Source of the DNA: Pseudorhodoferax soli
GTDB lineage: Bacteria > Pseudomonadota > Gammaproteobacteria > Burkholderiales > Burkholderiaceae_C
Direction: 5' to 3'
NCBI RefSeq assembly: GCF_003337555.1
Contig: NZ_QPJK01000021.1
Coordinates: forward strand, 1 to 48,388
DNA: 48,388 nucleotides
Every line of letters starts with the position of its first letter. Positions within the stretch are counted from its first letter, which is position 1. Shown here piece by piece: positions 1-48,388 of the stretch. Below the pieces are notes generated by a model. That model searched no databases. It saw only the letters and a list, made by a program, of their open reading frames with translations, and was not told the origin of the DNA. The translations under genes were made by a program, and so were the position numbers.

Positions 1-1
1 C

Positions 2-64
2 AAAACGTTGGACTGGAGGACTCCCACGGAGGCGCTGAACGACTACCTAAAATCCGCCGCGTAA
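2..64 (+). pseudogene. IS30-like transposase, C-terminal end (cut by window edge)
   Basis: The reading frame open from the left edge ends in KTLDWRTPTEALNDYLKSAA and then TAA. IS30-family transposases typically finish with a motif of the type RPRKTL-(D/N)-(W/F)-x-TP-x-E, so this is very probably the last 20 residues of such a DDE transposase. The rest lies outside the window, so it cannot be said whether the element is intact. The element interrupts the peptide-transport ATPase gene that starts immediately afterwards. Family assignment rests on this short motif only. Confidence 0.7.
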
Positions 65-88
65 CCCGGTGTTGCGTCGACCGGTTGA

Positions 89-93
<5 letters not shown>
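65..93 (+). mobile_element. Probable right terminal inverted repeat of the IS30-like element
   Basis: The bases between the transposase stop and the first codons that resemble the ABC gene contain a partly palindromic stretch (GTCGAC inside GCGTCGACCGG). This is the expected place for the right end of the insertion sequence. The exact boundary, about base 92-94, is inferred from where the ABC frame begins to make sense. The left end is not in the window, so the inverted repeat cannot be confirmed by its partner. Confidence 0.45.
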
Positions 94-618
<525 letters not shown>

Positions 619-622
<4 letters not shown>

Positions 623-735
623 GCGCACGCGACGAGGGGCCCCGCGCAGCGGGGATCGGCGCCAGCGCGCATGCCGCTGGCCACCGACTGCATGCCCCGT
701 GGAACAACAGCGACTGTTCGGAGGTGGCGGCATGA
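619..735 (+). CDS. Possible 38-residue ORF coupled at both ends
   Basis: An ATG overlaps the TGA of the truncated ATPase (ATGA), and the ORF's own TGA overlaps the ATG of the following dehydrogenase (ATGA again). The predicted peptide begins MSARDEGPRAAG and ends in SEVAA, with no recognisable domain. The double overlap would suit translational coupling. In DNA of this composition such an open stretch can also arise by chance, and it may be the joined remnant of a deleted gene. I do not recognise it. Confidence 0.25.
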
Positions 736-1640
736 CGTTGCAGATCGCCCTGGTCTCCGACCAGATCGCCATGGACTACCTGCGCCCCGCCTTCAGCGCG
801 CGTTTTCCGCAAGCCAAGCTCCACCGCATCGACACCGAGGTGCAGGAGCTCGACGCCCTCGCAGAGATCGACGCCGTGGTCTGCTGGTCGCCCCCCGTCG
901 GCCTGCTCGCCCGCATGCCCAGGCTGCGGCTGATCCAGTCCGTGGGCGCGGGCACCGACCACATCACGCGCGACACCACGCTGCCCGACGTGCCGATCCA
1001 CCGCATCGTCGATTCCGAGATGGCCGCCGGCATGAACGCCTACGTGGCCTGGGCCGTTGTGCACGGCCAGCGCCACATGGGCGGCTACATCGAGAGCCAG
1101 CGCCGCGCCGCGTGGGAAGAGTCGCCCGTCGTGCCGCCGGGCCGGCACCGCGTGGGCATCGCCGGCCTGGGCGTGCTGGGCCAATCCGCCGCACGCGCGC
1201 TGGCAGCCATCGGCTACCGCGTGCGCGGCTGGAGCCGCAGCCCCAAGCAAGGCTTGCCCGAAGGCGTCGAGGCCTACCACGGCGATGCCGCGCGCGCCGA
1301 CTTCCTGGCCGGCTGCGACACGCTGGTCTGCCTGCTGCCGCTGACGGACGACACCCACCGCATCCTGAACGCCGAGCTGTTCGCGCAGCTGCCGCGCGGC
1401 GCCCGGCTCGTCAACGCCGGCCGTGGCGCCCAGCTGGTACAAGACGACCTGCTCGCGGCGCTGGAGAGCGGGCAGATCGCATCGGCCGTGCTGGACGCCT
1501 TCGTCGAGGAGCCGCTGCCGCAGGCGCACCCGTTCTGGCACCACCCGCGCATCACCGTCACCCCCCACATCGCCACGCGCACGGGCCCCGAGGCCATCGC
1601 ACGGCAGACCGAAGACAACCTGAAACGCCTGAGCGTTTAA
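732..1640 (+). CDS. D-2-hydroxyacid dehydrogenase (glyoxylate/hydroxypyruvate reductase A-like)
   Basis: A 302-residue NAD(P)-dependent reductase of the D-2-hydroxyacid dehydrogenase family, closest in style to GhrA. Visible motifs are the dinucleotide loop GIAGLGVLGQ, the substrate-binding SVGAGTDHI, the conserved NAGRGAQL segment, the catalytic-type glutamate in DAFVEEPLP and the C-terminal histidine in TPHIATRTGP. The ATG at 732 is preceded by GAGGTGG and overlaps the stop of the 38-codon ORF. It leads an operon of amine and amino-acid catabolic genes, so it probably reduces a 2-keto acid released by the neighbouring transaminase. Substrate is inferred. Confidence 0.85.
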   Translation: MTLQIALVSDQIAMDYLRPAFSARFPQAKLHRIDTEVQELDALAEIDAVVCWSPPVGLLARMPRLRLIQSVGAGTDHITRDTTLPDVPIHRIVDSEMAAGMNAYVAWAVVHGQRHMGGYIESQRRAAWEESPVVPPGRHRVGIAGLGVLGQSAARALAAIGYRVRGWSRSPKQGLPEGVEAYHGDAARADFLAGCDTLVCLLPLTDDTHRILNAELFAQLPRGARLVNAGRGAQLVQDDLLAALESGQIASAVLDAFVEEPLPQAHPFWHHPRITVTPHIATRTGPEAIARQTEDNLKRLSV

Positions 1641-1656
1641 AACCAAGAGGAGCCCC

Positions 1657-3042
1657 ATGGCCAAAGACCTGCTGAGCACCGGCGAGAAAGATGTCGCCAC
1701 CCACCTGCATTCCTACACCAACCTGGCCGCGCTGCCGCAGACGCCGCCGCTCGTCATCGTCAGTGGCGACGGCATCCACGTCGTCGACGACCAGGGCAAG
1801 CGCTATGTCGAGGGCATGTCGGGCCTGTGGTGCGCCTCGCTGGGCTTCTCCAACAAGCGCCTGGCCGCAGCCGGCGCCAAGGCGCTGGACACCCTGCCCT
1901 ACTACCACACGTTCAACCAGCGCACCAACGTGGCCGTGGCCGATCTGGCCGAGAAGCTGCTGGCGCTGGCGCCCGTGCCCATGGCGCGCGTGTTCTTCGC
2001 CAACTCGGGCTCCGAGGCCAACGACAGCGCGGTCAAGATGGTCTGGTACTACCACAACGCCATCGGCATGCCGGCCAAGAAAAAGATCATCGCGCGGCGC
2101 AACGCCTACCACGGCGTGACCGTGGCCGCGGCCAGCCTGGGCGGGCTGGACGGCAACCACCGCGACTTCGACCTGCCCATCGCCACAGCGCCCGAAGCGC
2201 GCTTCCTGCATGTCGACTGCCCGCACCACTACCGCTACGCGCAGGATGGCGAGACCGAGCAGGACTTCTCCACCCGCCTGGCGCAGCAGATCGAAGAGCG
2301 CATCCTGGCCGAGGGCCCGGAGACGGTGGCCGCCTTCATCGCCGAACCCGTGATGGGCGCGGGCGGCGTGCTGGTGCCGCCGGCCGGCTACTTCGAGAAG
2401 GTGCAGGCCGTGCTGCGCAAGTACGACGTGCTCATGATCGCCGACGAGGTGATCTGTGGCTTCGGCCGCACCGGCAACATGTTCGGCTCGACCACGCTCG
2501 GAATCCAGCCCGACATCCTGTGCTGCGCCAAGGCGCTGTCGTCGGGCTACGTGCCGATCTCGGCCGTCATGGTCAACGACAAGGTGCACAGCGCGATCGC
2601 CGCCAACAGCGGCAAGCTGGGCAGCTTCGGCCACGGCTACACCTACTCGGGCCACCCGGTTGCCTGCGCCGTGGCGCTGGAGACGCTGCAGGTCTACGAG
2701 GACGAGAAGCTCATCGACCACGTGCAGGCGCTGGCCCCCGCCTTCCAGGCCGGCCTGCGCTCCTTCGCCGAGCGCCGCTGGGTGGGCAACTGGCGCGGCG
2801 TGGGCCTGATCGGCGCCATCGAGCTCATGGCCGACAAGGCCGCGCGCACGCCCTTCGCGGCCGACCGCAAGGCCGGCTACCGCTTCGCCGCGCTGGCGCT
2901 CGAGGAAGGCCTGATCGTGCGCGCCATGGGCGACAGCATCGGCCTGTGCCCGCCGCTCATCATCACTGCCGCCGAGCTGGCCGACCTGTTCGCGCGCCTC
3001 ACGCGCGCCATGGACCGCTTCGACGCCGAGATGGGGGTCTGA
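1657..3042 (+). CDS. Class III (omega) aminotransferase, PLP-dependent
   Basis: 461 residues, the usual length for fold-type I class III transaminases that use omega-amino acids, diamines or polyamines with pyruvate. The glycine/serine loop is SGSEAND (about 117-123). The aspartate that holds the PLP pyridine nitrogen lies in IADEVICGFGRTG (Asp263), and the Schiff-base lysine is in CCAKALSSGY (Lys292). AAGAGGAG precedes the start. It lies between the hydroxyacid dehydrogenase and the deacetylase-fold hydrolase, so a free amine made by that hydrolase is a plausible substrate. Beta-alanine, putrescine and similar donors cannot be told apart from sequence alone. Confidence 0.88.
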   Translation: MAKDLLSTGEKDVATHLHSYTNLAALPQTPPLVIVSGDGIHVVDDQGKRYVEGMSGLWCASLGFSNKRLAAAGAKALDTLPYYHTFNQRTNVAVADLAEKLLALAPVPMARVFFANSGSEANDSAVKMVWYYHNAIGMPAKKKIIARRNAYHGVTVAAASLGGLDGNHRDFDLPIATAPEARFLHVDCPHHYRYAQDGETEQDFSTRLAQQIEERILAEGPETVAAFIAEPVMGAGGVLVPPAGYFEKVQAVLRKYDVLMIADEVICGFGRTGNMFGSTTLGIQPDILCCAKALSSGYVPISAVMVNDKVHSAIAANSGKLGSFGHGYTYSGHPVACAVALETLQVYEDEKLIDHVQALAPAFQAGLRSFAERRWVGNWRGVGLIGAIELMADKAARTPFAADRKAGYRFAALALEEGLIVRAMGDSIGLCPPLIITAAELADLFARLTRAMDRFDAEMGV

Positions 3043-3044
3043 GC

Positions 3045-4082
3045 ATGCAGGCCTTCTTCTCCGACGACCAGCTGCTGCACGATCCGCAGCAGTACATGCG
3101 GCTGGGCCGCATCTGCAAGCCCACCGACCTGCCCACGCGCGCCGAGGCGCTGATGGGCACGCTGGCCACCCGCGGAATCACCGTCAGTGCGCCGCCCGAG
3201 GCCGGCCGCGCCGCGCTCGAACTGGTGCACAGCACCGACTATCTGGACTACCTGCAGACCGCCTACGCGCGCTGGCAGGATGCCGGCGCCTTCGGCCTGC
3301 AGCCCGGCATCGAGGTGCTGCCCAACCTGTCGCCCCACGGCCAGCGGCTGGGCCCCTGCCCTTCGCCCTCGGTGGTGGCGCAGACCGGCTGGTACATCGG
3401 CGATCTGTCCTGCCCCATCGGCCCGAACACCTGGCGCTCGGTGCTGCGCTCGGCCCATGCCGCGCAGGCCGCGGCAGAGACCGTGCGGGCCGACGGCGGT
3501 GTCGCCTATGCGCTGTGCCGCCCCTCGGGCCACCATGCCCAGCATGCGCGCGCCGGCGGCTTCTGCTACGTCAACAACAGCGCCATCGCCGCCGCCACGC
3601 TGCGCCAGAGCCATGCGCGCGTGGCCGTGCTCGACATCGACGCCCACCACGGCGACGGCACGCAGCAGATCTTCTACGACCGCGCCGATGTGCTGACCGT
3701 CTCCACGCACGCCGATCCGGCCGGCTACTACCCCTGGTACACCGGCTACGCGCACGAGCGCGGCGCCAGCGACGGGGAAGGCTTCAACCTGAACCTGCCG
3801 CTGCCCCATGGCAGCGGCAACGCCGCGTTCGCCCAGGCGCTGGACCAGGCCATGGCCGCCATCGAGCGCTTCCAGCCGCAGGCGCTGGTGATGCCGCTGG
3901 GCTTCGACACCTACAAGGACGACCCCATCAGCGTGCTGAAGTTCGACATGGAGGCCTTCCGCCTGGCCGGCGCGCGCGTGCGTGCGCTGGGCCTGCCCAC
4001 CGTGGTGGTGCAGGAAGGCGGGTACATGGTCGAGGCCATCGGCGCCGCACTGGACGCCTTCCTCGAAGGCCTGCAGGCATGA
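3045..4082 (+). CDS. Acetylpolyamine-amidohydrolase-like protein (class II histone-deacetylase fold), copy 1
   Basis: 345 residues, matching the length and motif order of bacterial acetylpolyamine amidohydrolases. The His pair is in PSGHHAQHA (His163/164). The zinc ligands are in DIDAHHGDGT (Asp199, His201) and GFDTYKDDP (Asp288). The transition-state tyrosine is in QEGGYM (Tyr327). All catalytic positions are present, so it should be an active zinc deacetylase for N-acetylated amines, not histones. It starts 2 nt after the transaminase stop, and its own stop overlaps the next start (ATGA). A second member lies at 8408-9436 and shares the motifs but has diverged. Confidence 0.88.
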   Translation: MQAFFSDDQLLHDPQQYMRLGRICKPTDLPTRAEALMGTLATRGITVSAPPEAGRAALELVHSTDYLDYLQTAYARWQDAGAFGLQPGIEVLPNLSPHGQRLGPCPSPSVVAQTGWYIGDLSCPIGPNTWRSVLRSAHAAQAAAETVRADGGVAYALCRPSGHHAQHARAGGFCYVNNSAIAAATLRQSHARVAVLDIDAHHGDGTQQIFYDRADVLTVSTHADPAGYYPWYTGYAHERGASDGEGFNLNLPLPHGSGNAAFAQALDQAMAAIERFQPQALVMPLGFDTYKDDPISVLKFDMEAFRLAGARVRALGLPTVVVQEGGYMVEAIGAALDAFLEGLQA

Positions 4083-5323
4083 CGGTTTCGGTGAACGGCG
4101 AGCGGCTCTGGCAGAGCCTGATGGACCTGGCCCGCATCGGCGCCACGCCCAAGGGCGGCAATTGCCGCCTGGCACTCAGCGCGCTGGACGGCCAGGGCCG
4201 CGATCGCGTGGTCGGCTGGATGCGCGAGGCCGGCCTCCAGATCACGGTCGACGCGATCGGCAACATCTTCGGCGTGCGCGCAGGGCGCGACGCGGCGCGC
4301 AAGCCGGTCATGACGGGCAGCCACATCGACACCCAGCCCACAGGCGGGCGCTTCGACGGCTGCTACGGCGTGATGGCCGGGCTGGAAGTCATGCGCACGC
4401 TGAACGACCAGGGCATCACCACCGAGGCCCCGCTCGCCCTGGCGATCTGGACCAACGAGGAAGGCACGCGCTTCGTGCCGGTGATGATGGGCTCGGGCGT
4501 GCACTGCGGCGTGTTCCCGCTGGAGACGGCGCTGTCTGCCACCGACACCGACGGCCTGGTCGTGCGCGACGAGCTGGCCGCCATCGGCTATGCCGGCAGC
4601 GCGCCCATCGGCACCGTGCAGGCCGGCAGCTACCTGGAAGCCCACATCGAACAGGGCCCGATCCTGGAGGCCGAGGACACCGTCATCGGCGTGGTCACGG
4701 GCTCGCTGGGCCTGCGCTGGTACGACGTGACCGTCACCGGCATGGAGGCCCATGCCGGCCCCACGCCCATGGCGCTGCGCCGCGACGCGCTGTACGCGGC
4801 CACGCACCTGATGCAGGCGGTGGTCGACATCGCCAACGCGCCCGAGTTCGCGCCGGCAGGCCGCGGCACCGTGGGCGTGGTGAACGTGCACCCGGCCTCG
4901 CGCAACGTGATCCCGGGCCGCGTCACGTTCACGGTGGACCTGCGCCACGAAGACGCCGCGCTGCTGGAGCAGATGGAGCAGCGCTTCCGCGCCGCGGCTG
5001 ATGCGCTGGCGGCCGGCGAGACCACGGGCACGCCGGTGCAGGTCGACATCGCCTTCGTGCAGGAATTCCCGCCCACGCCATTCGACAGGACGCTGGTGGA
5101 GCGCGTGCGCAGCGAGGCCGTCGCGCGCGGCAGCAGCCACCGCGACATCGTCACCGGCGCCGGGCACGACGCCGTCTACATGGCGCGCTGCGTGCCCACC
5201 GCGATGATCTTCGTGCCCTGCAAGGACGGCATCAGCCACAACGAGGTGGAAGACGCCGATCCGCGCCATTTGGAGGCCGGGGCCAACGTGCTGCTGGGGG
5301 CGATGCTGTCGCAGGCGGCATGA
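4079..5323 (+). CDS. M20-family Zn-dependent amidohydrolase (N-carbamoyl-amino-acid hydrolase / allantoate amidohydrolase type)
   Basis: 414 residues of the AmaB/HyuC/AllC group. Metal ligands are visible in GSHIDTQPTGGRFDG (His82, Asp93) and WTNEEGTRF (Glu127/128), with a further histidine in LEAHIEQGP. The dimerisation-domain histidine is in GMEAHAGPTP, and SHNEVED near the C-terminus is the usual late motif. The family cleaves N-carbamoyl or ureido groups from amino acids, releasing ammonia and CO2. Position between a deacetylase-fold hydrolase and an exporter-type permease suggests removal of another N-acyl or ureido group in the same pathway. The exact substrate is unknown. Confidence 0.87.
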   Translation: MTVSVNGERLWQSLMDLARIGATPKGGNCRLALSALDGQGRDRVVGWMREAGLQITVDAIGNIFGVRAGRDAARKPVMTGSHIDTQPTGGRFDGCYGVMAGLEVMRTLNDQGITTEAPLALAIWTNEEGTRFVPVMMGSGVHCGVFPLETALSATDTDGLVVRDELAAIGYAGSAPIGTVQAGSYLEAHIEQGPILEAEDTVIGVVTGSLGLRWYDVTVTGMEAHAGPTPMALRRDALYAATHLMQAVVDIANAPEFAPAGRGTVGVVNVHPASRNVIPGRVTFTVDLRHEDAALLEQMEQRFRAAADALAAGETTGTPVQVDIAFVQEFPPTPFDRTLVERVRSEAVARGSSHRDIVTGAGHDAVYMARCVPTAMIFVPCKDGISHNEVEDADPRHLEAGANVLLGAMLSQAA

Positions 5324-6213
5324 GCGCGGTGCAAGCCACGGCCCCGCTGCCGCGCAGCGACAGTGCCGCCACCGGCATCGCGCTGTTCCTGGGCGCGCTG
5401 GTGCTGTTCGCCGCCTACGACGCGTTCGCCAAGCAGATGGTGGCCAGCTACGCGCCGGCCGTCGTCAACCTGGGCCGCTACACCGCCATCGGCGCGCTGG
5501 CCTTCGTGCTGCTGCTGCGCCATGGCGACCTGCGCCTGTGGCGCCAGCCGCACCAGAAGCTGCTCACCGCGCGCAGCGTGTCGCTGGCCATCGTGGCCAC
5601 CTGCTTCATGACGGCGCTGGTGACCATGCCGCTGGCCGAGGCCACGGCCATCTACTTCACGGCACCGCTGATCATGGTGGCGCTGTCGCCCTGGCTGCTC
5701 GGCGAACGCGTGGGCCGCGCGCAGTGGACAGCCGTGCTGCTGGGCTTCGCGGGCATGCTGTGCATCGTGCGGCCCGGCGGCAGCCTGCCGCTGGTGGGCA
5801 CGCTGCTGATGGCGGTGTCGGCGGTCTGCTATGCGGTGTTCCAGGTGCTCACGCGCAAGCTCTCGGGCCTGGTGCCGGGGCCGGTGCAATTCGCCCACAT
5901 GGCGCTGGCCTGCCTCGTCGTCACCAACATGCCGGTGCTGTTCATGCCGCACGTCACGCTGCCGCCGTGGCCCGAGATGGCGCTGCTGATCGCCGGTGGC
6001 GCCGTGAGCGGTTGCGCCCAGCTGCTGTTGCTGGCCGCGTTCCGCCGCGTCGGCGCGGCCACGCTGGCGCCGCTCAACTACGTGCAGCTGCTGCTGGCGG
6101 TGCTGATCAGCACGCTGTGGTTCCAGCGCCCGCCGGACGCACTGGCGCTGGTGGGCATGGCGTTGATCGCTGTCGCCGGCGTGTACCTCGCCAGGGCCCG
6201 CCGGCCCGCATGA
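5320..6213 (+). CDS. EamA/DMT-family transporter
   Basis: 297 residues with about ten hydrophobic helices and an internal repeat typical of the drug/metabolite transporter superfamily. Examples are LFLGALVLFAAYDAFAKQMV at the start and the half-way motif FTAPLIMVALSPWLLGERVG, with its conserved proline and glutamate. It is an inner-membrane protein expected to move a small amine or amino acid across the membrane. The ATG overlaps the stop of the amidohydrolase, so it is translated with the operon. Import versus export cannot be decided. Confidence 0.85.
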   Translation: MSAVQATAPLPRSDSAATGIALFLGALVLFAAYDAFAKQMVASYAPAVVNLGRYTAIGALAFVLLLRHGDLRLWRQPHQKLLTARSVSLAIVATCFMTALVTMPLAEATAIYFTAPLIMVALSPWLLGERVGRAQWTAVLLGFAGMLCIVRPGGSLPLVGTLLMAVSAVCYAVFQVLTRKLSGLVPGPVQFAHMALACLVVTNMPVLFMPHVTLPPWPEMALLIAGGAVSGCAQLLLLAAFRRVGAATLAPLNYVQLLLAVLISTLWFQRPPDALALVGMALIAVAGVYLARARRPA

Positions 6214-6249
6214 TCCAGACCAACACACGAGAGACAAAGGGAGCACACC

Positions 6250-6939
6250 ATGAGCACGAGCCGGCTTGAAGCCGCCGCCCCACCCGCCTTCTCCTCGATC
6301 CAGATGCCGGATCTGGTCGGCGTGGTCGAGGCGCAGCTGCAGGAGGCCATCCTGTCGGGCCGCATTGCGCCCGGCGAGCGCATCGTCGAGGCCGAGTTGG
6401 CACGGCAGATGGGCGTGAGCCGCGCGCCCGTGCGCGAGGCCGCGCGCCGGCTCGAGAGCCTGGGCCTCTTGGTCTCGCGCCCGCGCCACGGCTTCGCGGT
6501 GCGCACGGTCTCGTCCAAGCAGGTCAACGACCTCTACGAAGTGCGCATCCAGCTCGAGCTGCTGGGCGCCGCGCTGGCCTGCCAGCACGCCAGTGACGCC
6601 GAACTCGCCGCACTCGATGCGCGCGTGAACGACATGGTGGAGCGCGCCGAGACCATGGCGTCGCAGGAGCGCGTGGCGCTGGACCTGGACTTCCACTTCG
6701 CGATCAGCGCGCTCTCGGGCAACCACTACCTGCACCGTTTGTTCGACAACATGCAGACCGAAGTGCGCATGTTTCTCGCGCTCAGTGAAGACAGCTACGG
6801 CGACCTCAAGGTGCTGGCAGAGACGCACCGGCCGATCGCCCAGGCCATGGCCCGGCGCGACGTGGATGCGGTGCAGCATGCGCTGTGCTTCCATCTGGAA
6901 GACGCCAAGGCGCATGCCAGCGGACTCTTCAAAAACTGA
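6250..6939 (+). CDS. GntR-family regulator, FadR/FCD subfamily
   Basis: 229 residues. The N-terminal winged helix (about 20-85) carries GERIVEAELARQMGVSRAPVREAARRLESLGLL, followed by a wing of the form SRPRHGFAV. The C-terminal all-helical FCD domain (about 95-225) has the metal/ligand-type histidines in LDFHFAISALSGNHY and ALCFHLEDA. GGGAGCA precedes the start. As the last gene of the catabolic operon it is the natural candidate for its regulator, responding to a carboxylate or amine intermediate. No operator was identified. Confidence 0.87.
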   Translation: MSTSRLEAAAPPAFSSIQMPDLVGVVEAQLQEAILSGRIAPGERIVEAELARQMGVSRAPVREAARRLESLGLLVSRPRHGFAVRTVSSKQVNDLYEVRIQLELLGAALACQHASDAELAALDARVNDMVERAETMASQERVALDLDFHFAISALSGNHYLHRLFDNMQTEVRMFLALSEDSYGDLKVLAETHRPIAQAMARRDVDAVQHALCFHLEDAKAHASGLFKN

Positions 6940-6991
6940 CATGAAAAGCCGCCTGTCAGCGCGCAGCACGCCAAGTCTCGCCCCATGCTTT

Positions 6992-7668
6992 GGCCGAGCG
7001 CAGCGATGGCCCGAGCCCCAGGCCGAGCGCAGCGACGGCCCGTGTGGGACTTCCCCCTGTGCCACTGCCGAGGAGCGCAGTGCCATGGGCTGCGCGGGGA
7101 ACCTCGCGCTTCAACATCTGACTCATTGCGCTTGTCCGAGCGTAGTGAACGCAGTGAACGGTGCGAGTTGCGCAATGCAGCCCATGGCGCGAGCACCGCA
7201 GGTTGCCCGGAGCGTTAGCGGAGGGACAGGGGCACCGGGGTCGCCTTCTTTTGCTTACTTTTCTTGGCGAAGCAAGAAAAGTGAGTCGTCGTGCGGGGGC
7301 GAAATCCCCGCCTCCTCATCTCGATCCACAGTTGGTGTGCATAGAAACACTGCTTTGAAACAAGCACCAGGGACCGGGATATGCCCCCGGCAGTGCAGTC
7401 ACTTTCTCTTGCTCGCCCAAGAGAAAGTAACCAAAGAGAAGGCGGCCCCGGTGCCCCCGTCCCTGCGCTGGCGCTCCGGGCAACCTGCGGTGCTCGCGGC
7501 CTGGGCGCATTGCACAACTCGCACCACTCACTGCGTTCGTTCAGCTCGAACAAGTGCAATGAGTCAGTTATTGAAGCGCGAGGTTCCCCGCGCCGCCCAG
7601 TCCACTGCGCTCCTCGGCGTGGGCACAGGGGTGGGAGCGGGGTCACACACGGGCCATCGCTGCGCTCG
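6992..7668 (+). repeat. Composite inverted repeat, copy A (about 0.68 kb, non-coding)
   Basis: Two related modules in head-to-head orientation around a centre at about 7300-7390. The left module begins with two tandem copies of a GGCCGAGCGCAGCGA-type unit. It then has 12-bp arms 7082-7093 and 7177-7188, inner arms CATTGCGC 7124-7131 and GCGCAATG 7170-7177, and a perfect 10-bp hairpin 7257-7282 (ACTTTTCTTG, six-base loop). The right module mirrors this with CATTGCAC/GTGCAATG (7508-7515, 7554-7561), CTGGGCG/CGCCCAG (7501-7507, 7594-7600) and a perfect 11-bp hairpin 7401-7428 (ACTTTCTCTTG). Open frames cross it but match no family, so I treat the whole gap 6940-7694 as non-coding. Confidence 0.85.
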
Positions 7669-7694
7669 CCCCTGTCCATGAACGGAGCACGTGG

Positions 7695-8399
7695 ATGAAC
7701 GAACACTCCCCCATCGCCATGGTCAGCGGCGGCACCCGCGGCATCGGCCTGGCCATCGCCCGCGAACTGCTGGCCCACGGCTGGCGCGTCAGCGTGGGCG
7801 CGCGCAGCGCGACCGACGCCTTTGCCGGCTACAGCGCCGACCAGCTGCGCGTCTACCGCTTCGACGCCGAAGACAGGCAGACCGAGACCGACTGGGTGGC
7901 CGCCACCGTGCGCGACTTCGGCGGCATCGACGCGCTGGTGCACAACGCCGGCATCCTCAGCACGCGCTCTGTCGTCGCGGCCGACGACGACGAGGTCGAC
8001 CGGCTGCTGGAGGTCAACGTCAAGTCGCCGCTGCGGCTCACGCGCAAGGCCTGGCCGCACCTGCTTGCCGCGCGCGAAGGCAAAGTGCTGGTGATGGCCT
8101 CGCTCGCGGCCAAGCGCGTGCGCAACGCCGACGCCTCGCTCTATGCGCTCAGCAAGGCGGCGGTGCTGTCGCTGGCGCATGGCATCCGCCACTGCGGCGC
8201 CGAAGCGCGCGTGCGCTGCACGGCGCTGTGCCCGGGCTTCGTCGCGACCGACATGGTGGCCGGCCTGCCGCTCGAACAGCAGCAGCAGGCCACGCGCCCC
8301 GAAGACATCGCCCGCATCGCGCGCATGGCGCTCGAACTCCCCGCTTCGGCCAGCGTGGCCGAGATCCCCATCAGCTGGACCGTCGAACCCCAATACTGA
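7695..8399 (+). CDS. Short-chain dehydrogenase/reductase
   Basis: 234 residues of the classical SDR family. The cofactor motif is GGTRGIGLAIA near the N-terminus, followed by HNAGIL, and the active site has Ser in VMASLAAKR and the YALSK pair (Tyr-x-x-x-Lys). The arginine after the first strand (SVGARSATD) hints at NADP preference. It is the first gene after repeat copy A, in a run with a deacetylase-fold hydrolase, a kinase and a PLP enzyme. It probably oxidises or reduces a hydroxyl or carbonyl in the same pathway. GGAG lies upstream of the ATG. Confidence 0.87.
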   Translation: MNEHSPIAMVSGGTRGIGLAIARELLAHGWRVSVGARSATDAFAGYSADQLRVYRFDAEDRQTETDWVAATVRDFGGIDALVHNAGILSTRSVVAADDDEVDRLLEVNVKSPLRLTRKAWPHLLAAREGKVLVMASLAAKRVRNADASLYALSKAAVLSLAHGIRHCGAEARVRCTALCPGFVATDMVAGLPLEQQQQATRPEDIARIARMALELPASASVAEIPISWTVEPQY

Positions 8400-8407
8400 A
8401 AGCCCCC

Positions 8408-9436
8408 ATGAAAGTCATCTACAGCGACCAGCACACCGGCCACGACCCGCAGCAGTTCATCGTGCGCGGCCGCATGAAGCGCAGCAACGAGCAGCCCGAA
8501 CGCGGCACGCTGCTGCTGAACGCCGCGCGCGCCCAGGGCCACGAGGTGGTGGCGCCCGCCGACCACGGCCCCGGCCCGCGCGCCGCGATCCACACGCCGC
8601 AGTACCTGCGCTTCCTGGAGACCGCGTGGGAGCGCTGGCAGCAGCTCGAGGGCGCGTCCGAAGAGGTGATGCCCAACGTGCACCCCTTCCCGGGCCAGCC
8701 CTTCACCTACCCCGACAGCCTGGTCGGCCAGGCCGGCTACCACATGGGCGACATGGCTTGCTCGATCGGCCGCCACACCTGGCACGCCGCGACCTGGTCG
8801 GCCCACGTGGCCACGCACGCGGCCCAGCTGGTGCTGGACGGCGAACGCGCCGCCTACGCGCTGTGCCGCCCGCCCGGCCACCATGCCTATGCCGACCGCG
8901 CCAACGGCTTCACCTACCTCAACAACGCGGCCATCGCGGCCCAGCATCTGCGCGGCCGGCACGACCGCGTGGCCATCCTGGACATCGACGTGCACCACGG
9001 CAACGGCACGCAGGGCATCTTCTGGCGCCGCCGGGACGTGCTGACCATCTCGCTGCACGGCGACCCCCACTTCTGCACGCCCTTCTTCACGGGCCACGCG
9101 CACGAGATGGGCGAAGGCGAAGGCCTGGGCTACAACCTGAACCTGCCGCTGGCGCGCGGCACGCAGGACGAGGGATTCCTCGCCGCGCTGGCGACGGCCC
9201 TGGCCACCATCCGCGCCTATGCGCCCGGGGCGCTGGTCGTGGCACTGGGGCTGGACGCGCACGAGCACGATCCCTACCAGATGCTGGGCGTCAGCACGGC
9301 GGGCTTCGGCCGCATCCTGGGCGAGATCGCGCGGCTGGGGCTGCCCACGGTGCTGGTGCAGGAAGGCGGCTACCTGTCGGAAGACCTGGGGCCCAACCTG
9401 GCGAGTGCGCTGGGTGGGTTCGAGAAGGCGGCCTGA
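8408..9436 (+). CDS. Acetylpolyamine-amidohydrolase-like protein (class II histone-deacetylase fold), copy 2
   Basis: 342 residues with a full set of catalytic residues: the His pair in PPGHHAYAD (158/159), zinc ligands in DIDVHHGNGT (Asp194, His196) and GLDAHEHDP (Asp283), and the tyrosine in QEGGYL (322). It resembles described bacterial acetylpolyamine amidohydrolases (for example Mycoplana ramosa, about 341 residues) along its length. It sits 8 nt after the SDR and 2 nt before the kinase. Context suggests it unmasks an N-acetylated amine that the kinase then phosphorylates. Substrate is inferred. Copy 1 at 3045 shares only the family-level pattern, so a recent tandem duplication is unlikely. 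Confidence 0.88.
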   Translation: MKVIYSDQHTGHDPQQFIVRGRMKRSNEQPERGTLLLNAARAQGHEVVAPADHGPGPRAAIHTPQYLRFLETAWERWQQLEGASEEVMPNVHPFPGQPFTYPDSLVGQAGYHMGDMACSIGRHTWHAATWSAHVATHAAQLVLDGERAAYALCRPPGHHAYADRANGFTYLNNAAIAAQHLRGRHDRVAILDIDVHHGNGTQGIFWRRRDVLTISLHGDPHFCTPFFTGHAHEMGEGEGLGYNLNLPLARGTQDEGFLAALATALATIRAYAPGALVVALGLDAHEHDPYQMLGVSTAGFGRILGEIARLGLPTVLVQEGGYLSEDLGPNLASALGGFEKAA

Positions 9437-9438
9437 GC

Positions 9439-10539
9439 ATGGAAGACCTCGACGCCGCGATCCGCGCGGCTTTGCCCGAAGCCGCGGTGTTGACCGCCCC
9501 GCCGGCGCCCGTCGCCACCGACTGGGCCGCCGACTTGCTGCAGCGCCTGTACGGCATGCAGGGCCAGCTCAAGCCACTGACGGGCGAGCGCGATGCCAAC
9601 TTCCTTCTGGAGCCCGCGGACACGTCCAACGGCGGCACGCGCTGCATGCTCAAGCTCTCGCACCCGGACGAAGACCCTGTGGTGGCGGACTTCCAGACCC
9701 AGGCGCTGCTGCATGTCGCGCGCACCGACCCAACCCTGCCCGTGCAGCGCCTGCTGCCGGATCGGCATGGCGCACCCTCGGTGCAGATCGAAGACGCGGA
9801 AGGCCGCGCCCGCGTGGCCCGCCTGTTCAGCTACCTCGAAGGCATGCCCATGCCGCAGGCGCCGCGCTCGGCCGCACAGCGGACCAGCGTGGCACGCATG
9901 TTGGCCCGGCTGGACTGCGCGCTGGCCGGCCTGGACCACCCGGCCGCCATGCGCGAGTTGCCCTGGGACATCCAGCGCGCCGACCGCGTGCGCCCGCTGC
10001 TCGTGCACGTGGCCGACCCGGCCCGGCGCGCACTGGCCGAGGCCGCGCTCGACGGCTTCGCGCAGCGCACCCAGCCCCGGCTGGCAGCCCTGCGCCGCCA
10101 GCCCATCCACAACGACTTCAACCTCTACAACCTGCTGGTCGATCCGGCCGACCCGACGCGTGTGTCCGGCATCCTGGACTTCGGCGACATGGTGCATGCG
10201 CCGCTGGTGGACGACCTGGCCGTCGCGGCCTCGTACCACATCGACGAACAGGGCGACGCGCTGGCCACCATCGCACGGTTCGCGGCGGACTACCACGCGG
10301 TCTCGCCGTTGACGGAGGCCGAGACCTTCGTGCTGCTCGACCTGGTGCGCGCACGCCTGGCCATGGTGGTCGCGATCAGCGGCTGGCGCGGCGCGCGCCA
10401 GCCCGATAACGTTCTCTACCTGATGCGCAACAACGCCGTGTCGTGGGCGCGCCTGCAGGCCTGCGCCAACCTGACTCCCGAGCAGGTGCAGGACGCCATC
10501 CACGCCGCCTGCCGCACCCAGGAGACCACCCATGCCTGA
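9439..10539 (+). CDS. APH-fold small-molecule kinase, hydroxylysine-kinase-like
   Basis: 366 residues of the aminoglycoside-phosphotransferase/choline-kinase fold. The ATP lysine is probably in MLKLSHPDED (Lys72). The catalytic loop is HNDFNLYNLL (His224, Asp226, Asn231) and the metal-binding motif is LDFGDM (Asp247). The next gene is an AGXT2L-like PLP enzyme. In animals the same two activities, hydroxylysine kinase and 5-phosphohydroxylysine phospho-lyase, act in series, so a catabolic kinase for a hydroxylated amine or amino acid is far more likely than antibiotic resistance. The stop overlaps the next gene by 8 nt. Confidence 0.82.
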   Translation: MEDLDAAIRAALPEAAVLTAPPAPVATDWAADLLQRLYGMQGQLKPLTGERDANFLLEPADTSNGGTRCMLKLSHPDEDPVVADFQTQALLHVARTDPTLPVQRLLPDRHGAPSVQIEDAEGRARVARLFSYLEGMPMPQAPRSAAQRTSVARMLARLDCALAGLDHPAAMRELPWDIQRADRVRPLLVHVADPARRALAEAALDGFAQRTQPRLAALRRQPIHNDFNLYNLLVDPADPTRVSGILDFGDMVHAPLVDDLAVAASYHIDEQGDALATIARFAADYHAVSPLTEAETFVLLDLVRARLAMVVAISGWRGARQPDNVLYLMRNNAVSWARLQACANLTPEQVQDAIHAACRTQETTHA

Positions 10540-11806
10540 GACCACCACCGCCGACCTGCTCGCGCGCCGCGCCCGCCTGCTGGGCCCGGCCTACCGGCTG
10601 TTCTACGAAGAGCCCTTCCACCCCGTGCGCGGCGACGGCGTGTGGCTGTTTGATGCCGCCGGCACGCCCTGGCTGGACGCTTACAACAACGTGGTGCCGC
10701 TGGGCCATGCGCGGCCCGAGGTGGTGGAGGCCATCGCGCGCCAGGCCTCCGTGCTGAACACGCACACGCGCTATCTGCACGAGGGCATCCTCGACTACGC
10801 CGAGCGCCTGTTGGCCACCATGCCGCCCGAACTCGGCCACGCCACCTTCACCTGCACGGGCAGCGAGGCCAACGACCTGGCCATGCGCATCGCCACGGCG
10901 CACACGGGCGGCACCGGGCTCATCGTCACGCGCTTCGCCTACCACGGCGTGACGGCGGCCATCGCCTGCGCCTCGCCCTCGCTGGGCCAGTACGTGCGCA
11001 TCGGCGACCACGTGCGGCTGGTCGACGCGCCCACGGGTGGTGATGCTGAAACCGGCAAGCGCTTCGCCGATGGCGTGCGCGCGGCCATCGCCGACCTGCA
11101 GGCCCATGGCCTGAAGCCGGCCGCGCTGCTGGTCGACACCGTGTTCTCCAGCGACGGCGTGTTCACGGCCCCGGCCGGTTTCCTGCGCGAAGCCGTGGAC
11201 GCCATCCACGCGGCCGGTGGCGTGTTCATCGCCGACGAGGTGCAGCCCGGCTTCGGCCGCACCGGCGAGGCCTTCTGGGGCTTTATGCGCCACGGCGTGG
11301 TGCCCGACATCGTGACCATGGGCAAGCCCATGGGCAACGGCCACCCGGTGGCTGGCCTGACGGTGCGGCCCGAGGTGATGAAAGCCTTCGGCCAGGCCAG
11401 CCGCTACTTCAACACCTTCGGCGGCAACCCGGTCTCCATGGCCGCGGCGTCGGCCGTGCTCGACGTGATCGAGCAGAACGATTTGCAGCGCAACGCGCTG
11501 AACGTGGGCAGCTACCTGCGCGAGAAGCTGGCCGCGCTGGGCCAGCGCCATGCCATCGTCGGCGAGGCCCGCGGCGCCGGCCTGTTCATCGGCCTGGAAC
11601 TGGTGACCGACCGCGCCACGCGCGCGCCGGCCACCGCGCAGGCGGCCAAGGTGGTCAACGGCCTGCGCCAGCGCCAGGTGCTGCTCAGCGCGACCGGGCC
11701 AGACGCCAACGTGCTCAAGATCCGCCCGCCGCTGGTGTTCCAGCGCGAGCATGCGGACCTGCTGGTAGAACGGCTGGACGAGGTGCTGGGCACGCTGTTC
11801 GGCTGA
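10532..11806 (+). CDS. Class III PLP enzyme, AGXT2L / phospho-lyase-like
   Basis: 424 residues, class III aminotransferase fold. The segments LDAYNNVVPLGHARPEVVEA, LNTHTRYLHEGILDYAERL and MGKPMGNGHPVAGL are typical of the AGXT2L branch, which includes ethanolamine-phosphate and 5-phosphohydroxylysine phospho-lyases. The PLP lysine is Lys265, the pyridine aspartate is Asp235 (IADEVQPGFGRTG), and the phosphate loop is TGSEAND. The enzyme would eliminate phosphate and ammonia to leave an aldehyde. It overlaps the kinase gene by 8 nt and AGGAGA precedes the start. A true transaminase activity cannot be excluded from sequence alone. Confidence 0.83.
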   Translation: MPETTTADLLARRARLLGPAYRLFYEEPFHPVRGDGVWLFDAAGTPWLDAYNNVVPLGHARPEVVEAIARQASVLNTHTRYLHEGILDYAERLLATMPPELGHATFTCTGSEANDLAMRIATAHTGGTGLIVTRFAYHGVTAAIACASPSLGQYVRIGDHVRLVDAPTGGDAETGKRFADGVRAAIADLQAHGLKPAALLVDTVFSSDGVFTAPAGFLREAVDAIHAAGGVFIADEVQPGFGRTGEAFWGFMRHGVVPDIVTMGKPMGNGHPVAGLTVRPEVMKAFGQASRYFNTFGGNPVSMAAASAVLDVIEQNDLQRNALNVGSYLREKLAALGQRHAIVGEARGAGLFIGLELVTDRATRAPATAQAAKVVNGLRQRQVLLSATGPDANVLKIRPPLVFQREHADLLVERLDEVLGTLFG

Positions 11807-11810
11807 CGGC

Positions 11811-11838
11811 TTGAAAACGATTTTTTTGTTACTACAAT
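11811..11838 (+). promoter_or_regulatory. Sigma-70-type promoter of the toxin-antitoxin operon
   Basis: TTGAAA (11811-11816) and TACAAT (11833-11838) are separated by 16 bp, in a strikingly AT-rich island within GC-rich DNA. The expected transcription start is at or within a base or two of the GTG start codon at 11845, so the toxin mRNA should have almost no leader. Confidence 0.7.
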
Positions 11839-11846
11839 GAAATCGT
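11817..11846. promoter_or_regulatory. Perfect inverted repeat around the -10 box, candidate autoregulatory operator
   Basis: ACGATTT at 11817-11823 and AAATCGT at 11840-11846 are exact reverse complements separated by 16 bp. Their centres are 23 bp apart, about two helical turns. They flank the -10 element, where binding by a toxin-antitoxin complex would block RNA polymerase. Operator function is inferred. Confidence 0.55.
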
Positions 11847-12138
11847 GTTCACCGTCGTCGAAACACCGACCTTCCAGAAGCAGGCCGCTGCCATCTGGTC
11901 GCAGGACGAGCGCCATGCCTTCATTGCCTGGATCGCAGCCCACCCCGAAGCGGGTGATGTGATCCCTGGCGCCGATGGCGCGCGCAAGGTCCGCTGGGCC
12001 GTGCAGGGCAAAGGCAAGCGGTCCGGCGCACGGGTGATCTACTTCAACCTGTCCGGCGACGAGATCGTGTTGCTGGTGGCCGTCTATGCCAAGGCCGACC
12101 AGACCAACATCGCGCCCAAGGACATCCACCGGAGTTAG
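11845..12138 (+). CDS. RelE/HigB-like toxin of a type II toxin-antitoxin pair
   Basis: 97 residues read from GTG. Features of the RelE-type fold are the basic block KVRWAVQGKGKRSGARVIYF, followed by the strand DEIVLLVAVYAKADQTNI. This is the pattern of PF06296-like toxins, which cleave ribosome-bound mRNA. No ATG lies in frame upstream and no Shine-Dalgarno is visible, because the predicted mRNA starts at the GTG. The gene is followed two bases after its stop by the antitoxin. The conserved lysines and arginine suggest an active nuclease, but this cannot be proven here. Confidence 0.82.
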   Translation: MFTVVETPTFQKQAAAIWSQDERHAFIAWIAAHPEAGDVIPGADGARKVRWAVQGKGKRSGARVIYFNLSGDEIVLLVAVYAKADQTNIAPKDIHRS

Positions 12139-12140
12139 GC

Positions 12141-12479
12141 ATGGGGCTGAAACGTCTGAACATCGACAAGGTTGCGGCCGCCATCGAGGCGGATGCCGGC
12201 GAGGCCTTGCAAGGCCTGCGGGAGTCCTTGGCCGAAGCCAAGGCGGCCCGGTTCGCGGCCGTCCACACGCCAGAGCAGATCGCGGCGCGCAAACGCGGCC
12301 GACCAGCCGGCAGCGTGAAGGCAGATGCCAAGGTCTCGACCACGATCCGTTTCGACCCGGAGGTGCTGGAAGGGCTCAAGGCCACGGGGCCGGGCTGGCA
12401 AACCCGCGTGAACGACACCTTGCGCCGGGCACTCAAGGCCGGCCGCCTCAAGCCCGACACGGCCGAGACGGAAAGTTGA
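12141..12479 (+). CDS. BrnA-like antitoxin
   Basis: 112 residues. The C-terminal half carries STTIRFDPEVLEGLKATG followed by PGWQTRVNDTLRRAL, the pattern of BrnA/DUF4415-type ribbon-helix-helix antitoxins. The N-terminal half is helical and Ala/Glu-rich and should wrap the toxin. GGAG lies 6 nt before the ATG. BrnA normally pairs with BrnT, whereas here it follows a RelE/HigB-like toxin, so the pair looks like a recombined module. It probably represses the operon through the inverted repeat at the promoter. Confidence 0.8.
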   Translation: MGLKRLNIDKVAAAIEADAGEALQGLRESLAEAKAARFAAVHTPEQIAARKRGRPAGSVKADAKVSTTIRFDPEVLEGLKATGPGWQTRVNDTLRRALKAGRLKPDTAETES

Positions 12480-12510
12480 GCGGCTGGGCTATCCTTCGGC
12501 CCGCACCACC

Positions 12511-13293
12511 ATGGGCCAAGCCTTCCAATCCCTCTCGCTGCCCGCCGTCATGGCCTGGGGCCTGCTGTTCTTCGGCGGCATCTACCTGGGCCTGGGCGGG
12601 CTGAACTGGCTGCTCACGCGGCACCTGCTGCCGGCGCTGGGCATCGGCCGCATCCTCGATCCTCGGCCCGTCACGCCCGAGCAGCTGCGGCGCGAGTTGC
12701 TGCAGTCCGGCGGCTCGGTGCTGGTGTTCGGCCTGGGCATGGTCTTTCCCTGGGGGCTGCTGCAGCTGGGCTGGGCCCGCTTCGCGGTGGATCCGAGCGG
12801 CTGGCGCATCGCGGCGGAAATCCTGGTGCTCGTGGTCTGGAACGACATCCACTTCTGGATCAACCACCGGCTGCTGCACACGCGCTGGCTCAGGCGCTTC
12901 CACGGCCCGCACCACCGCTCGGTGGTCAGCACGCCCTGGTCCACCTACAGCTTCCACCCGGTGGAGGCGGCCATGCTGGGCAACGTGATCCTGCTGCCCA
13001 TGGTGCTGCACGACTTCAGCTTCTGGGCGCTGGCCTCGGTGCCGGTGTTCAGCCTGGTGCTCAACAACATCGGCCACGCCAACTACGACTTCTTCACCGG
13101 CGTCTCCTACAGCCACTGGTTCGCGGCCAGCCGGCGCCACCACCTGCACCATGCAGCGCATGCCGGCAACTACGGCTTCCAGTTCACCTTCATGGACAGG
13201 CTGTTCCGCACCCGGCTGCCGGCCGATGCGGCCGATCCGCAGATCGCCGCGTTCCGGCGCAAGCAACAGGCCCGGCGTGCGCCCGTGGGCTGA
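12511..13293 (+). CDS. Sterol-desaturase / fatty-acid-hydroxylase superfamily membrane enzyme
   Basis: 260 residues with several membrane helices and the eight-histidine diiron pattern of the superfamily: HFWINHRLLH (about 114-123), HGPHH (131-135), SFHPVE, and the late cluster RRHHLHHAAH followed by GNYGF. Members hydroxylate or desaturate lipids, carotenoids or sterol-like molecules in the membrane. It starts the four-gene cluster running to 17.0 kb and overlaps the next gene by 17 nt. Substrate is unknown; the neighbouring desaturase and ketosynthase argue for an acyl chain. Confidence 0.85.
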   Translation: MGQAFQSLSLPAVMAWGLLFFGGIYLGLGGLNWLLTRHLLPALGIGRILDPRPVTPEQLRRELLQSGGSVLVFGLGMVFPWGLLQLGWARFAVDPSGWRIAAEILVLVVWNDIHFWINHRLLHTRWLRRFHGPHHRSVVSTPWSTYSFHPVEAAMLGNVILLPMVLHDFSFWALASVPVFSLVLNNIGHANYDFFTGVSYSHWFAASRRHHLHHAAHAGNYGFQFTFMDRLFRTRLPADAADPQIAAFRRKQQARRAPVG

Positions 13294-14182
13294 GCGCCTG
13301 CCCCGGCTGCGCCACCGCAGCGACTGGCAGAGCCTGCTGTACCTGGTGGCCTTGCCGGCCCTCGCGGCCTGGCAGTGGCTGCATGGTTTCAACGCCCTGC
13401 TCTACGCGGCGATGCTGTTCCTCACGCTGGGCATCGGCGTGATCCACCACAACCACACGCACCTGCGCATGTGGCGCGGGCGCCGCACCAACCGGGCCAC
13501 CGACCTGTGGATCACGCTGCTGCAGGGCCACCCGAGCTTCGTGTTCTGGCCGGCGCATGTGGCCAACCACCACCGCCACCGCCACGGCCCGCTGGACATG
13601 GCGCGCACCTACCGCTTCGGCGGCGACACCAACCACCTGCTCGGCTACCTGCTGCACCCGTTGCAGGCGGCGTGGGTGCTGTACCCGCTGTTCCTGCGCT
13701 GGCTGGGCCGGCTGCACCGCCACCAGCCCGGCGCCTTTCGCTACTGCATGGCGCAGTACGCCGTGTGGCTGGGTTCCTGGGCGCTGCTGCTGGCAATGGA
13801 CTGGCGCAAAGCCCTGCTGTTCGTGATCGTGCCGCAGCTGCACGGCCTGCACTGGCTGCTGGCCACCAACTACCTGCAGCACGCGCACGCCGACGGCAGC
13901 GCGGGCGGGCGCCAGCCGCAGGGCCAGTTCAACTACGCGCGCAACTTCGAGGGCTGGCTCAACCCGCTGCTGTTCAACATCGGCCTGCACACGGCCCACC
14001 ACGAGCACCCGCACGCGCACTGGTCGGAACTGCGCGGCCTGCACCACGCGCACTACCGCGCGCGCGTCGATCCTGCCCTCAACGAAGGCGGGCTGGTGCC
14101 GTATATGCTGCGCGTGTTCGTGCTCGGCAGCGTGCTGCCGCGCTACCGCAGCCGCTCGCTGATGCCGGCCCCAACCGACTGA
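13277..14182 (+). CDS. Membrane fatty-acid desaturase
   Basis: 301 residues from a GTG inside the end of the previous gene; no ATG fits before the first helix. The three histidine boxes of integral-membrane diiron desaturases are visible: HHNHTH (about 57-62), HVANHHRHRH (94-103) and HTAHHEHPHAHW in the C-terminal half. Hydrophobic helices flank them (for example LLYLVALPALAAWQWL). It should introduce a double bond into a lipid-linked or protein-linked acyl chain. Tight coupling with the hydroxylase before it and the ketosynthase after it (13-nt gap) indicates one pathway. Confidence 0.85.
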   Translation: MRPWAERLPRLRHRSDWQSLLYLVALPALAAWQWLHGFNALLYAAMLFLTLGIGVIHHNHTHLRMWRGRRTNRATDLWITLLQGHPSFVFWPAHVANHHRHRHGPLDMARTYRFGGDTNHLLGYLLHPLQAAWVLYPLFLRWLGRLHRHQPGAFRYCMAQYAVWLGSWALLLAMDWRKALLFVIVPQLHGLHWLLATNYLQHAHADGSAGGRQPQGQFNYARNFEGWLNPLLFNIGLHTAHHEHPHAHWSELRGLHHAHYRARVDPALNEGGLVPYMLRVFVLGSVLPRYRSRSLMPAPTD

Positions 14183-14195
14183 TTCCAAGAACAAC

Positions 14196-16100
14196 ATGCC
14201 CGTCACCTTCGACCGTGTCTTCGTCCAGAGCGCCGGCTACTTCCTGCCCGGCGAGCCGGTGGGCAACGCGCAGATGGACGCCTACATCGCGCCGCTGAAC
14301 CGCATGTCCACGCGCATCCAGCGCCGCATCCTGGCGGAGAACGGCATCCAGCAGCGCCACTACGCCATCGACACCGAAGGCCGCACCGTCTTCAGCAACG
14401 CGCAGATGGCAGCCCACGCGGTGCGCGACTGCCTGCAGCGCGGCGGCAGCACGCTGGCCGATGTCTCGCTGTTGGCCTGCGGCAGCTCGGGCGGCGACAC
14501 GCTGATGCCCGGCTTCGCCAACATGGTGCAGGGCGAGCTCGCCGCGCCGCCGATGGAGACGCTGTCGGTGCATGGCATCTGCGCCGCCGGCGTCTCGGCC
14601 ATCCAGGCCGCCGCGCAGGGCGTGCAGCTCGGCGCGCACCGCGCCGCGCTGGCCGTGGCCAGCGAACTGCCCTCGCGGCTGTTCAAGCGTTCGCGCTTCG
14701 CGGCGCGCAACTACGACATCGATTTCGACGCGCACTTCCTGCGCTGGATGCTGTCCGACGGCGCCGGCGCGCTGCTGCTGTCCGACAGCACCGCCGCCCT
14801 GCCCCAGGCGCCCGGCCTGCGCCTGCAGCTCAAATGGGTCCACCAGCGCGCGTTCTCGGGCGACTACCCGGTCTGCATGCAGCTGGGCCTGACGGAAGAC
14901 CGCGCGCGCGGCCACCTGGATTTCGACTCCTGGGGCGAGGCCGAGGCCGCCGGTGCGCTGTCGCTGCGCCAGGACATCCGGCTGCTGCCGCACTTGTTCG
15001 ATATCGGCATCCACGAGTACGCGCAGCTGGTGCACGGCGGCTGGCTCGACCCGGCCAAGGTCGACCATTTCCTGTGCCACTACTCGTCGGAAAAGTTCAT
15101 CCCCGTGGTCGAGGACCTCATGGACAAGGCCGGCCTCGCGATCCCGCGCGAGCGCTGGTACAGCAACCTGGCCTGGCGCGGCAACACCGGTGCGGCCTCC
15201 ATCCTCGTGATGCTGGCCGAGTTCCTGCACACGCGGCAGCTCAAGGCCGGCGAACAGCTGTTTTGCTACGTGCCCGAGTCGGGCCGTTTCATGGCCGCCT
15301 ACATGCTGCTGGAGGTGCAAGCGGTCGATGCGCCCGTGCCGGCCCGCCCGGCCGCACGCACGGCCGCCCCCGACGAGGCCAGCATCGCCCCGCCGCACGA
15401 CCCGGCCACCGCGCCCGCGCCGCTGCGCGACCTGCTGACCGAGCTGGCATCCATCTGGCACGGCTACCGCTCCGAGGTCTGGCGCACGCCCCTCGTGCGG
15501 CAGATCCGCGAGCGGCGCTTCGCCGTGCCCGACTACCTCAACTGGATGGAGCACTGGGTGCCGCAGGTGCGCGAAGGCAGCCTGTGGATGCGCGAGGGCG
15601 CGGCCTCGCTGAGCGCGCCCTACCAGGGCCTGGCATCGCTGATCGGCCTGCACGCGGGCGAGGAGCAGAACGACTTCCGCATCCTGTTCGACGACTACCG
15701 CCGGGCCGGCGGCGCCATCGCCGACATCGACGTGTTGCGTCGCAACCCGGGCGGCGAGGCGCTCAACGCCTACCTGCACCGGCTGGCGGCCATGCCCGAC
15801 CCGTTCGGGCTGCTGGGCGCGATCTACATCATCGAGGGCACGGGCCAGCGCATCGTGCCGGCCCTGCTGCCGCTGCTCAAGGCCGGCCTGCCGCTGCCGC
15901 CGGACGCCTTCCGCTTCCTCGAATACCACGGCCACAACGACGAGAACCACCTCGCGCGCTGGCTCACGGCCGTGGAGATGGTGGTGGCGCTCGATGGCGA
16001 GGGCCGCGCTGCGCGGCAGATCCTCGCCACGGCGCGGCACACGGCGGCGCTGTACCTCATGCAGTTCCAGCATGTGACCGAAGGGCGGGGGGCGGCATGA
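14196..16100 (+). CDS. Fusion of a KAS III-type ketosynthase with a heme-oxygenase-like diiron domain
   Basis: 634 residues. Residues 1 to about 375 are a thiolase-fold 3-oxoacyl-ACP synthase III, with nucleophile Cys129 in SVHGICAAGVSAI, His295 in CHYSSEK and Asn330 in WRGNTGAASI. An Ala/Pro-rich linker follows (about 377-408). Residues about 410-625 form a helical domain of the iron-containing redox (HDO) type, with candidate ligands in LHAGEEQND (His486), IIEGTGQR (Glu547) and EYHGHNDENH (Glu576, His578, Asp582, His585). HDO enzymes such as UndA act oxidatively on fatty-acid or amino-acid substrates. The fusion suggests chain extension followed by oxidation of the same acyl product. The product is unknown. 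Confidence 0.8.
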   Translation: MPVTFDRVFVQSAGYFLPGEPVGNAQMDAYIAPLNRMSTRIQRRILAENGIQQRHYAIDTEGRTVFSNAQMAAHAVRDCLQRGGSTLADVSLLACGSSGGDTLMPGFANMVQGELAAPPMETLSVHGICAAGVSAIQAAAQGVQLGAHRAALAVASELPSRLFKRSRFAARNYDIDFDAHFLRWMLSDGAGALLLSDSTAALPQAPGLRLQLKWVHQRAFSGDYPVCMQLGLTEDRARGHLDFDSWGEAEAAGALSLRQDIRLLPHLFDIGIHEYAQLVHGGWLDPAKVDHFLCHYSSEKFIPVVEDLMDKAGLAIPRERWYSNLAWRGNTGAASILVMLAEFLHTRQLKAGEQLFCYVPESGRFMAAYMLLEVQAVDAPVPARPAARTAAPDEASIAPPHDPATAPAPLRDLLTELASIWHGYRSEVWRTPLVRQIRERRFAVPDYLNWMEHWVPQVREGSLWMREGAASLSAPYQGLASLIGLHAGEEQNDFRILFDDYRRAGGAIADIDVLRRNPGGEALNAYLHRLAAMPDPFGLLGAIYIIEGTGQRIVPALLPLLKAGLPLPPDAFRFLEYHGHNDENHLARWLTAVEMVVALDGEGRAARQILATARHTAALYLMQFQHVTEGRGAA

Positions 16101-17017
16101 GCAAGAAGCCGCTGCCCGACTTCCTCGCGCGGGAACACGACGAGCGCGACCCCAGCCCCTGGCTCGCGCTGTGGCTGGACCAGAGCACACCGCTGCCGGA
16201 CGCGGTGAAGACGGCCTGGCTGGCCGATTCGAGCTCGGCCTCGCGCCAGTTCCTGCTGCCCTTCCTGCGGCCGCTGGCGCGCACCTTCATCATCCTGATC
16301 CAGGTCTGCAAGGTCTTCGTGCCGCGCAACTGGTCGCACTCCGGCCTGCTGCACAACGTCCTGGTCTGGGGCCTCAAGCGCTTCGTGTCGCCCGAGGCGA
16401 ACTGGCTGATCCTGCGCCACTTCCACCTGGGCTCGCAGGTGCTGGGCTTCATCGGCCGCAACTCGCCGGCGCCCGTGGGCACCACGCCGCTGGAGCCAGC
16501 CGACATCGAGGCGCTGCGCGACCACCTGTTCTTGAAGCACGACCTGAACCTGTTCAACTTCGTGATCCGGCTGGGCGAGGCGTTGCGCGCCCAGGGCCTG
16601 GAGTTGCGCAAGCCCGAGCACCTGGACCTCACCATGCTGCGCGACCCGGGCCTGAGGCTCGAAGACATGCCGCACGGCCGGCTCAACTTCCTGGACCTGC
16701 AGAGCGCGATCGAGCTGTTCACGCCGCTCTACCAACTGCTGCTGACCGACAACGATTTCTGGCGTGCCGCCAATTCGCTGCAGCTCGACGAGACCGTCGG
16801 CATCTACTGCGCCACGCTGCTGGCAGCGCCCGAGCACCTGGTGCTGGTCAACAACAAGCACCCGCTGGTGCCGTTGTCCACGCTGCGCGCGGGGCACCGG
16901 CTGGTGGTGCACGGCCTGTCCACCGAAATGCTGCACGCGCTGCTGATGCGCTTTCAGGCTGCGCAGGCCGAAGGCGGTGTGGTGCACACCACCAGCGGCG
17001 ACGCCACCGCGGAGTAA
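16097..17017 (+). CDS. Uncharacterised protein of the lipid-type cluster
   Basis: 306 residues; I do not recognise the family. The ATG overlaps the stop of the ketosynthase fusion (ATGA), so production is coupled. One moderately hydrophobic stretch near residues 55-80 (LARTFIILIQVCKVFVPRNW) could be membrane-associated. Further conspicuous segments are LRHFHLGSQVLGFIGRN, LKHDLNLFNFVIRLGEAL and IYCATLLAAPEHLVLVNNKH. No classical nucleotide, thiol or metal motif is evident, although isolated histidines are present. Its strict coupling suggests a dedicated partner, carrier or tailoring protein for the ketosynthase product. Confidence 0.7.
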   Translation: MSKKPLPDFLAREHDERDPSPWLALWLDQSTPLPDAVKTAWLADSSSASRQFLLPFLRPLARTFIILIQVCKVFVPRNWSHSGLLHNVLVWGLKRFVSPEANWLILRHFHLGSQVLGFIGRNSPAPVGTTPLEPADIEALRDHLFLKHDLNLFNFVIRLGEALRAQGLELRKPEHLDLTMLRDPGLRLEDMPHGRLNFLDLQSAIELFTPLYQLLLTDNDFWRAANSLQLDETVGIYCATLLAAPEHLVLVNNKHPLVPLSTLRAGHRLVVHGLSTEMLHALLMRFQAAQAEGGVVHTTSGDATAE

Positions 17018-17021
17018 GCCG

Positions 17022-18272
17022 TCAGTAGCGCGCCAGGCCCAGGCCTTCGGTGTCGATGGCCGGCTTGCGGCCCGCCATCCAGTCGGCCATGAGCCTCCCC
17101 GTGCCGGCCGCCATGGTCCAGCCCAGCGTGCCGTGGCCGGTGGACAGCCAGAGCTTCGGATAGCGCGTCGGCCCCAGGATGGGCGTGCCGTCCGGCGTCA
17201 TCGGCCGCAGGCCGCACCAGAACTTCGCCTGCGACAGGTCGCCGCCCCGGGGAAACAGGTCGCTGACCACGTGGTCCAGCGTGCGCCGGCGCCCGGGCTT
17301 CAGGCTCAGGTCGAAACCGCCCAGTTCGGCCGTGCCGCCCACGCGGATGCGGTCGCCCAGCCGCGTGACGGCGACCTTGTGGGTTTCGTCCATGACCGTG
17401 GATTCCGGTGCGCCGCTGGCGTCCGTGATCGGCAGCGTGAGCGAGTAGCCCTTGACCGGATACACCGGCAGGCGCAGGCCGAGCGGCTCGAGCAGCAACG
17501 GCGAGTAGCTGCCCAGTGCGACGAGGTAGCGGTCGGCCTGCAGCAGGCCCGCATCGGTGCGCACGCCGGTGATGTCGCCACCGGCATGGTCCACGCCGCG
17601 GATGGTGACGCCGTGGCGGAACTGCACACCCAGCCCCTCGGCCAGCTGGGCCAGACGCTGCGTGAACAGGAAGCAGTCGCCGGTCTCGTCGCCGGGCAGG
17701 CGCATGCCGCCGACGAACTTCTGGCGCACGGCCTGCAGCGCGGGCTCGTGGCGCACGCAGCCGTCCATGTCCAGCACCTCGTAGGGCACGCCGTACTGCT
17801 TCAGCACCGCGATGTCGCTGGCCGTGCCGTCCAGCTGCTTCTGCTCGCGGAACAGCTGCAGCGTGCCCTGGCTGCGCTCGTCGTAGGCGATGCCGGTCTC
17901 GGCACGCAGGGCCTGCAGGCAGTCGCGGCTGTACTCGGCCACGCGCACCATGCGCGCCTTGTTGATGCGGTAGCGCTCGGCGGTGCAGTTGCGCAGCATC
18001 GAGGCACCCCAGCGCCACATGGCCGGGCTCAGCAGCGGCTGGATGACCAGCGGGCTGTGGTGCATCAGCAGCCACTTGATGGCCTTGACCGGCACCCCCG
18101 GCCCGGCCCACGGCGCGGAGTAGCCAGGCGAGACCTCGCCCGCATTGGCGAAGCTGGTCTCCATCGCTGGGGCCGGCTGGCGGTCGACGACGGTGACCTC
18201 GTGCCCCTCGCGCGCCAGATAGAAGGCCGCCGTCGTGCCGATCACGCCACTGCCCAAGACCACCACTTTCAT
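17022..18272 (-). CDS. dadA: D-amino-acid dehydrogenase, small subunit (DadA-type)
   Basis: 416 residues, the usual DadA length. The N-terminal FAD motif is [18 protein letters not shown]. Other family markers are [19 protein letters not shown] and the C-terminal FAD/substrate segment [20 protein letters not shown], followed by [18 protein letters not shown]. The enzyme oxidises D-amino acids, classically D-alanine, at the membrane and passes electrons to the quinone pool. It is convergent with the lipid cluster (4-nt gap) and downstream of the cupin. No alanine racemase lies next to it in the window. Confidence 0.92.
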
Positions 18273-18337
18273 GCCCGCCCTCCCGCGATTTCGTGTGGCG
18301 GGATTGTGCGAGCGAAGACCGGGGCGCGGTGGCCTGC

Positions 18338-18392
18338 GGCGCCGATCACATCCGCCATTAGCCGGGCTGATCGGCGGGGCGGATCGGCGCCG
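18338..18392 (-). terminator. GC-rich hairpin between the cupin gene and dadA
   Basis: CGGCGCCGATC at 18338-18348 and GATCGGCGCCG at 18382-18392 are exact 11-bp reverse complements, with ATCCGCC/GGCGGAT able to extend or compete inside. The stem begins four bases after the cupin stop on the minus strand. It lacks a U-run, so it would be an attenuating or 3'-end-stabilising hairpin, not a classical intrinsic terminator. Confidence 0.45.
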
Positions 18393-18395
18393 GGA

Positions 18396-18908
18396 TCACA
18401 CCCCGCCGTGCGGGTGCGTCGGGTCCACCCACAGCACCGTGTCGGGCTTCTCCACGGGCGCGATGTCCAGGTTGACGGCCACGGCCTCGCCGTCGCTGCG
18501 GCACAGCACGCACTCCAGCGCCTCGGTGGCGCTGGCGTTGATCTCCTGGTGCGGCACATAGGGTGGCACGTAGATGAAGTCGCCCGGCCCGGCCTCGGCC
18601 GTGAACTCGAGCTGCTCGCCCCAACGCATGCGCGCGCGGCCGCGCACCACGTAGATCACGCTCTCCAGGTGGCCGTGGTGGTGGGCCCCGGTCTTGGCGT
18701 CGGGATGGATGGTCACGGTGCCGGCCCACAGCTTGCTGGCGCCCACGCGCGCGAAATTGATCGCGGCCTTGCGGTCCATGCCGGGGGTCTGCGCGGTGTT
18801 GGCGTCCAGCTGGTTGCCGGGCACCACGCGCACGCCGTCGTGCTTCCAGCGCGCCTGCGCGTCGCCGTCGTGGTGATGGTGGTGGTGGTCGTCGTGCCCG
18901 TGGGCCAT
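18396..18908 (-). CDS. Cupin-domain protein with natural N-terminal histidine tract
   Basis: 170 residues. The beta-barrel motifs are GAHHHGHLESVIYVVRGRARMRWGE (the GX5HXHX3-4EX6G type) and PGDFIYVPPYVPHQEIN (the second histidine motif), so a metal site is complete. Before the barrel lies MAHGHDDHHHHHHDGD, a natural six-histidine run that could bind Ni, Zn or Co. AGGGAGA precedes the ATG. The gene follows the diguanylate cyclase by 14 nt on the same strand. Function is unknown; cupins of this form are often dioxygenases, isomerases or sensors. Confidence 0.82.
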   Translation of the reverse strand: MAHGHDDHHHHHHDGDAQARWKHDGVRVVPGNQLDANTAQTPGMDRKAAINFARVGASKLWAGTVTIHPDAKTGAHHHGHLESVIYVVRGRARMRWGEQLEFTAEAGPGDFIYVPPYVPHQEINASATEALECVLCRSDGEAVAVNLDIAPVEKPDTVLWVDPTHPHGGV

Positions 18909-18922
18909 GGTGGTCTCCCTGT

Positions 18923-20830
18923 TCATTCGAAGGCGAAGGTCCTGAGCGCGCGGCGCTGGCGCTTGACGCTGTACATGGCGGCATCGGCGTCCATGAGCAC
19001 CTGCTCGGGGCTCTCCTGGCTGCCCACCAGCAGGCGGATGCCGATGCTGGCCGAGCAGCGGTGCGTCTCGCCGCGCAGGTGGTAGTTGCGCTCGATCGCG
19101 TCCAGGATCTTGTCGGCCACCGTGTTCACATGGTCGGCCGCGGTCTTCTCGTCCACGCCCAGCTCTTCGAGCAGCACCACGAACTCGTCGCCGCCCAGCC
19201 GCGCCACCGTGTCGTGCTGGCGCACGGCAGCCTGCAGCCGCCGGCCGACCTCGATCAGCATCTGGTCGCCGGCCTCGTGGCCGAAGCTGTCGTTGATGCG
19301 CTTGAAGCCGTCCAGGTCGATGAACAGCACGCCGAAGTAGCTGCGCTGGCGGCTGCTGGACAGCTGGGCCTGGCGCAGCCGGTCCATCAGCAGGCGCCGG
19401 TTGGGCAGCCGCGTCAGCGGATCGTTGAAGGCCATGCTGCGGATCTCCACCTCCATCGCCTTGTGGCGGCTGATGTCGCGCGCGATGACCGAGATGCCGG
19501 CGATGCGCCCGCGCGCGTCGAGCACCGGTGAGACCGCCATCGACACGTCGATCAGGGTGCCGTCCTTGCGCAGGCGCTGGGTCTCGTAGTCCTGCAGGCT
19601 TTCTCCGCGCCGCACGCGGGCGATCAGCGCGGCGTCCTCGCCTTGCCGGTCGGTCGGGGCCAGCCGCACGGCCGACTGCCCGCGCATCTCCGCCTCGGTG
19701 TAGCCGAACATCTGCTGCGCGCCGCGGTTCCAGGTGGTGATGTGGCCCTGCAGCGTCTTGCTGACGATGCTGTCCGAAGAACTCTGCACGATGGCCTCGA
19801 AGCGGTTGTGCAGCGCGCGCAGCTGGCGGCGCGACGAGCGCACCAGCATCAGCCAGGCCCACAGCGTGAGGACGATGGTCAGTGCCGCCAGCGCCGCCAC
19901 CATCAGCGTGTTGGCACGCCAGCCGGCCATGGCGTCCTGCATGGACTGCCCCACCACCACGTAGAACGGGTGGTCGCGCAGGCGCCGGTAGGCGTTCAGG
20001 CGCTGGTGGCCATCCACCGTTCCCGCGGCCTCGTACGAGCCCTGCGCCGGCGCCACGCGGACGGCCCGGCGCAGGCCATCGGACACGCCGGCGGGCGCGC
20101 CCTGCGTCGCCGGGTGGTAGTGCACGGCCTGCAGATCCTCGGTGCGCAGCGATGCGGCGCCGTGCACGCCGAAATCGATGCCCTCGAACAGCTGGTCGAA
20201 CTGCGCGCCGGACATGCCGGCGAACACCACGCCGCGCAAAGTGCCGCGCGCATCGCGCACCGCCCTGGCGAACACGATGCGGGACGCACCGTCCTGCGCG
20301 CCCGCCGGCCCGCCTGGCACCGGCCCGACCACCACCACCAGCGCGCCCCGCGGCTCGGCCACGGCACGCCGGAAGAACTCCTGCGCGCCGACCTGCGCCA
20401 GGGGCGCCGGCAGCGACGCGGTGCGCAGCCGCACGGCACCGTCGGCATCGGCGATGGCAACGTCGTCCAGCGCGACCCGCGCCATGCGCGGCTGCACCTG
20501 CAGCCCCGTGCCGCCGGGGTCGGCGCCGCCGCCCTGCAGCACCGACCCATGGCGCAATGCCACCAGCTGCAGGTAGATGTCGATCTTGTCGAAGTTGTCG
20601 GAGAGCTGCGCCTCGATGAGCCGCGCGAGGTTCTGTGTCCCCACCAGGGCGCGCTCGCGGCTGCGCACGTGGTCGGTGGCGACCGCCAGCACCGCCAGCG
20701 CCAGCACCAGCACGATGACCAGCACGGGGCCCACGGCCTGGCCCAGCCAGGGCGGCAGCATGGGCGGGCGGTCGCGGGAACCTTCGTCAACGTGCATGCG
20801 GGTCGTTACGTGCGGAGGGGAGCCGGTCAT
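18923..20830 (-). CDS. Membrane diguanylate cyclase with extracytoplasmic sensor, PAS and GGDEF
   Basis: 635 residues from the ATG at 20830; starts at 20797 and 20761 are possible because no strong ribosome-binding site is seen. Order: helix 1 (about 29-49, PVLVIVLVLALAVLAVA), a Cache-like periplasmic domain, helix 2 (VAALAALTIVLTLWAWLML), PAS (FEAIVQSSSDSIVSKTLQG onward), then GGDEF. The active loop RLGGDEF is intact (about residue 546). An RQHD motif five residues before it is the inhibitory I-site. It should make cyclic-di-GMP in response to a periplasmic ligand, possibly an amino acid given the neighbouring transport genes. No EAL domain is present. Confidence 0.88.
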   Translation of the reverse strand: MTGSPPHVTTRMHVDEGSRDRPPMLPPWLGQAVGPVLVIVLVLALAVLAVATDHVRSRERALVGTQNLARLIEAQLSDNFDKIDIYLQLVALRHGSVLQGGGADPGGTGLQVQPRMARVALDDVAIADADGAVRLRTASLPAPLAQVGAQEFFRRAVAEPRGALVVVVGPVPGGPAGAQDGASRIVFARAVRDARGTLRGVVFAGMSGAQFDQLFEGIDFGVHGAASLRTEDLQAVHYHPATQGAPAGVSDGLRRAVRVAPAQGSYEAAGTVDGHQRLNAYRRLRDHPFYVVVGQSMQDAMAGWRANTLMVAALAALTIVLTLWAWLMLVRSSRRQLRALHNRFEAIVQSSSDSIVSKTLQGHITTWNRGAQQMFGYTEAEMRGQSAVRLAPTDRQGEDAALIARVRRGESLQDYETQRLRKDGTLIDVSMAVSPVLDARGRIAGISVIARDISRHKAMEVEIRSMAFNDPLTRLPNRRLLMDRLRQAQLSSSRQRSYFGVLFIDLDGFKRINDSFGHEAGDQMLIEVGRRLQAAVRQHDTVARLGGDEFVVLLEELGVDEKTAADHVNTVADKILDAIERNYHLRGETHRCSASIGIRLLVGSQESPEQVLMDADAAMYSVKRQRRALRTFAFE

Positions 20831-20944
20831 TCTAGGAGGCCGGGAGGCACACCGGACAGCATGCAGGCGGGCCGGGGCATTCGTCCCGCATGCACTGTCC
20901 TGCGCTAGTATTTGCTGGCGCCCAATACCAAATTTCCGGAAGGA

Positions 20945-20961
20945 TTGGCACAAGATATGCG
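20945..20961 (+). promoter_or_regulatory. Possible sigma-54 (-24/-12) promoter
   Basis: TTGGCAC followed by ATGC places GG (20947-20948) and GC (20959-20960) exactly ten bases apart, as in the RpoN consensus. The -24 half is a full match but the -12 half is weak (ATGC instead of TTGC). It lies about 55 bp upstream of the AapJ-like gene. Amino-acid transport genes are often RpoN-controlled. Confidence 0.3.
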
Positions 20962-21015
20962 CACTTCGAGAATGCTGCGGCGGGCCATATGGCCGTGATC
21001 CGCACAAGGTCGGTG

Positions 21016-22044
21016 ATGGCCTCCTGGCGTCGGTTTGCGGCGGGTGGAGCCCTGCTGGTGCTGGCGGTCGGTGCCGCGCAGGCCGGCCCCACGCTGGAGG
21101 CGGTGCGCGCACGCGATGCCCTGCTGTGCGGCATCAGCCCCGGCATGCTGGGCTTCTCGCATCCGGGCACCACCCCCGGCCACTGGGAAGGCATGGATGT
21201 GGACATCTGCCGCGCCGTGGCGGCCGCGGTGCTGGGCAGCGGCGACAAGGTGAAGTTCGTGCACCTGCAGGTGGACGAACGCCTGCCGGCCTTGCGCGAG
21301 GGACGCTTCGACATCCTCGCCTTCGCCGCCAGCTACACCATGTCGCGCGACACCAGCATGGGTGCGCAGGCCACCGTGGTCACCTACTACGACGGCCAGG
21401 GCTTCATGGTGCCGACGGCCAGCAAGGTGCGCAACACGCGCCAGCTGCGCGGCAAGCCGATCTGCGTGACGACGACGGGCAGTTCCGAGCAAACGCTGCA
21501 GGAGTACTCCGACGCCCAGAAGATGGGCTTCAAGCTGCTGCGCTTCGCCCGCTTCAAGGAGGCCGCCGAGGCCTACCTGGCCAGGCGCTGCGCCGCCATC
21601 TCGGCCGACGCCACCAGCCTGGCCGTGATCCGGCGCACGCAGACACCGCTGCCGGCCGACCACCTGATCCTGCCCGAGCTGATCTCCAAGGAGCCGCTGG
21701 GGCCCCTGGTGCGCCGCGGCGACGACGCATGGGCCTTGGTCGTCACCTGGGTGATCCAGGGCCTGATCGCGGCGGAGGAGCATGGCCTGACGCGCGCCAA
21801 CGTGGTCGAGCAGGCCGCGAGCAACCCGAATGCCGAAGTGCAGCGCATGCTGGGCCGCAGCGGCGACAGCGGCAAGATGATCGGCCTGGAGCGCGACTGG
21901 CTGCTCAACGCCTTGCGCGCGACCGGCAACTACGGCGAGATCTTCGCCCGCAACGTCGGCGTGGACTCCCCGCTGGGCCTGCCGCGCGGGCTCAACGCGC
22001 TGTGGAGCCACGGCGGCCTGCAGTACGCGCTGCCGATCCGCTGA
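21016..22044 (+). CDS. General L-amino-acid-type periplasmic binding protein (AapJ-like)
   Basis: 342 residues from the ATG at 21016 (AAGGT upstream). An alternative ATG at 20989 would add nine residues before the signal peptide. The signal peptide is MASWRRFAAGGALLVLAVGAAQAG. The mature part has LLCGISPGMLGFSHPG and GMDVDICRAVAAAVLG, and ends in LNALWSHGGLQYALPIR, the usual end of AapJ/BztA proteins. It binds amino acids for an ABC importer. No aapQMP genes follow, so it is an orphan that may work with the permeases at 23.7-25.0 kb or a distant system. Confidence 0.85.
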   Translation: MASWRRFAAGGALLVLAVGAAQAGPTLEAVRARDALLCGISPGMLGFSHPGTTPGHWEGMDVDICRAVAAAVLGSGDKVKFVHLQVDERLPALREGRFDILAFAASYTMSRDTSMGAQATVVTYYDGQGFMVPTASKVRNTRQLRGKPICVTTTGSSEQTLQEYSDAQKMGFKLLRFARFKEAAEAYLARRCAAISADATSLAVIRRTQTPLPADHLILPELISKEPLGPLVRRGDDAWALVVTWVIQGLIAAEEHGLTRANVVEQAASNPNAEVQRMLGRSGDSGKMIGLERDWLLNALRATGNYGEIFARNVGVDSPLGLPRGLNALWSHGGLQYALPIR

Positions 22045-22115
22045 CCAGCCCATCGCGCCAGACTGGTGCATCCATCTTGCATACCAGCGGGCACGCTTCC
22101 TGCTGATGCAGGTGC

Positions 22116-22904
22116 ATGCCCAGCACCGCATCCGAGATCAGCGAACGCATCATCCAGGCCGTCATGGCGCAAAAGCTCGCGCCCGGCGCCAGGCTGGGAG
22201 AGCAGCCGCTGGCCATGCTGTTCGACTGCAGCCGCACCGTGGTGCGGGAGGCGCTCACGCGGCTGGCGGCGCGCGGCATCGTCACCGTCAGCGCGCGGCG
22301 CGGCTGGTATGTGATCGAGCCCTCCGAAGACGAGGCGCGCGAGGCCTTCGCGGCCCGCCGCGTGATCGAGACCGGCCTGATCCGCAGCCTCACCACGGTG
22401 CACAAGCCCGCACTGAAAAAGCTCAAGACCCACCTGGCGCGCGAGAAGGCCGCGCTGCAAGGCAGCGACGTGGGCGCGCGCAGCTTCCTGCTCGGCGACT
22501 TCCATGTGTGCCTGGCCGAATGCCTGGGCAATTCGCTCTTGGCCGACACGCTGCGCGACTACACGGCACGCACCACGCTGATCGCCATGCTCTACCAGTC
22601 GCCCCACAACGCGGAGGCCTCGTGCGAGGACCACGTGCAGATCGTCGCCGCACTGGAGCGCGGCGACTTCGCCAGCGCCGAGGCGCTGATGCACCAGCAC
22701 ATCGGCGCCGTGCACGACGCGCTGCGCCTGCCCGTGGACAACGACCCGCTGGCCCAGCTGCGCGATGCGCTGGCCCCGGTCGATGCCCCTGCGGCACAAG
22801 TCTTGCGTACAAGAACCCCGCCACGCCGGCCCGCCCGCCCCGACGCACCAGCTTCGGGCGGCGCGCCGGACGAACCATCCACCTACCTCGGAGCCCTGCT
22901 ATGA
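22116..22904 (+). CDS. GntR-family regulator, FCD subfamily, with Pro/Ala-rich tail
   Basis: 262 residues. The winged helix occupies about 8-72 (LAPGARLGEQPLAMLFDCSR, then TVVREALTRLAARGIV). The FCD-type helical domain follows, with FLLGDFHVCLAECLGNSLLADTL and LMHQHIGAV. The last 40 or so residues are rich in Pro, Arg and Ala and look disordered. Its stop overlaps the start of the next binding-protein gene (ATGA), which strongly suggests it controls the amino-acid importer genes downstream. Confidence 0.85.
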   Translation: MPSTASEISERIIQAVMAQKLAPGARLGEQPLAMLFDCSRTVVREALTRLAARGIVTVSARRGWYVIEPSEDEAREAFAARRVIETGLIRSLTTVHKPALKKLKTHLAREKAALQGSDVGARSFLLGDFHVCLAECLGNSLLADTLRDYTARTTLIAMLYQSPHNAEASCEDHVQIVAALERGDFASAEALMHQHIGAVHDALRLPVDNDPLAQLRDALAPVDAPAAQVLRTRTPPRRPARPDAPASGGAPDEPSTYLGALL

Positions 22905-23695
22905 AGCACCTGACCCGCCGCCTTGCCGCCACTGCCGCCTTCGCCGTTCTCGCCAGCGTGGCCGTCGGCGCCCATGCCCAGAACGCACTGGACAAGGTGA
23001 TGGCATCCAAGAAGATCACCATCGCGGTTCCGACCGATTTCCCGCCCTACGGCTTCGTCGGCACAGACATGGCGCCCCAGGGCCTGGACATCGACACCGC
23101 GCGCTACATCGCCGACAAGCTCGGCGTGAAGGTCGAGCTCACGCCCGTGACCAGCGCCAACCGCATCCCCTACCTGCAAAGCGGCAAGGCCGAGCTCGTG
23201 ATCTCCACGCTGGGCAAGAACCCCGAGCGCGAGAAGGTGATCGACTTCACGGTGGCCTACTCGCCCTTCTTCCAGGCCGTGTTCGCACCCAAGGCCATGG
23301 CCGTCAAGAGCTTCGCCGACCTGGGCGGCAAGAGCGTGGGCGTCACGCGCGGCGCCATCGAAGACCAGGAACTGACCAAGCTGGCCCCGGCCAGCGCCGA
23401 CATCAAGCGCTTCGAGGACAACAACGCCACCGTCTCCTCCTTCGTCGCGGGCCAGGTGCAGCTGATCGCCACGGGCGCCTCGGTGGCCGGCAACATGATG
23501 GCCAAGAACCCGCAGCTGGGCACCGAGTACAAGTTGCTGCTCAAGGACTCGCCCAACTTCATCGGCGTGGCCAAGGGCGAGGACAAGTTGCGCCTGCGGA
23601 TCAACGAGATCCTGATCGAAGGCAAGAAGGCCGGCGACCTGGACAAGCTGGCCCAGAAGTGGCTCGGCCGCCCGGCCGGCGACCTGCCCCAGTAA
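22901..23695 (+). CDS. Polar amino-acid ABC transporter, periplasmic binding protein
   Basis: 264 residues, family SBP_bac_3. The signal peptide is MKHLTRRLAATAAFAVLASV, cleaved near AHAQ. The domain starts at KITIAVPTDFPPYGFVGTDM, and the ligand loop QGLDIDTARYIADKLGVKVE is typical of polar amino-acid binders. GGAG lies upstream. It heads a complete importer with two permeases and an ATPase, all on the same strand with short gaps. Confidence 0.9.
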   Translation: MKHLTRRLAATAAFAVLASVAVGAHAQNALDKVMASKKITIAVPTDFPPYGFVGTDMAPQGLDIDTARYIADKLGVKVELTPVTSANRIPYLQSGKAELVISTLGKNPEREKVIDFTVAYSPFFQAVFAPKAMAVKSFADLGGKSVGVTRGAIEDQELTKLAPASADIKRFEDNNATVSSFVAGQVQLIATGASVAGNMMAKNPQLGTEYKLLLKDSPNFIGVAKGEDKLRLRINEILIEGKKAGDLDKLAQKWLGRPAGDLPQ

Positions 23696-23716
23696 GCCCG
23701 CGCGAAGAACAGCGCC

Positions 23717-24379
23717 ATGCGGATCGCATTCGACTTCGGGGCCGTGCTGTCCCAGTGGCCGTTGCTGGTCACCGGGATGCTCTGGACCATCGGCCTGACG
23801 GCCATCTCCGCGCTGCTGGGCGTGGCGCTGGGCGTGGTGTTCGCCTGGGTGCGCTCGCACGGCGCCCCATGGCTCAAGTGGGTGGTCGGCACCTATGTGG
23901 AGCTGATCCGCAACACCCCCTTCATCGTGCAGCTGTTCTTCATCTACTTCGGCCTGCCGGCCGCTGGCGTGAAGCTCAGCGCCGAAACCGCCTCGGTCAT
24001 CGCCATGGTGGTCAACCTGTCGGCTTACGCCACCGAGATCATCCGCGCCGGCATCGACGCCACGCCCAAGGGGCAGATCGAGGCCGCCGCCAGCCTGGCG
24101 CTGTCGCGCATGCAAACCTTCACGCGCGTGGTGCTGCCGCCTGCGCTCAAGAAGGTCTGGCCGGCACTGGTCAGCCAGACCATCATCGTGATGCTGGGCT
24201 CGGCCGTGTGCGGGCAGATCTCCACGCCCGAACTGAGCTACGCCGCCAACCTGATCCAGAGCCGCAATTTCCGCGCGTTCGAGGCCTTCATCATCGCCAC
24301 GGTGCTGTACCTGTTGCTGGCCATGGCGCTGCGCCGGCTGCTGAACTGGGCCGGCCCGAAGTTCATCTACGGAAGGTAG
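23717..24379 (+). CDS. Amino-acid ABC transporter permease (first)
   Basis: 220 residues with four to five helices of the HisM/GltJ type. The EAA loop for contact with the ATPase is EAAASLALSRMQTFTRVVLPPAL, and the N-terminal half carries YVELIRNTPFIVQLFFIYFGLP. It forms the inner-membrane channel with the next gene product. It follows the binding protein after 21 nt. Confidence 0.9.
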   Translation: MRIAFDFGAVLSQWPLLVTGMLWTIGLTAISALLGVALGVVFAWVRSHGAPWLKWVVGTYVELIRNTPFIVQLFFIYFGLPAAGVKLSAETASVIAMVVNLSAYATEIIRAGIDATPKGQIEAAASLALSRMQTFTRVVLPPALKKVWPALVSQTIIVMLGSAVCGQISTPELSYAANLIQSRNFRAFEAFIIATVLYLLLAMALRRLLNWAGPKFIYGR

Positions 24380-24383
24380 CGCC

Positions 24384-25020
24384 ATGGTCGACTTCACCTT
24401 GTGGGACATCCTGCGCAACCTGCTGCTGGCGCTGCGCTGGACAGTGGTGCTCTCGCTCATCGCCTTCGTCGGCGGCGGCTTGATGGGCCTCGGCCTGCTG
24501 GTCGCGCGCCTGTCGGGCCGGCGCGGCGTGGAGCCTCTCGTCGCCGGCTACGTGCAGGTGTTCCAGGGCACGCCGCTGCTCATGCAGCTGTTCCTCGCCT
24601 ACTTCGGCATCGCGCTGTTCGGCATCCAGACCTCGGCCTGGGTCGCGGCATCCGTCGCGCTCACGCTGTACACCAGCGCCTTCCTCGCGGAGATCTGGCG
24701 CGGCTGCGTGGCCGCCATCCCCAAGGGCCAGTGGGAGGCTGCCGACAGCCTGGCGCTGTCGTTCGGCGAGAAGCTGCGCCATGTGGTGCTGCCGCAGGCC
24801 ATCAAGATCGCCGTGCCGCCCACCGTCGGCTTTCTCGTGCAGGTGGTCAAGGGCACGGCGCTGGCCTCGGTGATCGGCTTCATCGAGCTCACCAAGGCCG
24901 GCACCATGATCACCAACGCCACCTTCAAGCCCTTCGTGGTCTACAGCTGCGTGGCGCTGCTGTACTTCGTGCTGTGCTTCCCGATCAGCCTGTACGCCAA
25001 AACCCTAGAGAGGAAACTCC

Positions 25021-25037
<17 letters not shown>
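24384..25037 (+). CDS. Amino-acid ABC transporter permease (second)
   Basis: 217 residues, HisQ/GltK type. The conserved segments are VQVFQGTPLLMQLFLAYFG and the EAA loop EAADSLALSFGEKLRHVVLPQA. GGAAGG precedes the ATG. The end overlaps the ATPase gene by 17 nt. It should pair with the preceding permease as a heterodimeric channel. Confidence 0.9.
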
Positions 25038-25779
<742 letters not shown>

Positions 25780-25816
25780 GCGGCCCACCCGCCTCGCCGG
25801 CCCTGCCCCACGGCCC

Positions 25817-26788
25817 TCACTGCGCCTCGATGCCCAACTCGCGGATGCGCTGGGTGATGATGTCGAACTCCGCCGCGTAGCCGGCGGCGAACTGCGCGGG
25901 CGTGGTGTTCAGCATCTCGAACCCGCGTCCCACGAACAGGTTCCTGACATCCGCTGCGCCCACGATGGCATGGACCTCCTTCGCCAGCCGGTCCGTGGTC
26001 GCTTGCGGCGTCCTGGCCGGCGCCAGCAACGCAATCCAGACGTTCGAATCGTAGAGCGCATCCTTGAACCCCAGCTCGGCCATGGTGGGCACCTGCGGCA
26101 AGGTCGTGGAACGCTGTCGGCCCAGCACCGCCAAGGGCACCACCTTGCCGGTGGGCACGTGCTGCATCGCGCTGGCCACCGAAGACAGTCCAATGTCGAT
26201 GGTGCCCGAAAGAAGATCCGTCACCACAGGCCCCTCGCCGCGCTGGGGCACATGGACCATGCCGGCCTTCAGGTTCCGGTTGAGGGTCTCGCCCGCGAGA
26301 TGCCCCAGACCACCGACGCCCCAGGAGCCATAGCTGAGCCGCGCGTCACCCTTGGCCACCCTGGCTTGGAGATCGGCGATGGACTGGATGCCGGTGCCCG
26401 GATGCGTGGAGATCAGCGCCGGGCTCCGGACCACCTGCGCGATGCCGATGAAGTCCTTGCGCGGGTCGTACGCCAGGACCTTGTAGAGGGCCGTGTTGTT
26501 GATCTGCGTGTCGGTGATGGTCATCAGCAAGGTGTATCCATCCGGCTTGGACCGGGCCACTTCGCCTGCGCCGATGGCCCCCGCTGCGCCGGTCTTGTTG
26601 TCGACCAGCACTGCCTGCCCCAGCGCCTTGGACAGCCGCTCGCCGACCGTGCGCGCCACGAAATCCGTGGCGCCGCCGGCCGCATAGGGCACGACGATCC
26701 GGACAGGCCGAGAAGGGAACGGTTCCTGGGCCATGGCGGGCAAGGCCAACGTCATGGCCGCACCAACGCACGCAAGCATCTTCAACAT
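25817..26788 (-). CDS. Bug-family tripartite tricarboxylate (TTT) transporter binding protein
   Basis: 323 residues. The signal peptide is [21 protein letters not shown]. Family markers are [24 protein letters not shown] and [26 protein letters not shown] precedes the ATG. These periplasmic proteins are greatly expanded in Burkholderiales and bind carboxylates, including aromatic acids. It is the last gene of an operon with a ring oxygenase and its reductase, so it probably captures the oxygenase substrate. TctA/TctB membrane partners are not in the window. Confidence 0.88.
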
Positions 26789-26825
26789 CGTTGTCTCCTG
26801 TGGGGTTGCGATTCGAGAGGGGGAA

Positions 26826-27776
26826 TCAAAGGTCCAGCACCAACTCCGCGGAGCGGGCGCGCGAGACGCAGGGCAGGATGCTGCGGTGGGCATCGCGCTC
26901 TTCGTCGCTGAGGACAAAGTCGCGGTGCTCGGCTTCGCCGGCCAGCAGCGGCACTTCGCAGCTGCGGCACATGCCTTCGCGGCACGAGAAGGGGACGCTG
27001 ACGCTCGCCTCTTCCAGGGCCTCCAGCAGGCTCTGCCCGGGCTGCACGCTGAGCGTCCTGCCACTGCGGCGCAGCAGCACGTTGAAACTGCCGGCGGGTT
27101 GTGCCGACACGGGCGACGCAGGCGCCGCGAAGCGCTCGAAATGTGTCGCCGACCGGAGCACGCCAACGCCAGCCGCGGCCACGCCTACCGCGCTCATCAA
27201 ACCTTCCGGACCGCAGCAGTACACATGGGCACCTGGCGGCGTCCGTTGGAGCCAGCCGGCCAGATCGGGTGGCACGCCATCCGTCTCCTGGTCGACGTGC
27301 AGCGCGACCCGGTCGCCATGGCGCGCCAATGTCCAGGCGTAGGCGGCGCGGGCGCGGGTGCGCACGCAGTACAGCAGCCGCCACGGGTGACCGTGGGCCT
27401 CACACCACAGGACCATGCTCAGGATCGGCGTGATGCCGATGCCGCCGGCCACGAAGAGATGTTCCGAAGCGTACGGGGCGAGGCCGAACAAGGCCCGCGG
27501 CGCACCGACTTCGACGACGTCGCCGACGGCCAACCGTTGGTGCACGTACGCCGATCCGCCGCGGGATGCGGGCGCCAGGCCCACCCCCAGCACGTACCGG
27601 TCGCGCTCCAACGGCGAGTTGGCGAGCGAGTACTGACGGCAGATCGCGCCGGGCAAGTGCAGGTCCACATGGGCGCCTGCGGTGAAGGCCGGCAGCGCCG
27701 CGCCGTCCGGCGCGCGCAACTCCAGGCCGAGCACATCCTGCGCCTCCTGCGTGAGGCGCGACACGATGAGCTGCAT
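26826..27776 (-). CDS. Phthalate-dioxygenase-reductase-type (VanB-like) electron-transfer protein
   Basis: 316 residues. The flavin (FMN) domain has RQYSLANSP, the NAD domain has VAGGIGITPILSM, and the C-terminal plant-type 2Fe-2S ferredoxin domain has C-REGM-C-RS-C with the fourth cysteine in ILPCVSRA. It passes electrons from NADH to the Rieske oxygenase encoded just upstream, from which it is separated by three bases. Order of domains and length match VanB/PobB-like reductases. Confidence 0.9.
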   Translation of the reverse strand: MQLIVSRLTQEAQDVLGLELRAPDGAALPAFTAGAHVDLHLPGAICRQYSLANSPLERDRYVLGVGLAPASRGGSAYVHQRLAVGDVVEVGAPRALFGLAPYASEHLFVAGGIGITPILSMVLWCEAHGHPWRLLYCVRTRARAAYAWTLARHGDRVALHVDQETDGVPPDLAGWLQRTPPGAHVYCCGPEGLMSAVGVAAAGVGVLRSATHFERFAAPASPVSAQPAGSFNVLLRRSGRTLSVQPGQSLLEALEEASVSVPFSCREGMCRSCEVPLLAGEAEHRDFVLSDEERDAHRSILPCVSRARSAELVLDL

Positions 27777-27779
27777 GGC

Positions 27780-28865
27780 TTACACCCTGACGGCGGGCGC
27801 GGCCGGTGTTTGCACGGCGACCACCGGGATCACCGCCCGAGTGGCCGCCGCCTCCTGCTCCAGGCGGCGCGCGACGATCCAGCGGAACTGGTTCAACGCT
27901 GCATCGATGCCGAAGGCCACCATCTTGAAGTCCGGTGCCAGCGACAGACTGCGGTGCTGCGCCGTGATGATCTCGCGGTCTTCCTCGAACGCATCGACCA
28001 CCGCCTGGTGGATTGACCGCGTCACCTGCGGCTGGTCGATCGCGAAGTTGTGTGGGTGCGCGAAAAAGTAGTGGGTCGAATGCTCCGTCTCCGGTGTGAT
28101 GGCCTGGCATCCGCGGAATTCGATGGCGCCTTCTCGCTCGCCCTGCTGGGCTCCCTGCCCCGTCGGGGCCATGCCCGAATCCATCAGCAAGATGGCCGGC
28201 ACGGTGAAGTTGTAGATGTTCCAGCGGTCGACCTTGCCGCCCCAGTCCTTGACCGCCGTAGCGAACGGCGGCGGATCGGTGTCCAAGGCCCAGCGCGTGA
28301 TCCTGACGCCGTTGTCGAGCCGCTCGACCTTGGGCTGGCTGGCTGCATAGTCGGCCCCGCCGCCCAGGGTCGTGGGGTGCACGAAGGGCAGGTGCGAAAA
28401 ATCCAGCAGGTTGTCGCAGATCAGCAGGTAGTTGACGTCGTAGTGGATGTAGCCGTCCTCGCTGCGCCAGCCTGGATCGTCGAGCCACGGCGTGTCGGCG
28501 ATGAGCGCAGGGTCGGCCTGGTCCTGGTCGCCCATCCAGATCCAGATCCAGCGGTGGCGCTGCACGACGGGAAACGTGCGCACCCTGGCCTGCGGCGGAA
28601 TGCGGGGTTGCGCGGGCGCCTCGACGCACTGGCCAGTCGCGTCGAACTTCAGCCCGTGGTACAGGCACCGAACGCAGTCGCCTTCGCGCCGCCCGACCGA
28701 CAACGGCGCGCCGCGGTGGCAGCAGCGGTCTTCCAGGGCGACGATCTCGCCGTCCTGCTTGCGGTACATCAAAACCGGCACACCGATGATGGTGCGGGCA
28801 AACAGGCCGTCGGTGCCGACCTCCTTGTCCCAGGCGGCCACATACCAGGTGTTCTTGATGAACAT
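27780..28865 (-). CDS. Rieske non-heme iron aromatic oxygenase, VanA-like
   Basis: 361 residues from the ATG with AAGGAGA upstream. The Rieske ligands are Cys48, His50, Cys67 and His70 (CCHRGAPL, CLYHG). The catalytic iron motif is DNLLDFSHLPFVHP, with His158 and His163 and the bridging Asp155. Length and motif order fit the VanA/O-demethylase branch that works with a PDR-type reductase. Likely reactions are O-demethylation or hydroxylation of an aromatic acid. The substrate cannot be read from sequence. Confidence 0.88.
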   Translation of the reverse strand: MFIKNTWYVAAWDKEVGTDGLFARTIIGVPVLMYRKQDGEIVALEDRCCHRGAPLSVGRREGDCVRCLYHGLKFDATGQCVEAPAQPRIPPQARVRTFPVVQRHRWIWIWMGDQDQADPALIADTPWLDDPGWRSEDGYIHYDVNYLLICDNLLDFSHLPFVHPTTLGGGADYAASQPKVERLDNGVRITRWALDTDPPPFATAVKDWGGKVDRWNIYNFTVPAILLMDSGMAPTGQGAQQGEREGAIEFRGCQAITPETEHSTHYFFAHPHNFAIDQPQVTRSIHQAVVDAFEEDREIITAQHRSLSLAPDFKMVAFGIDAALNQFRWIVARRLEQEAAATRAVIPVVAVQTPAAPAVRV

Positions 28866-28950
28866 GGGGCGTCTCCTTGTCGTTGTGCCGTCTGAGTTGC
28901 GGCGTGGGGACAAGTTTGGCCCCTGGGTTTGCATGTATCAATCGCATGAT

Positions 28951-28969
28951 GCTCATTCCTACAATGAGC
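28951..28969. promoter_or_regulatory. Perfect palindrome between oxygenase operon and LysR gene, candidate operator
   Basis: GCTCATT and AATGAGC are exact reverse complements separated by five bases. The site lies in the short divergent gap and covers an ATG at 28964, so either translation starts at the ATG at 28973 or binding here also represses the regulator itself. LysR proteins commonly bind such dyads next to their own genes. Confidence 0.5.
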
Positions 28970-28972
28970 GCC

Positions 28973-29911
28973 ATGCATGAAGATGGGCTGGACCTGAACC
29001 TGCTGACCGTGTTCGATGCCCTGCTGCGCGAACGCAATGTCACCAAGGCAGCGCAGGCGCTGGGCATGACGCAGAGCGCCACCAGCCATGCGCTGAACCG
29101 GCTGCGCGCGTTCTACGACGACCCGCTGTTCGTGAAGGTGGCCGCCAGGATGGAGCCGACCTTGAAAGCCGAGGCGCTGCGGACCGCCGTCGTCGAAGTC
29201 ATGTCGCTGGTGCGCCAGCAGATCCTTGCGGGCGCGCGCTTCGAGCCCAAACAGGCCCGCAGAACCTTCACGCTGTGCATGACCGACATGGGTGAACTGG
29301 TCTTCTTGCCACCGCTGCTGGAGCGGTTCAAGCACGACGCGCCAGGCTGTTCCCTGCGCACGATGCAGGTGCCGACCGAACAGATCGAAGGCCTGCTGGC
29401 ATCCGGTGAGGCAGATCTGGCGGTGGGCTCCATCCGGTCGGCGCCAGAAGGCCTGTACCAGCAACGCTTGTTCCTGCACTCGTTCGTGACCATCGCCAGC
29501 ACGCGCAACCGCGAACTCGGCACCAAGCTGACCCGCGCGCAGTTCGAGAGCATGCGGCACATCGTGGTGACGCTCACGGGCCGCACCGCGGAGAGCTACG
29601 ACAAGGTGCTGGAAGAGCAAGGCATCCAACGCAAGGTGGCGCTGCTGACGCCGCACTTCCTCGCGGTTCCTTTGCTGATGGACCGCCAGCCTGACCTGCT
29701 TGCGACGGTGCCCCGGCAGTTGGCGGACACCTTCCACCAGCTCGGCGCGGTGCGGATCTTCGATCCTCCGGTCGCGATTCCGGACTTCCAGCTCAACCAG
29801 CACTGGCATCCGCGCTTCCACCACGACCCGGCCATCGTCTGGCTGCGTGAGGCGATGAAGCGCACCTTCGAGAACTACCCGCACGTCGTCACGCGCGACA
29901 TGCCGGCTTGA
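28973..29911 (+). CDS. LysR-family regulator divergent from the oxygenase operon
   Basis: 312 residues from the ATG at 28973; 28964 would add three residues but lies inside the palindrome. The N-terminal HTH is LNLLTVFDALLRERNVTKAAQ followed by ALGMTQSATSHALNRLRAFY. The C-terminal effector domain starts near residue 90 (RRTFTLCMTDMGELVFLPPL), as in NodD/LinR/PcpR-like members that answer to aromatics. Divergent placement implies it activates the oxygenase, reductase and Bug genes. Confidence 0.87.
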   Translation: MHEDGLDLNLLTVFDALLRERNVTKAAQALGMTQSATSHALNRLRAFYDDPLFVKVAARMEPTLKAEALRTAVVEVMSLVRQQILAGARFEPKQARRTFTLCMTDMGELVFLPPLLERFKHDAPGCSLRTMQVPTEQIEGLLASGEADLAVGSIRSAPEGLYQQRLFLHSFVTIASTRNRELGTKLTRAQFESMRHIVVTLTGRTAESYDKVLEEQGIQRKVALLTPHFLAVPLLMDRQPDLLATVPRQLADTFHQLGAVRIFDPPVAIPDFQLNQHWHPRFHHDPAIVWLREAMKRTFENYPHVVTRDMPA

Positions 29912-30008
29912 GGCAGGCAGCGGATCCACAGGGCTCCCTGGCCGACCGGCCGCGCGGGGCCGCGGGGCAGCAGGCCGTGGCCGTGCGGCCGGCTACCATG
30001 GCCAGCCC

Positions 30009-30953
30009 ATGCCCGACGACCTGCATTCACTGAGCCTCGCCGACCTGCGCCTGCTGGCCCTGCTGCTGGCCGAGCGCAGCATCACGCGGGTGGCCGAGGC
30101 GAGCGGCCAGGCCCAGCCGGCCGTGAGCCGCAAGCTGCAGCGCCTGCGCGAGGTGCTGGCCGACCCGCTGCTGGTGCGCAGCGGCGCGCGCATGGTGCTG
30201 ACCGAGCGCGCCCAGACCCTGCGCGAGCCTTTGCGCGAGATCATGGCGCAGGCCGCGCGGCTGGAAGCCGGCGGCAGCTTCGACCCGGCGCGGGCCGAGC
30301 GCGCCTTCCACATCGTCTGCTCCGACTGCCTGCCGCCCGATTTCCTGCCTGGCGTCGTGGCGCGGCTGGTCGGCGCCGGCCCGCGCATCGCCGCCCATGT
30401 GCGGCCGGCCGACGCGGCCTTCGACCTGGCCCAGGCCCTGGACGAAGGCAGCGTGGACCTGGTCATCAACAACGACCCGCGCCCGCGCGAGGACCTGCGC
30501 ATGGCCGCGCTGTTCACCGACGACATCGTCTGCCTGATGCGGCGCGGCCACCCGCTCGCGCAGGAGCGCCGCATCCCGCTCGCGCGCTACCTGCGCATGC
30601 GCCACCTGGCGCCGCACACGGGCGCGCAGCCGCGCACCGGACCCATCGACGGCGAGCTGGCCAAGACGGGCTACCAGCGCCAGATCGTCGCCACCGTGCC
30701 CGAATTCAACCTGGCGCCCTATGCGCTGCTGGACAGCGACCTGGTCTTCACGACGGCCAGGCGCTTCGCTGCGCACTACGCGGCGCGCCTGCCGCTGGTG
30801 ATGGCGCCCGCGCCGGCCGAACTGCCGCCCATGCGCTTCTACCAGCTCTGGCACGAGCGCAGCCACGCCAGCGCGGCCAGCCGCTGGCTGCGCGCGCAGG
30901 TGCAGGCCCAGGTCCAGGCGCCGGAGCAGGCGCCATCCGCGGCGCCCGGCTGA
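30009..30953 (+). CDS. LysR-family regulator
   Basis: 314 residues. The HTH is DLRLLALLLAERSITRVAEA followed by SGQAQPAVSRKLQRLREVLAD, and the effector domain begins at RAFHIVCSDCLPPDFLPGVV. It is flanked by another LysR gene upstream and a convergent copper gene downstream, so no target is evident. The C-terminus ends in a Gln/Ala/Pro-rich tail. Confidence 0.87.
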   Translation: MPDDLHSLSLADLRLLALLLAERSITRVAEASGQAQPAVSRKLQRLREVLADPLLVRSGARMVLTERAQTLREPLREIMAQAARLEAGGSFDPARAERAFHIVCSDCLPPDFLPGVVARLVGAGPRIAAHVRPADAAFDLAQALDEGSVDLVINNDPRPREDLRMAALFTDDIVCLMRRGHPLAQERRIPLARYLRMRHLAPHTGAQPRTGPIDGELAKTGYQRQIVATVPEFNLAPYALLDSDLVFTTARRFAAHYAARLPLVMAPAPAELPPMRFYQLWHERSHASAASRWLRAQVQAQVQAPEQAPSAAPG

Positions 30954-30995
30954 CCGGAGCGCCGGCGCGCCGCCCCCCGGCCCGATCGCCGCGGA

Positions 30996-31457
30996 TCAGT
31001 GCTTGTGCTGTGCCGGCGCGGCGCTGGCGTTGACCGCGCGCACGGGCGCCTGCACCTGCACCGATTCGCGCTGGCCGTCCTTGCCCTCGAACACCAGCGT
31101 CAGCGGCACGGTGTCGCCGGCCTTCACCTGCGCGGGCAGGTCCATCAGCATCACGTGGTAGCCGCCAGGCTTGAGTTCCACGGTCTTGCCGGCCGGCAGC
31201 TCCAGGCCGGGCACATGGCGCATGCGCATCACGTTGTCCTGCAGCGCCATCTCGTGCACCTCGACGATGGGCGCGCTCGGTGAGCTGGCAGACACCAGGC
31301 GCACGTCCTTGGCCGAGCGCAGCTGCATGAAGGCGCCCGTGCCCTTTTGCTGCGGCACGGTGGCGCGCACCCAGGCGTCCTGCACGGTGACCTGGGCCTG
31401 CGCGGCGCCGGCGGCGAGCAGCGTGGCGGCGAGGATGGTGCGCAATGTGTTGTTCAT
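30996..31457 (-). CDS. Periplasmic copper chaperone PCu(A)C
   Basis: 153 residues. The signal peptide is MNNTLRTILAATLLAAGAAQA. The copper site matches the H-X10-M-X21-H-X-M rule exactly: His68, Met79, His101, Met103. The C-terminal HKH may add affinity. PCu(A)C delivers Cu(I) to the CuA or CuB sites of cytochrome oxidases, often with SCO. It is the last gene of a copper operon and is preceded by GAGAGCT. Confidence 0.92.
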   Translation of the reverse strand: MNNTLRTILAATLLAAGAAQAQVTVQDAWVRATVPQQKGTGAFMQLRSAKDVRLVSASSPSAPIVEVHEMALQDNVMRMRHVPGLELPAGKTVELKPGGYHVMLMDLPAQVKAGDTVPLTLVFEGKDGQRESVQVQAPVRAVNASAAPAQHKH

Positions 31458-31486
31458 GGAAGCTCTCCTGTGGATGGTGGTGGGGG

Positions 31487-32089
31487 TCAGGCCAGCAGCC
31501 GGCGCAGGTCCTGCGCGTACTGCTCGGCGGTCTGGTCGTGCTTCAAGACCACGCGCAGCTTGCCGGCGGGATCGTAGACATAGCTCAACGCCGTGTGGTC
31601 CATGGTGTAGGAGGCGCCGGTCGGCACCTTCTTGTAGTAGGCCTTGAAGTCCCGCGCGAGTGCTGCGGTCTCCTCCGGCGAACCATACAGGCCCAGGAAG
31701 CTCTCGTCGAAGGCCGTGGTGTAGGCCTTCAACACATCGGGCGTGTCGCGCTCGGGGTCGACCGTGACGAAGACCACCTGCAGCCGCCCGCCCTGCGCGC
31801 CGAGCAGGGCCTTGGCCTGTGCCGCGCGGGCCAGCGCGGTCGGGCAGACATCGGGGCACTGCGTGAAGCCGAAGAACAGCAGGACCGCCTGGCCCTTGAA
31901 GTCTGCCAGCGTGCGGGTGCGGCCATCCGGATCCTTCAAGCTGAAGTCGCGCCCGTAGTCGGCGCCCGAGATGTCGATGCCGTGCCAGGCCGGCGTACCA
32001 GGCTGGCAGGCCGTCAACAGGCTGGCCAGCGCGGCGCTGCCCGCCACGAGCAGGCGGCGGCGGTGGAGGTGCAGGTCGTTCAGGTGCAT
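31487..32089 (-). CDS. SCO1/SenC-family copper protein (lipoprotein)
   Basis: 200 residues. A lipobox LASLLTAC places Cys28 as the lipidated residue after a twin-Arg-like basic start. The thioredoxin-like fold has the copper motif QCPDVCP (Cys78, Cys82) and the third ligand His165 in YTMDHTALSY. SCO proteins reduce and metallate the CuA centre of cytochrome c oxidase. It is placed between the TonB receptor and PCu(A)C. Confidence 0.92.
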   Translation of the reverse strand: MHLNDLHLHRRRLLVAGSAALASLLTACQPGTPAWHGIDISGADYGRDFSLKDPDGRTRTLADFKGQAVLLFFGFTQCPDVCPTALARAAQAKALLGAQGGRLQVVFVTVDPERDTPDVLKAYTTAFDESFLGLYGSPEETAALARDFKAYYKKVPTGASYTMDHTALSYVYDPAGKLRVVLKHDQTAEQYAQDLRRLLA

Positions 32090-32103
32090 GGTGGTGCTCC
32101 GCG

Positions 32104-34263
32104 TCAAAAGGTGTACAGCGCCGACAGCTGCGCATGGCGCCCCTGCGCCGGCGTGATCCAGCGCGCCACGTGCAGGTGGCTGGACACGTGGTAGGCCTTG
32201 CCAGTCACGTTGCGCAGCGCCAGCTGCAGCTCCACGGCCTGGCCGGCGCCCAGCGGCTTCTTCCAGGACTGCGTGAGGTCCAGGCGCGCGTAGCCCGGCA
32301 GCACCACCGTGTTGGCGCGGTCGGCGTAGCGCGCGCTCTGGGCATAGATGCCGGCACCGGTGCGCCACTGCACGTCCGAGGTGCTGGCCCATCGGTATTC
32401 GCCCCACAGGCTCAGCGCGTGCGGCGCGACGTTGGGCGTGGTCTTGCCGGCCAACAGCGCATTGGCCAGCACCACGGCGCGGGTGTAGGCGTAGGCGGCC
32501 CGCACGCTGAGGCGCTCGCCGAGCTGGCCCGTCAGCGAGGCCTCCAGGCCGCGCGAGCGCCCCGTCCCGTCGACCGTGAAGTCGAAGGCGTTCAGCGGGG
32601 TGCTCTGGTCGGCCGAGATCATGTTGCGCTGGTCCAGCTGGAACAGCGCCACGTCGGATGCCAGCACGCCGCCCCGCCACAGCGACTTCCAGCCGACTTC
32701 GACCTGGCGCGTGCGGCGCGACGGCAGCGACTGGCTGGACGACGACGCCACCTGGTTCGGCGCCATGCCCTTGGCCCAGTTGGCGTACAGGCTGTCGCTC
32801 TCCGAGAGCCGGTGCAGCAGGCCGAGCTTGGGCGAGAACACGGCCTCGTGCACGGCGCGCGTACCGGCCGTGCCGTAGAGGAAGTCCTGCTGCGCATAGC
32901 GCAGGCCTGCCACGAAGGTCCAGGCGCCCAGGTCGATCTGGTCCTGCACCGAGGCGGCCAGGCTCCTGAGGTTCTGTGTGGTCAGGGCACCGGCCGCGAG
33001 GCTGCTCCAGGCCGGGATGGCGACGCGGCCGTAGACCGGGTCGAACACGTCGATGGGCGCGCTGGCCGATGTGGGCACGGTCAGCGAGGGCTGGTCGAGC
33101 GTCTCGCGGTAGTAGTCCAGCCCGAAGAACAGCTGGTGCCGCGCCGCGCCCGTCGCCTGCCGGCTGCTCAGCGACACCGCCGCCGCATCGATGCGCCGGT
33201 CCGTGCCGGGCTCCACCGAGGCGCTGCGGGCCCAGGTGCCGGCTGGCGTGGCCGGCGAAACGGGGAGCGGGTTGCCAATCAGGAAGCTCTTCACCGAGGT
33301 GGCGTCGGCCCGCAGGTGCGTGAGGTCCACGGCCAGCCGCGTGTCGGCACCCAGCGCCACATCGCCGTGCAGGTCGAGGATGCGCGTGTCCGTGGTCGAG
33401 TCCTGGCCCGGTTCGCCGAACTGGCGGTCGCGCGGCACGTCCACGGGGCGGTCGCCCAGCGATGGGATGCCGTAGTCGGGCTGGTAGCGCTGGCGGATCA
33501 GCTCGGCCCCGGCGCGCAGGTGGTAGCGCGCGCCGTCGCTCTTGGCGATGCCGAGCTTGAGGCCTTCCAGCTGGTCGGGCACGTGCCGCCATTCGCTGGC
33601 ATGGGACCGCGTGAGCACCAGCCGGGCCGCCAGCTCCTGCTCGGCGTTCAGCACGCGGTTGATGTCGGCAGACCAGGCCAGTGCGCCGGCGTTGCCGACG
33701 CCCGCGCTGACCGAGCCGAAGTCCGCCAGCCGCGGCTGCTTGGTCACGAGGTTGACGGTGCCGCCGGGTTCGCTGCGCACGCCCAGTGCCGCGCCCGGCC
33801 CGCGCAGCACGTCGATGGATTCGACGAAGGCCGCGGCGAAGGGGTAGTTGGACAGCCGCACGCCGTCGCGCAGGATGCGGCTGGAGCCGGTCGCGCTGTC
33901 CATGATGGCGCCGCGCAGCGTGAAGAACTGGCTGTGCGCGCCATTGAAGCCGGAATCGGCCTGCACGCCGGGAATGTTGCGCAGCGCCTCCTGCAGCGTC
34001 GTGCCGCCCTGGGCGCGCAGCACGTCCACGGGCAGGCTGGAGGCCGAGAACGGCGTGTCCATGGTCGAGGCGCTGGTGCCCGTCGCCAGGCTGCCGGCGC
34101 GCAGGATCTGGGGCACGGCGGATTCGCGCACCACCACTGCGGGCAAGGCGCTGCCGGGCTCGGCCTGCGCCTGGGCCCAGGCCGCGGGCGCGGTGGCGGC
34201 CGCCATGGCCCAGGTGAGCTGCCGCAATGCGCGGCGGCGGGTCGATCGGAATGCGTGGTGCAC
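32104..34263 (-). CDS. TonB-dependent outer-membrane receptor, probably for copper
   Basis: 719 residues from a GTG at 34263; the signal peptide spans RRALRQLTWAMAAATAPAAWAQA. The plug domain has LQEALRNIPGVQADSG and IDVLRGPGAALGVRSEPGGTVNLVTK. The barrel ends in AQLSALYTF with the terminal phenylalanine required for insertion. Automated naming would call it a siderophore receptor. Its operon (DUF2946 before it, SCO and PCu(A)C after it) argues instead for uptake of copper or a copper complex. Confidence 0.85.
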   Translation of the reverse strand: MHHAFRSTRRRALRQLTWAMAAATAPAAWAQAQAEPGSALPAVVVRESAVPQILRAGSLATGTSASTMDTPFSASSLPVDVLRAQGGTTLQEALRNIPGVQADSGFNGAHSQFFTLRGAIMDSATGSSRILRDGVRLSNYPFAAAFVESIDVLRGPGAALGVRSEPGGTVNLVTKQPRLADFGSVSAGVGNAGALAWSADINRVLNAEQELAARLVLTRSHASEWRHVPDQLEGLKLGIAKSDGARYHLRAGAELIRQRYQPDYGIPSLGDRPVDVPRDRQFGEPGQDSTTDTRILDLHGDVALGADTRLAVDLTHLRADATSVKSFLIGNPLPVSPATPAGTWARSASVEPGTDRRIDAAAVSLSSRQATGAARHQLFFGLDYYRETLDQPSLTVPTSASAPIDVFDPVYGRVAIPAWSSLAAGALTTQNLRSLAASVQDQIDLGAWTFVAGLRYAQQDFLYGTAGTRAVHEAVFSPKLGLLHRLSESDSLYANWAKGMAPNQVASSSSQSLPSRRTRQVEVGWKSLWRGGVLASDVALFQLDQRNMISADQSTPLNAFDFTVDGTGRSRGLEASLTGQLGERLSVRAAYAYTRAVVLANALLAGKTTPNVAPHALSLWGEYRWASTSDVQWRTGAGIYAQSARYADRANTVVLPGYARLDLTQSWKKPLGAGQAVELQLALRNVTGKAYHVSSHLHVARWITPAQGRHAQLSALYTF

Positions 34264-34382
34264 GGCACAACCTCGAAGGAACAGGGTCTGCAATCGCGCA
34301 GGCCATCGGCGAACGCGGCGGCACTGCACAGTAAGGAGCGCCGGCGCACGCCCTTGCGGGCGTGAAGCGTCGCGGCGCGAAC

Positions 34383-34745
34383 TCAGACCAGGGAGGGTGG
34401 GCCGCGTGGCGGCAGCGGCGCGCCGACCAGCGCCGCGATGTGCGCAGCCACCGAGGGCTGCAGGGCATGCGCCAGCGGCTGCGGCGCGGCGCAGGGAGCC
34501 GGGTACGGTGCCGCTGGCAAGGTGGCCGCCAGGCACATGGGGCAGTCCAGCGTGTGGTGCACGGCGGCACCGTCCTTGGCGCCACCATCGCCGAGTGCCA
34601 CCAGCTTCACGCCGCCGCTGGCCGTGCAGACCAGCTCCATGGCCTGGGGCTGCACCAGGGGCGACGCGACCGCCACGCCCATGGCCAACACGAACCACGC
34701 CAGAACGAGGCGGGCCAGCAGCGTGGAGCGGCGCAGCGATTGCAT
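34383..34745 (-). CDS. DUF2946-family protein (copper-associated)
   Basis: 120 residues. One N-terminal helix or signal (LARLVLAWFVLAMGVAVA) is followed by the typical HTLDCPMCLA motif with two cysteines, then a Pro/Ala-rich tail. The family has no assigned reaction but recurs next to copper receptors and PCu(A)C. It is the first gene of the operon, 119 nt before the receptor. It is divergent from the riboswitch-controlled genes. Confidence 0.8.
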   Translation of the reverse strand: MQSLRRSTLLARLVLAWFVLAMGVAVASPLVQPQAMELVCTASGGVKLVALGDGGAKDGAAVHHTLDCPMCLAATLPAAPYPAPCAAPQPLAHALQPSVAAHIAALVGAPLPPRGPPSLV

Positions 34746-34884
34746 GGGCGGCGATCATAAGTCGGCCGGCGCGCTGCGGCCTTCGGCCACCAGTGGGGCA
34801 AATTGACCCAGGGCGGGCGCGCCCGGGCCACGGTGCTGCAGGGACGCTGGCTATACTGCGCCCGCCCTCGGAACCACGTTCCGC

Positions 34885-35165
34885 GGGCATCCGTGCGACA
34901 GGTGTCCGCATGCCCTGCATGTGGAGTAAACGGGAACGGGGTGAAGGCTGCAGCCACGATGAGGCGGCGGCCCAGGCCCCGGCTGCCCCCGCAACGGTAA
35001 GCAAGCGACAACGCCGATCGCCTCTCTGGCAGGACCATCCTGCCAGGCGGGCCGTCACTGGGTTCGCACGTGGTCTGCCACAGCAGATGCGCGACGGGCC
35101 TGGGAAGACGCGGCGCTGGCAGGGCCTCCCTCTGCCCCTTGCGAGCCCGGAGACCGGCCTGGCGC
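34885..35165 (+). ncRNA. Cobalamin riboswitch
   Basis: Conserved elements occur in the right order: GGGCAT/ATGCCC arms (34885-34890, 34910-34915), AAACGGGAACGGGGTGAA (34927-34944), GGCTGCCCCCGCAACGGTAAGC (34981-35002, core GCCCCCGCAAC), CACTGGG (about 35055), CCTGGGAAGACGCGG (35099-35113) and a textbook B12 box GAGCCCGGAGACCGGCC (35143-35159). A TATACT at 34852 may be the -10 of its promoter. It controls the CbiM-like and BtuF-like genes that follow, and should reduce expression when adenosyl- or methylcobalamin is plentiful. Precise edges are approximate. Confidence 0.92.
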
Positions 35166-35248
35166 GTTCGTGCATGCCCAGCATGCGAAAGCCAGCCGTC
35201 TGCGGGGTGCAGGCAGCGGCGCTCGGCCGCCTGGCGCACGCGCGCAGC

Positions 35249-35278
35249 GACCGGGCGTTGCTGTCGCAGCAAGCGGTC
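35249..35278 (+). promoter_or_regulatory. Stem-loop in the riboswitch leader, possible expression platform
   Basis: TTGCTG and CAGCAA (35258-35263, 35267-35272) form a perfect six-pair stem with a three-base loop, and GACCG/CGGTC (35249-35253, 35274-35278) extend it. No U-run follows. It lies between the B12 box and the first start codon, which suits a translational or Rho-dependent control element. The rest of the leader (35166-35411) shows no convincing gene. Confidence 0.4.
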
Positions 35279-35411
35279 CGGCCCTGCCCTTGACGATGCC
35301 GCGCCGCCACGCTCCTGCCCCGCCACTGCACCACGCCGCGCCGACCTGCGCGGCGCACGCCGTGCACCGGCGCCGCGCCACCGCCTGTCCAGCCTCCCAA
35401 AGGAAACCCGC

Positions 35412-36101
35412 ATGCACATCGAACCCGGCGTCGTCGACGGCGCCAAGATCGTCCTGAGCTACGCCACCGCCACCGCCGCCTTCGGCCTCACCGCCTGGAT
35501 GGCGCGCCAGGATGCGCGCGCCGATGCGCGCCGCGGCGGGTGGCCGGCGCTGCTGGCGCGCAGCCCGCTGACCAGCCTGGCGGTGTTCTGCTTCTTCGAG
35601 GTCTTCCCGCACGAGCCGGTGGGCGTGTCCGAGGTGCACCTCGTCCTCGGCTCCACGCTGCTGCTGCTGTTCGGCGCCGGTGCCACGGCCATCGGCCTGG
35701 CGGCGGGGCTGCTGGCCCAGGGCCTGTTCTTCGCGCCGGCCGACCTGCCGCAGTACGGCATGAACGTGACCACGCTGCTGGTGCCGCTCTATGCCATCCA
35801 CCAGCTGGCACGGCGCATCATCCCGGCGCGCACGGCCTACGTGGACATCCGGTACCGCCAGGCACTCGCGCTGTCGCTCACCTACCAGGGCGGCATCGTG
35901 CTGTGGGTCGCGTTCTGGGCGCTGTATGGCCATGGCGTGGGCGCCGAGACGCTGGCCGAGGTCGGCCGCTTCGGCGCGGCCTACCTGGGCGTGGTGCTGC
36001 TGGAGCCGCTGGTCGACCTGGGCGTGCTGTGGGGCGCCAAGGCCCTGGCCGGCCTCACGCGCGGCCGCTTGTTCACGGCGCGGCTGCACGCTGCCGCCTG
36101 A
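35412..36101 (+). CDS. CbiM-like energy-coupling-factor permease (cobalt)
   Basis: 229 residues, membrane protein with about six helices. The start MHIEPGVVDGAKIVLSYATA has the MHI-x-PG signature of CbiM, whose N-terminus binds the metal. AAAGGA precedes the ATG. CbiM is the substrate-specific part of the CbiMNQO cobalt transporter. Here no CbiN, CbiQ or CbiO is next to it. Riboswitch control and the chelatase operon nearby support a cobalt or cobalamin role. Confidence 0.83.
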   Translation: MHIEPGVVDGAKIVLSYATATAAFGLTAWMARQDARADARRGGWPALLARSPLTSLAVFCFFEVFPHEPVGVSEVHLVLGSTLLLLFGAGATAIGLAAGLLAQGLFFAPADLPQYGMNVTTLLVPLYAIHQLARRIIPARTAYVDIRYRQALALSLTYQGGIVLWVAFWALYGHGVGAETLAEVGRFGAAYLGVVLLEPLVDLGVLWGAKALAGLTRGRLFTARLHAAA

Positions 36102-36117
36102 AGGCGCTGCCCCGCGC

Positions 36118-37011
36118 ATGCGCGCGCACGGCCCGGCGGCGCTGCTGGCCGCACTGCTGTTGCACGGCGGGCCCGGCCTGCCCCCGGCCTGCGCGGCCGA
36201 TGCCCCGGCGCGCCCGCCAACGGCCGCGCCGGCCACGGCCTGGCGCATCGTCTCGCTGCAGCCTTCGCTGACCGAGACGCTCTGCGCGCTCGACGCCTGC
36301 GACCGGCTGGTCGGCATCGACCGCTACGCCGACTGGCCCGCGAGCGTGCAGCGGCTGCCGCGCTTGGGCGGCCTGGCCGATGCCGACATCGAGCGCATCG
36401 TCGCCACCCGCCCCGACCTCGTGCTGCTGCGCCCGCGCAACCGCGCGGCCGAGCGGCTGCGCGAACTGGGCCTCAACGTGCTGGCGCTGGACGCCCGGTC
36501 GCATGCCGACATGCGCCGCAACATGGAAACCGTGGCCCAGGCCATCGGCCGCCCCGGCGCGGGCGAGGCGCTGTGGGCGCGCACGGACGCGCGGCTCGAG
36601 GCGCTGCGCGGGCAGCTGCCGGCGCACTGGCAGGGCAAGCGCGTGTACTTCGAGCTGCACGGCGGCGTGGCCGCGGCCGGCGAGGCCTCGTTCATCGGCG
36701 AGACGCTGGCGCGGCTGGGCCTGCGCAACGTGGTGCCGGCCCAGCTCGGCGCCTTTCCCAAGCTCGGGCCCGAGTACGCGCTGCGCGCCGACCCCGATCT
36801 GCTGATCGTGCACGACATGCCGGGCGCGCCACCGCTGCAGGCGCGCCCCGGCTGGCATGCGATGCGCGCCGTGCGCGAGGGGCGCGCCTGCCGCATTGCG
36901 GAGCCGCGCTTCGACGTGCTGGTGCGGCCGGGGCCGCGCCTGGACGAGGCGGCGCAGCACATCCTGGCCTGCCTGGCGGCGGTGGACCGGCAGTTGGCCG
37001 GCGCGCGCTAG
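36118..37011 (+). CDS. BtuF-like cobalamin/metal-complex binding protein
   Basis: 297 residues. An N-terminal hydrophobic signal (AALLAALLLHGG) is followed by RIVSLQPSLTETLCALDACDRLVGIDRYADWP, the usual start of BtuF/FhuD-type helical-backbone binding proteins. HGGVAAAGEASFIGETLARLGLRNV is the second-lobe motif. It starts 17 nt after the CbiM-like gene and is under the same riboswitch. It probably binds cobalamin or cobinamide. A second BtuF-like protein is encoded at 47230-48141. Confidence 0.82.
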   Translation: MRAHGPAALLAALLLHGGPGLPPACAADAPARPPTAAPATAWRIVSLQPSLTETLCALDACDRLVGIDRYADWPASVQRLPRLGGLADADIERIVATRPDLVLLRPRNRAAERLRELGLNVLALDARSHADMRRNMETVAQAIGRPGAGEALWARTDARLEALRGQLPAHWQGKRVYFELHGGVAAAGEASFIGETLARLGLRNVVPAQLGAFPKLGPEYALRADPDLLIVHDMPGAPPLQARPGWHAMRAVREGRACRIAEPRFDVLVRPGPRLDEAAQHILACLAAVDRQLAGAR

Positions 37012-37028
37012 CCGCCTGGCCAGCGCGC
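37003..37028. terminator. Hairpin between convergent genes
   Basis: GCGCGCT (37003-37009) and AGCGCGC (37022-37028) are exact reverse complements around a 12-base loop, overlapping the stop of the BtuF-like gene. No T-run is present on either side, so termination is only a possibility. The remaining gap to 37138 shows no gene. Confidence 0.3.
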
Positions 37029-37138
37029 ACTGCCGACGCCATGGCCGACCGCCCTGCGCCGATCGCGGCATCCACGGCGATGGGCCGGTGCGGTGCAAGA
37101 AGCGCTTGCCCGCCAGCGCCTGGCGCGCGGGCGCCGCG

Positions 37139-38886
37139 TCAGCACCAGGCCTCGGCGTGCAGGCACTCGGCGCCCCAGGCCTGCGCCAGCGCCTGCGCGC
37201 GGCCCAGCCGCAGGCGGCCCAGCTCGAAGTCCACCACGCGCAGCTGCGCAGCCTCTGCCGGGCGCGCCGGCCAGTCGCGCGAACGGCCGTCGGTCAAGAG
37301 CCAGAGCCAGCCCTCGCCGCCGGCCCGGGCCAGCAGCTGCCCGGCCTGGGCGATGGCCGGGCCCAGCGGCGTGCCGCCGCCACCGCCGATCGGATGCACC
37401 CAGTCGTCGTTCCAGGCCGCGGCCTTGCGCGGCGGCAGGCGCAGTTCCACGCGCGTGCCGGCGAAGCACAGCAGCGCCACGCGCTCGCGCCGGCGGTAGG
37501 CCTGCTCCATCAGCGCCAGCAACACGCCCTTGGCACGCGCGAGCGCGCCGCCGCTGGCCATCGAGCCCGAGCAATCGAGCACGAAACAGTGCAGCCGCTG
37601 GCTGGACGGCGGCTGCGGCTGGCGATGCAGGTGCTGCCACGCGAGTGGCGCTGCACCGCGTGCCGCGAAGGTCGCGGGCCAGTCCCAGCCGCCGGTGGCG
37701 GCGCCGCGCTGCGGCGGGCTCGCGGTCTGCGCCTTCGCACCGGGCGCGCGCCCTGCCGCCAGGCCGGGCGCTGCGTCGGCACGAAGGCTCAGGCTTTTTT
37801 TGCGGCGGCCCTCGTGCCGGCTGGCAGCAGGTCGGGCACGGCCAGGCGCACGGTGCCCACGGGCTCGGCCGGCATCGCCCCCCAGTCCGACACTGCGTCG
37901 CCGCGGCCCTGGGCGGTGCTCTCGCCGACATGCGCCTGCGGCGGTGGGGCCGCAGGCGGCGTCGCTGGTGCCGGTGCCGGCGCGGACGAAGGCGCTGGCG
38001 CTGCCACCCCCGGCTTGCGCCGGTGCACGAGCGCCAGTTCGGCCACGGCCTGCACGTGCGCGGGCGTGACCTCTGCATCGCCCTGCCAGGCCGCCAAGGC
38101 ACGCGCCGCGCGCAGCAGCACGAGGTCGGCGCGCACGCCGTCCACCTCGGCTTGCACGCACAGCGCGCCCGCGGCCTGCAGCACCGCGTCGGACCAGGGC
38201 AGCGCCTCGGGGCCCAGCACGCGGGCGCGGGCCATGGCCAGCCGCTCGGCCAGCGCGGCCTGCGCCGCGGCATGCCGGGTGCGGAAGGCCGCCGGATCGG
38301 CCTCGAACTGCAGCCGCGCGCGCACGATGGCCTGGCGCTCCGCCGGGTCGGCCACGTTGGCCAGGCGCACGCACAGGCCCAGGCGGTCCAGCAGCTGCGG
38401 GCGCAGCGCGCCCTCCTCCGGGTTCATGGTGCCCACGAGCACGAAGCGCGCGGCATGGCGGTGCGAGATGCCGTCGCGCTCGACCGCGTTGACGCCGCTG
38501 GCCGCGGCATCGAGCAGCACGTCGACAAGGGCGTCGGGCAGCAGGTTGATCTCGTCCACGTAGAGCACGCCGCCGTGCGCGCGCGCCAGCAGGCCGGGCG
38601 CGAACCGCACGGCGTGGCCGGCCAGGGCCTGCTGCAGGTCGAGCGTGCCGGCCACGTGCGCGAGCGAGGCGCCCAGCGGCAGCGTGACGAAGGGCGCGGC
38701 AGGGATCAGCTCGGCCAGCGCGCGCGCGGCCGTGGACTTGGCCGTGCCGCGCGGGCCTTCGACGAGCACGCCGCCGATGCGCGGGTCGATCGCGGCCAGC
38801 AGCAGCGCCTGGCGCAGCGCGGGCTGGCCGGCGATGGCGGCGAACGGGAACAGCGCGGGCAGCTCGGTGGCTTCGGTGGCGCTCAT
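37139..38886 (-). CDS. chlD: ChlD-type cobalt-chelatase medium subunit, made by -1 frameshift (AAA+ plus VWA)
   Basis: Reading frame 0 from 38886 to codon AAA at 37797-37795 (364 codons), then a -1 shift and 218 further codons to the TGA at 37139-37141, gives a 582-residue protein. The N-terminal AAA+ domain is shared with the short product. The tail is a VWA domain with a MIDAS site: DCSGS (about 438-442), Thr in GGGGTPLGP, and Asp in LLTDGRSRDW. The tail has no ATG before the DCSGSM segment itself, and the only GTG is at the same place, so an independent start would destroy the fold. This matches the described chlD genes that yield both chelatase subunits by programmed frameshifting next to cobN. 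Confidence 0.8.
37731..37801 (-). promoter_or_regulatory. Programmed -1 frameshift signal: A7 slippery run and downstream stem
   Basis: On the minus strand seven A's (37801-37795) are read as GCA AAA AAA GCC TGA in frame 0. After a 6-nt spacer comes a 12-pair stem (left arm 37788-37777, GCCTTCGTGCCG; right arm 37742-37731, CGGTGCGAAGGC) with ten Watson-Crick pairs and two G-U pairs. The 34-nt loop contains GCGCCC/GGGCGC, which can form a second stem. Slippery run, spacer length and stem follow the standard rules for -1 frameshift sites. The frame-0 stop lies three bases beyond the slip. Confidence 0.82.
37789..38886 (-). CDS. chlD: ChlI/CobS-like AAA+ ATPase, short product of the chlD gene
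   Basis: 365 residues if ribosomes do not shift. Walker A is EGPRGTAKST (about 43-52), Walker B is GVLYVDEINLL (106-116), and sensor/arginine-finger regions are MNPEEGALRPQLLDR. A Pro/Ala-rich linker occupies about 293-325. The ATG overlaps the stop of cobN (ATGA). In the cobalt-chelatase complex this hexameric motor drives metal insertion by CobN. The product ends AAAKKA after the slippery run. It equals the small subunit that other bacteria encode separately. Confidence 0.88.
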   Translation of the reverse strand: MSATEATELPALFPFAAIAGQPALRQALLLAAIDPRIGGVLVEGPRGTAKSTAARALAELIPAAPFVTLPLGASLAHVAGTLDLQQALAGHAVRFAPGLLARAHGGVLYVDEINLLPDALVDVLLDAAASGVNAVERDGISHRHAARFVLVGTMNPEEGALRPQLLDRLGLCVRLANVADPAERQAIVRARLQFEADPAAFRTRHAAAQAALAERLAMARARVLGPEALPWSDAVLQAAGALCVQAEVDGVRADLVLLRAARALAAWQGDAEVTPAHVQAVAELALVHRRKPGVAAPAPSSAPAPAPATPPAAPPPQAHVGESTAQGRGDAVSDWGAMPAEPVGTVRLAVPDLLPAGTRAAAKKA

Positions 38887-41800
38887 GGCCTTCCTTCCTG
38901 GTGGTTCTCGTGGTCCAGCAGCAGGTCTTCGAGCTGCTGGCGGTAGTCGCCGGGTTGCTCCCACAGGCCGCGCTGCATGGCTTCGAGCAGCCGCTCCAGC
39001 ATGCCGCGCAAGGCCTCGGGGTTGTGCTCGGCGACGAAACCGCGCGTGGCGGCGTCGAGCACGAAGGCGTCGGCCACGAGCGCGTAGTGGTGGTCGGCGA
39101 CCTGGCCCGTGGTGGCGTCGAAGCCGAACAGGTAGTCGACCGTGGCGGCCATCTCGAACGCGCCCTTGTAGCCGTGGCGCATGGCCCCCGCGATCCACTT
39201 GGGATTGGTGACGCGCGCGCGCACCACGCGGCCGATCTCCTGGTGCAGCGTGCGCACGCGCGGCTGCAGCGGGTTGGCGTTGTCGCCGTGGTAGAGCGCC
39301 GGCGTCCGGCCCGACACCGCGCGCACGGCCGCGGCCATGCCGCCCTGGAACTGCAGGTAGTCGGACGAGTCGAGGATGTCGTGTTCGCGGCTGTCCTGGT
39401 TCTGGGCCACGATGTCGAGCGCGCCCAGGCGCCGGCGCAAGGCGGCACCGGCGGGCTCGCCCTCGCTGTCCTGGCCGTAGGCATGGGCGCTCCAGCCGAT
39501 CCACGCCGTGGCCAGGTCGCCGGCGTCCTGCCAGTCACCGCTGTGCAGCAGCGGGTCCAGGCCCGTGCCGTAGTGGCCGGGCGGCGCGCCGAACACGCGC
39601 CAGCCGGCCTGGCGGCGTGCCTGCGCTTCGCCGGCGCCTTGCGCCTGCAGCGCCTGGGCTTCGGCCAGGATGCGCGCGCGGATGGGGTTGTCCTCGGCGT
39701 CTTCCTCCAGCGCGGCCACGGCCTGCACGGCGGCGTCGAACATCTGCACGGCGAGCGGAAACGCGTCGCGGAAGAAGCCCGAGATGCGCAGCGTGACGTC
39801 CACGCGCGGGCGGTGCAGGCCGGCGCGCGGCACCACCTCGAAATCCTGCACGCGCTGGCTGCCGGGGGCCCAGCGCGGCCGCACGCCGATCAGCGCGAAG
39901 GCCTGGGCGAGGTCGTCGCCGCCGGTGCGCATGGTGGCCGTGCCCCAGACCGACAGGCCCAGCGCGCGCGGGTACTCGCCGTGTTCCTGCAGGTAGCGCT
40001 CGATGAGCTGGCGCGCAGCCTGCTGGCCCAGTTCCCAGGCGGCCTGGGTCGGGATGGCGCGCGTGTCCAGCGTGTAGAAGTTGCGGCCGGTGGGCAGCAC
40101 GTCGGGCCGCCCGCGCGACGGCGAGCCGCTGGGCCCGGCCGGCACGAACAGGCCGCGCAGGCCGCGCGCGAGCTGGCGCAGCTCCTCGCTGCCGCAGGCG
40201 TCCAGGGCCGGCGCCAGCTGATCCTGCACGCGCTGCAGGACGGCCTGGGTCTGCGGCCAGCCGGCAGCCTGCCGGCCGTCGTCCAGCAGCTGCTGGGCCA
40301 GCAGTTCGAGCCGTTCGCGTGTGTCGCCTTCGTGGCGCCAGGGCTCGGCGCTCAGGGCCTGCAGTGCGGGGGGCCGCGGGCCGGCCCAGGGCCGTGCCGG
40401 CTCCAGCCGCAGCGGATCGAAGCCCGTGTCCGGCAGCAGATCGGCCGCCAGTGCCCCCAGTAGCCCGGCATCGCCGCCCGACGGAAAGCGGGCCAGCGCG
40501 AGCAAGGTGTCGCGCCGTTGCCGGCCTTCGGGCGAGCGGCCGAACACATGCAGGCCGTCGCGGATCTGCGTCTCCTTGAGTTCGCACAGGTAGGCGTCGA
40601 TGCGCTCGAGCAGTGCTTGCTCGTCGTCCTCGGCGCCCGGCGGCAGGTCCAGTTCGCCGGCCAGGTGCTGGCGCCGCACGGCGCCCACGATCTGGCGCCG
40701 CAGCAGCGCGGCACGGCGCGCGTCGACCAGCAGCGCGTCGTAGTACTCGTCCACCAGCCGCTCCAGGTCCTGCAGCGGCCCGTGGCTCTCGGCGCGCGTG
40801 AGCGGCGGCATCAGGTGGTCCACGATCACGGCCTGGCTGCGGCGCTTGGCCTGCGCGCCCTCGCCCGGGTCGTTGACGATGAAGGGGTACAGGTGCGGCA
40901 GCGGGCCCAGGATGGCGTCGGGCCAGCAGGTGCCCGAGAGCGCCAGGCTCTTGCCGGGCAGCCATTCGAGGTTGCCGTGCTTGCCCACGTGGACGATGGC
41001 GTCGATGGCGAAGGCGTCGCGCAGCCAGAAGTAGAACGCCAGGTAGTGGTGCGGCGGCACGAGCTCGGCGTCGTGGTAGGTGGCGTAGTCCTGCGCGCCG
41101 GCGGTGCTCAGCGCACGCGCCGGCTGGATGCCGATGAAGACCTGGCCCAGCCGCAGGCCGGCGACCATGAAGCGGCCCTGGCGCAGCGCCGGGTCGGCCT
41201 CGGGCGGGCCCCAGCGCGCATCGATGGCGGCGGCCATGCCGTGGGGCAGCGCGGCCAGGCGCGCCCGGTAGTCGGCCAGCGCGTAGCTTTGCCAGGCCGG
41301 GCGCAGCGGCCATTGCGCCGGGTCGTTGGCGATGCCCTGCTGCAGCAGGCGCATCAGCGCGTCGCCGTCCTGCGGCAACGGGGCGTCGCCGAGCTGGTAG
41401 CCCTCGGTGGCCAGCGCCTGCAGGATGGCCATCACCGAGGCCGGCGTGTCCAGCCCCACGCCACTGCCGATGCGGCCCTCGCTGCCCGGGTAGTTGGCCA
41501 GCACGAGCGCGAGGCGCTTCTCCTGCGGCGCCAGGCTGCGCAGCCGGCACCAGCGCTGCGCGAGCTCGGCCACGAAGTCCACGCGGTCGGGCTCGGGCTG
41601 GTAGGCCACGATGTCGGCCTGCGTGACCGGGCAGCGGTGGGCCAGGCCCTTGAAACTGACCGCGCGCGTGACGATGCGGCCGTCCATCTCGGGCAGCACC
41701 ACCTGCATGGCGATGTCGCGCGGACGCAGTCCCTGGGCATCGGCCAGCCAGTCGGCATGGTTGCCGCCGCTCGTGATGACCTGCAGCACGGGCGCGTCGC

Positions 41801-42656
41801 CGGCCAGGGCCTGGCCAGGCTCCAGCGCCGAGAAGGCCGTGGTGTTGAGCACGAGCTGCACCGCGTGCTCGCTGCACAGCGTGCGCAGCGTGGACAGGCA
41901 CAGCGCGTCCTTGAGCGAATCCAGCGCCAGCGGCAGCGGGTTCATGCCGCGCGCATGCAGCGCCAGGGCCAGCGCGTCGAAGGCGGCCGTGTTGCCCGCC
42001 AGCAGGTGCGAACGGTAGAACACCAGCGCGACCACCGGTGCGCCAGGCTTCCAGGCGGCGCGCAGGTCGTCGATGCCGGGCACGGCATGGGCCGTGGCGC
42101 ACAGCGCGGGCGGCACGTGGAGCGCCGCCTGCGGCAGGCTGCGCGGCGGGGGCGGTGCCTCGCCCTGCTGCAGGCCCAGGTGCGCTGTGGCCTGCAGGAA
42201 GGCGCGCGCGTTGGCCGGCCCGCCCGCGCGCAGGTACTGCCAGAGCAGCCGGCCATCGGCCTGCGGCAGCGTGCCACGTGCGAGCAGGTGCGGGTCTTCC
42301 TGCAGGTCGCCCGAGAACATGGCCAGGCGCTGGCCCTTGGCGCGCGCGAGTGCGGCGATCTGCTGCACGCCGTAGGGCCAGGCCGATTCCGAGCCCAGGT
42401 GGTCGACCACCACCACGCGCGCGTGCTGCAGCACCTCGTCCACGTACAGGTCGAGCGAGGCCGGCTGGCGCAGGTACAGCAGGTTGGCCAGGCGCAGGCT
42501 GGGGTAGCCGGGCAGTTGCTGGGCGGCGGCCGACAACAGGGCCAGCGTGGTGTCGGCCGAGCTCAGCACGACGATGTCGGCCGGCTGCTGGTCGAGCCGC
42601 GTGACGATGCTGGGGTCTTCGACGAAGCCGCCGGGGCGGGTGGACAGCAGGTGCAT
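38883..42656 (-). CDS. cobN: Cobaltochelatase subunit CobN
   Basis: 1257 residues, the usual CobN size. Start is the ATG at 42656 with GGAG upstream. Conserved CobN/BchH blocks are visible, for example VLANYPGSEGRIGSGVGLDTP, VGKHGNLEWLPGKSLALSG, LYPFIVNDPGEGAQAKRRSQ, and near the end NPKWIAGAMRHGYKGAFEMA. CobN binds hydrogenobyrinate a,c-diamide and inserts cobalt in the aerobic pathway, powered by the AAA+ and VWA subunits encoded immediately downstream. No other corrin-ring genes lie in the window, so cobalt handling is clustered apart from ring synthesis, if that is present at all. Confidence 0.95.
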   Translation of the reverse strand: MHLLSTRPGGFVEDPSIVTRLDQQPADIVVLSSADTTLALLSAAAQQLPGYPSLRLANLLYLRQPASLDLYVDEVLQHARVVVVDHLGSESAWPYGVQQIAALARAKGQRLAMFSGDLQEDPHLLARGTLPQADGRLLWQYLRAGGPANARAFLQATAHLGLQQGEAPPPPRSLPQAALHVPPALCATAHAVPGIDDLRAAWKPGAPVVALVFYRSHLLAGNTAAFDALALALHARGMNPLPLALDSLKDALCLSTLRTLCSEHAVQLVLNTTAFSALEPGQALAGDAPVLQVITSGGNHADWLADAQGLRPRDIAMQVVLPEMDGRIVTRAVSFKGLAHRCPVTQADIVAYQPEPDRVDFVAELAQRWCRLRSLAPQEKRLALVLANYPGSEGRIGSGVGLDTPASVMAILQALATEGYQLGDAPLPQDGDALMRLLQQGIANDPAQWPLRPAWQSYALADYRARLAALPHGMAAAIDARWGPPEADPALRQGRFMVAGLRLGQVFIGIQPARALSTAGAQDYATYHDAELVPPHHYLAFYFWLRDAFAIDAIVHVGKHGNLEWLPGKSLALSGTCWPDAILGPLPHLYPFIVNDPGEGAQAKRRSQAVIVDHLMPPLTRAESHGPLQDLERLVDEYYDALLVDARRAALLRRQIVGAVRRQHLAGELDLPPGAEDDEQALLERIDAYLCELKETQIRDGLHVFGRSPEGRQRRDTLLALARFPSGGDAGLLGALAADLLPDTGFDPLRLEPARPWAGPRPPALQALSAEPWRHEGDTRERLELLAQQLLDDGRQAAGWPQTQAVLQRVQDQLAPALDACGSEELRQLARGLRGLFVPAGPSGSPSRGRPDVLPTGRNFYTLDTRAIPTQAAWELGQQAARQLIERYLQEHGEYPRALGLSVWGTATMRTGGDDLAQAFALIGVRPRWAPGSQRVQDFEVVPRAGLHRPRVDVTLRISGFFRDAFPLAVQMFDAAVQAVAALEEDAEDNPIRARILAEAQALQAQGAGEAQARRQAGWRVFGAPPGHYGTGLDPLLHSGDWQDAGDLATAWIGWSAHAYGQDSEGEPAGAALRRRLGALDIVAQNQDSREHDILDSSDYLQFQGGMAAAVRAVSGRTPALYHGDNANPLQPRVRTLHQEIGRVVRARVTNPKWIAGAMRHGYKGAFEMAATVDYLFGFDATTGQVADHHYALVADAFVLDAATRGFVAEHNPEALRGMLERLLEAMQRGLWEQPGDYRQQLEDLLLDHENHQEGRP

Positions 42657-42684
42657 GTCAGTGCTCCAGGGCGACAAAGCCCGC

Positions 42685-43358
42685 GGCCGAGCGCAGCGAT
42701 GGCACGAGTCCCAGGCCGAGCGCAGCGATGGCCCGTGTGGGAGTTCCCCCTGTGCCCACGCCGAGGAGCACAGTGGACTGGGCGGCGCGGGGAACCTCGC
42801 GCTTTGTGAACTGACTCATTGCACTTGTCCGAGCTGAGTGAACGCAGTGAACGGTGCGAGTTGTGCAATGCGCCCAGGCCGCGAGCACCGCAGGTTGCCC
42901 GGAGCGCCAGCGCAGGGACGGGGGCACCGGGGCCGCCTTCTCTTTGGTTACTTTCTCTTGGCGGAGCAAGAGAAAGTGACTGCACTGCCGGGGGCATATC
43001 CCGGTCCCTGGTGCTCGTGCGAACGCAGTGCGTTCTATGCACGGAAGTTGCTGATCGGCGTTCGGGAGCGGGGATTTCGCCCCCGCACGACGACTCACTT
43101 TTCTTGCTTCGCCAAGAAAAGTAAGCAAAAGAAGGCGACCCCGCTGCCCCTGTCCTTCCGCTTCGCTCCAGGCAACCTGCGGTGCTCGCACCATGGGCTG
43201 CATTGCGCAACTCGCACCGTTCGCTTCGCTCACTACGCTCGGACAAGCGCAATGAGTCAGTTCACGAAGCGCGAGGTTCCCCGCGCAGCCCATGGCACTG
43301 CGCTCCTCGGCAGGGGCACAGGGGGAAGTCCCACACGGGCCATCGCTGCGCTCGGCCG
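42685..43358 (-). repeat. Composite inverted repeat, copy B (about 0.67 kb, opposite orientation to copy A)
   Basis: Same two modules as copy A but in reversed order on the + strand. First comes the module with CATTGCAC/GTGCAATG (42817-42824, 42863-42870) and hairpin ACTTTCTCTTG/CAAGAGAAAGT (42950-42960, 42967-42977). Then comes the module with hairpin ACTTTTCTTG/CAAGAAAAGT (43097-43106, 43113-43122), CATTGCGC/GCGCAATG and CCATGGGCTGC/GCAGCCCATGG. The centre (about 43010-43075) differs most from copy A. It fills the 750-bp gap between cobW and cobN. Open frames cross it but resemble no family. Confidence 0.85.
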
Positions 43359-43408
43359 CGAATGGCCTGCGCTGCGCGCGGCGAAGTCCGAAGGTGCGAT
43401 GTTTCATG

Positions 43409-44452
43409 TCAGGCCTGGACGCCCGCCAGGCCCGCGCGCAGCGCGGCCTCGTCCAGGTCCTGGCCGATGAACACGAGCCGCGTGCCGCGTCGCTCGCCCT
43501 CGCGCCAGGCGCGGTCGAAATGGTGGTCCAGCCTTCTGCCCACGCCCTGCAGCAGCCAGCGCATCGGCTTGCCGGGAATCTCCGCGAAGCCCTTCACGCG
43601 CAGGATGGTCTGCTGCTCCACCAGCCGCGCCAGGGCGGCCAGCAGGCGCTCGCGGTCCACGGCCGGCAACTCGACCACGTGCGCGTCGAACGCGTCGTGG
43701 TCGTGGTCTTCGTCGTGGTCGTGGTGGCTCACGCGCTGGTCGATGGTGGTCTCGGCCGCCTTGGCCAGGCCCAGCAGCACGTCGAGCGGCAGCTGGCCCT
43801 GGGTCGACTGCACGATCTTCACGGCGGGCGGCAGCTCCTCGCGCACCAGGGCGGTCACGCGCGCCAGGGCAGCGGCGTCGACCAGGTCGGTCTTGTTCAG
43901 CACCACGAGGTCGGCGGCCGAGAGCTGGTCTTCGAACAGCTCGTGCAGCGGCGATTCGTGGTCGAGGTTGGCATCGGCACGGCGCTGTTCGTCCACGGCC
44001 GCCGGGTTGGCCGCGAACTGGCCGGCATCGGCGGCCGGCGTGTCGACCACGGTGACCACCGCGTCGACCGTGAACACGTTGGCGATCTCCGGCCACTGGA
44101 AGGCCTGCACCAGCGGCTTGGGCAGCGCCAGGCCGCTGGTCTCGATCAGCACCGCGTCGATGCGGTCGCGGCGCGCGGCCAGCTGCTGCATGACGGGGAA
44201 GAACTCTTCCTGCACGGTGCAGCACATGCAGCCGTTGGCCAGCTCGTAGAGCGCGCCTTCCTGCACCTGGCCGTCTTCGTCGCAGCCGATGCCGCAGCCC
44301 TTGAGGATCTCGCCGTCGATGCCGAGTTCGCCGAACTCGTTGACGATCACGGCGATGCGCCGGCCGTCGGCGTTGTCCAGGATGTGGCGCAGCAGCGTGG
44401 TCTTGCCGCTGCCCAGGAAGCCGGTGACGATGGTGGCGGGGATCTTTTGCAT
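43409..44452 (-). CDS. cobW: CobW-family GTP-dependent metallochaperone
   Basis: 347 residues. The P-loop is VTGFLGSGKTTLLRH. The metal-binding Cys motif GCMCCT is present, and the GTP base motif is VVLNKTDLVD. A histidine/aspartate tract (HHDHDEDHDHD, about residue 238-248) before the C-terminal domain should hold extra metal. TGGAGAAG precedes the ATG. Placement upstream of cobN supports delivery of Co(II) to the chelatase. Zinc-type paralogues have the same fold, so context carries the assignment. Confidence 0.92.
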   Translation of the reverse strand: MQKIPATIVTGFLGSGKTTLLRHILDNADGRRIAVIVNEFGELGIDGEILKGCGIGCDEDGQVQEGALYELANGCMCCTVQEEFFPVMQQLAARRDRIDAVLIETSGLALPKPLVQAFQWPEIANVFTVDAVVTVVDTPAADAGQFAANPAAVDEQRRADANLDHESPLHELFEDQLSAADLVVLNKTDLVDAAALARVTALVREELPPAVKIVQSTQGQLPLDVLLGLAKAAETTIDQRVSHHDHDEDHDHDAFDAHVVELPAVDRERLLAALARLVEQQTILRVKGFAEIPGKPMRWLLQGVGRRLDHHFDRAWREGERRGTRLVFIGQDLDEAALRAGLAGVQA

Positions 44453-44476
44453 GGGTACTTCTCCAGATGAGGAATG

Positions 44477-45481
44477 TCAGAGGGCGCGCAGTGCAGGCAG
44501 CACTTCGCGGGCGAACAAGGCCATGGCGTCCAGGGCCTGGGCGTTGCGCCACAGGCCGTTGGCGTTGAAGACGCAGCGCAGGTGGCCGATGCCGGTGCGC
44601 GCGCGCAGCGCGGCGATCTGGGCATGGCAGGCCTCGGGCGTGCCGTGGATGAACTGCTCGCGCAGCACGCGCGCGGCATCGATGGGCGGCACCTGCGCGG
44701 GCGGCACACCGCGCCGGCCGGCGAAGTGGATGCGGCGCTGGTGGAGCTGCGGCCACAGCGCGGCGAGTTGCTGCGCCACGGCGGCATCGTCCCTGCCGAT
44801 GCAGACATAGCGGGCCAGCGAAGAGCGCTGCTGCAGCGCCGCGGCGTCGCGGCCCTGCGCGGTGGCCACGGCCTGCAGCTGGGCCAGCTGCGGGCCCTCG
44901 GGTGGCTCCAGGCTCAGCAGCAGCGGCAGGTCCTGGTCCAGCGCAAAGCCGAGCGTCTCGGGTGTGGACCCCGCGACATAGAACGGCGGATGCGGCCGCT
45001 GCACCGCCGGCGCCATGGCCGCGCGGGCCGGGAAGCGCCAGGCCCCCTGCTCCGCCGGCAAGGCCTCGCCCCGCAGCGCCTGGCGCAGCAGCCGGCAGGA
45101 CTGCTCGAAGCGCGCACGGGTGGACTCGGGTGCGATCTGCAGCGCCTGCAGCGCGGCGGGCTCGGTGCCGCGGCCGATGCCCACGTCGAGCCGGCCAGCG
45201 CTTTGGAAGTCGACTTGCGCGATCTCCTCGGCCAGCACCAGGGGGTGGTGCAGCGGCAGCACCAGCACCGAGGTGCCCACGCGCAGCCGCTCGGTGCGCG
45301 CGAGCAAGGCGGCTGCCAGCAGCAGCGGCGAGGGATAGGGCCAGGGCGTCTCGGGCAGGCGGAATTCGTTGAACCAGACACCGTCGAAGCCCAGTTGCTC
45401 GGCGCGCTCGAACAACAGGGCGAAGGCGCGGTGATCGCCGCAGGTGGCCTCGCGCGTCCAGCCGGCCAGGTCAATGCGCAT
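44477..45481 (-). CDS. LLM-class flavin-dependent oxidoreductase
   Basis: 334 residues of the bacterial-luciferase-like TIM-barrel family. Markers are FDGVWFNEFRLPETPWPYPSP, ERLRVGTSVLVLPLHHPLVLAEE and DFQSAGRLDVGIGRGTEP. It uses reduced FMN or F420-type flavins, but the substrate is not evident. The start lies inside the end of the ABC ATPase gene (11-nt overlap) with AAAGGG upstream, and cobW follows after 24 nt. It is therefore firmly embedded in the cobalamin/cobalt operon. A role in corrinoid or lower-ligand chemistry is possible but unproven. Confidence 0.85.
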   Translation of the reverse strand: MRIDLAGWTREATCGDHRAFALLFERAEQLGFDGVWFNEFRLPETPWPYPSPLLLAAALLARTERLRVGTSVLVLPLHHPLVLAEEIAQVDFQSAGRLDVGIGRGTEPAALQALQIAPESTRARFEQSCRLLRQALRGEALPAEQGAWRFPARAAMAPAVQRPHPPFYVAGSTPETLGFALDQDLPLLLSLEPPEGPQLAQLQAVATAQGRDAAALQQRSSLARYVCIGRDDAAVAQQLAALWPQLHQRRIHFAGRRGVPPAQVPPIDAARVLREQFIHGTPEACHAQIAALRARTGIGHLRCVFNANGLWRNAQALDAMALFAREVLPALRAL

Positions 45482-46244
45482 GGTCAGCCCTTTGCAGCCG
45501 GTGCGCGCGCAGCAGCGTGTGCGGTGGCACGGCCACGCGCTCGAAGTGCACGCCGAACACGGCATCGAGCGCGGGCGCGTGCAGCAGTTCGGCGCCACCG
45601 TCCAGCGCGATGCGGCCCCGGTCCAGCACGATGACCCGCGCGAAGTGCTGGAAGGCGAGGTCCAGGTCGTGCATGGCGACCACGACCAGCCGCTCGCGCC
45701 CGCGTGCGGCCAGCGCCTCCACGAGCGCGAGCCGGTGCCGCACGTCCAGCGCCGCGCCCGGCTCGTCGGCCAGCAGCGCGGGCGGGTCGGTGGCCAGCAC
45801 GGTGGCCAGCAGTGCGCGCGCCTGCTCGCCGCCCGACAGCGTGGACCAGTGCCGGGCAGCGAAGGCGGCGAGGCCGGCCTGTTGCAGCACTGCCCCTGCG
45901 TCCCGTGCGGCCTGCTGGCCTTGCAGCCGCATCGCCACGAGCTCGTCCACGCGCAGGTCCCAATGCGGCGCGAAGTGCTGGGGCATGAAGCCCATGGCCT
46001 GGGCACGGCGCGCCACGGGCATGGACGCCAGGTCCGCGCCGTCGAGCAGCACGCGGCCCGCATGCGGTGCCAGCAGCCCGGCCAGCAGCGACAGAAGCGT
46101 GGACTTCCCCGCCCCGTTGGGGCCGACCAGGGCCACGGCGCCACGCGCGGGCAGCGCGAGGTCCACGCCATCGACCACGGCGCGGCCGCGCCGGCGCAGC
46201 GTGAGGCCGTGCGCCTGCAGGCGCGGTACGGACGCCGTCGTCAT
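45471..46244 (-). CDS. BtuD/FecE-type ABC transporter ATPase
   Basis: 257 residues. Walker A is LVGPNGAGKSTLLSLL, the signature is LSGGEQARALLA, Walker B is LLADEPGAALD and the switch is VAMHDLDLA. It energises the permease encoded just upstream, with a 4-nt overlap. Family members import cobalamin, heme or iron-siderophores; the chelatase genes downstream favour a corrinoid. Confidence 0.88.
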   Translation of the reverse strand: MTTASVPRLQAHGLTLRRRGRAVVDGVDLALPARGAVALVGPNGAGKSTLLSLLAGLLAPHAGRVLLDGADLASMPVARRAQAMGFMPQHFAPHWDLRVDELVAMRLQGQQAARDAGAVLQQAGLAAFAARHWSTLSGGEQARALLATVLATDPPALLADEPGAALDVRHRLALVEALAARGRERLVVVAMHDLDLAFQHFARVIVLDRGRIALDGGAELLHAPALDAVFGVHFERVAVPPHTLLRAHRLQRADHAH

Positions 46245-47233
46245 GCCGTTCTCAGGCGCCGCGCCAGCAGCACGATGAAGAAGGGCCCGCCGGCCACGGC
46301 CGTGATCAGGCCCAGCGGCACCTCCGCCGGCGGCAGCGCGGCGCGCGCGATGGCGTCGGCCACGGTCACCACGATGGCCCCCACCAGCGCCGAGGCCGGC
46401 AACAGCCTGCGGTGCAGCGGTCCCACCATCCAGCGCGCGATGTGCGGCGCGGCCAGGCCCACGAAGGCCACCAGGCCGCCATAGGCCACGGCGGCGGCCA
46501 CCACGAGCGAGCCCACGAGCACGGCGCGCGGCACGAAGCGGGCCACGTGCAGCCCGAAGCCCTGGGCGGCCTGGTGGCCCAGGCCCAGCAGGTCCAGCCC
46601 GGGGGCGATGGCGCGCGTGGCGGCCAGGCAGGCGACCGTGATCAGCGCGAGCAGGCCGAGGCCGGCCCAGCTTGGCGTCTGGATGCCGCCCAGCACCCAG
46701 CTCATGACGACCTGCAGGCTCACGGTCTCGTCCGACAGGGCCAGCATCAGGAAGGAGCGCACGGCCCCCAGCACGGCCGCCAGCGCCACGCCGGCCAGCA
46801 GCAGGCCCGCGGAATCCAGCGCACCCGCCACGCGCGCCACACCCAGCACCAGCAGGGTTGCGCCCCAGGCGCCGACGAAGGCGAGCGAGGACAGCGTCAG
46901 CGCCTGCGGCAGGCCCAGCGGCACCAGCAGCGCGATGGTGGCGCCCAGCGCCGCGCCGCCGGATGCGCCCAGCAGGTAGGGCTCTGCCAGCGGGTTGCGG
47001 AACACGCCCTGGAACACCGTGCCCGACAGGCCGAGCAGCGCCCCCACCAGGGCCGAGGCCAGCACCCGTGGCAGGCGCCACTCGAACAGCAGCCGGCTGC
47101 GCAGTGCCTCGTCGCCGAGCACGGCGCGCCACACGTCGGCCGGGCTGGCCCACTGGTGGCCCGCGCACGCGCCCAGCAGCAGGCACCCGGCCAGCAGGGC
47201 CCAGGCCGCGCCCCAGGCGCGTGTGGCCTTCAT
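46241..47233 (-). CDS. BtuC/FecCD-type ABC transporter permease
   Basis: 330 residues from the ATG at 47233, which overlaps the stop of the binding protein; an ATG at 47248 would add five residues. Many hydrophobic helices are present. Family blocks are FRNPLAEPYLLGASGGAALGA and GLVAFVGLAAPHIARW, followed by the contact region GPLHRRLLPASALVGA. It forms the inner-membrane channel of the corrinoid-type importer. Confidence 0.88.
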   Translation of the reverse strand: MKATRAWGAAWALLAGCLLLGACAGHQWASPADVWRAVLGDEALRSRLLFEWRLPRVLASALVGALLGLSGTVFQGVFRNPLAEPYLLGASGGAALGATIALLVPLGLPQALTLSSLAFVGAWGATLLVLGVARVAGALDSAGLLLAGVALAAVLGAVRSFLMLALSDETVSLQVVMSWVLGGIQTPSWAGLGLLALITVACLAATRAIAPGLDLLGLGHQAAQGFGLHVARFVPRAVLVGSLVVAAAVAYGGLVAFVGLAAPHIARWMVGPLHRRLLPASALVGAIVVTVADAIARAALPPAEVPLGLITAVAGGPFFIVLLARRLRTA

Positions 47234-48141
47234 GCCGGATGCAGCCATCGTGCGAGCTTCTCCACGCCATCGACCGTGCGCGGGCCGGGGATGAGGAATT
47301 CGGAGCGCGAGACCGTGGCGGCGCGGCCCACGCGCACCGCGCGCATGCCGCGCCAGCCGGGCTGGGCCACGAGGTCGCGCAGGGCTTCCTCGCTGCCGGC
47401 GAACAGCAGCACGTCGGGGTCGGCCGCCAGCACGGCCTCGGGCGACACCTGCGGCACCGCGCCCGCGCCGGCCAACGCGAAACGGCCACCGGCGCGCAGC
47501 ATGGCCTCGCCCGTGTAGGTGTCGGGGCGCGCCACCAGCAGCATGCCGCTGCCCAGGCGGCCGGTCAGCATCAGCATGCGTGGCGGCGTGCGGCCCGCCA
47601 CGCGCGCGTCGACCTGCGCCAGCCGCGCCTGCAGGCTGGCGGCCAGGGCCTCGCCGCGCCCGGACACGCCGCCGGCCTGCGCGATGAGGCGCACATTGCC
47701 CAGCACCTCGGCCAGCGAGCGGCTCAGCAGCACGAGGATGGGCACGCCGATGCGCTCCATGGGCGCGACCAGCTGGTGCGCGGCCTGGCGCGCGGGCGTC
47801 ACGATCACGAGGTCGGGCTGCTGCGCCACCACGGCGTCGGCCGAAAAGCCGAGCCGCCCGCCGACCTTGGCGATGCGCGCGACCTCGGCCGGAAAGCGCG
47901 TGAAGTCCTCCACGCCGACGATGCGGTCCAGCATGCCCAGCGCCACGACCAGCTCGGTGTTGGACGAGAAGATGGTCACGATGCGCTGCGGCGGCGCAGG
48001 CAGCACCACGCGGCGACCCAGCGCGTCGTGCAGCACGATCGGCGCGGCGCGCGCGGGCAGGCCGGCCAGCGCGAGGCTGGCCACGGCGCCGTGGCGCAGC
48101 AAGGCGCGGCGCGCGGTCGATGGCGAGGCCATTTCAGTCAT
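47230..48141 (-). CDS. BtuF-like periplasmic binding protein
   Basis: 303 residues from the ATG at 48141; ATGs at 48159 and 48132 are alternatives. The signal region is RRALLRHGAVASLALAGLPARAA, with a twin-arginine-like start. The binding-protein blocks are RIVTIFSSNTELVVALGMLDRIVGVEDFTRFP and PDLVIVTPA. It is the first gene of the long minus-strand operon. Copy C of the composite repeat lies just upstream, so the promoter is presumably inside or beyond the repeat. Confidence 0.85.
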   Translation of the reverse strand: MTEMASPSTARRALLRHGAVASLALAGLPARAAPIVLHDALGRRVVLPAPPQRIVTIFSSNTELVVALGMLDRIVGVEDFTRFPAEVARIAKVGGRLGFSADAVVAQQPDLVIVTPARQAAHQLVAPMERIGVPILVLLSRSLAEVLGNVRLIAQAGGVSGRGEALAASLQARLAQVDARVAGRTPPRMLMLTGRLGSGMLLVARPDTYTGEAMLRAGGRFALAGAGAVPQVSPEAVLAADPDVLLFAGSEEALRDLVAQPGWRGMRAVRVGRAATVSRSEFLIPGPRTVDGVEKLARWLHPA

Positions 48142-48165
48142 CGATGCCTGAGCGCCCAACGGCGT

Positions 48166-48388
48166 GGCCGAGCGCAGCGAAGGCCCGAAACCCAGGCCGA
48201 GCGCAGCGATGGCCCGTGTGTGACCCCGCTCCCACCCCTGTGCCCACGCCGAGGAGCGCAGTGGGCTGGGCGGCGCGGGGAACCTCGCGCTTTGTGAACT
48301 GACTCATTGCACTTGTCCGAGCTGAACGAACGCAGTGAGTGGTGCGAGTTGTGCAATGCGCCCAGGCCGCGAGCACCGCAGGTTGCCC
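48166..48388 (+). repeat. Composite inverted repeat, copy C (cut by window edge)
   Basis: The start of another copy. It has two tandem GGCCGAGCGCAGCGA-type units, then the module with CATTGCAC and GTGCAATG arms, ending at GCACCGCAGGTTGCCC at the edge. It matches the left module of copy B closely. The hairpin and the second module would lie outside the window. It sits directly upstream of the BtuF-like gene. Confidence 0.8.

Follow-up and report, generated by a model that had tools for sequence, protein, structure and literature searches.

One chlD gene for two putative cobalt-chelatase subunits in Pseudorhodoferax soli: a probable case of programmed -1 ribosomal frameshifting

Introduction

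Can a single gene supply two parts of the same enzyme, and by what means? The question is raised by a chlD gene of Pseudorhodoferax soli, in which a ChlI-like AAA+ half ends at a stop codon just after a run of seven A's, while a VWA half lies in the -1 frame beyond it. The gene lies in the stretch of DNA analysed here, hereafter the window, which comprises positions 1 to 48,388 of contig NZ_QPJK01000021.1 (assembly GCF_003337555.1).

Genes of this type, called fs-chlD, have been described as yielding both chelatase subunits (Kuznetsov 2022, PMC9227772). Antonov 2013 (PMC3711429) gives the -1 frameshifting measured in E. coli for three genes of one cluster as 63, 40 and 10%, the 10% value belonging to a 7-A cassette, and lists Burkholderia and Delftia within this 23-gene cluster. 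A preliminary description of the window tied its chlD gene to this reported frameshift, and the tie is borne out by relatives, in which the slip site, the spacing, the stem and the cobN overlap recur. Antonov 2020 (Mol Biol Evol) reportedly belongs to the same literature on the -1 frameshift of fs-chlD.

Results

The draft genome from which the window comes has a size of 8.16 Mb in 30 contigs. On its minus strand, the order of genes is cobW, cobN and then the frameshifted chlD. The cobaltochelatase large subunit CobN is encoded at 38883-42677 (TIGR02257, 1526 bits against a cut-off of 822), and cobW lies upstream of cobN and chlD in the same orientation at 43409-44452 (TIGR02475, 511.5 bits against a cut-off of 332). 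The overlap of chlD with cobN noted in the preliminary description is real: the cobN stop and the chlD start share the sequence ATGA, with GGAAGG just before it. The closest named relative at chlD is Pseudorhodoferax sp. Leaf265, with 89% over 498 columns, and the gene is present in five of six genomes of the same genus.

A cobalamin riboswitch (RF00174, 55.3 bits) at 34883-35176 on the plus strand fits a B12 locus; it precedes plus-strand ORFs that on inspection resemble transporter genes, and an ORF opposite it resembles a TonB receptor. The window also contains an intergenic repeat of about 125-158 nt in three copies (42714-42900, 43200-43357 and 48235-48388), which are pairwise 86-96% alike and occur in both orientations, two of them sitting between cobN and cobW.

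The frame-0 ORF runs on the minus strand from the ATG at 38886 to the TGA at 37791-37789 (37789-38886) and encodes a putative small subunit of 365 aa with a ChlI-like AAA+ domain. Its best model is TIGR02442, the NCBIfam putative cobaltochelatase, with 371.6 bits over residues 64-318, which lies under the whole-protein cut-off of 779, as expected of a half. The -1 continuation (37139-37795, minus strand, 218 aa) consists of a linker and a VWA domain; it scores 78.3 bits with TIGR02442 and 37.5 bits with PF13519, above the Pfam cut-off of 27. TIGR02442 thus spans both halves in order, with model positions 87-338 in the first and 466-639 in the second. The chlD matches are to the ChlI/ChlD-type models TIGR02442, TIGR02030 and TIGR02031, and the CobS and CobT models TIGR01650 and TIGR01651 are absent from them at E 0.001. 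The -1 frame sequence displays DCSGS, GTP and TDG, which we take to be the parts of a MIDAS site.

Between the two halves lies the slip site A_AAA_AAA at 37801-37795, in phase as GC[A AAA AAA], so that frame 0 ends ...GCA AAA AAA GCC TGA and the stop begins three bases past the A-run, exactly as had been claimed. Read across the junction, the -1 frame gives KK-SLSLR and stays open to 37139, and the joined product would comprise 582 aa. The range first given for the gene, 37731-38886, therefore omits most of the VWA coding sequence, which reaches 37139.

The VWA half continues unbroken, and no start codon is evident for it alone. In the window, a scan of the -1 frame that began 60 nt ahead of the end of the run and finished 12 nt short of the MIDAS site met no ATG, GTG or TTG. 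One GTG lies within the VWA domain, two codons ahead of the MIDAS Asp, and the -1 frame is open across the entire frame-0 ORF, where GTG codons occur at 38374 and 38161. Hence, of the earlier statement that an intact VWA domain lacks a usable start, the domain and the absence of a nearby start stand, while the distant and intradomain GTG codons make the absence of a usable start a judgement and not an absolute.

To place the junction among its relatives, the first half of the gene was used as the query of similarity searches, which gave 80 loci and, in addition, loci in family and genus genomes. The VWA half lay in the -1 frame in 67 rows, 66 of them with an in-phase A_AAA_AAR; after removal of four duplicates, the heptamer is in phase in 62 of 63 distinct relatives. 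The only exception, L084 (Veillonella), has no slip site, and its VWA match is weak (E 4e-5) and lies 1.4 kb downstream. The statistics below refer to the 62 junctions that possess a slip site, the rows dropped being L004, L089 (= window), L126 (= L009), L108 (= L017) and L084. The window itself, 32 junctions from the 80 loci and 29 from genomes of the family or genus make up the set; 32 strong family matches had yielded 30 loci, window included, with G296 and G079 left out. Among the 80 loci, the VWA half is in the -1 frame with a slip site in 32, in the same frame as the first half in 38, in the +1 frame in one and in the -1 frame without a slip site in one, and the remaining eight have no VWA match, L039 among them, which carries A6G before its stop.

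The in-phase heptamer is A7 in 56 and A6G in 6 of the 62 junctions, and it occurs at none of the 21,728 other codon positions of the same ORFs. The frame-0 stop lies one codon past the slip site in 59 junctions and 24 nt past it in two (L111 and L112, both with A7); in the remaining row, L015, which lies on a short contig, the frame read from the start of the match breaks early. In the window, counting both strands, AAAAAAR occurs three times in two runs against 0.26 expected. The three cluster genes use AAG for Lys 22 times and AAA twice, both AAA codons being in the chlI part, which fits a slip site.

A sequencing error or a decayed gene would also produce a split ORF, homopolymer runs are error-prone, and the assembly is a draft. 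The same phase of the A-run in 62 of 63 distinct relatives, with both halves open and conserved, refutes this explanation, to which we assign a negligible probability; the homologue comparison proposed with the preliminary description thus rules out a sequencing slip.

The stem described earlier is also present as stated, beginning 6 nt past the slip site on the minus strand (37731-37788), with a 12-bp outer stem (37788-37777 paired with 37742-37731) that includes two G-U pairs, and an inner stem (37775-37745) within its loop. Folding of the window sequence gave a minimum free energy (MFE) of -50.6 kcal/mol for a stretch of 70 nt (z -4.39), with none of 200 dinucleotide shuffles as stable, and none of 300 synonymous shuffles reached an equally long helix at +6. 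The 12-bp stem is among the longest of the 62.

When the longest helix with its first pair exactly at +6 is taken from each of the 62 junctions, the mean length is 7.87 bp, compared with 4.54 bp after synonymous shuffling of the -1 frame, the largest mean among 300 shuffled sets being 5.08 bp. The shuffles matter because the helix partner is chosen to pair. At 55 of the 62 junctions, a downstream structure of at least 6 bp is found at +6, compared with 24.5% of shuffles, and when start positions from 0 to 29 are scanned, mean helix length peaks at +6. The paired bases change together: stem position 4 is A-U in 29, U-A in 14, C-G in 12, G-C in 4 and G-U in one of 60 junctions, and position 5 is C-G in 35, U-A in 16 and U-G in 5. 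Position 5 varies even among members of the genus: the window, L009 and L097 have U-A there, and L127 and L098 have C-G. The stem is therefore kept at +6 beyond the demands of the protein, with compensatory changes. Such pairwise covariation fits the statement, in the accessible parts of Atkins 2016 (PMC5009743), that the potential for structure is strong and the sequence not strongly conserved. The same source suggests that a stem split into purines and pyrimidines may point to a triplex; where the helix reaches 6 bp or more, in 55 junctions, the 5' arms are on average 63% pyrimidine.

Three observations on the stem count against frameshifting. Taken singly, 21 of the 62 junctions have a +6 helix longer than chance (p < 0.05); seven have a helix under 6 bp; and the MFE over 75 nt is only modestly lower than in synonymous shuffles (z averages -1.06 and is below -2 in 15 of the 62; the window has -1.83), total MFE being a weaker measure of stem conservation than the helix at +6.

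Upstream of the slip site, a third element may be present in many relatives. A Shine-Dalgarno-like word (GGAG, GAGG or AGGA) starts 11-15 nt ahead of the run in 26 of the 62 junctions, against 7.4 expected from synonymous frame-0 codon shuffles (sd 2.0, largest 14 of 300). Word starts fall at -14 (19), -15 (12), -13 (4) and -12 (2), whereas single positions from -40 to -149 have a mean of 0.6 and a largest value of 7. The spacing from word to slip site is 7-11 nt, mostly 10-11 nt, and this commonest spacing lies within the 9-14 nt that PMC5009743 names for a Shine-Dalgarno sequence that stimulates -1 shifts. Codon -14 encodes Gly in 21 of the 62, and 16 of these use GGA, compared with 3.7% of the Gly codons elsewhere in the ORFs (Fisher p 1.6e-18, a value that ignores kinship). 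On a quick tree, the presence of the word requires 13 changes, at least 8 of them on well-supported branches.

In the window, the corresponding word is a weak GAGG (37810-37813, minus strand) that begins at -12, 8 nt ahead of the A-run and slightly closer than the 9-14 nt range of PMC5009743 (accessible parts), and of the four further members of the genus among the junctions, three lack the word. A third element is thus doubtful for the window itself. For the family at large, we give even odds to the proposal that many fs-chlD genes carry, inside the gene, a dnaX-like Shine-Dalgarno word at 10-11 nt ahead of the slip site, often at the cost of a rare GGA Gly codon; the word would have been gained or lost several times and would tune the shift rate, and with it the small:medium ratio, by species. 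A trade-off between stem and word was considered and rejected: the helix averages 7.85 bp in the 26 junctions with the word and 7.89 bp in the 36 without it (p 0.77), and independent pairs on the tree give no signal of a trade-off. The 75-nt MFE points in the opposite direction, at -41.8 for junctions that have the word and -37.4 for those that lack it (p 0.010, with no correction for kinship).

The elements on both sides of the run bear on whether the polymerase or the ribosome slips. In transcriptional slippage, RNA polymerase would add an A, and ordinary translation of the A8 mRNA would give the long protein. A-runs are common to transcriptional slippage and ribosomal frameshifting, and four of the 62 runs are longer than that of the window, with eight A's in two and nine in two Chloroflexi. 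The other 58, however, have seven (53) or six (5) A's, which is short for polymerase slippage, placed at n > 7 in the accessible parts of PMC3711429, and a stem at +6 together with a Shine-Dalgarno-like word at a near-fixed upstream distance points to ribosomes and not to the polymerase. We therefore regard transcriptional slippage as most unlikely.

The second alternative holds that there are two genes with coupled termination and re-initiation, in which ribosomes terminate at the UGA and begin again in the -1 frame, for instance at the overlapping CUG, to make a separate VWA protein. The -1 codon that overlaps the stop is CTG in 48, GTG in two and ATG in one of the 62, and some -1-frame ATG, GTG or TTG occurs in the scanned stretch of 53, although the window has none there. 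A plasmid search, used solely to view public annotation, matched 40 records, of which two cover 80% or more of the query. Two annotated relatives list the halves as 'ATP-binding protein' and 'VWA domain-containing protein', the second with a GTG start. Both, however, have an in-phase A7 one codon before the stop. In 11 of the 62, the overlapping codon is CTA, TTA or CCG and the slip site is still kept, and the search for an ordinary separate VWA start in homologues, which had been named as a possible refutation, turned up just 5 start codons preceded by a Shine-Dalgarno-like word. The conserved upstream word itself precedes the overlapping codon by some 19 nt, a distance too great for initiation, and the slip site by 10-11 nt. 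Re-initiation is accordingly an extremely improbable account of these junctions, and programmed -1 frameshifting is preferred to it.

The link to cobalt chelation rests on the neighbouring genes. In 56 of the 62 loci, cobN directly precedes the gene in the same orientation, and L122 has a CobN match further off. In five (L015, L016, L073, L082 and L101, of which L073 and L082 are Chloroflexi), no CobN was found in the available stretch, which extends 26 to 5,230 bases upstream; these count against the chelatase reading. Among 150 family genomes, CobN is above its cut-off in 15, and the same 15 have a first-half match with E below 1e-95, a correspondence that compares two tables and assumes that the 150 genomes are G000-G149, with which the genomes listed agree. 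G016 was not counted as having chlD, its match being fragmentary (65-82%, in pieces) and its genome having no CobN above the cut-off. The window genome has only one CobN/BchH-type match and no second ChlI/BchI, the two other matches both being 34% over about 110 residues, which makes magnesium chelation unlikely.

The preliminary description had also stated that no cobT or second chlI gene is nearby. This is true locally, and for ChlI/BchI it holds across the genome, yet a CobS-like and CobT-like pair lies on contig C4 (468537-471187; L143 10451-13200, minus strand), unlinked to cobN. Both members fall below the curated cut-offs, the CobS-like protein just under at 502 bits (cut-off 559) and the CobT-like protein at 316 bits (cut-off 759), and the genome, which has no other ChlI/BchI, thus holds a CobS-like candidate for a separate small-subunit gene. 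It is conceivable on this account that the frameshift is real and that the C4 pair is the true cobalt-chelatase motor, fs-chlD doing otherwise. The pair, however, sits on a different contig from cobN and chlD, and its distribution does not follow CobN. A CobS-like match of 497-532 bits, always under the cut-off, is seen in 15 of the 150 family genomes; only 4 of these have CobN above its cut-off, and the match is missing in 11 of the 15 CobN genomes, all of which have the chlD first-half match. Since the CobS-like match occurs mostly in genomes without CobN (11 of 15), the C4 pair probably does not serve as the motor of the cobalt chelatase, a role we consider very unlikely for it, but is a related AAA+/VWA machine that does not track CobN.

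Fused relatives speak for the long product as a natural protein, because 38 of the 80 loci have both halves in one frame. One of them, L012 (Acidovorax sp. SUPP3334, 5500-7062), is a fused chlD that adjoins cobN and is nested among frameshift genes in the tree. The stretch around its junction has no run of more than four A's, and no close second ChlI was found in its genome, which counts against a universal need for both sizes. Making both sizes may thus not always be needed, and L012 offers a natural case for asking whether the short product is required. Two further arrangements were seen: in L054 (Corynebacterium xerosis, about 7050-7214), the VWA half follows the ChlI half in the +1 frame, by a possible +1 shift or as a separate gene, and Hydrogenophaga intermedia (G318) has two distinct chlI/chlD copies, C44:135571-136554 and C76:22458-23441, with 61-62% to the window.

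Discussion

The best reading of the locus, with a probability of about 0.92, is that a cobalt-chelatase gene is expressed here through programmed -1 ribosomal frameshifting. The reading frames, the conserved cassette and the linkage to CobN are features of the DNA itself; from them we infer that ribosomes slip here and that both products are chelatase subunits, and for the rate of slipping the 10% of a 7-A cassette of this family in E. coli is a published value. In this mechanism, the gene would be the fs-chlD of an aerobic cobalt chelatase. Ribosomes would start at the ATG at 38886 and translate the AAA+ part, and the downstream stem would slow them on A_AAA_AAA. Many would remain in frame and terminate after one further Ala, which yields the 365-aa small subunit in the role of CobS/ChlI, while others would slip by -1 and continue through the linker and VWA domain to give the 582-aa medium subunit in the role of CobT/ChlD. 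Both products would act with CobN, encoded just upstream.

The locus thus offers a clear case in which ribosomal slipping probably lets a single gene supply two components of the same enzyme. Both annotated relatives mentioned above, which have the slip site, list chlD as two genes, the second with a GTG start, and the long subunit is consequently missing from the annotation. The conserved stem and upstream word would be exact, testable controls of subunit ratio in vitamin B12 synthesis. Relative to PMC9227772 and the accessible parts of PMC3711429 and PMC5009743, in which we did not find the upstream word described, stem covariation and the word are a modest addition in detail; Antonov 2020 (10.1093/molbev/msaa081) could contain the word, and may include both.

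Three known systems invite comparison. E. coli dnaX has the same A_AAA_AAR and a downstream stem, and some chlD relatives share with it an upstream Shine-Dalgarno-like word at the dnaX distance (PMC5009743, accessible parts). In dnaX, however, the shifted product is the short one (same source), whereas in chlD it is the long one, and the Shine-Dalgarno-like word of the window is weak. The CobN-CobS-CobT system with separate genes has the same CobN family and the same AAA+ plus VWA make-up, but here the small and medium subunits would come from one ChlI/ChlD-type gene and not from cobS and cobT. The closest likeness is to the fs-chlD or 'magnesium chelatase' frameshift genes (PMC9227772 and the accessible parts of PMC3711429 and PMC5009743), which share with the window a ChlI-like N-terminal part, A_AAA_AAR, a stem, a VWA half in the -1 frame, cobN beside the gene and no other ChlI/BchI; Delftia and Burkholderia of the 2013 cluster belong to the same order as the window organism. 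No categorical difference from these genes was seen, the window genome having in addition its CobS/CobT-like pair. The chlD frameshift is an already published kind, of which the window is a well-supported further case.
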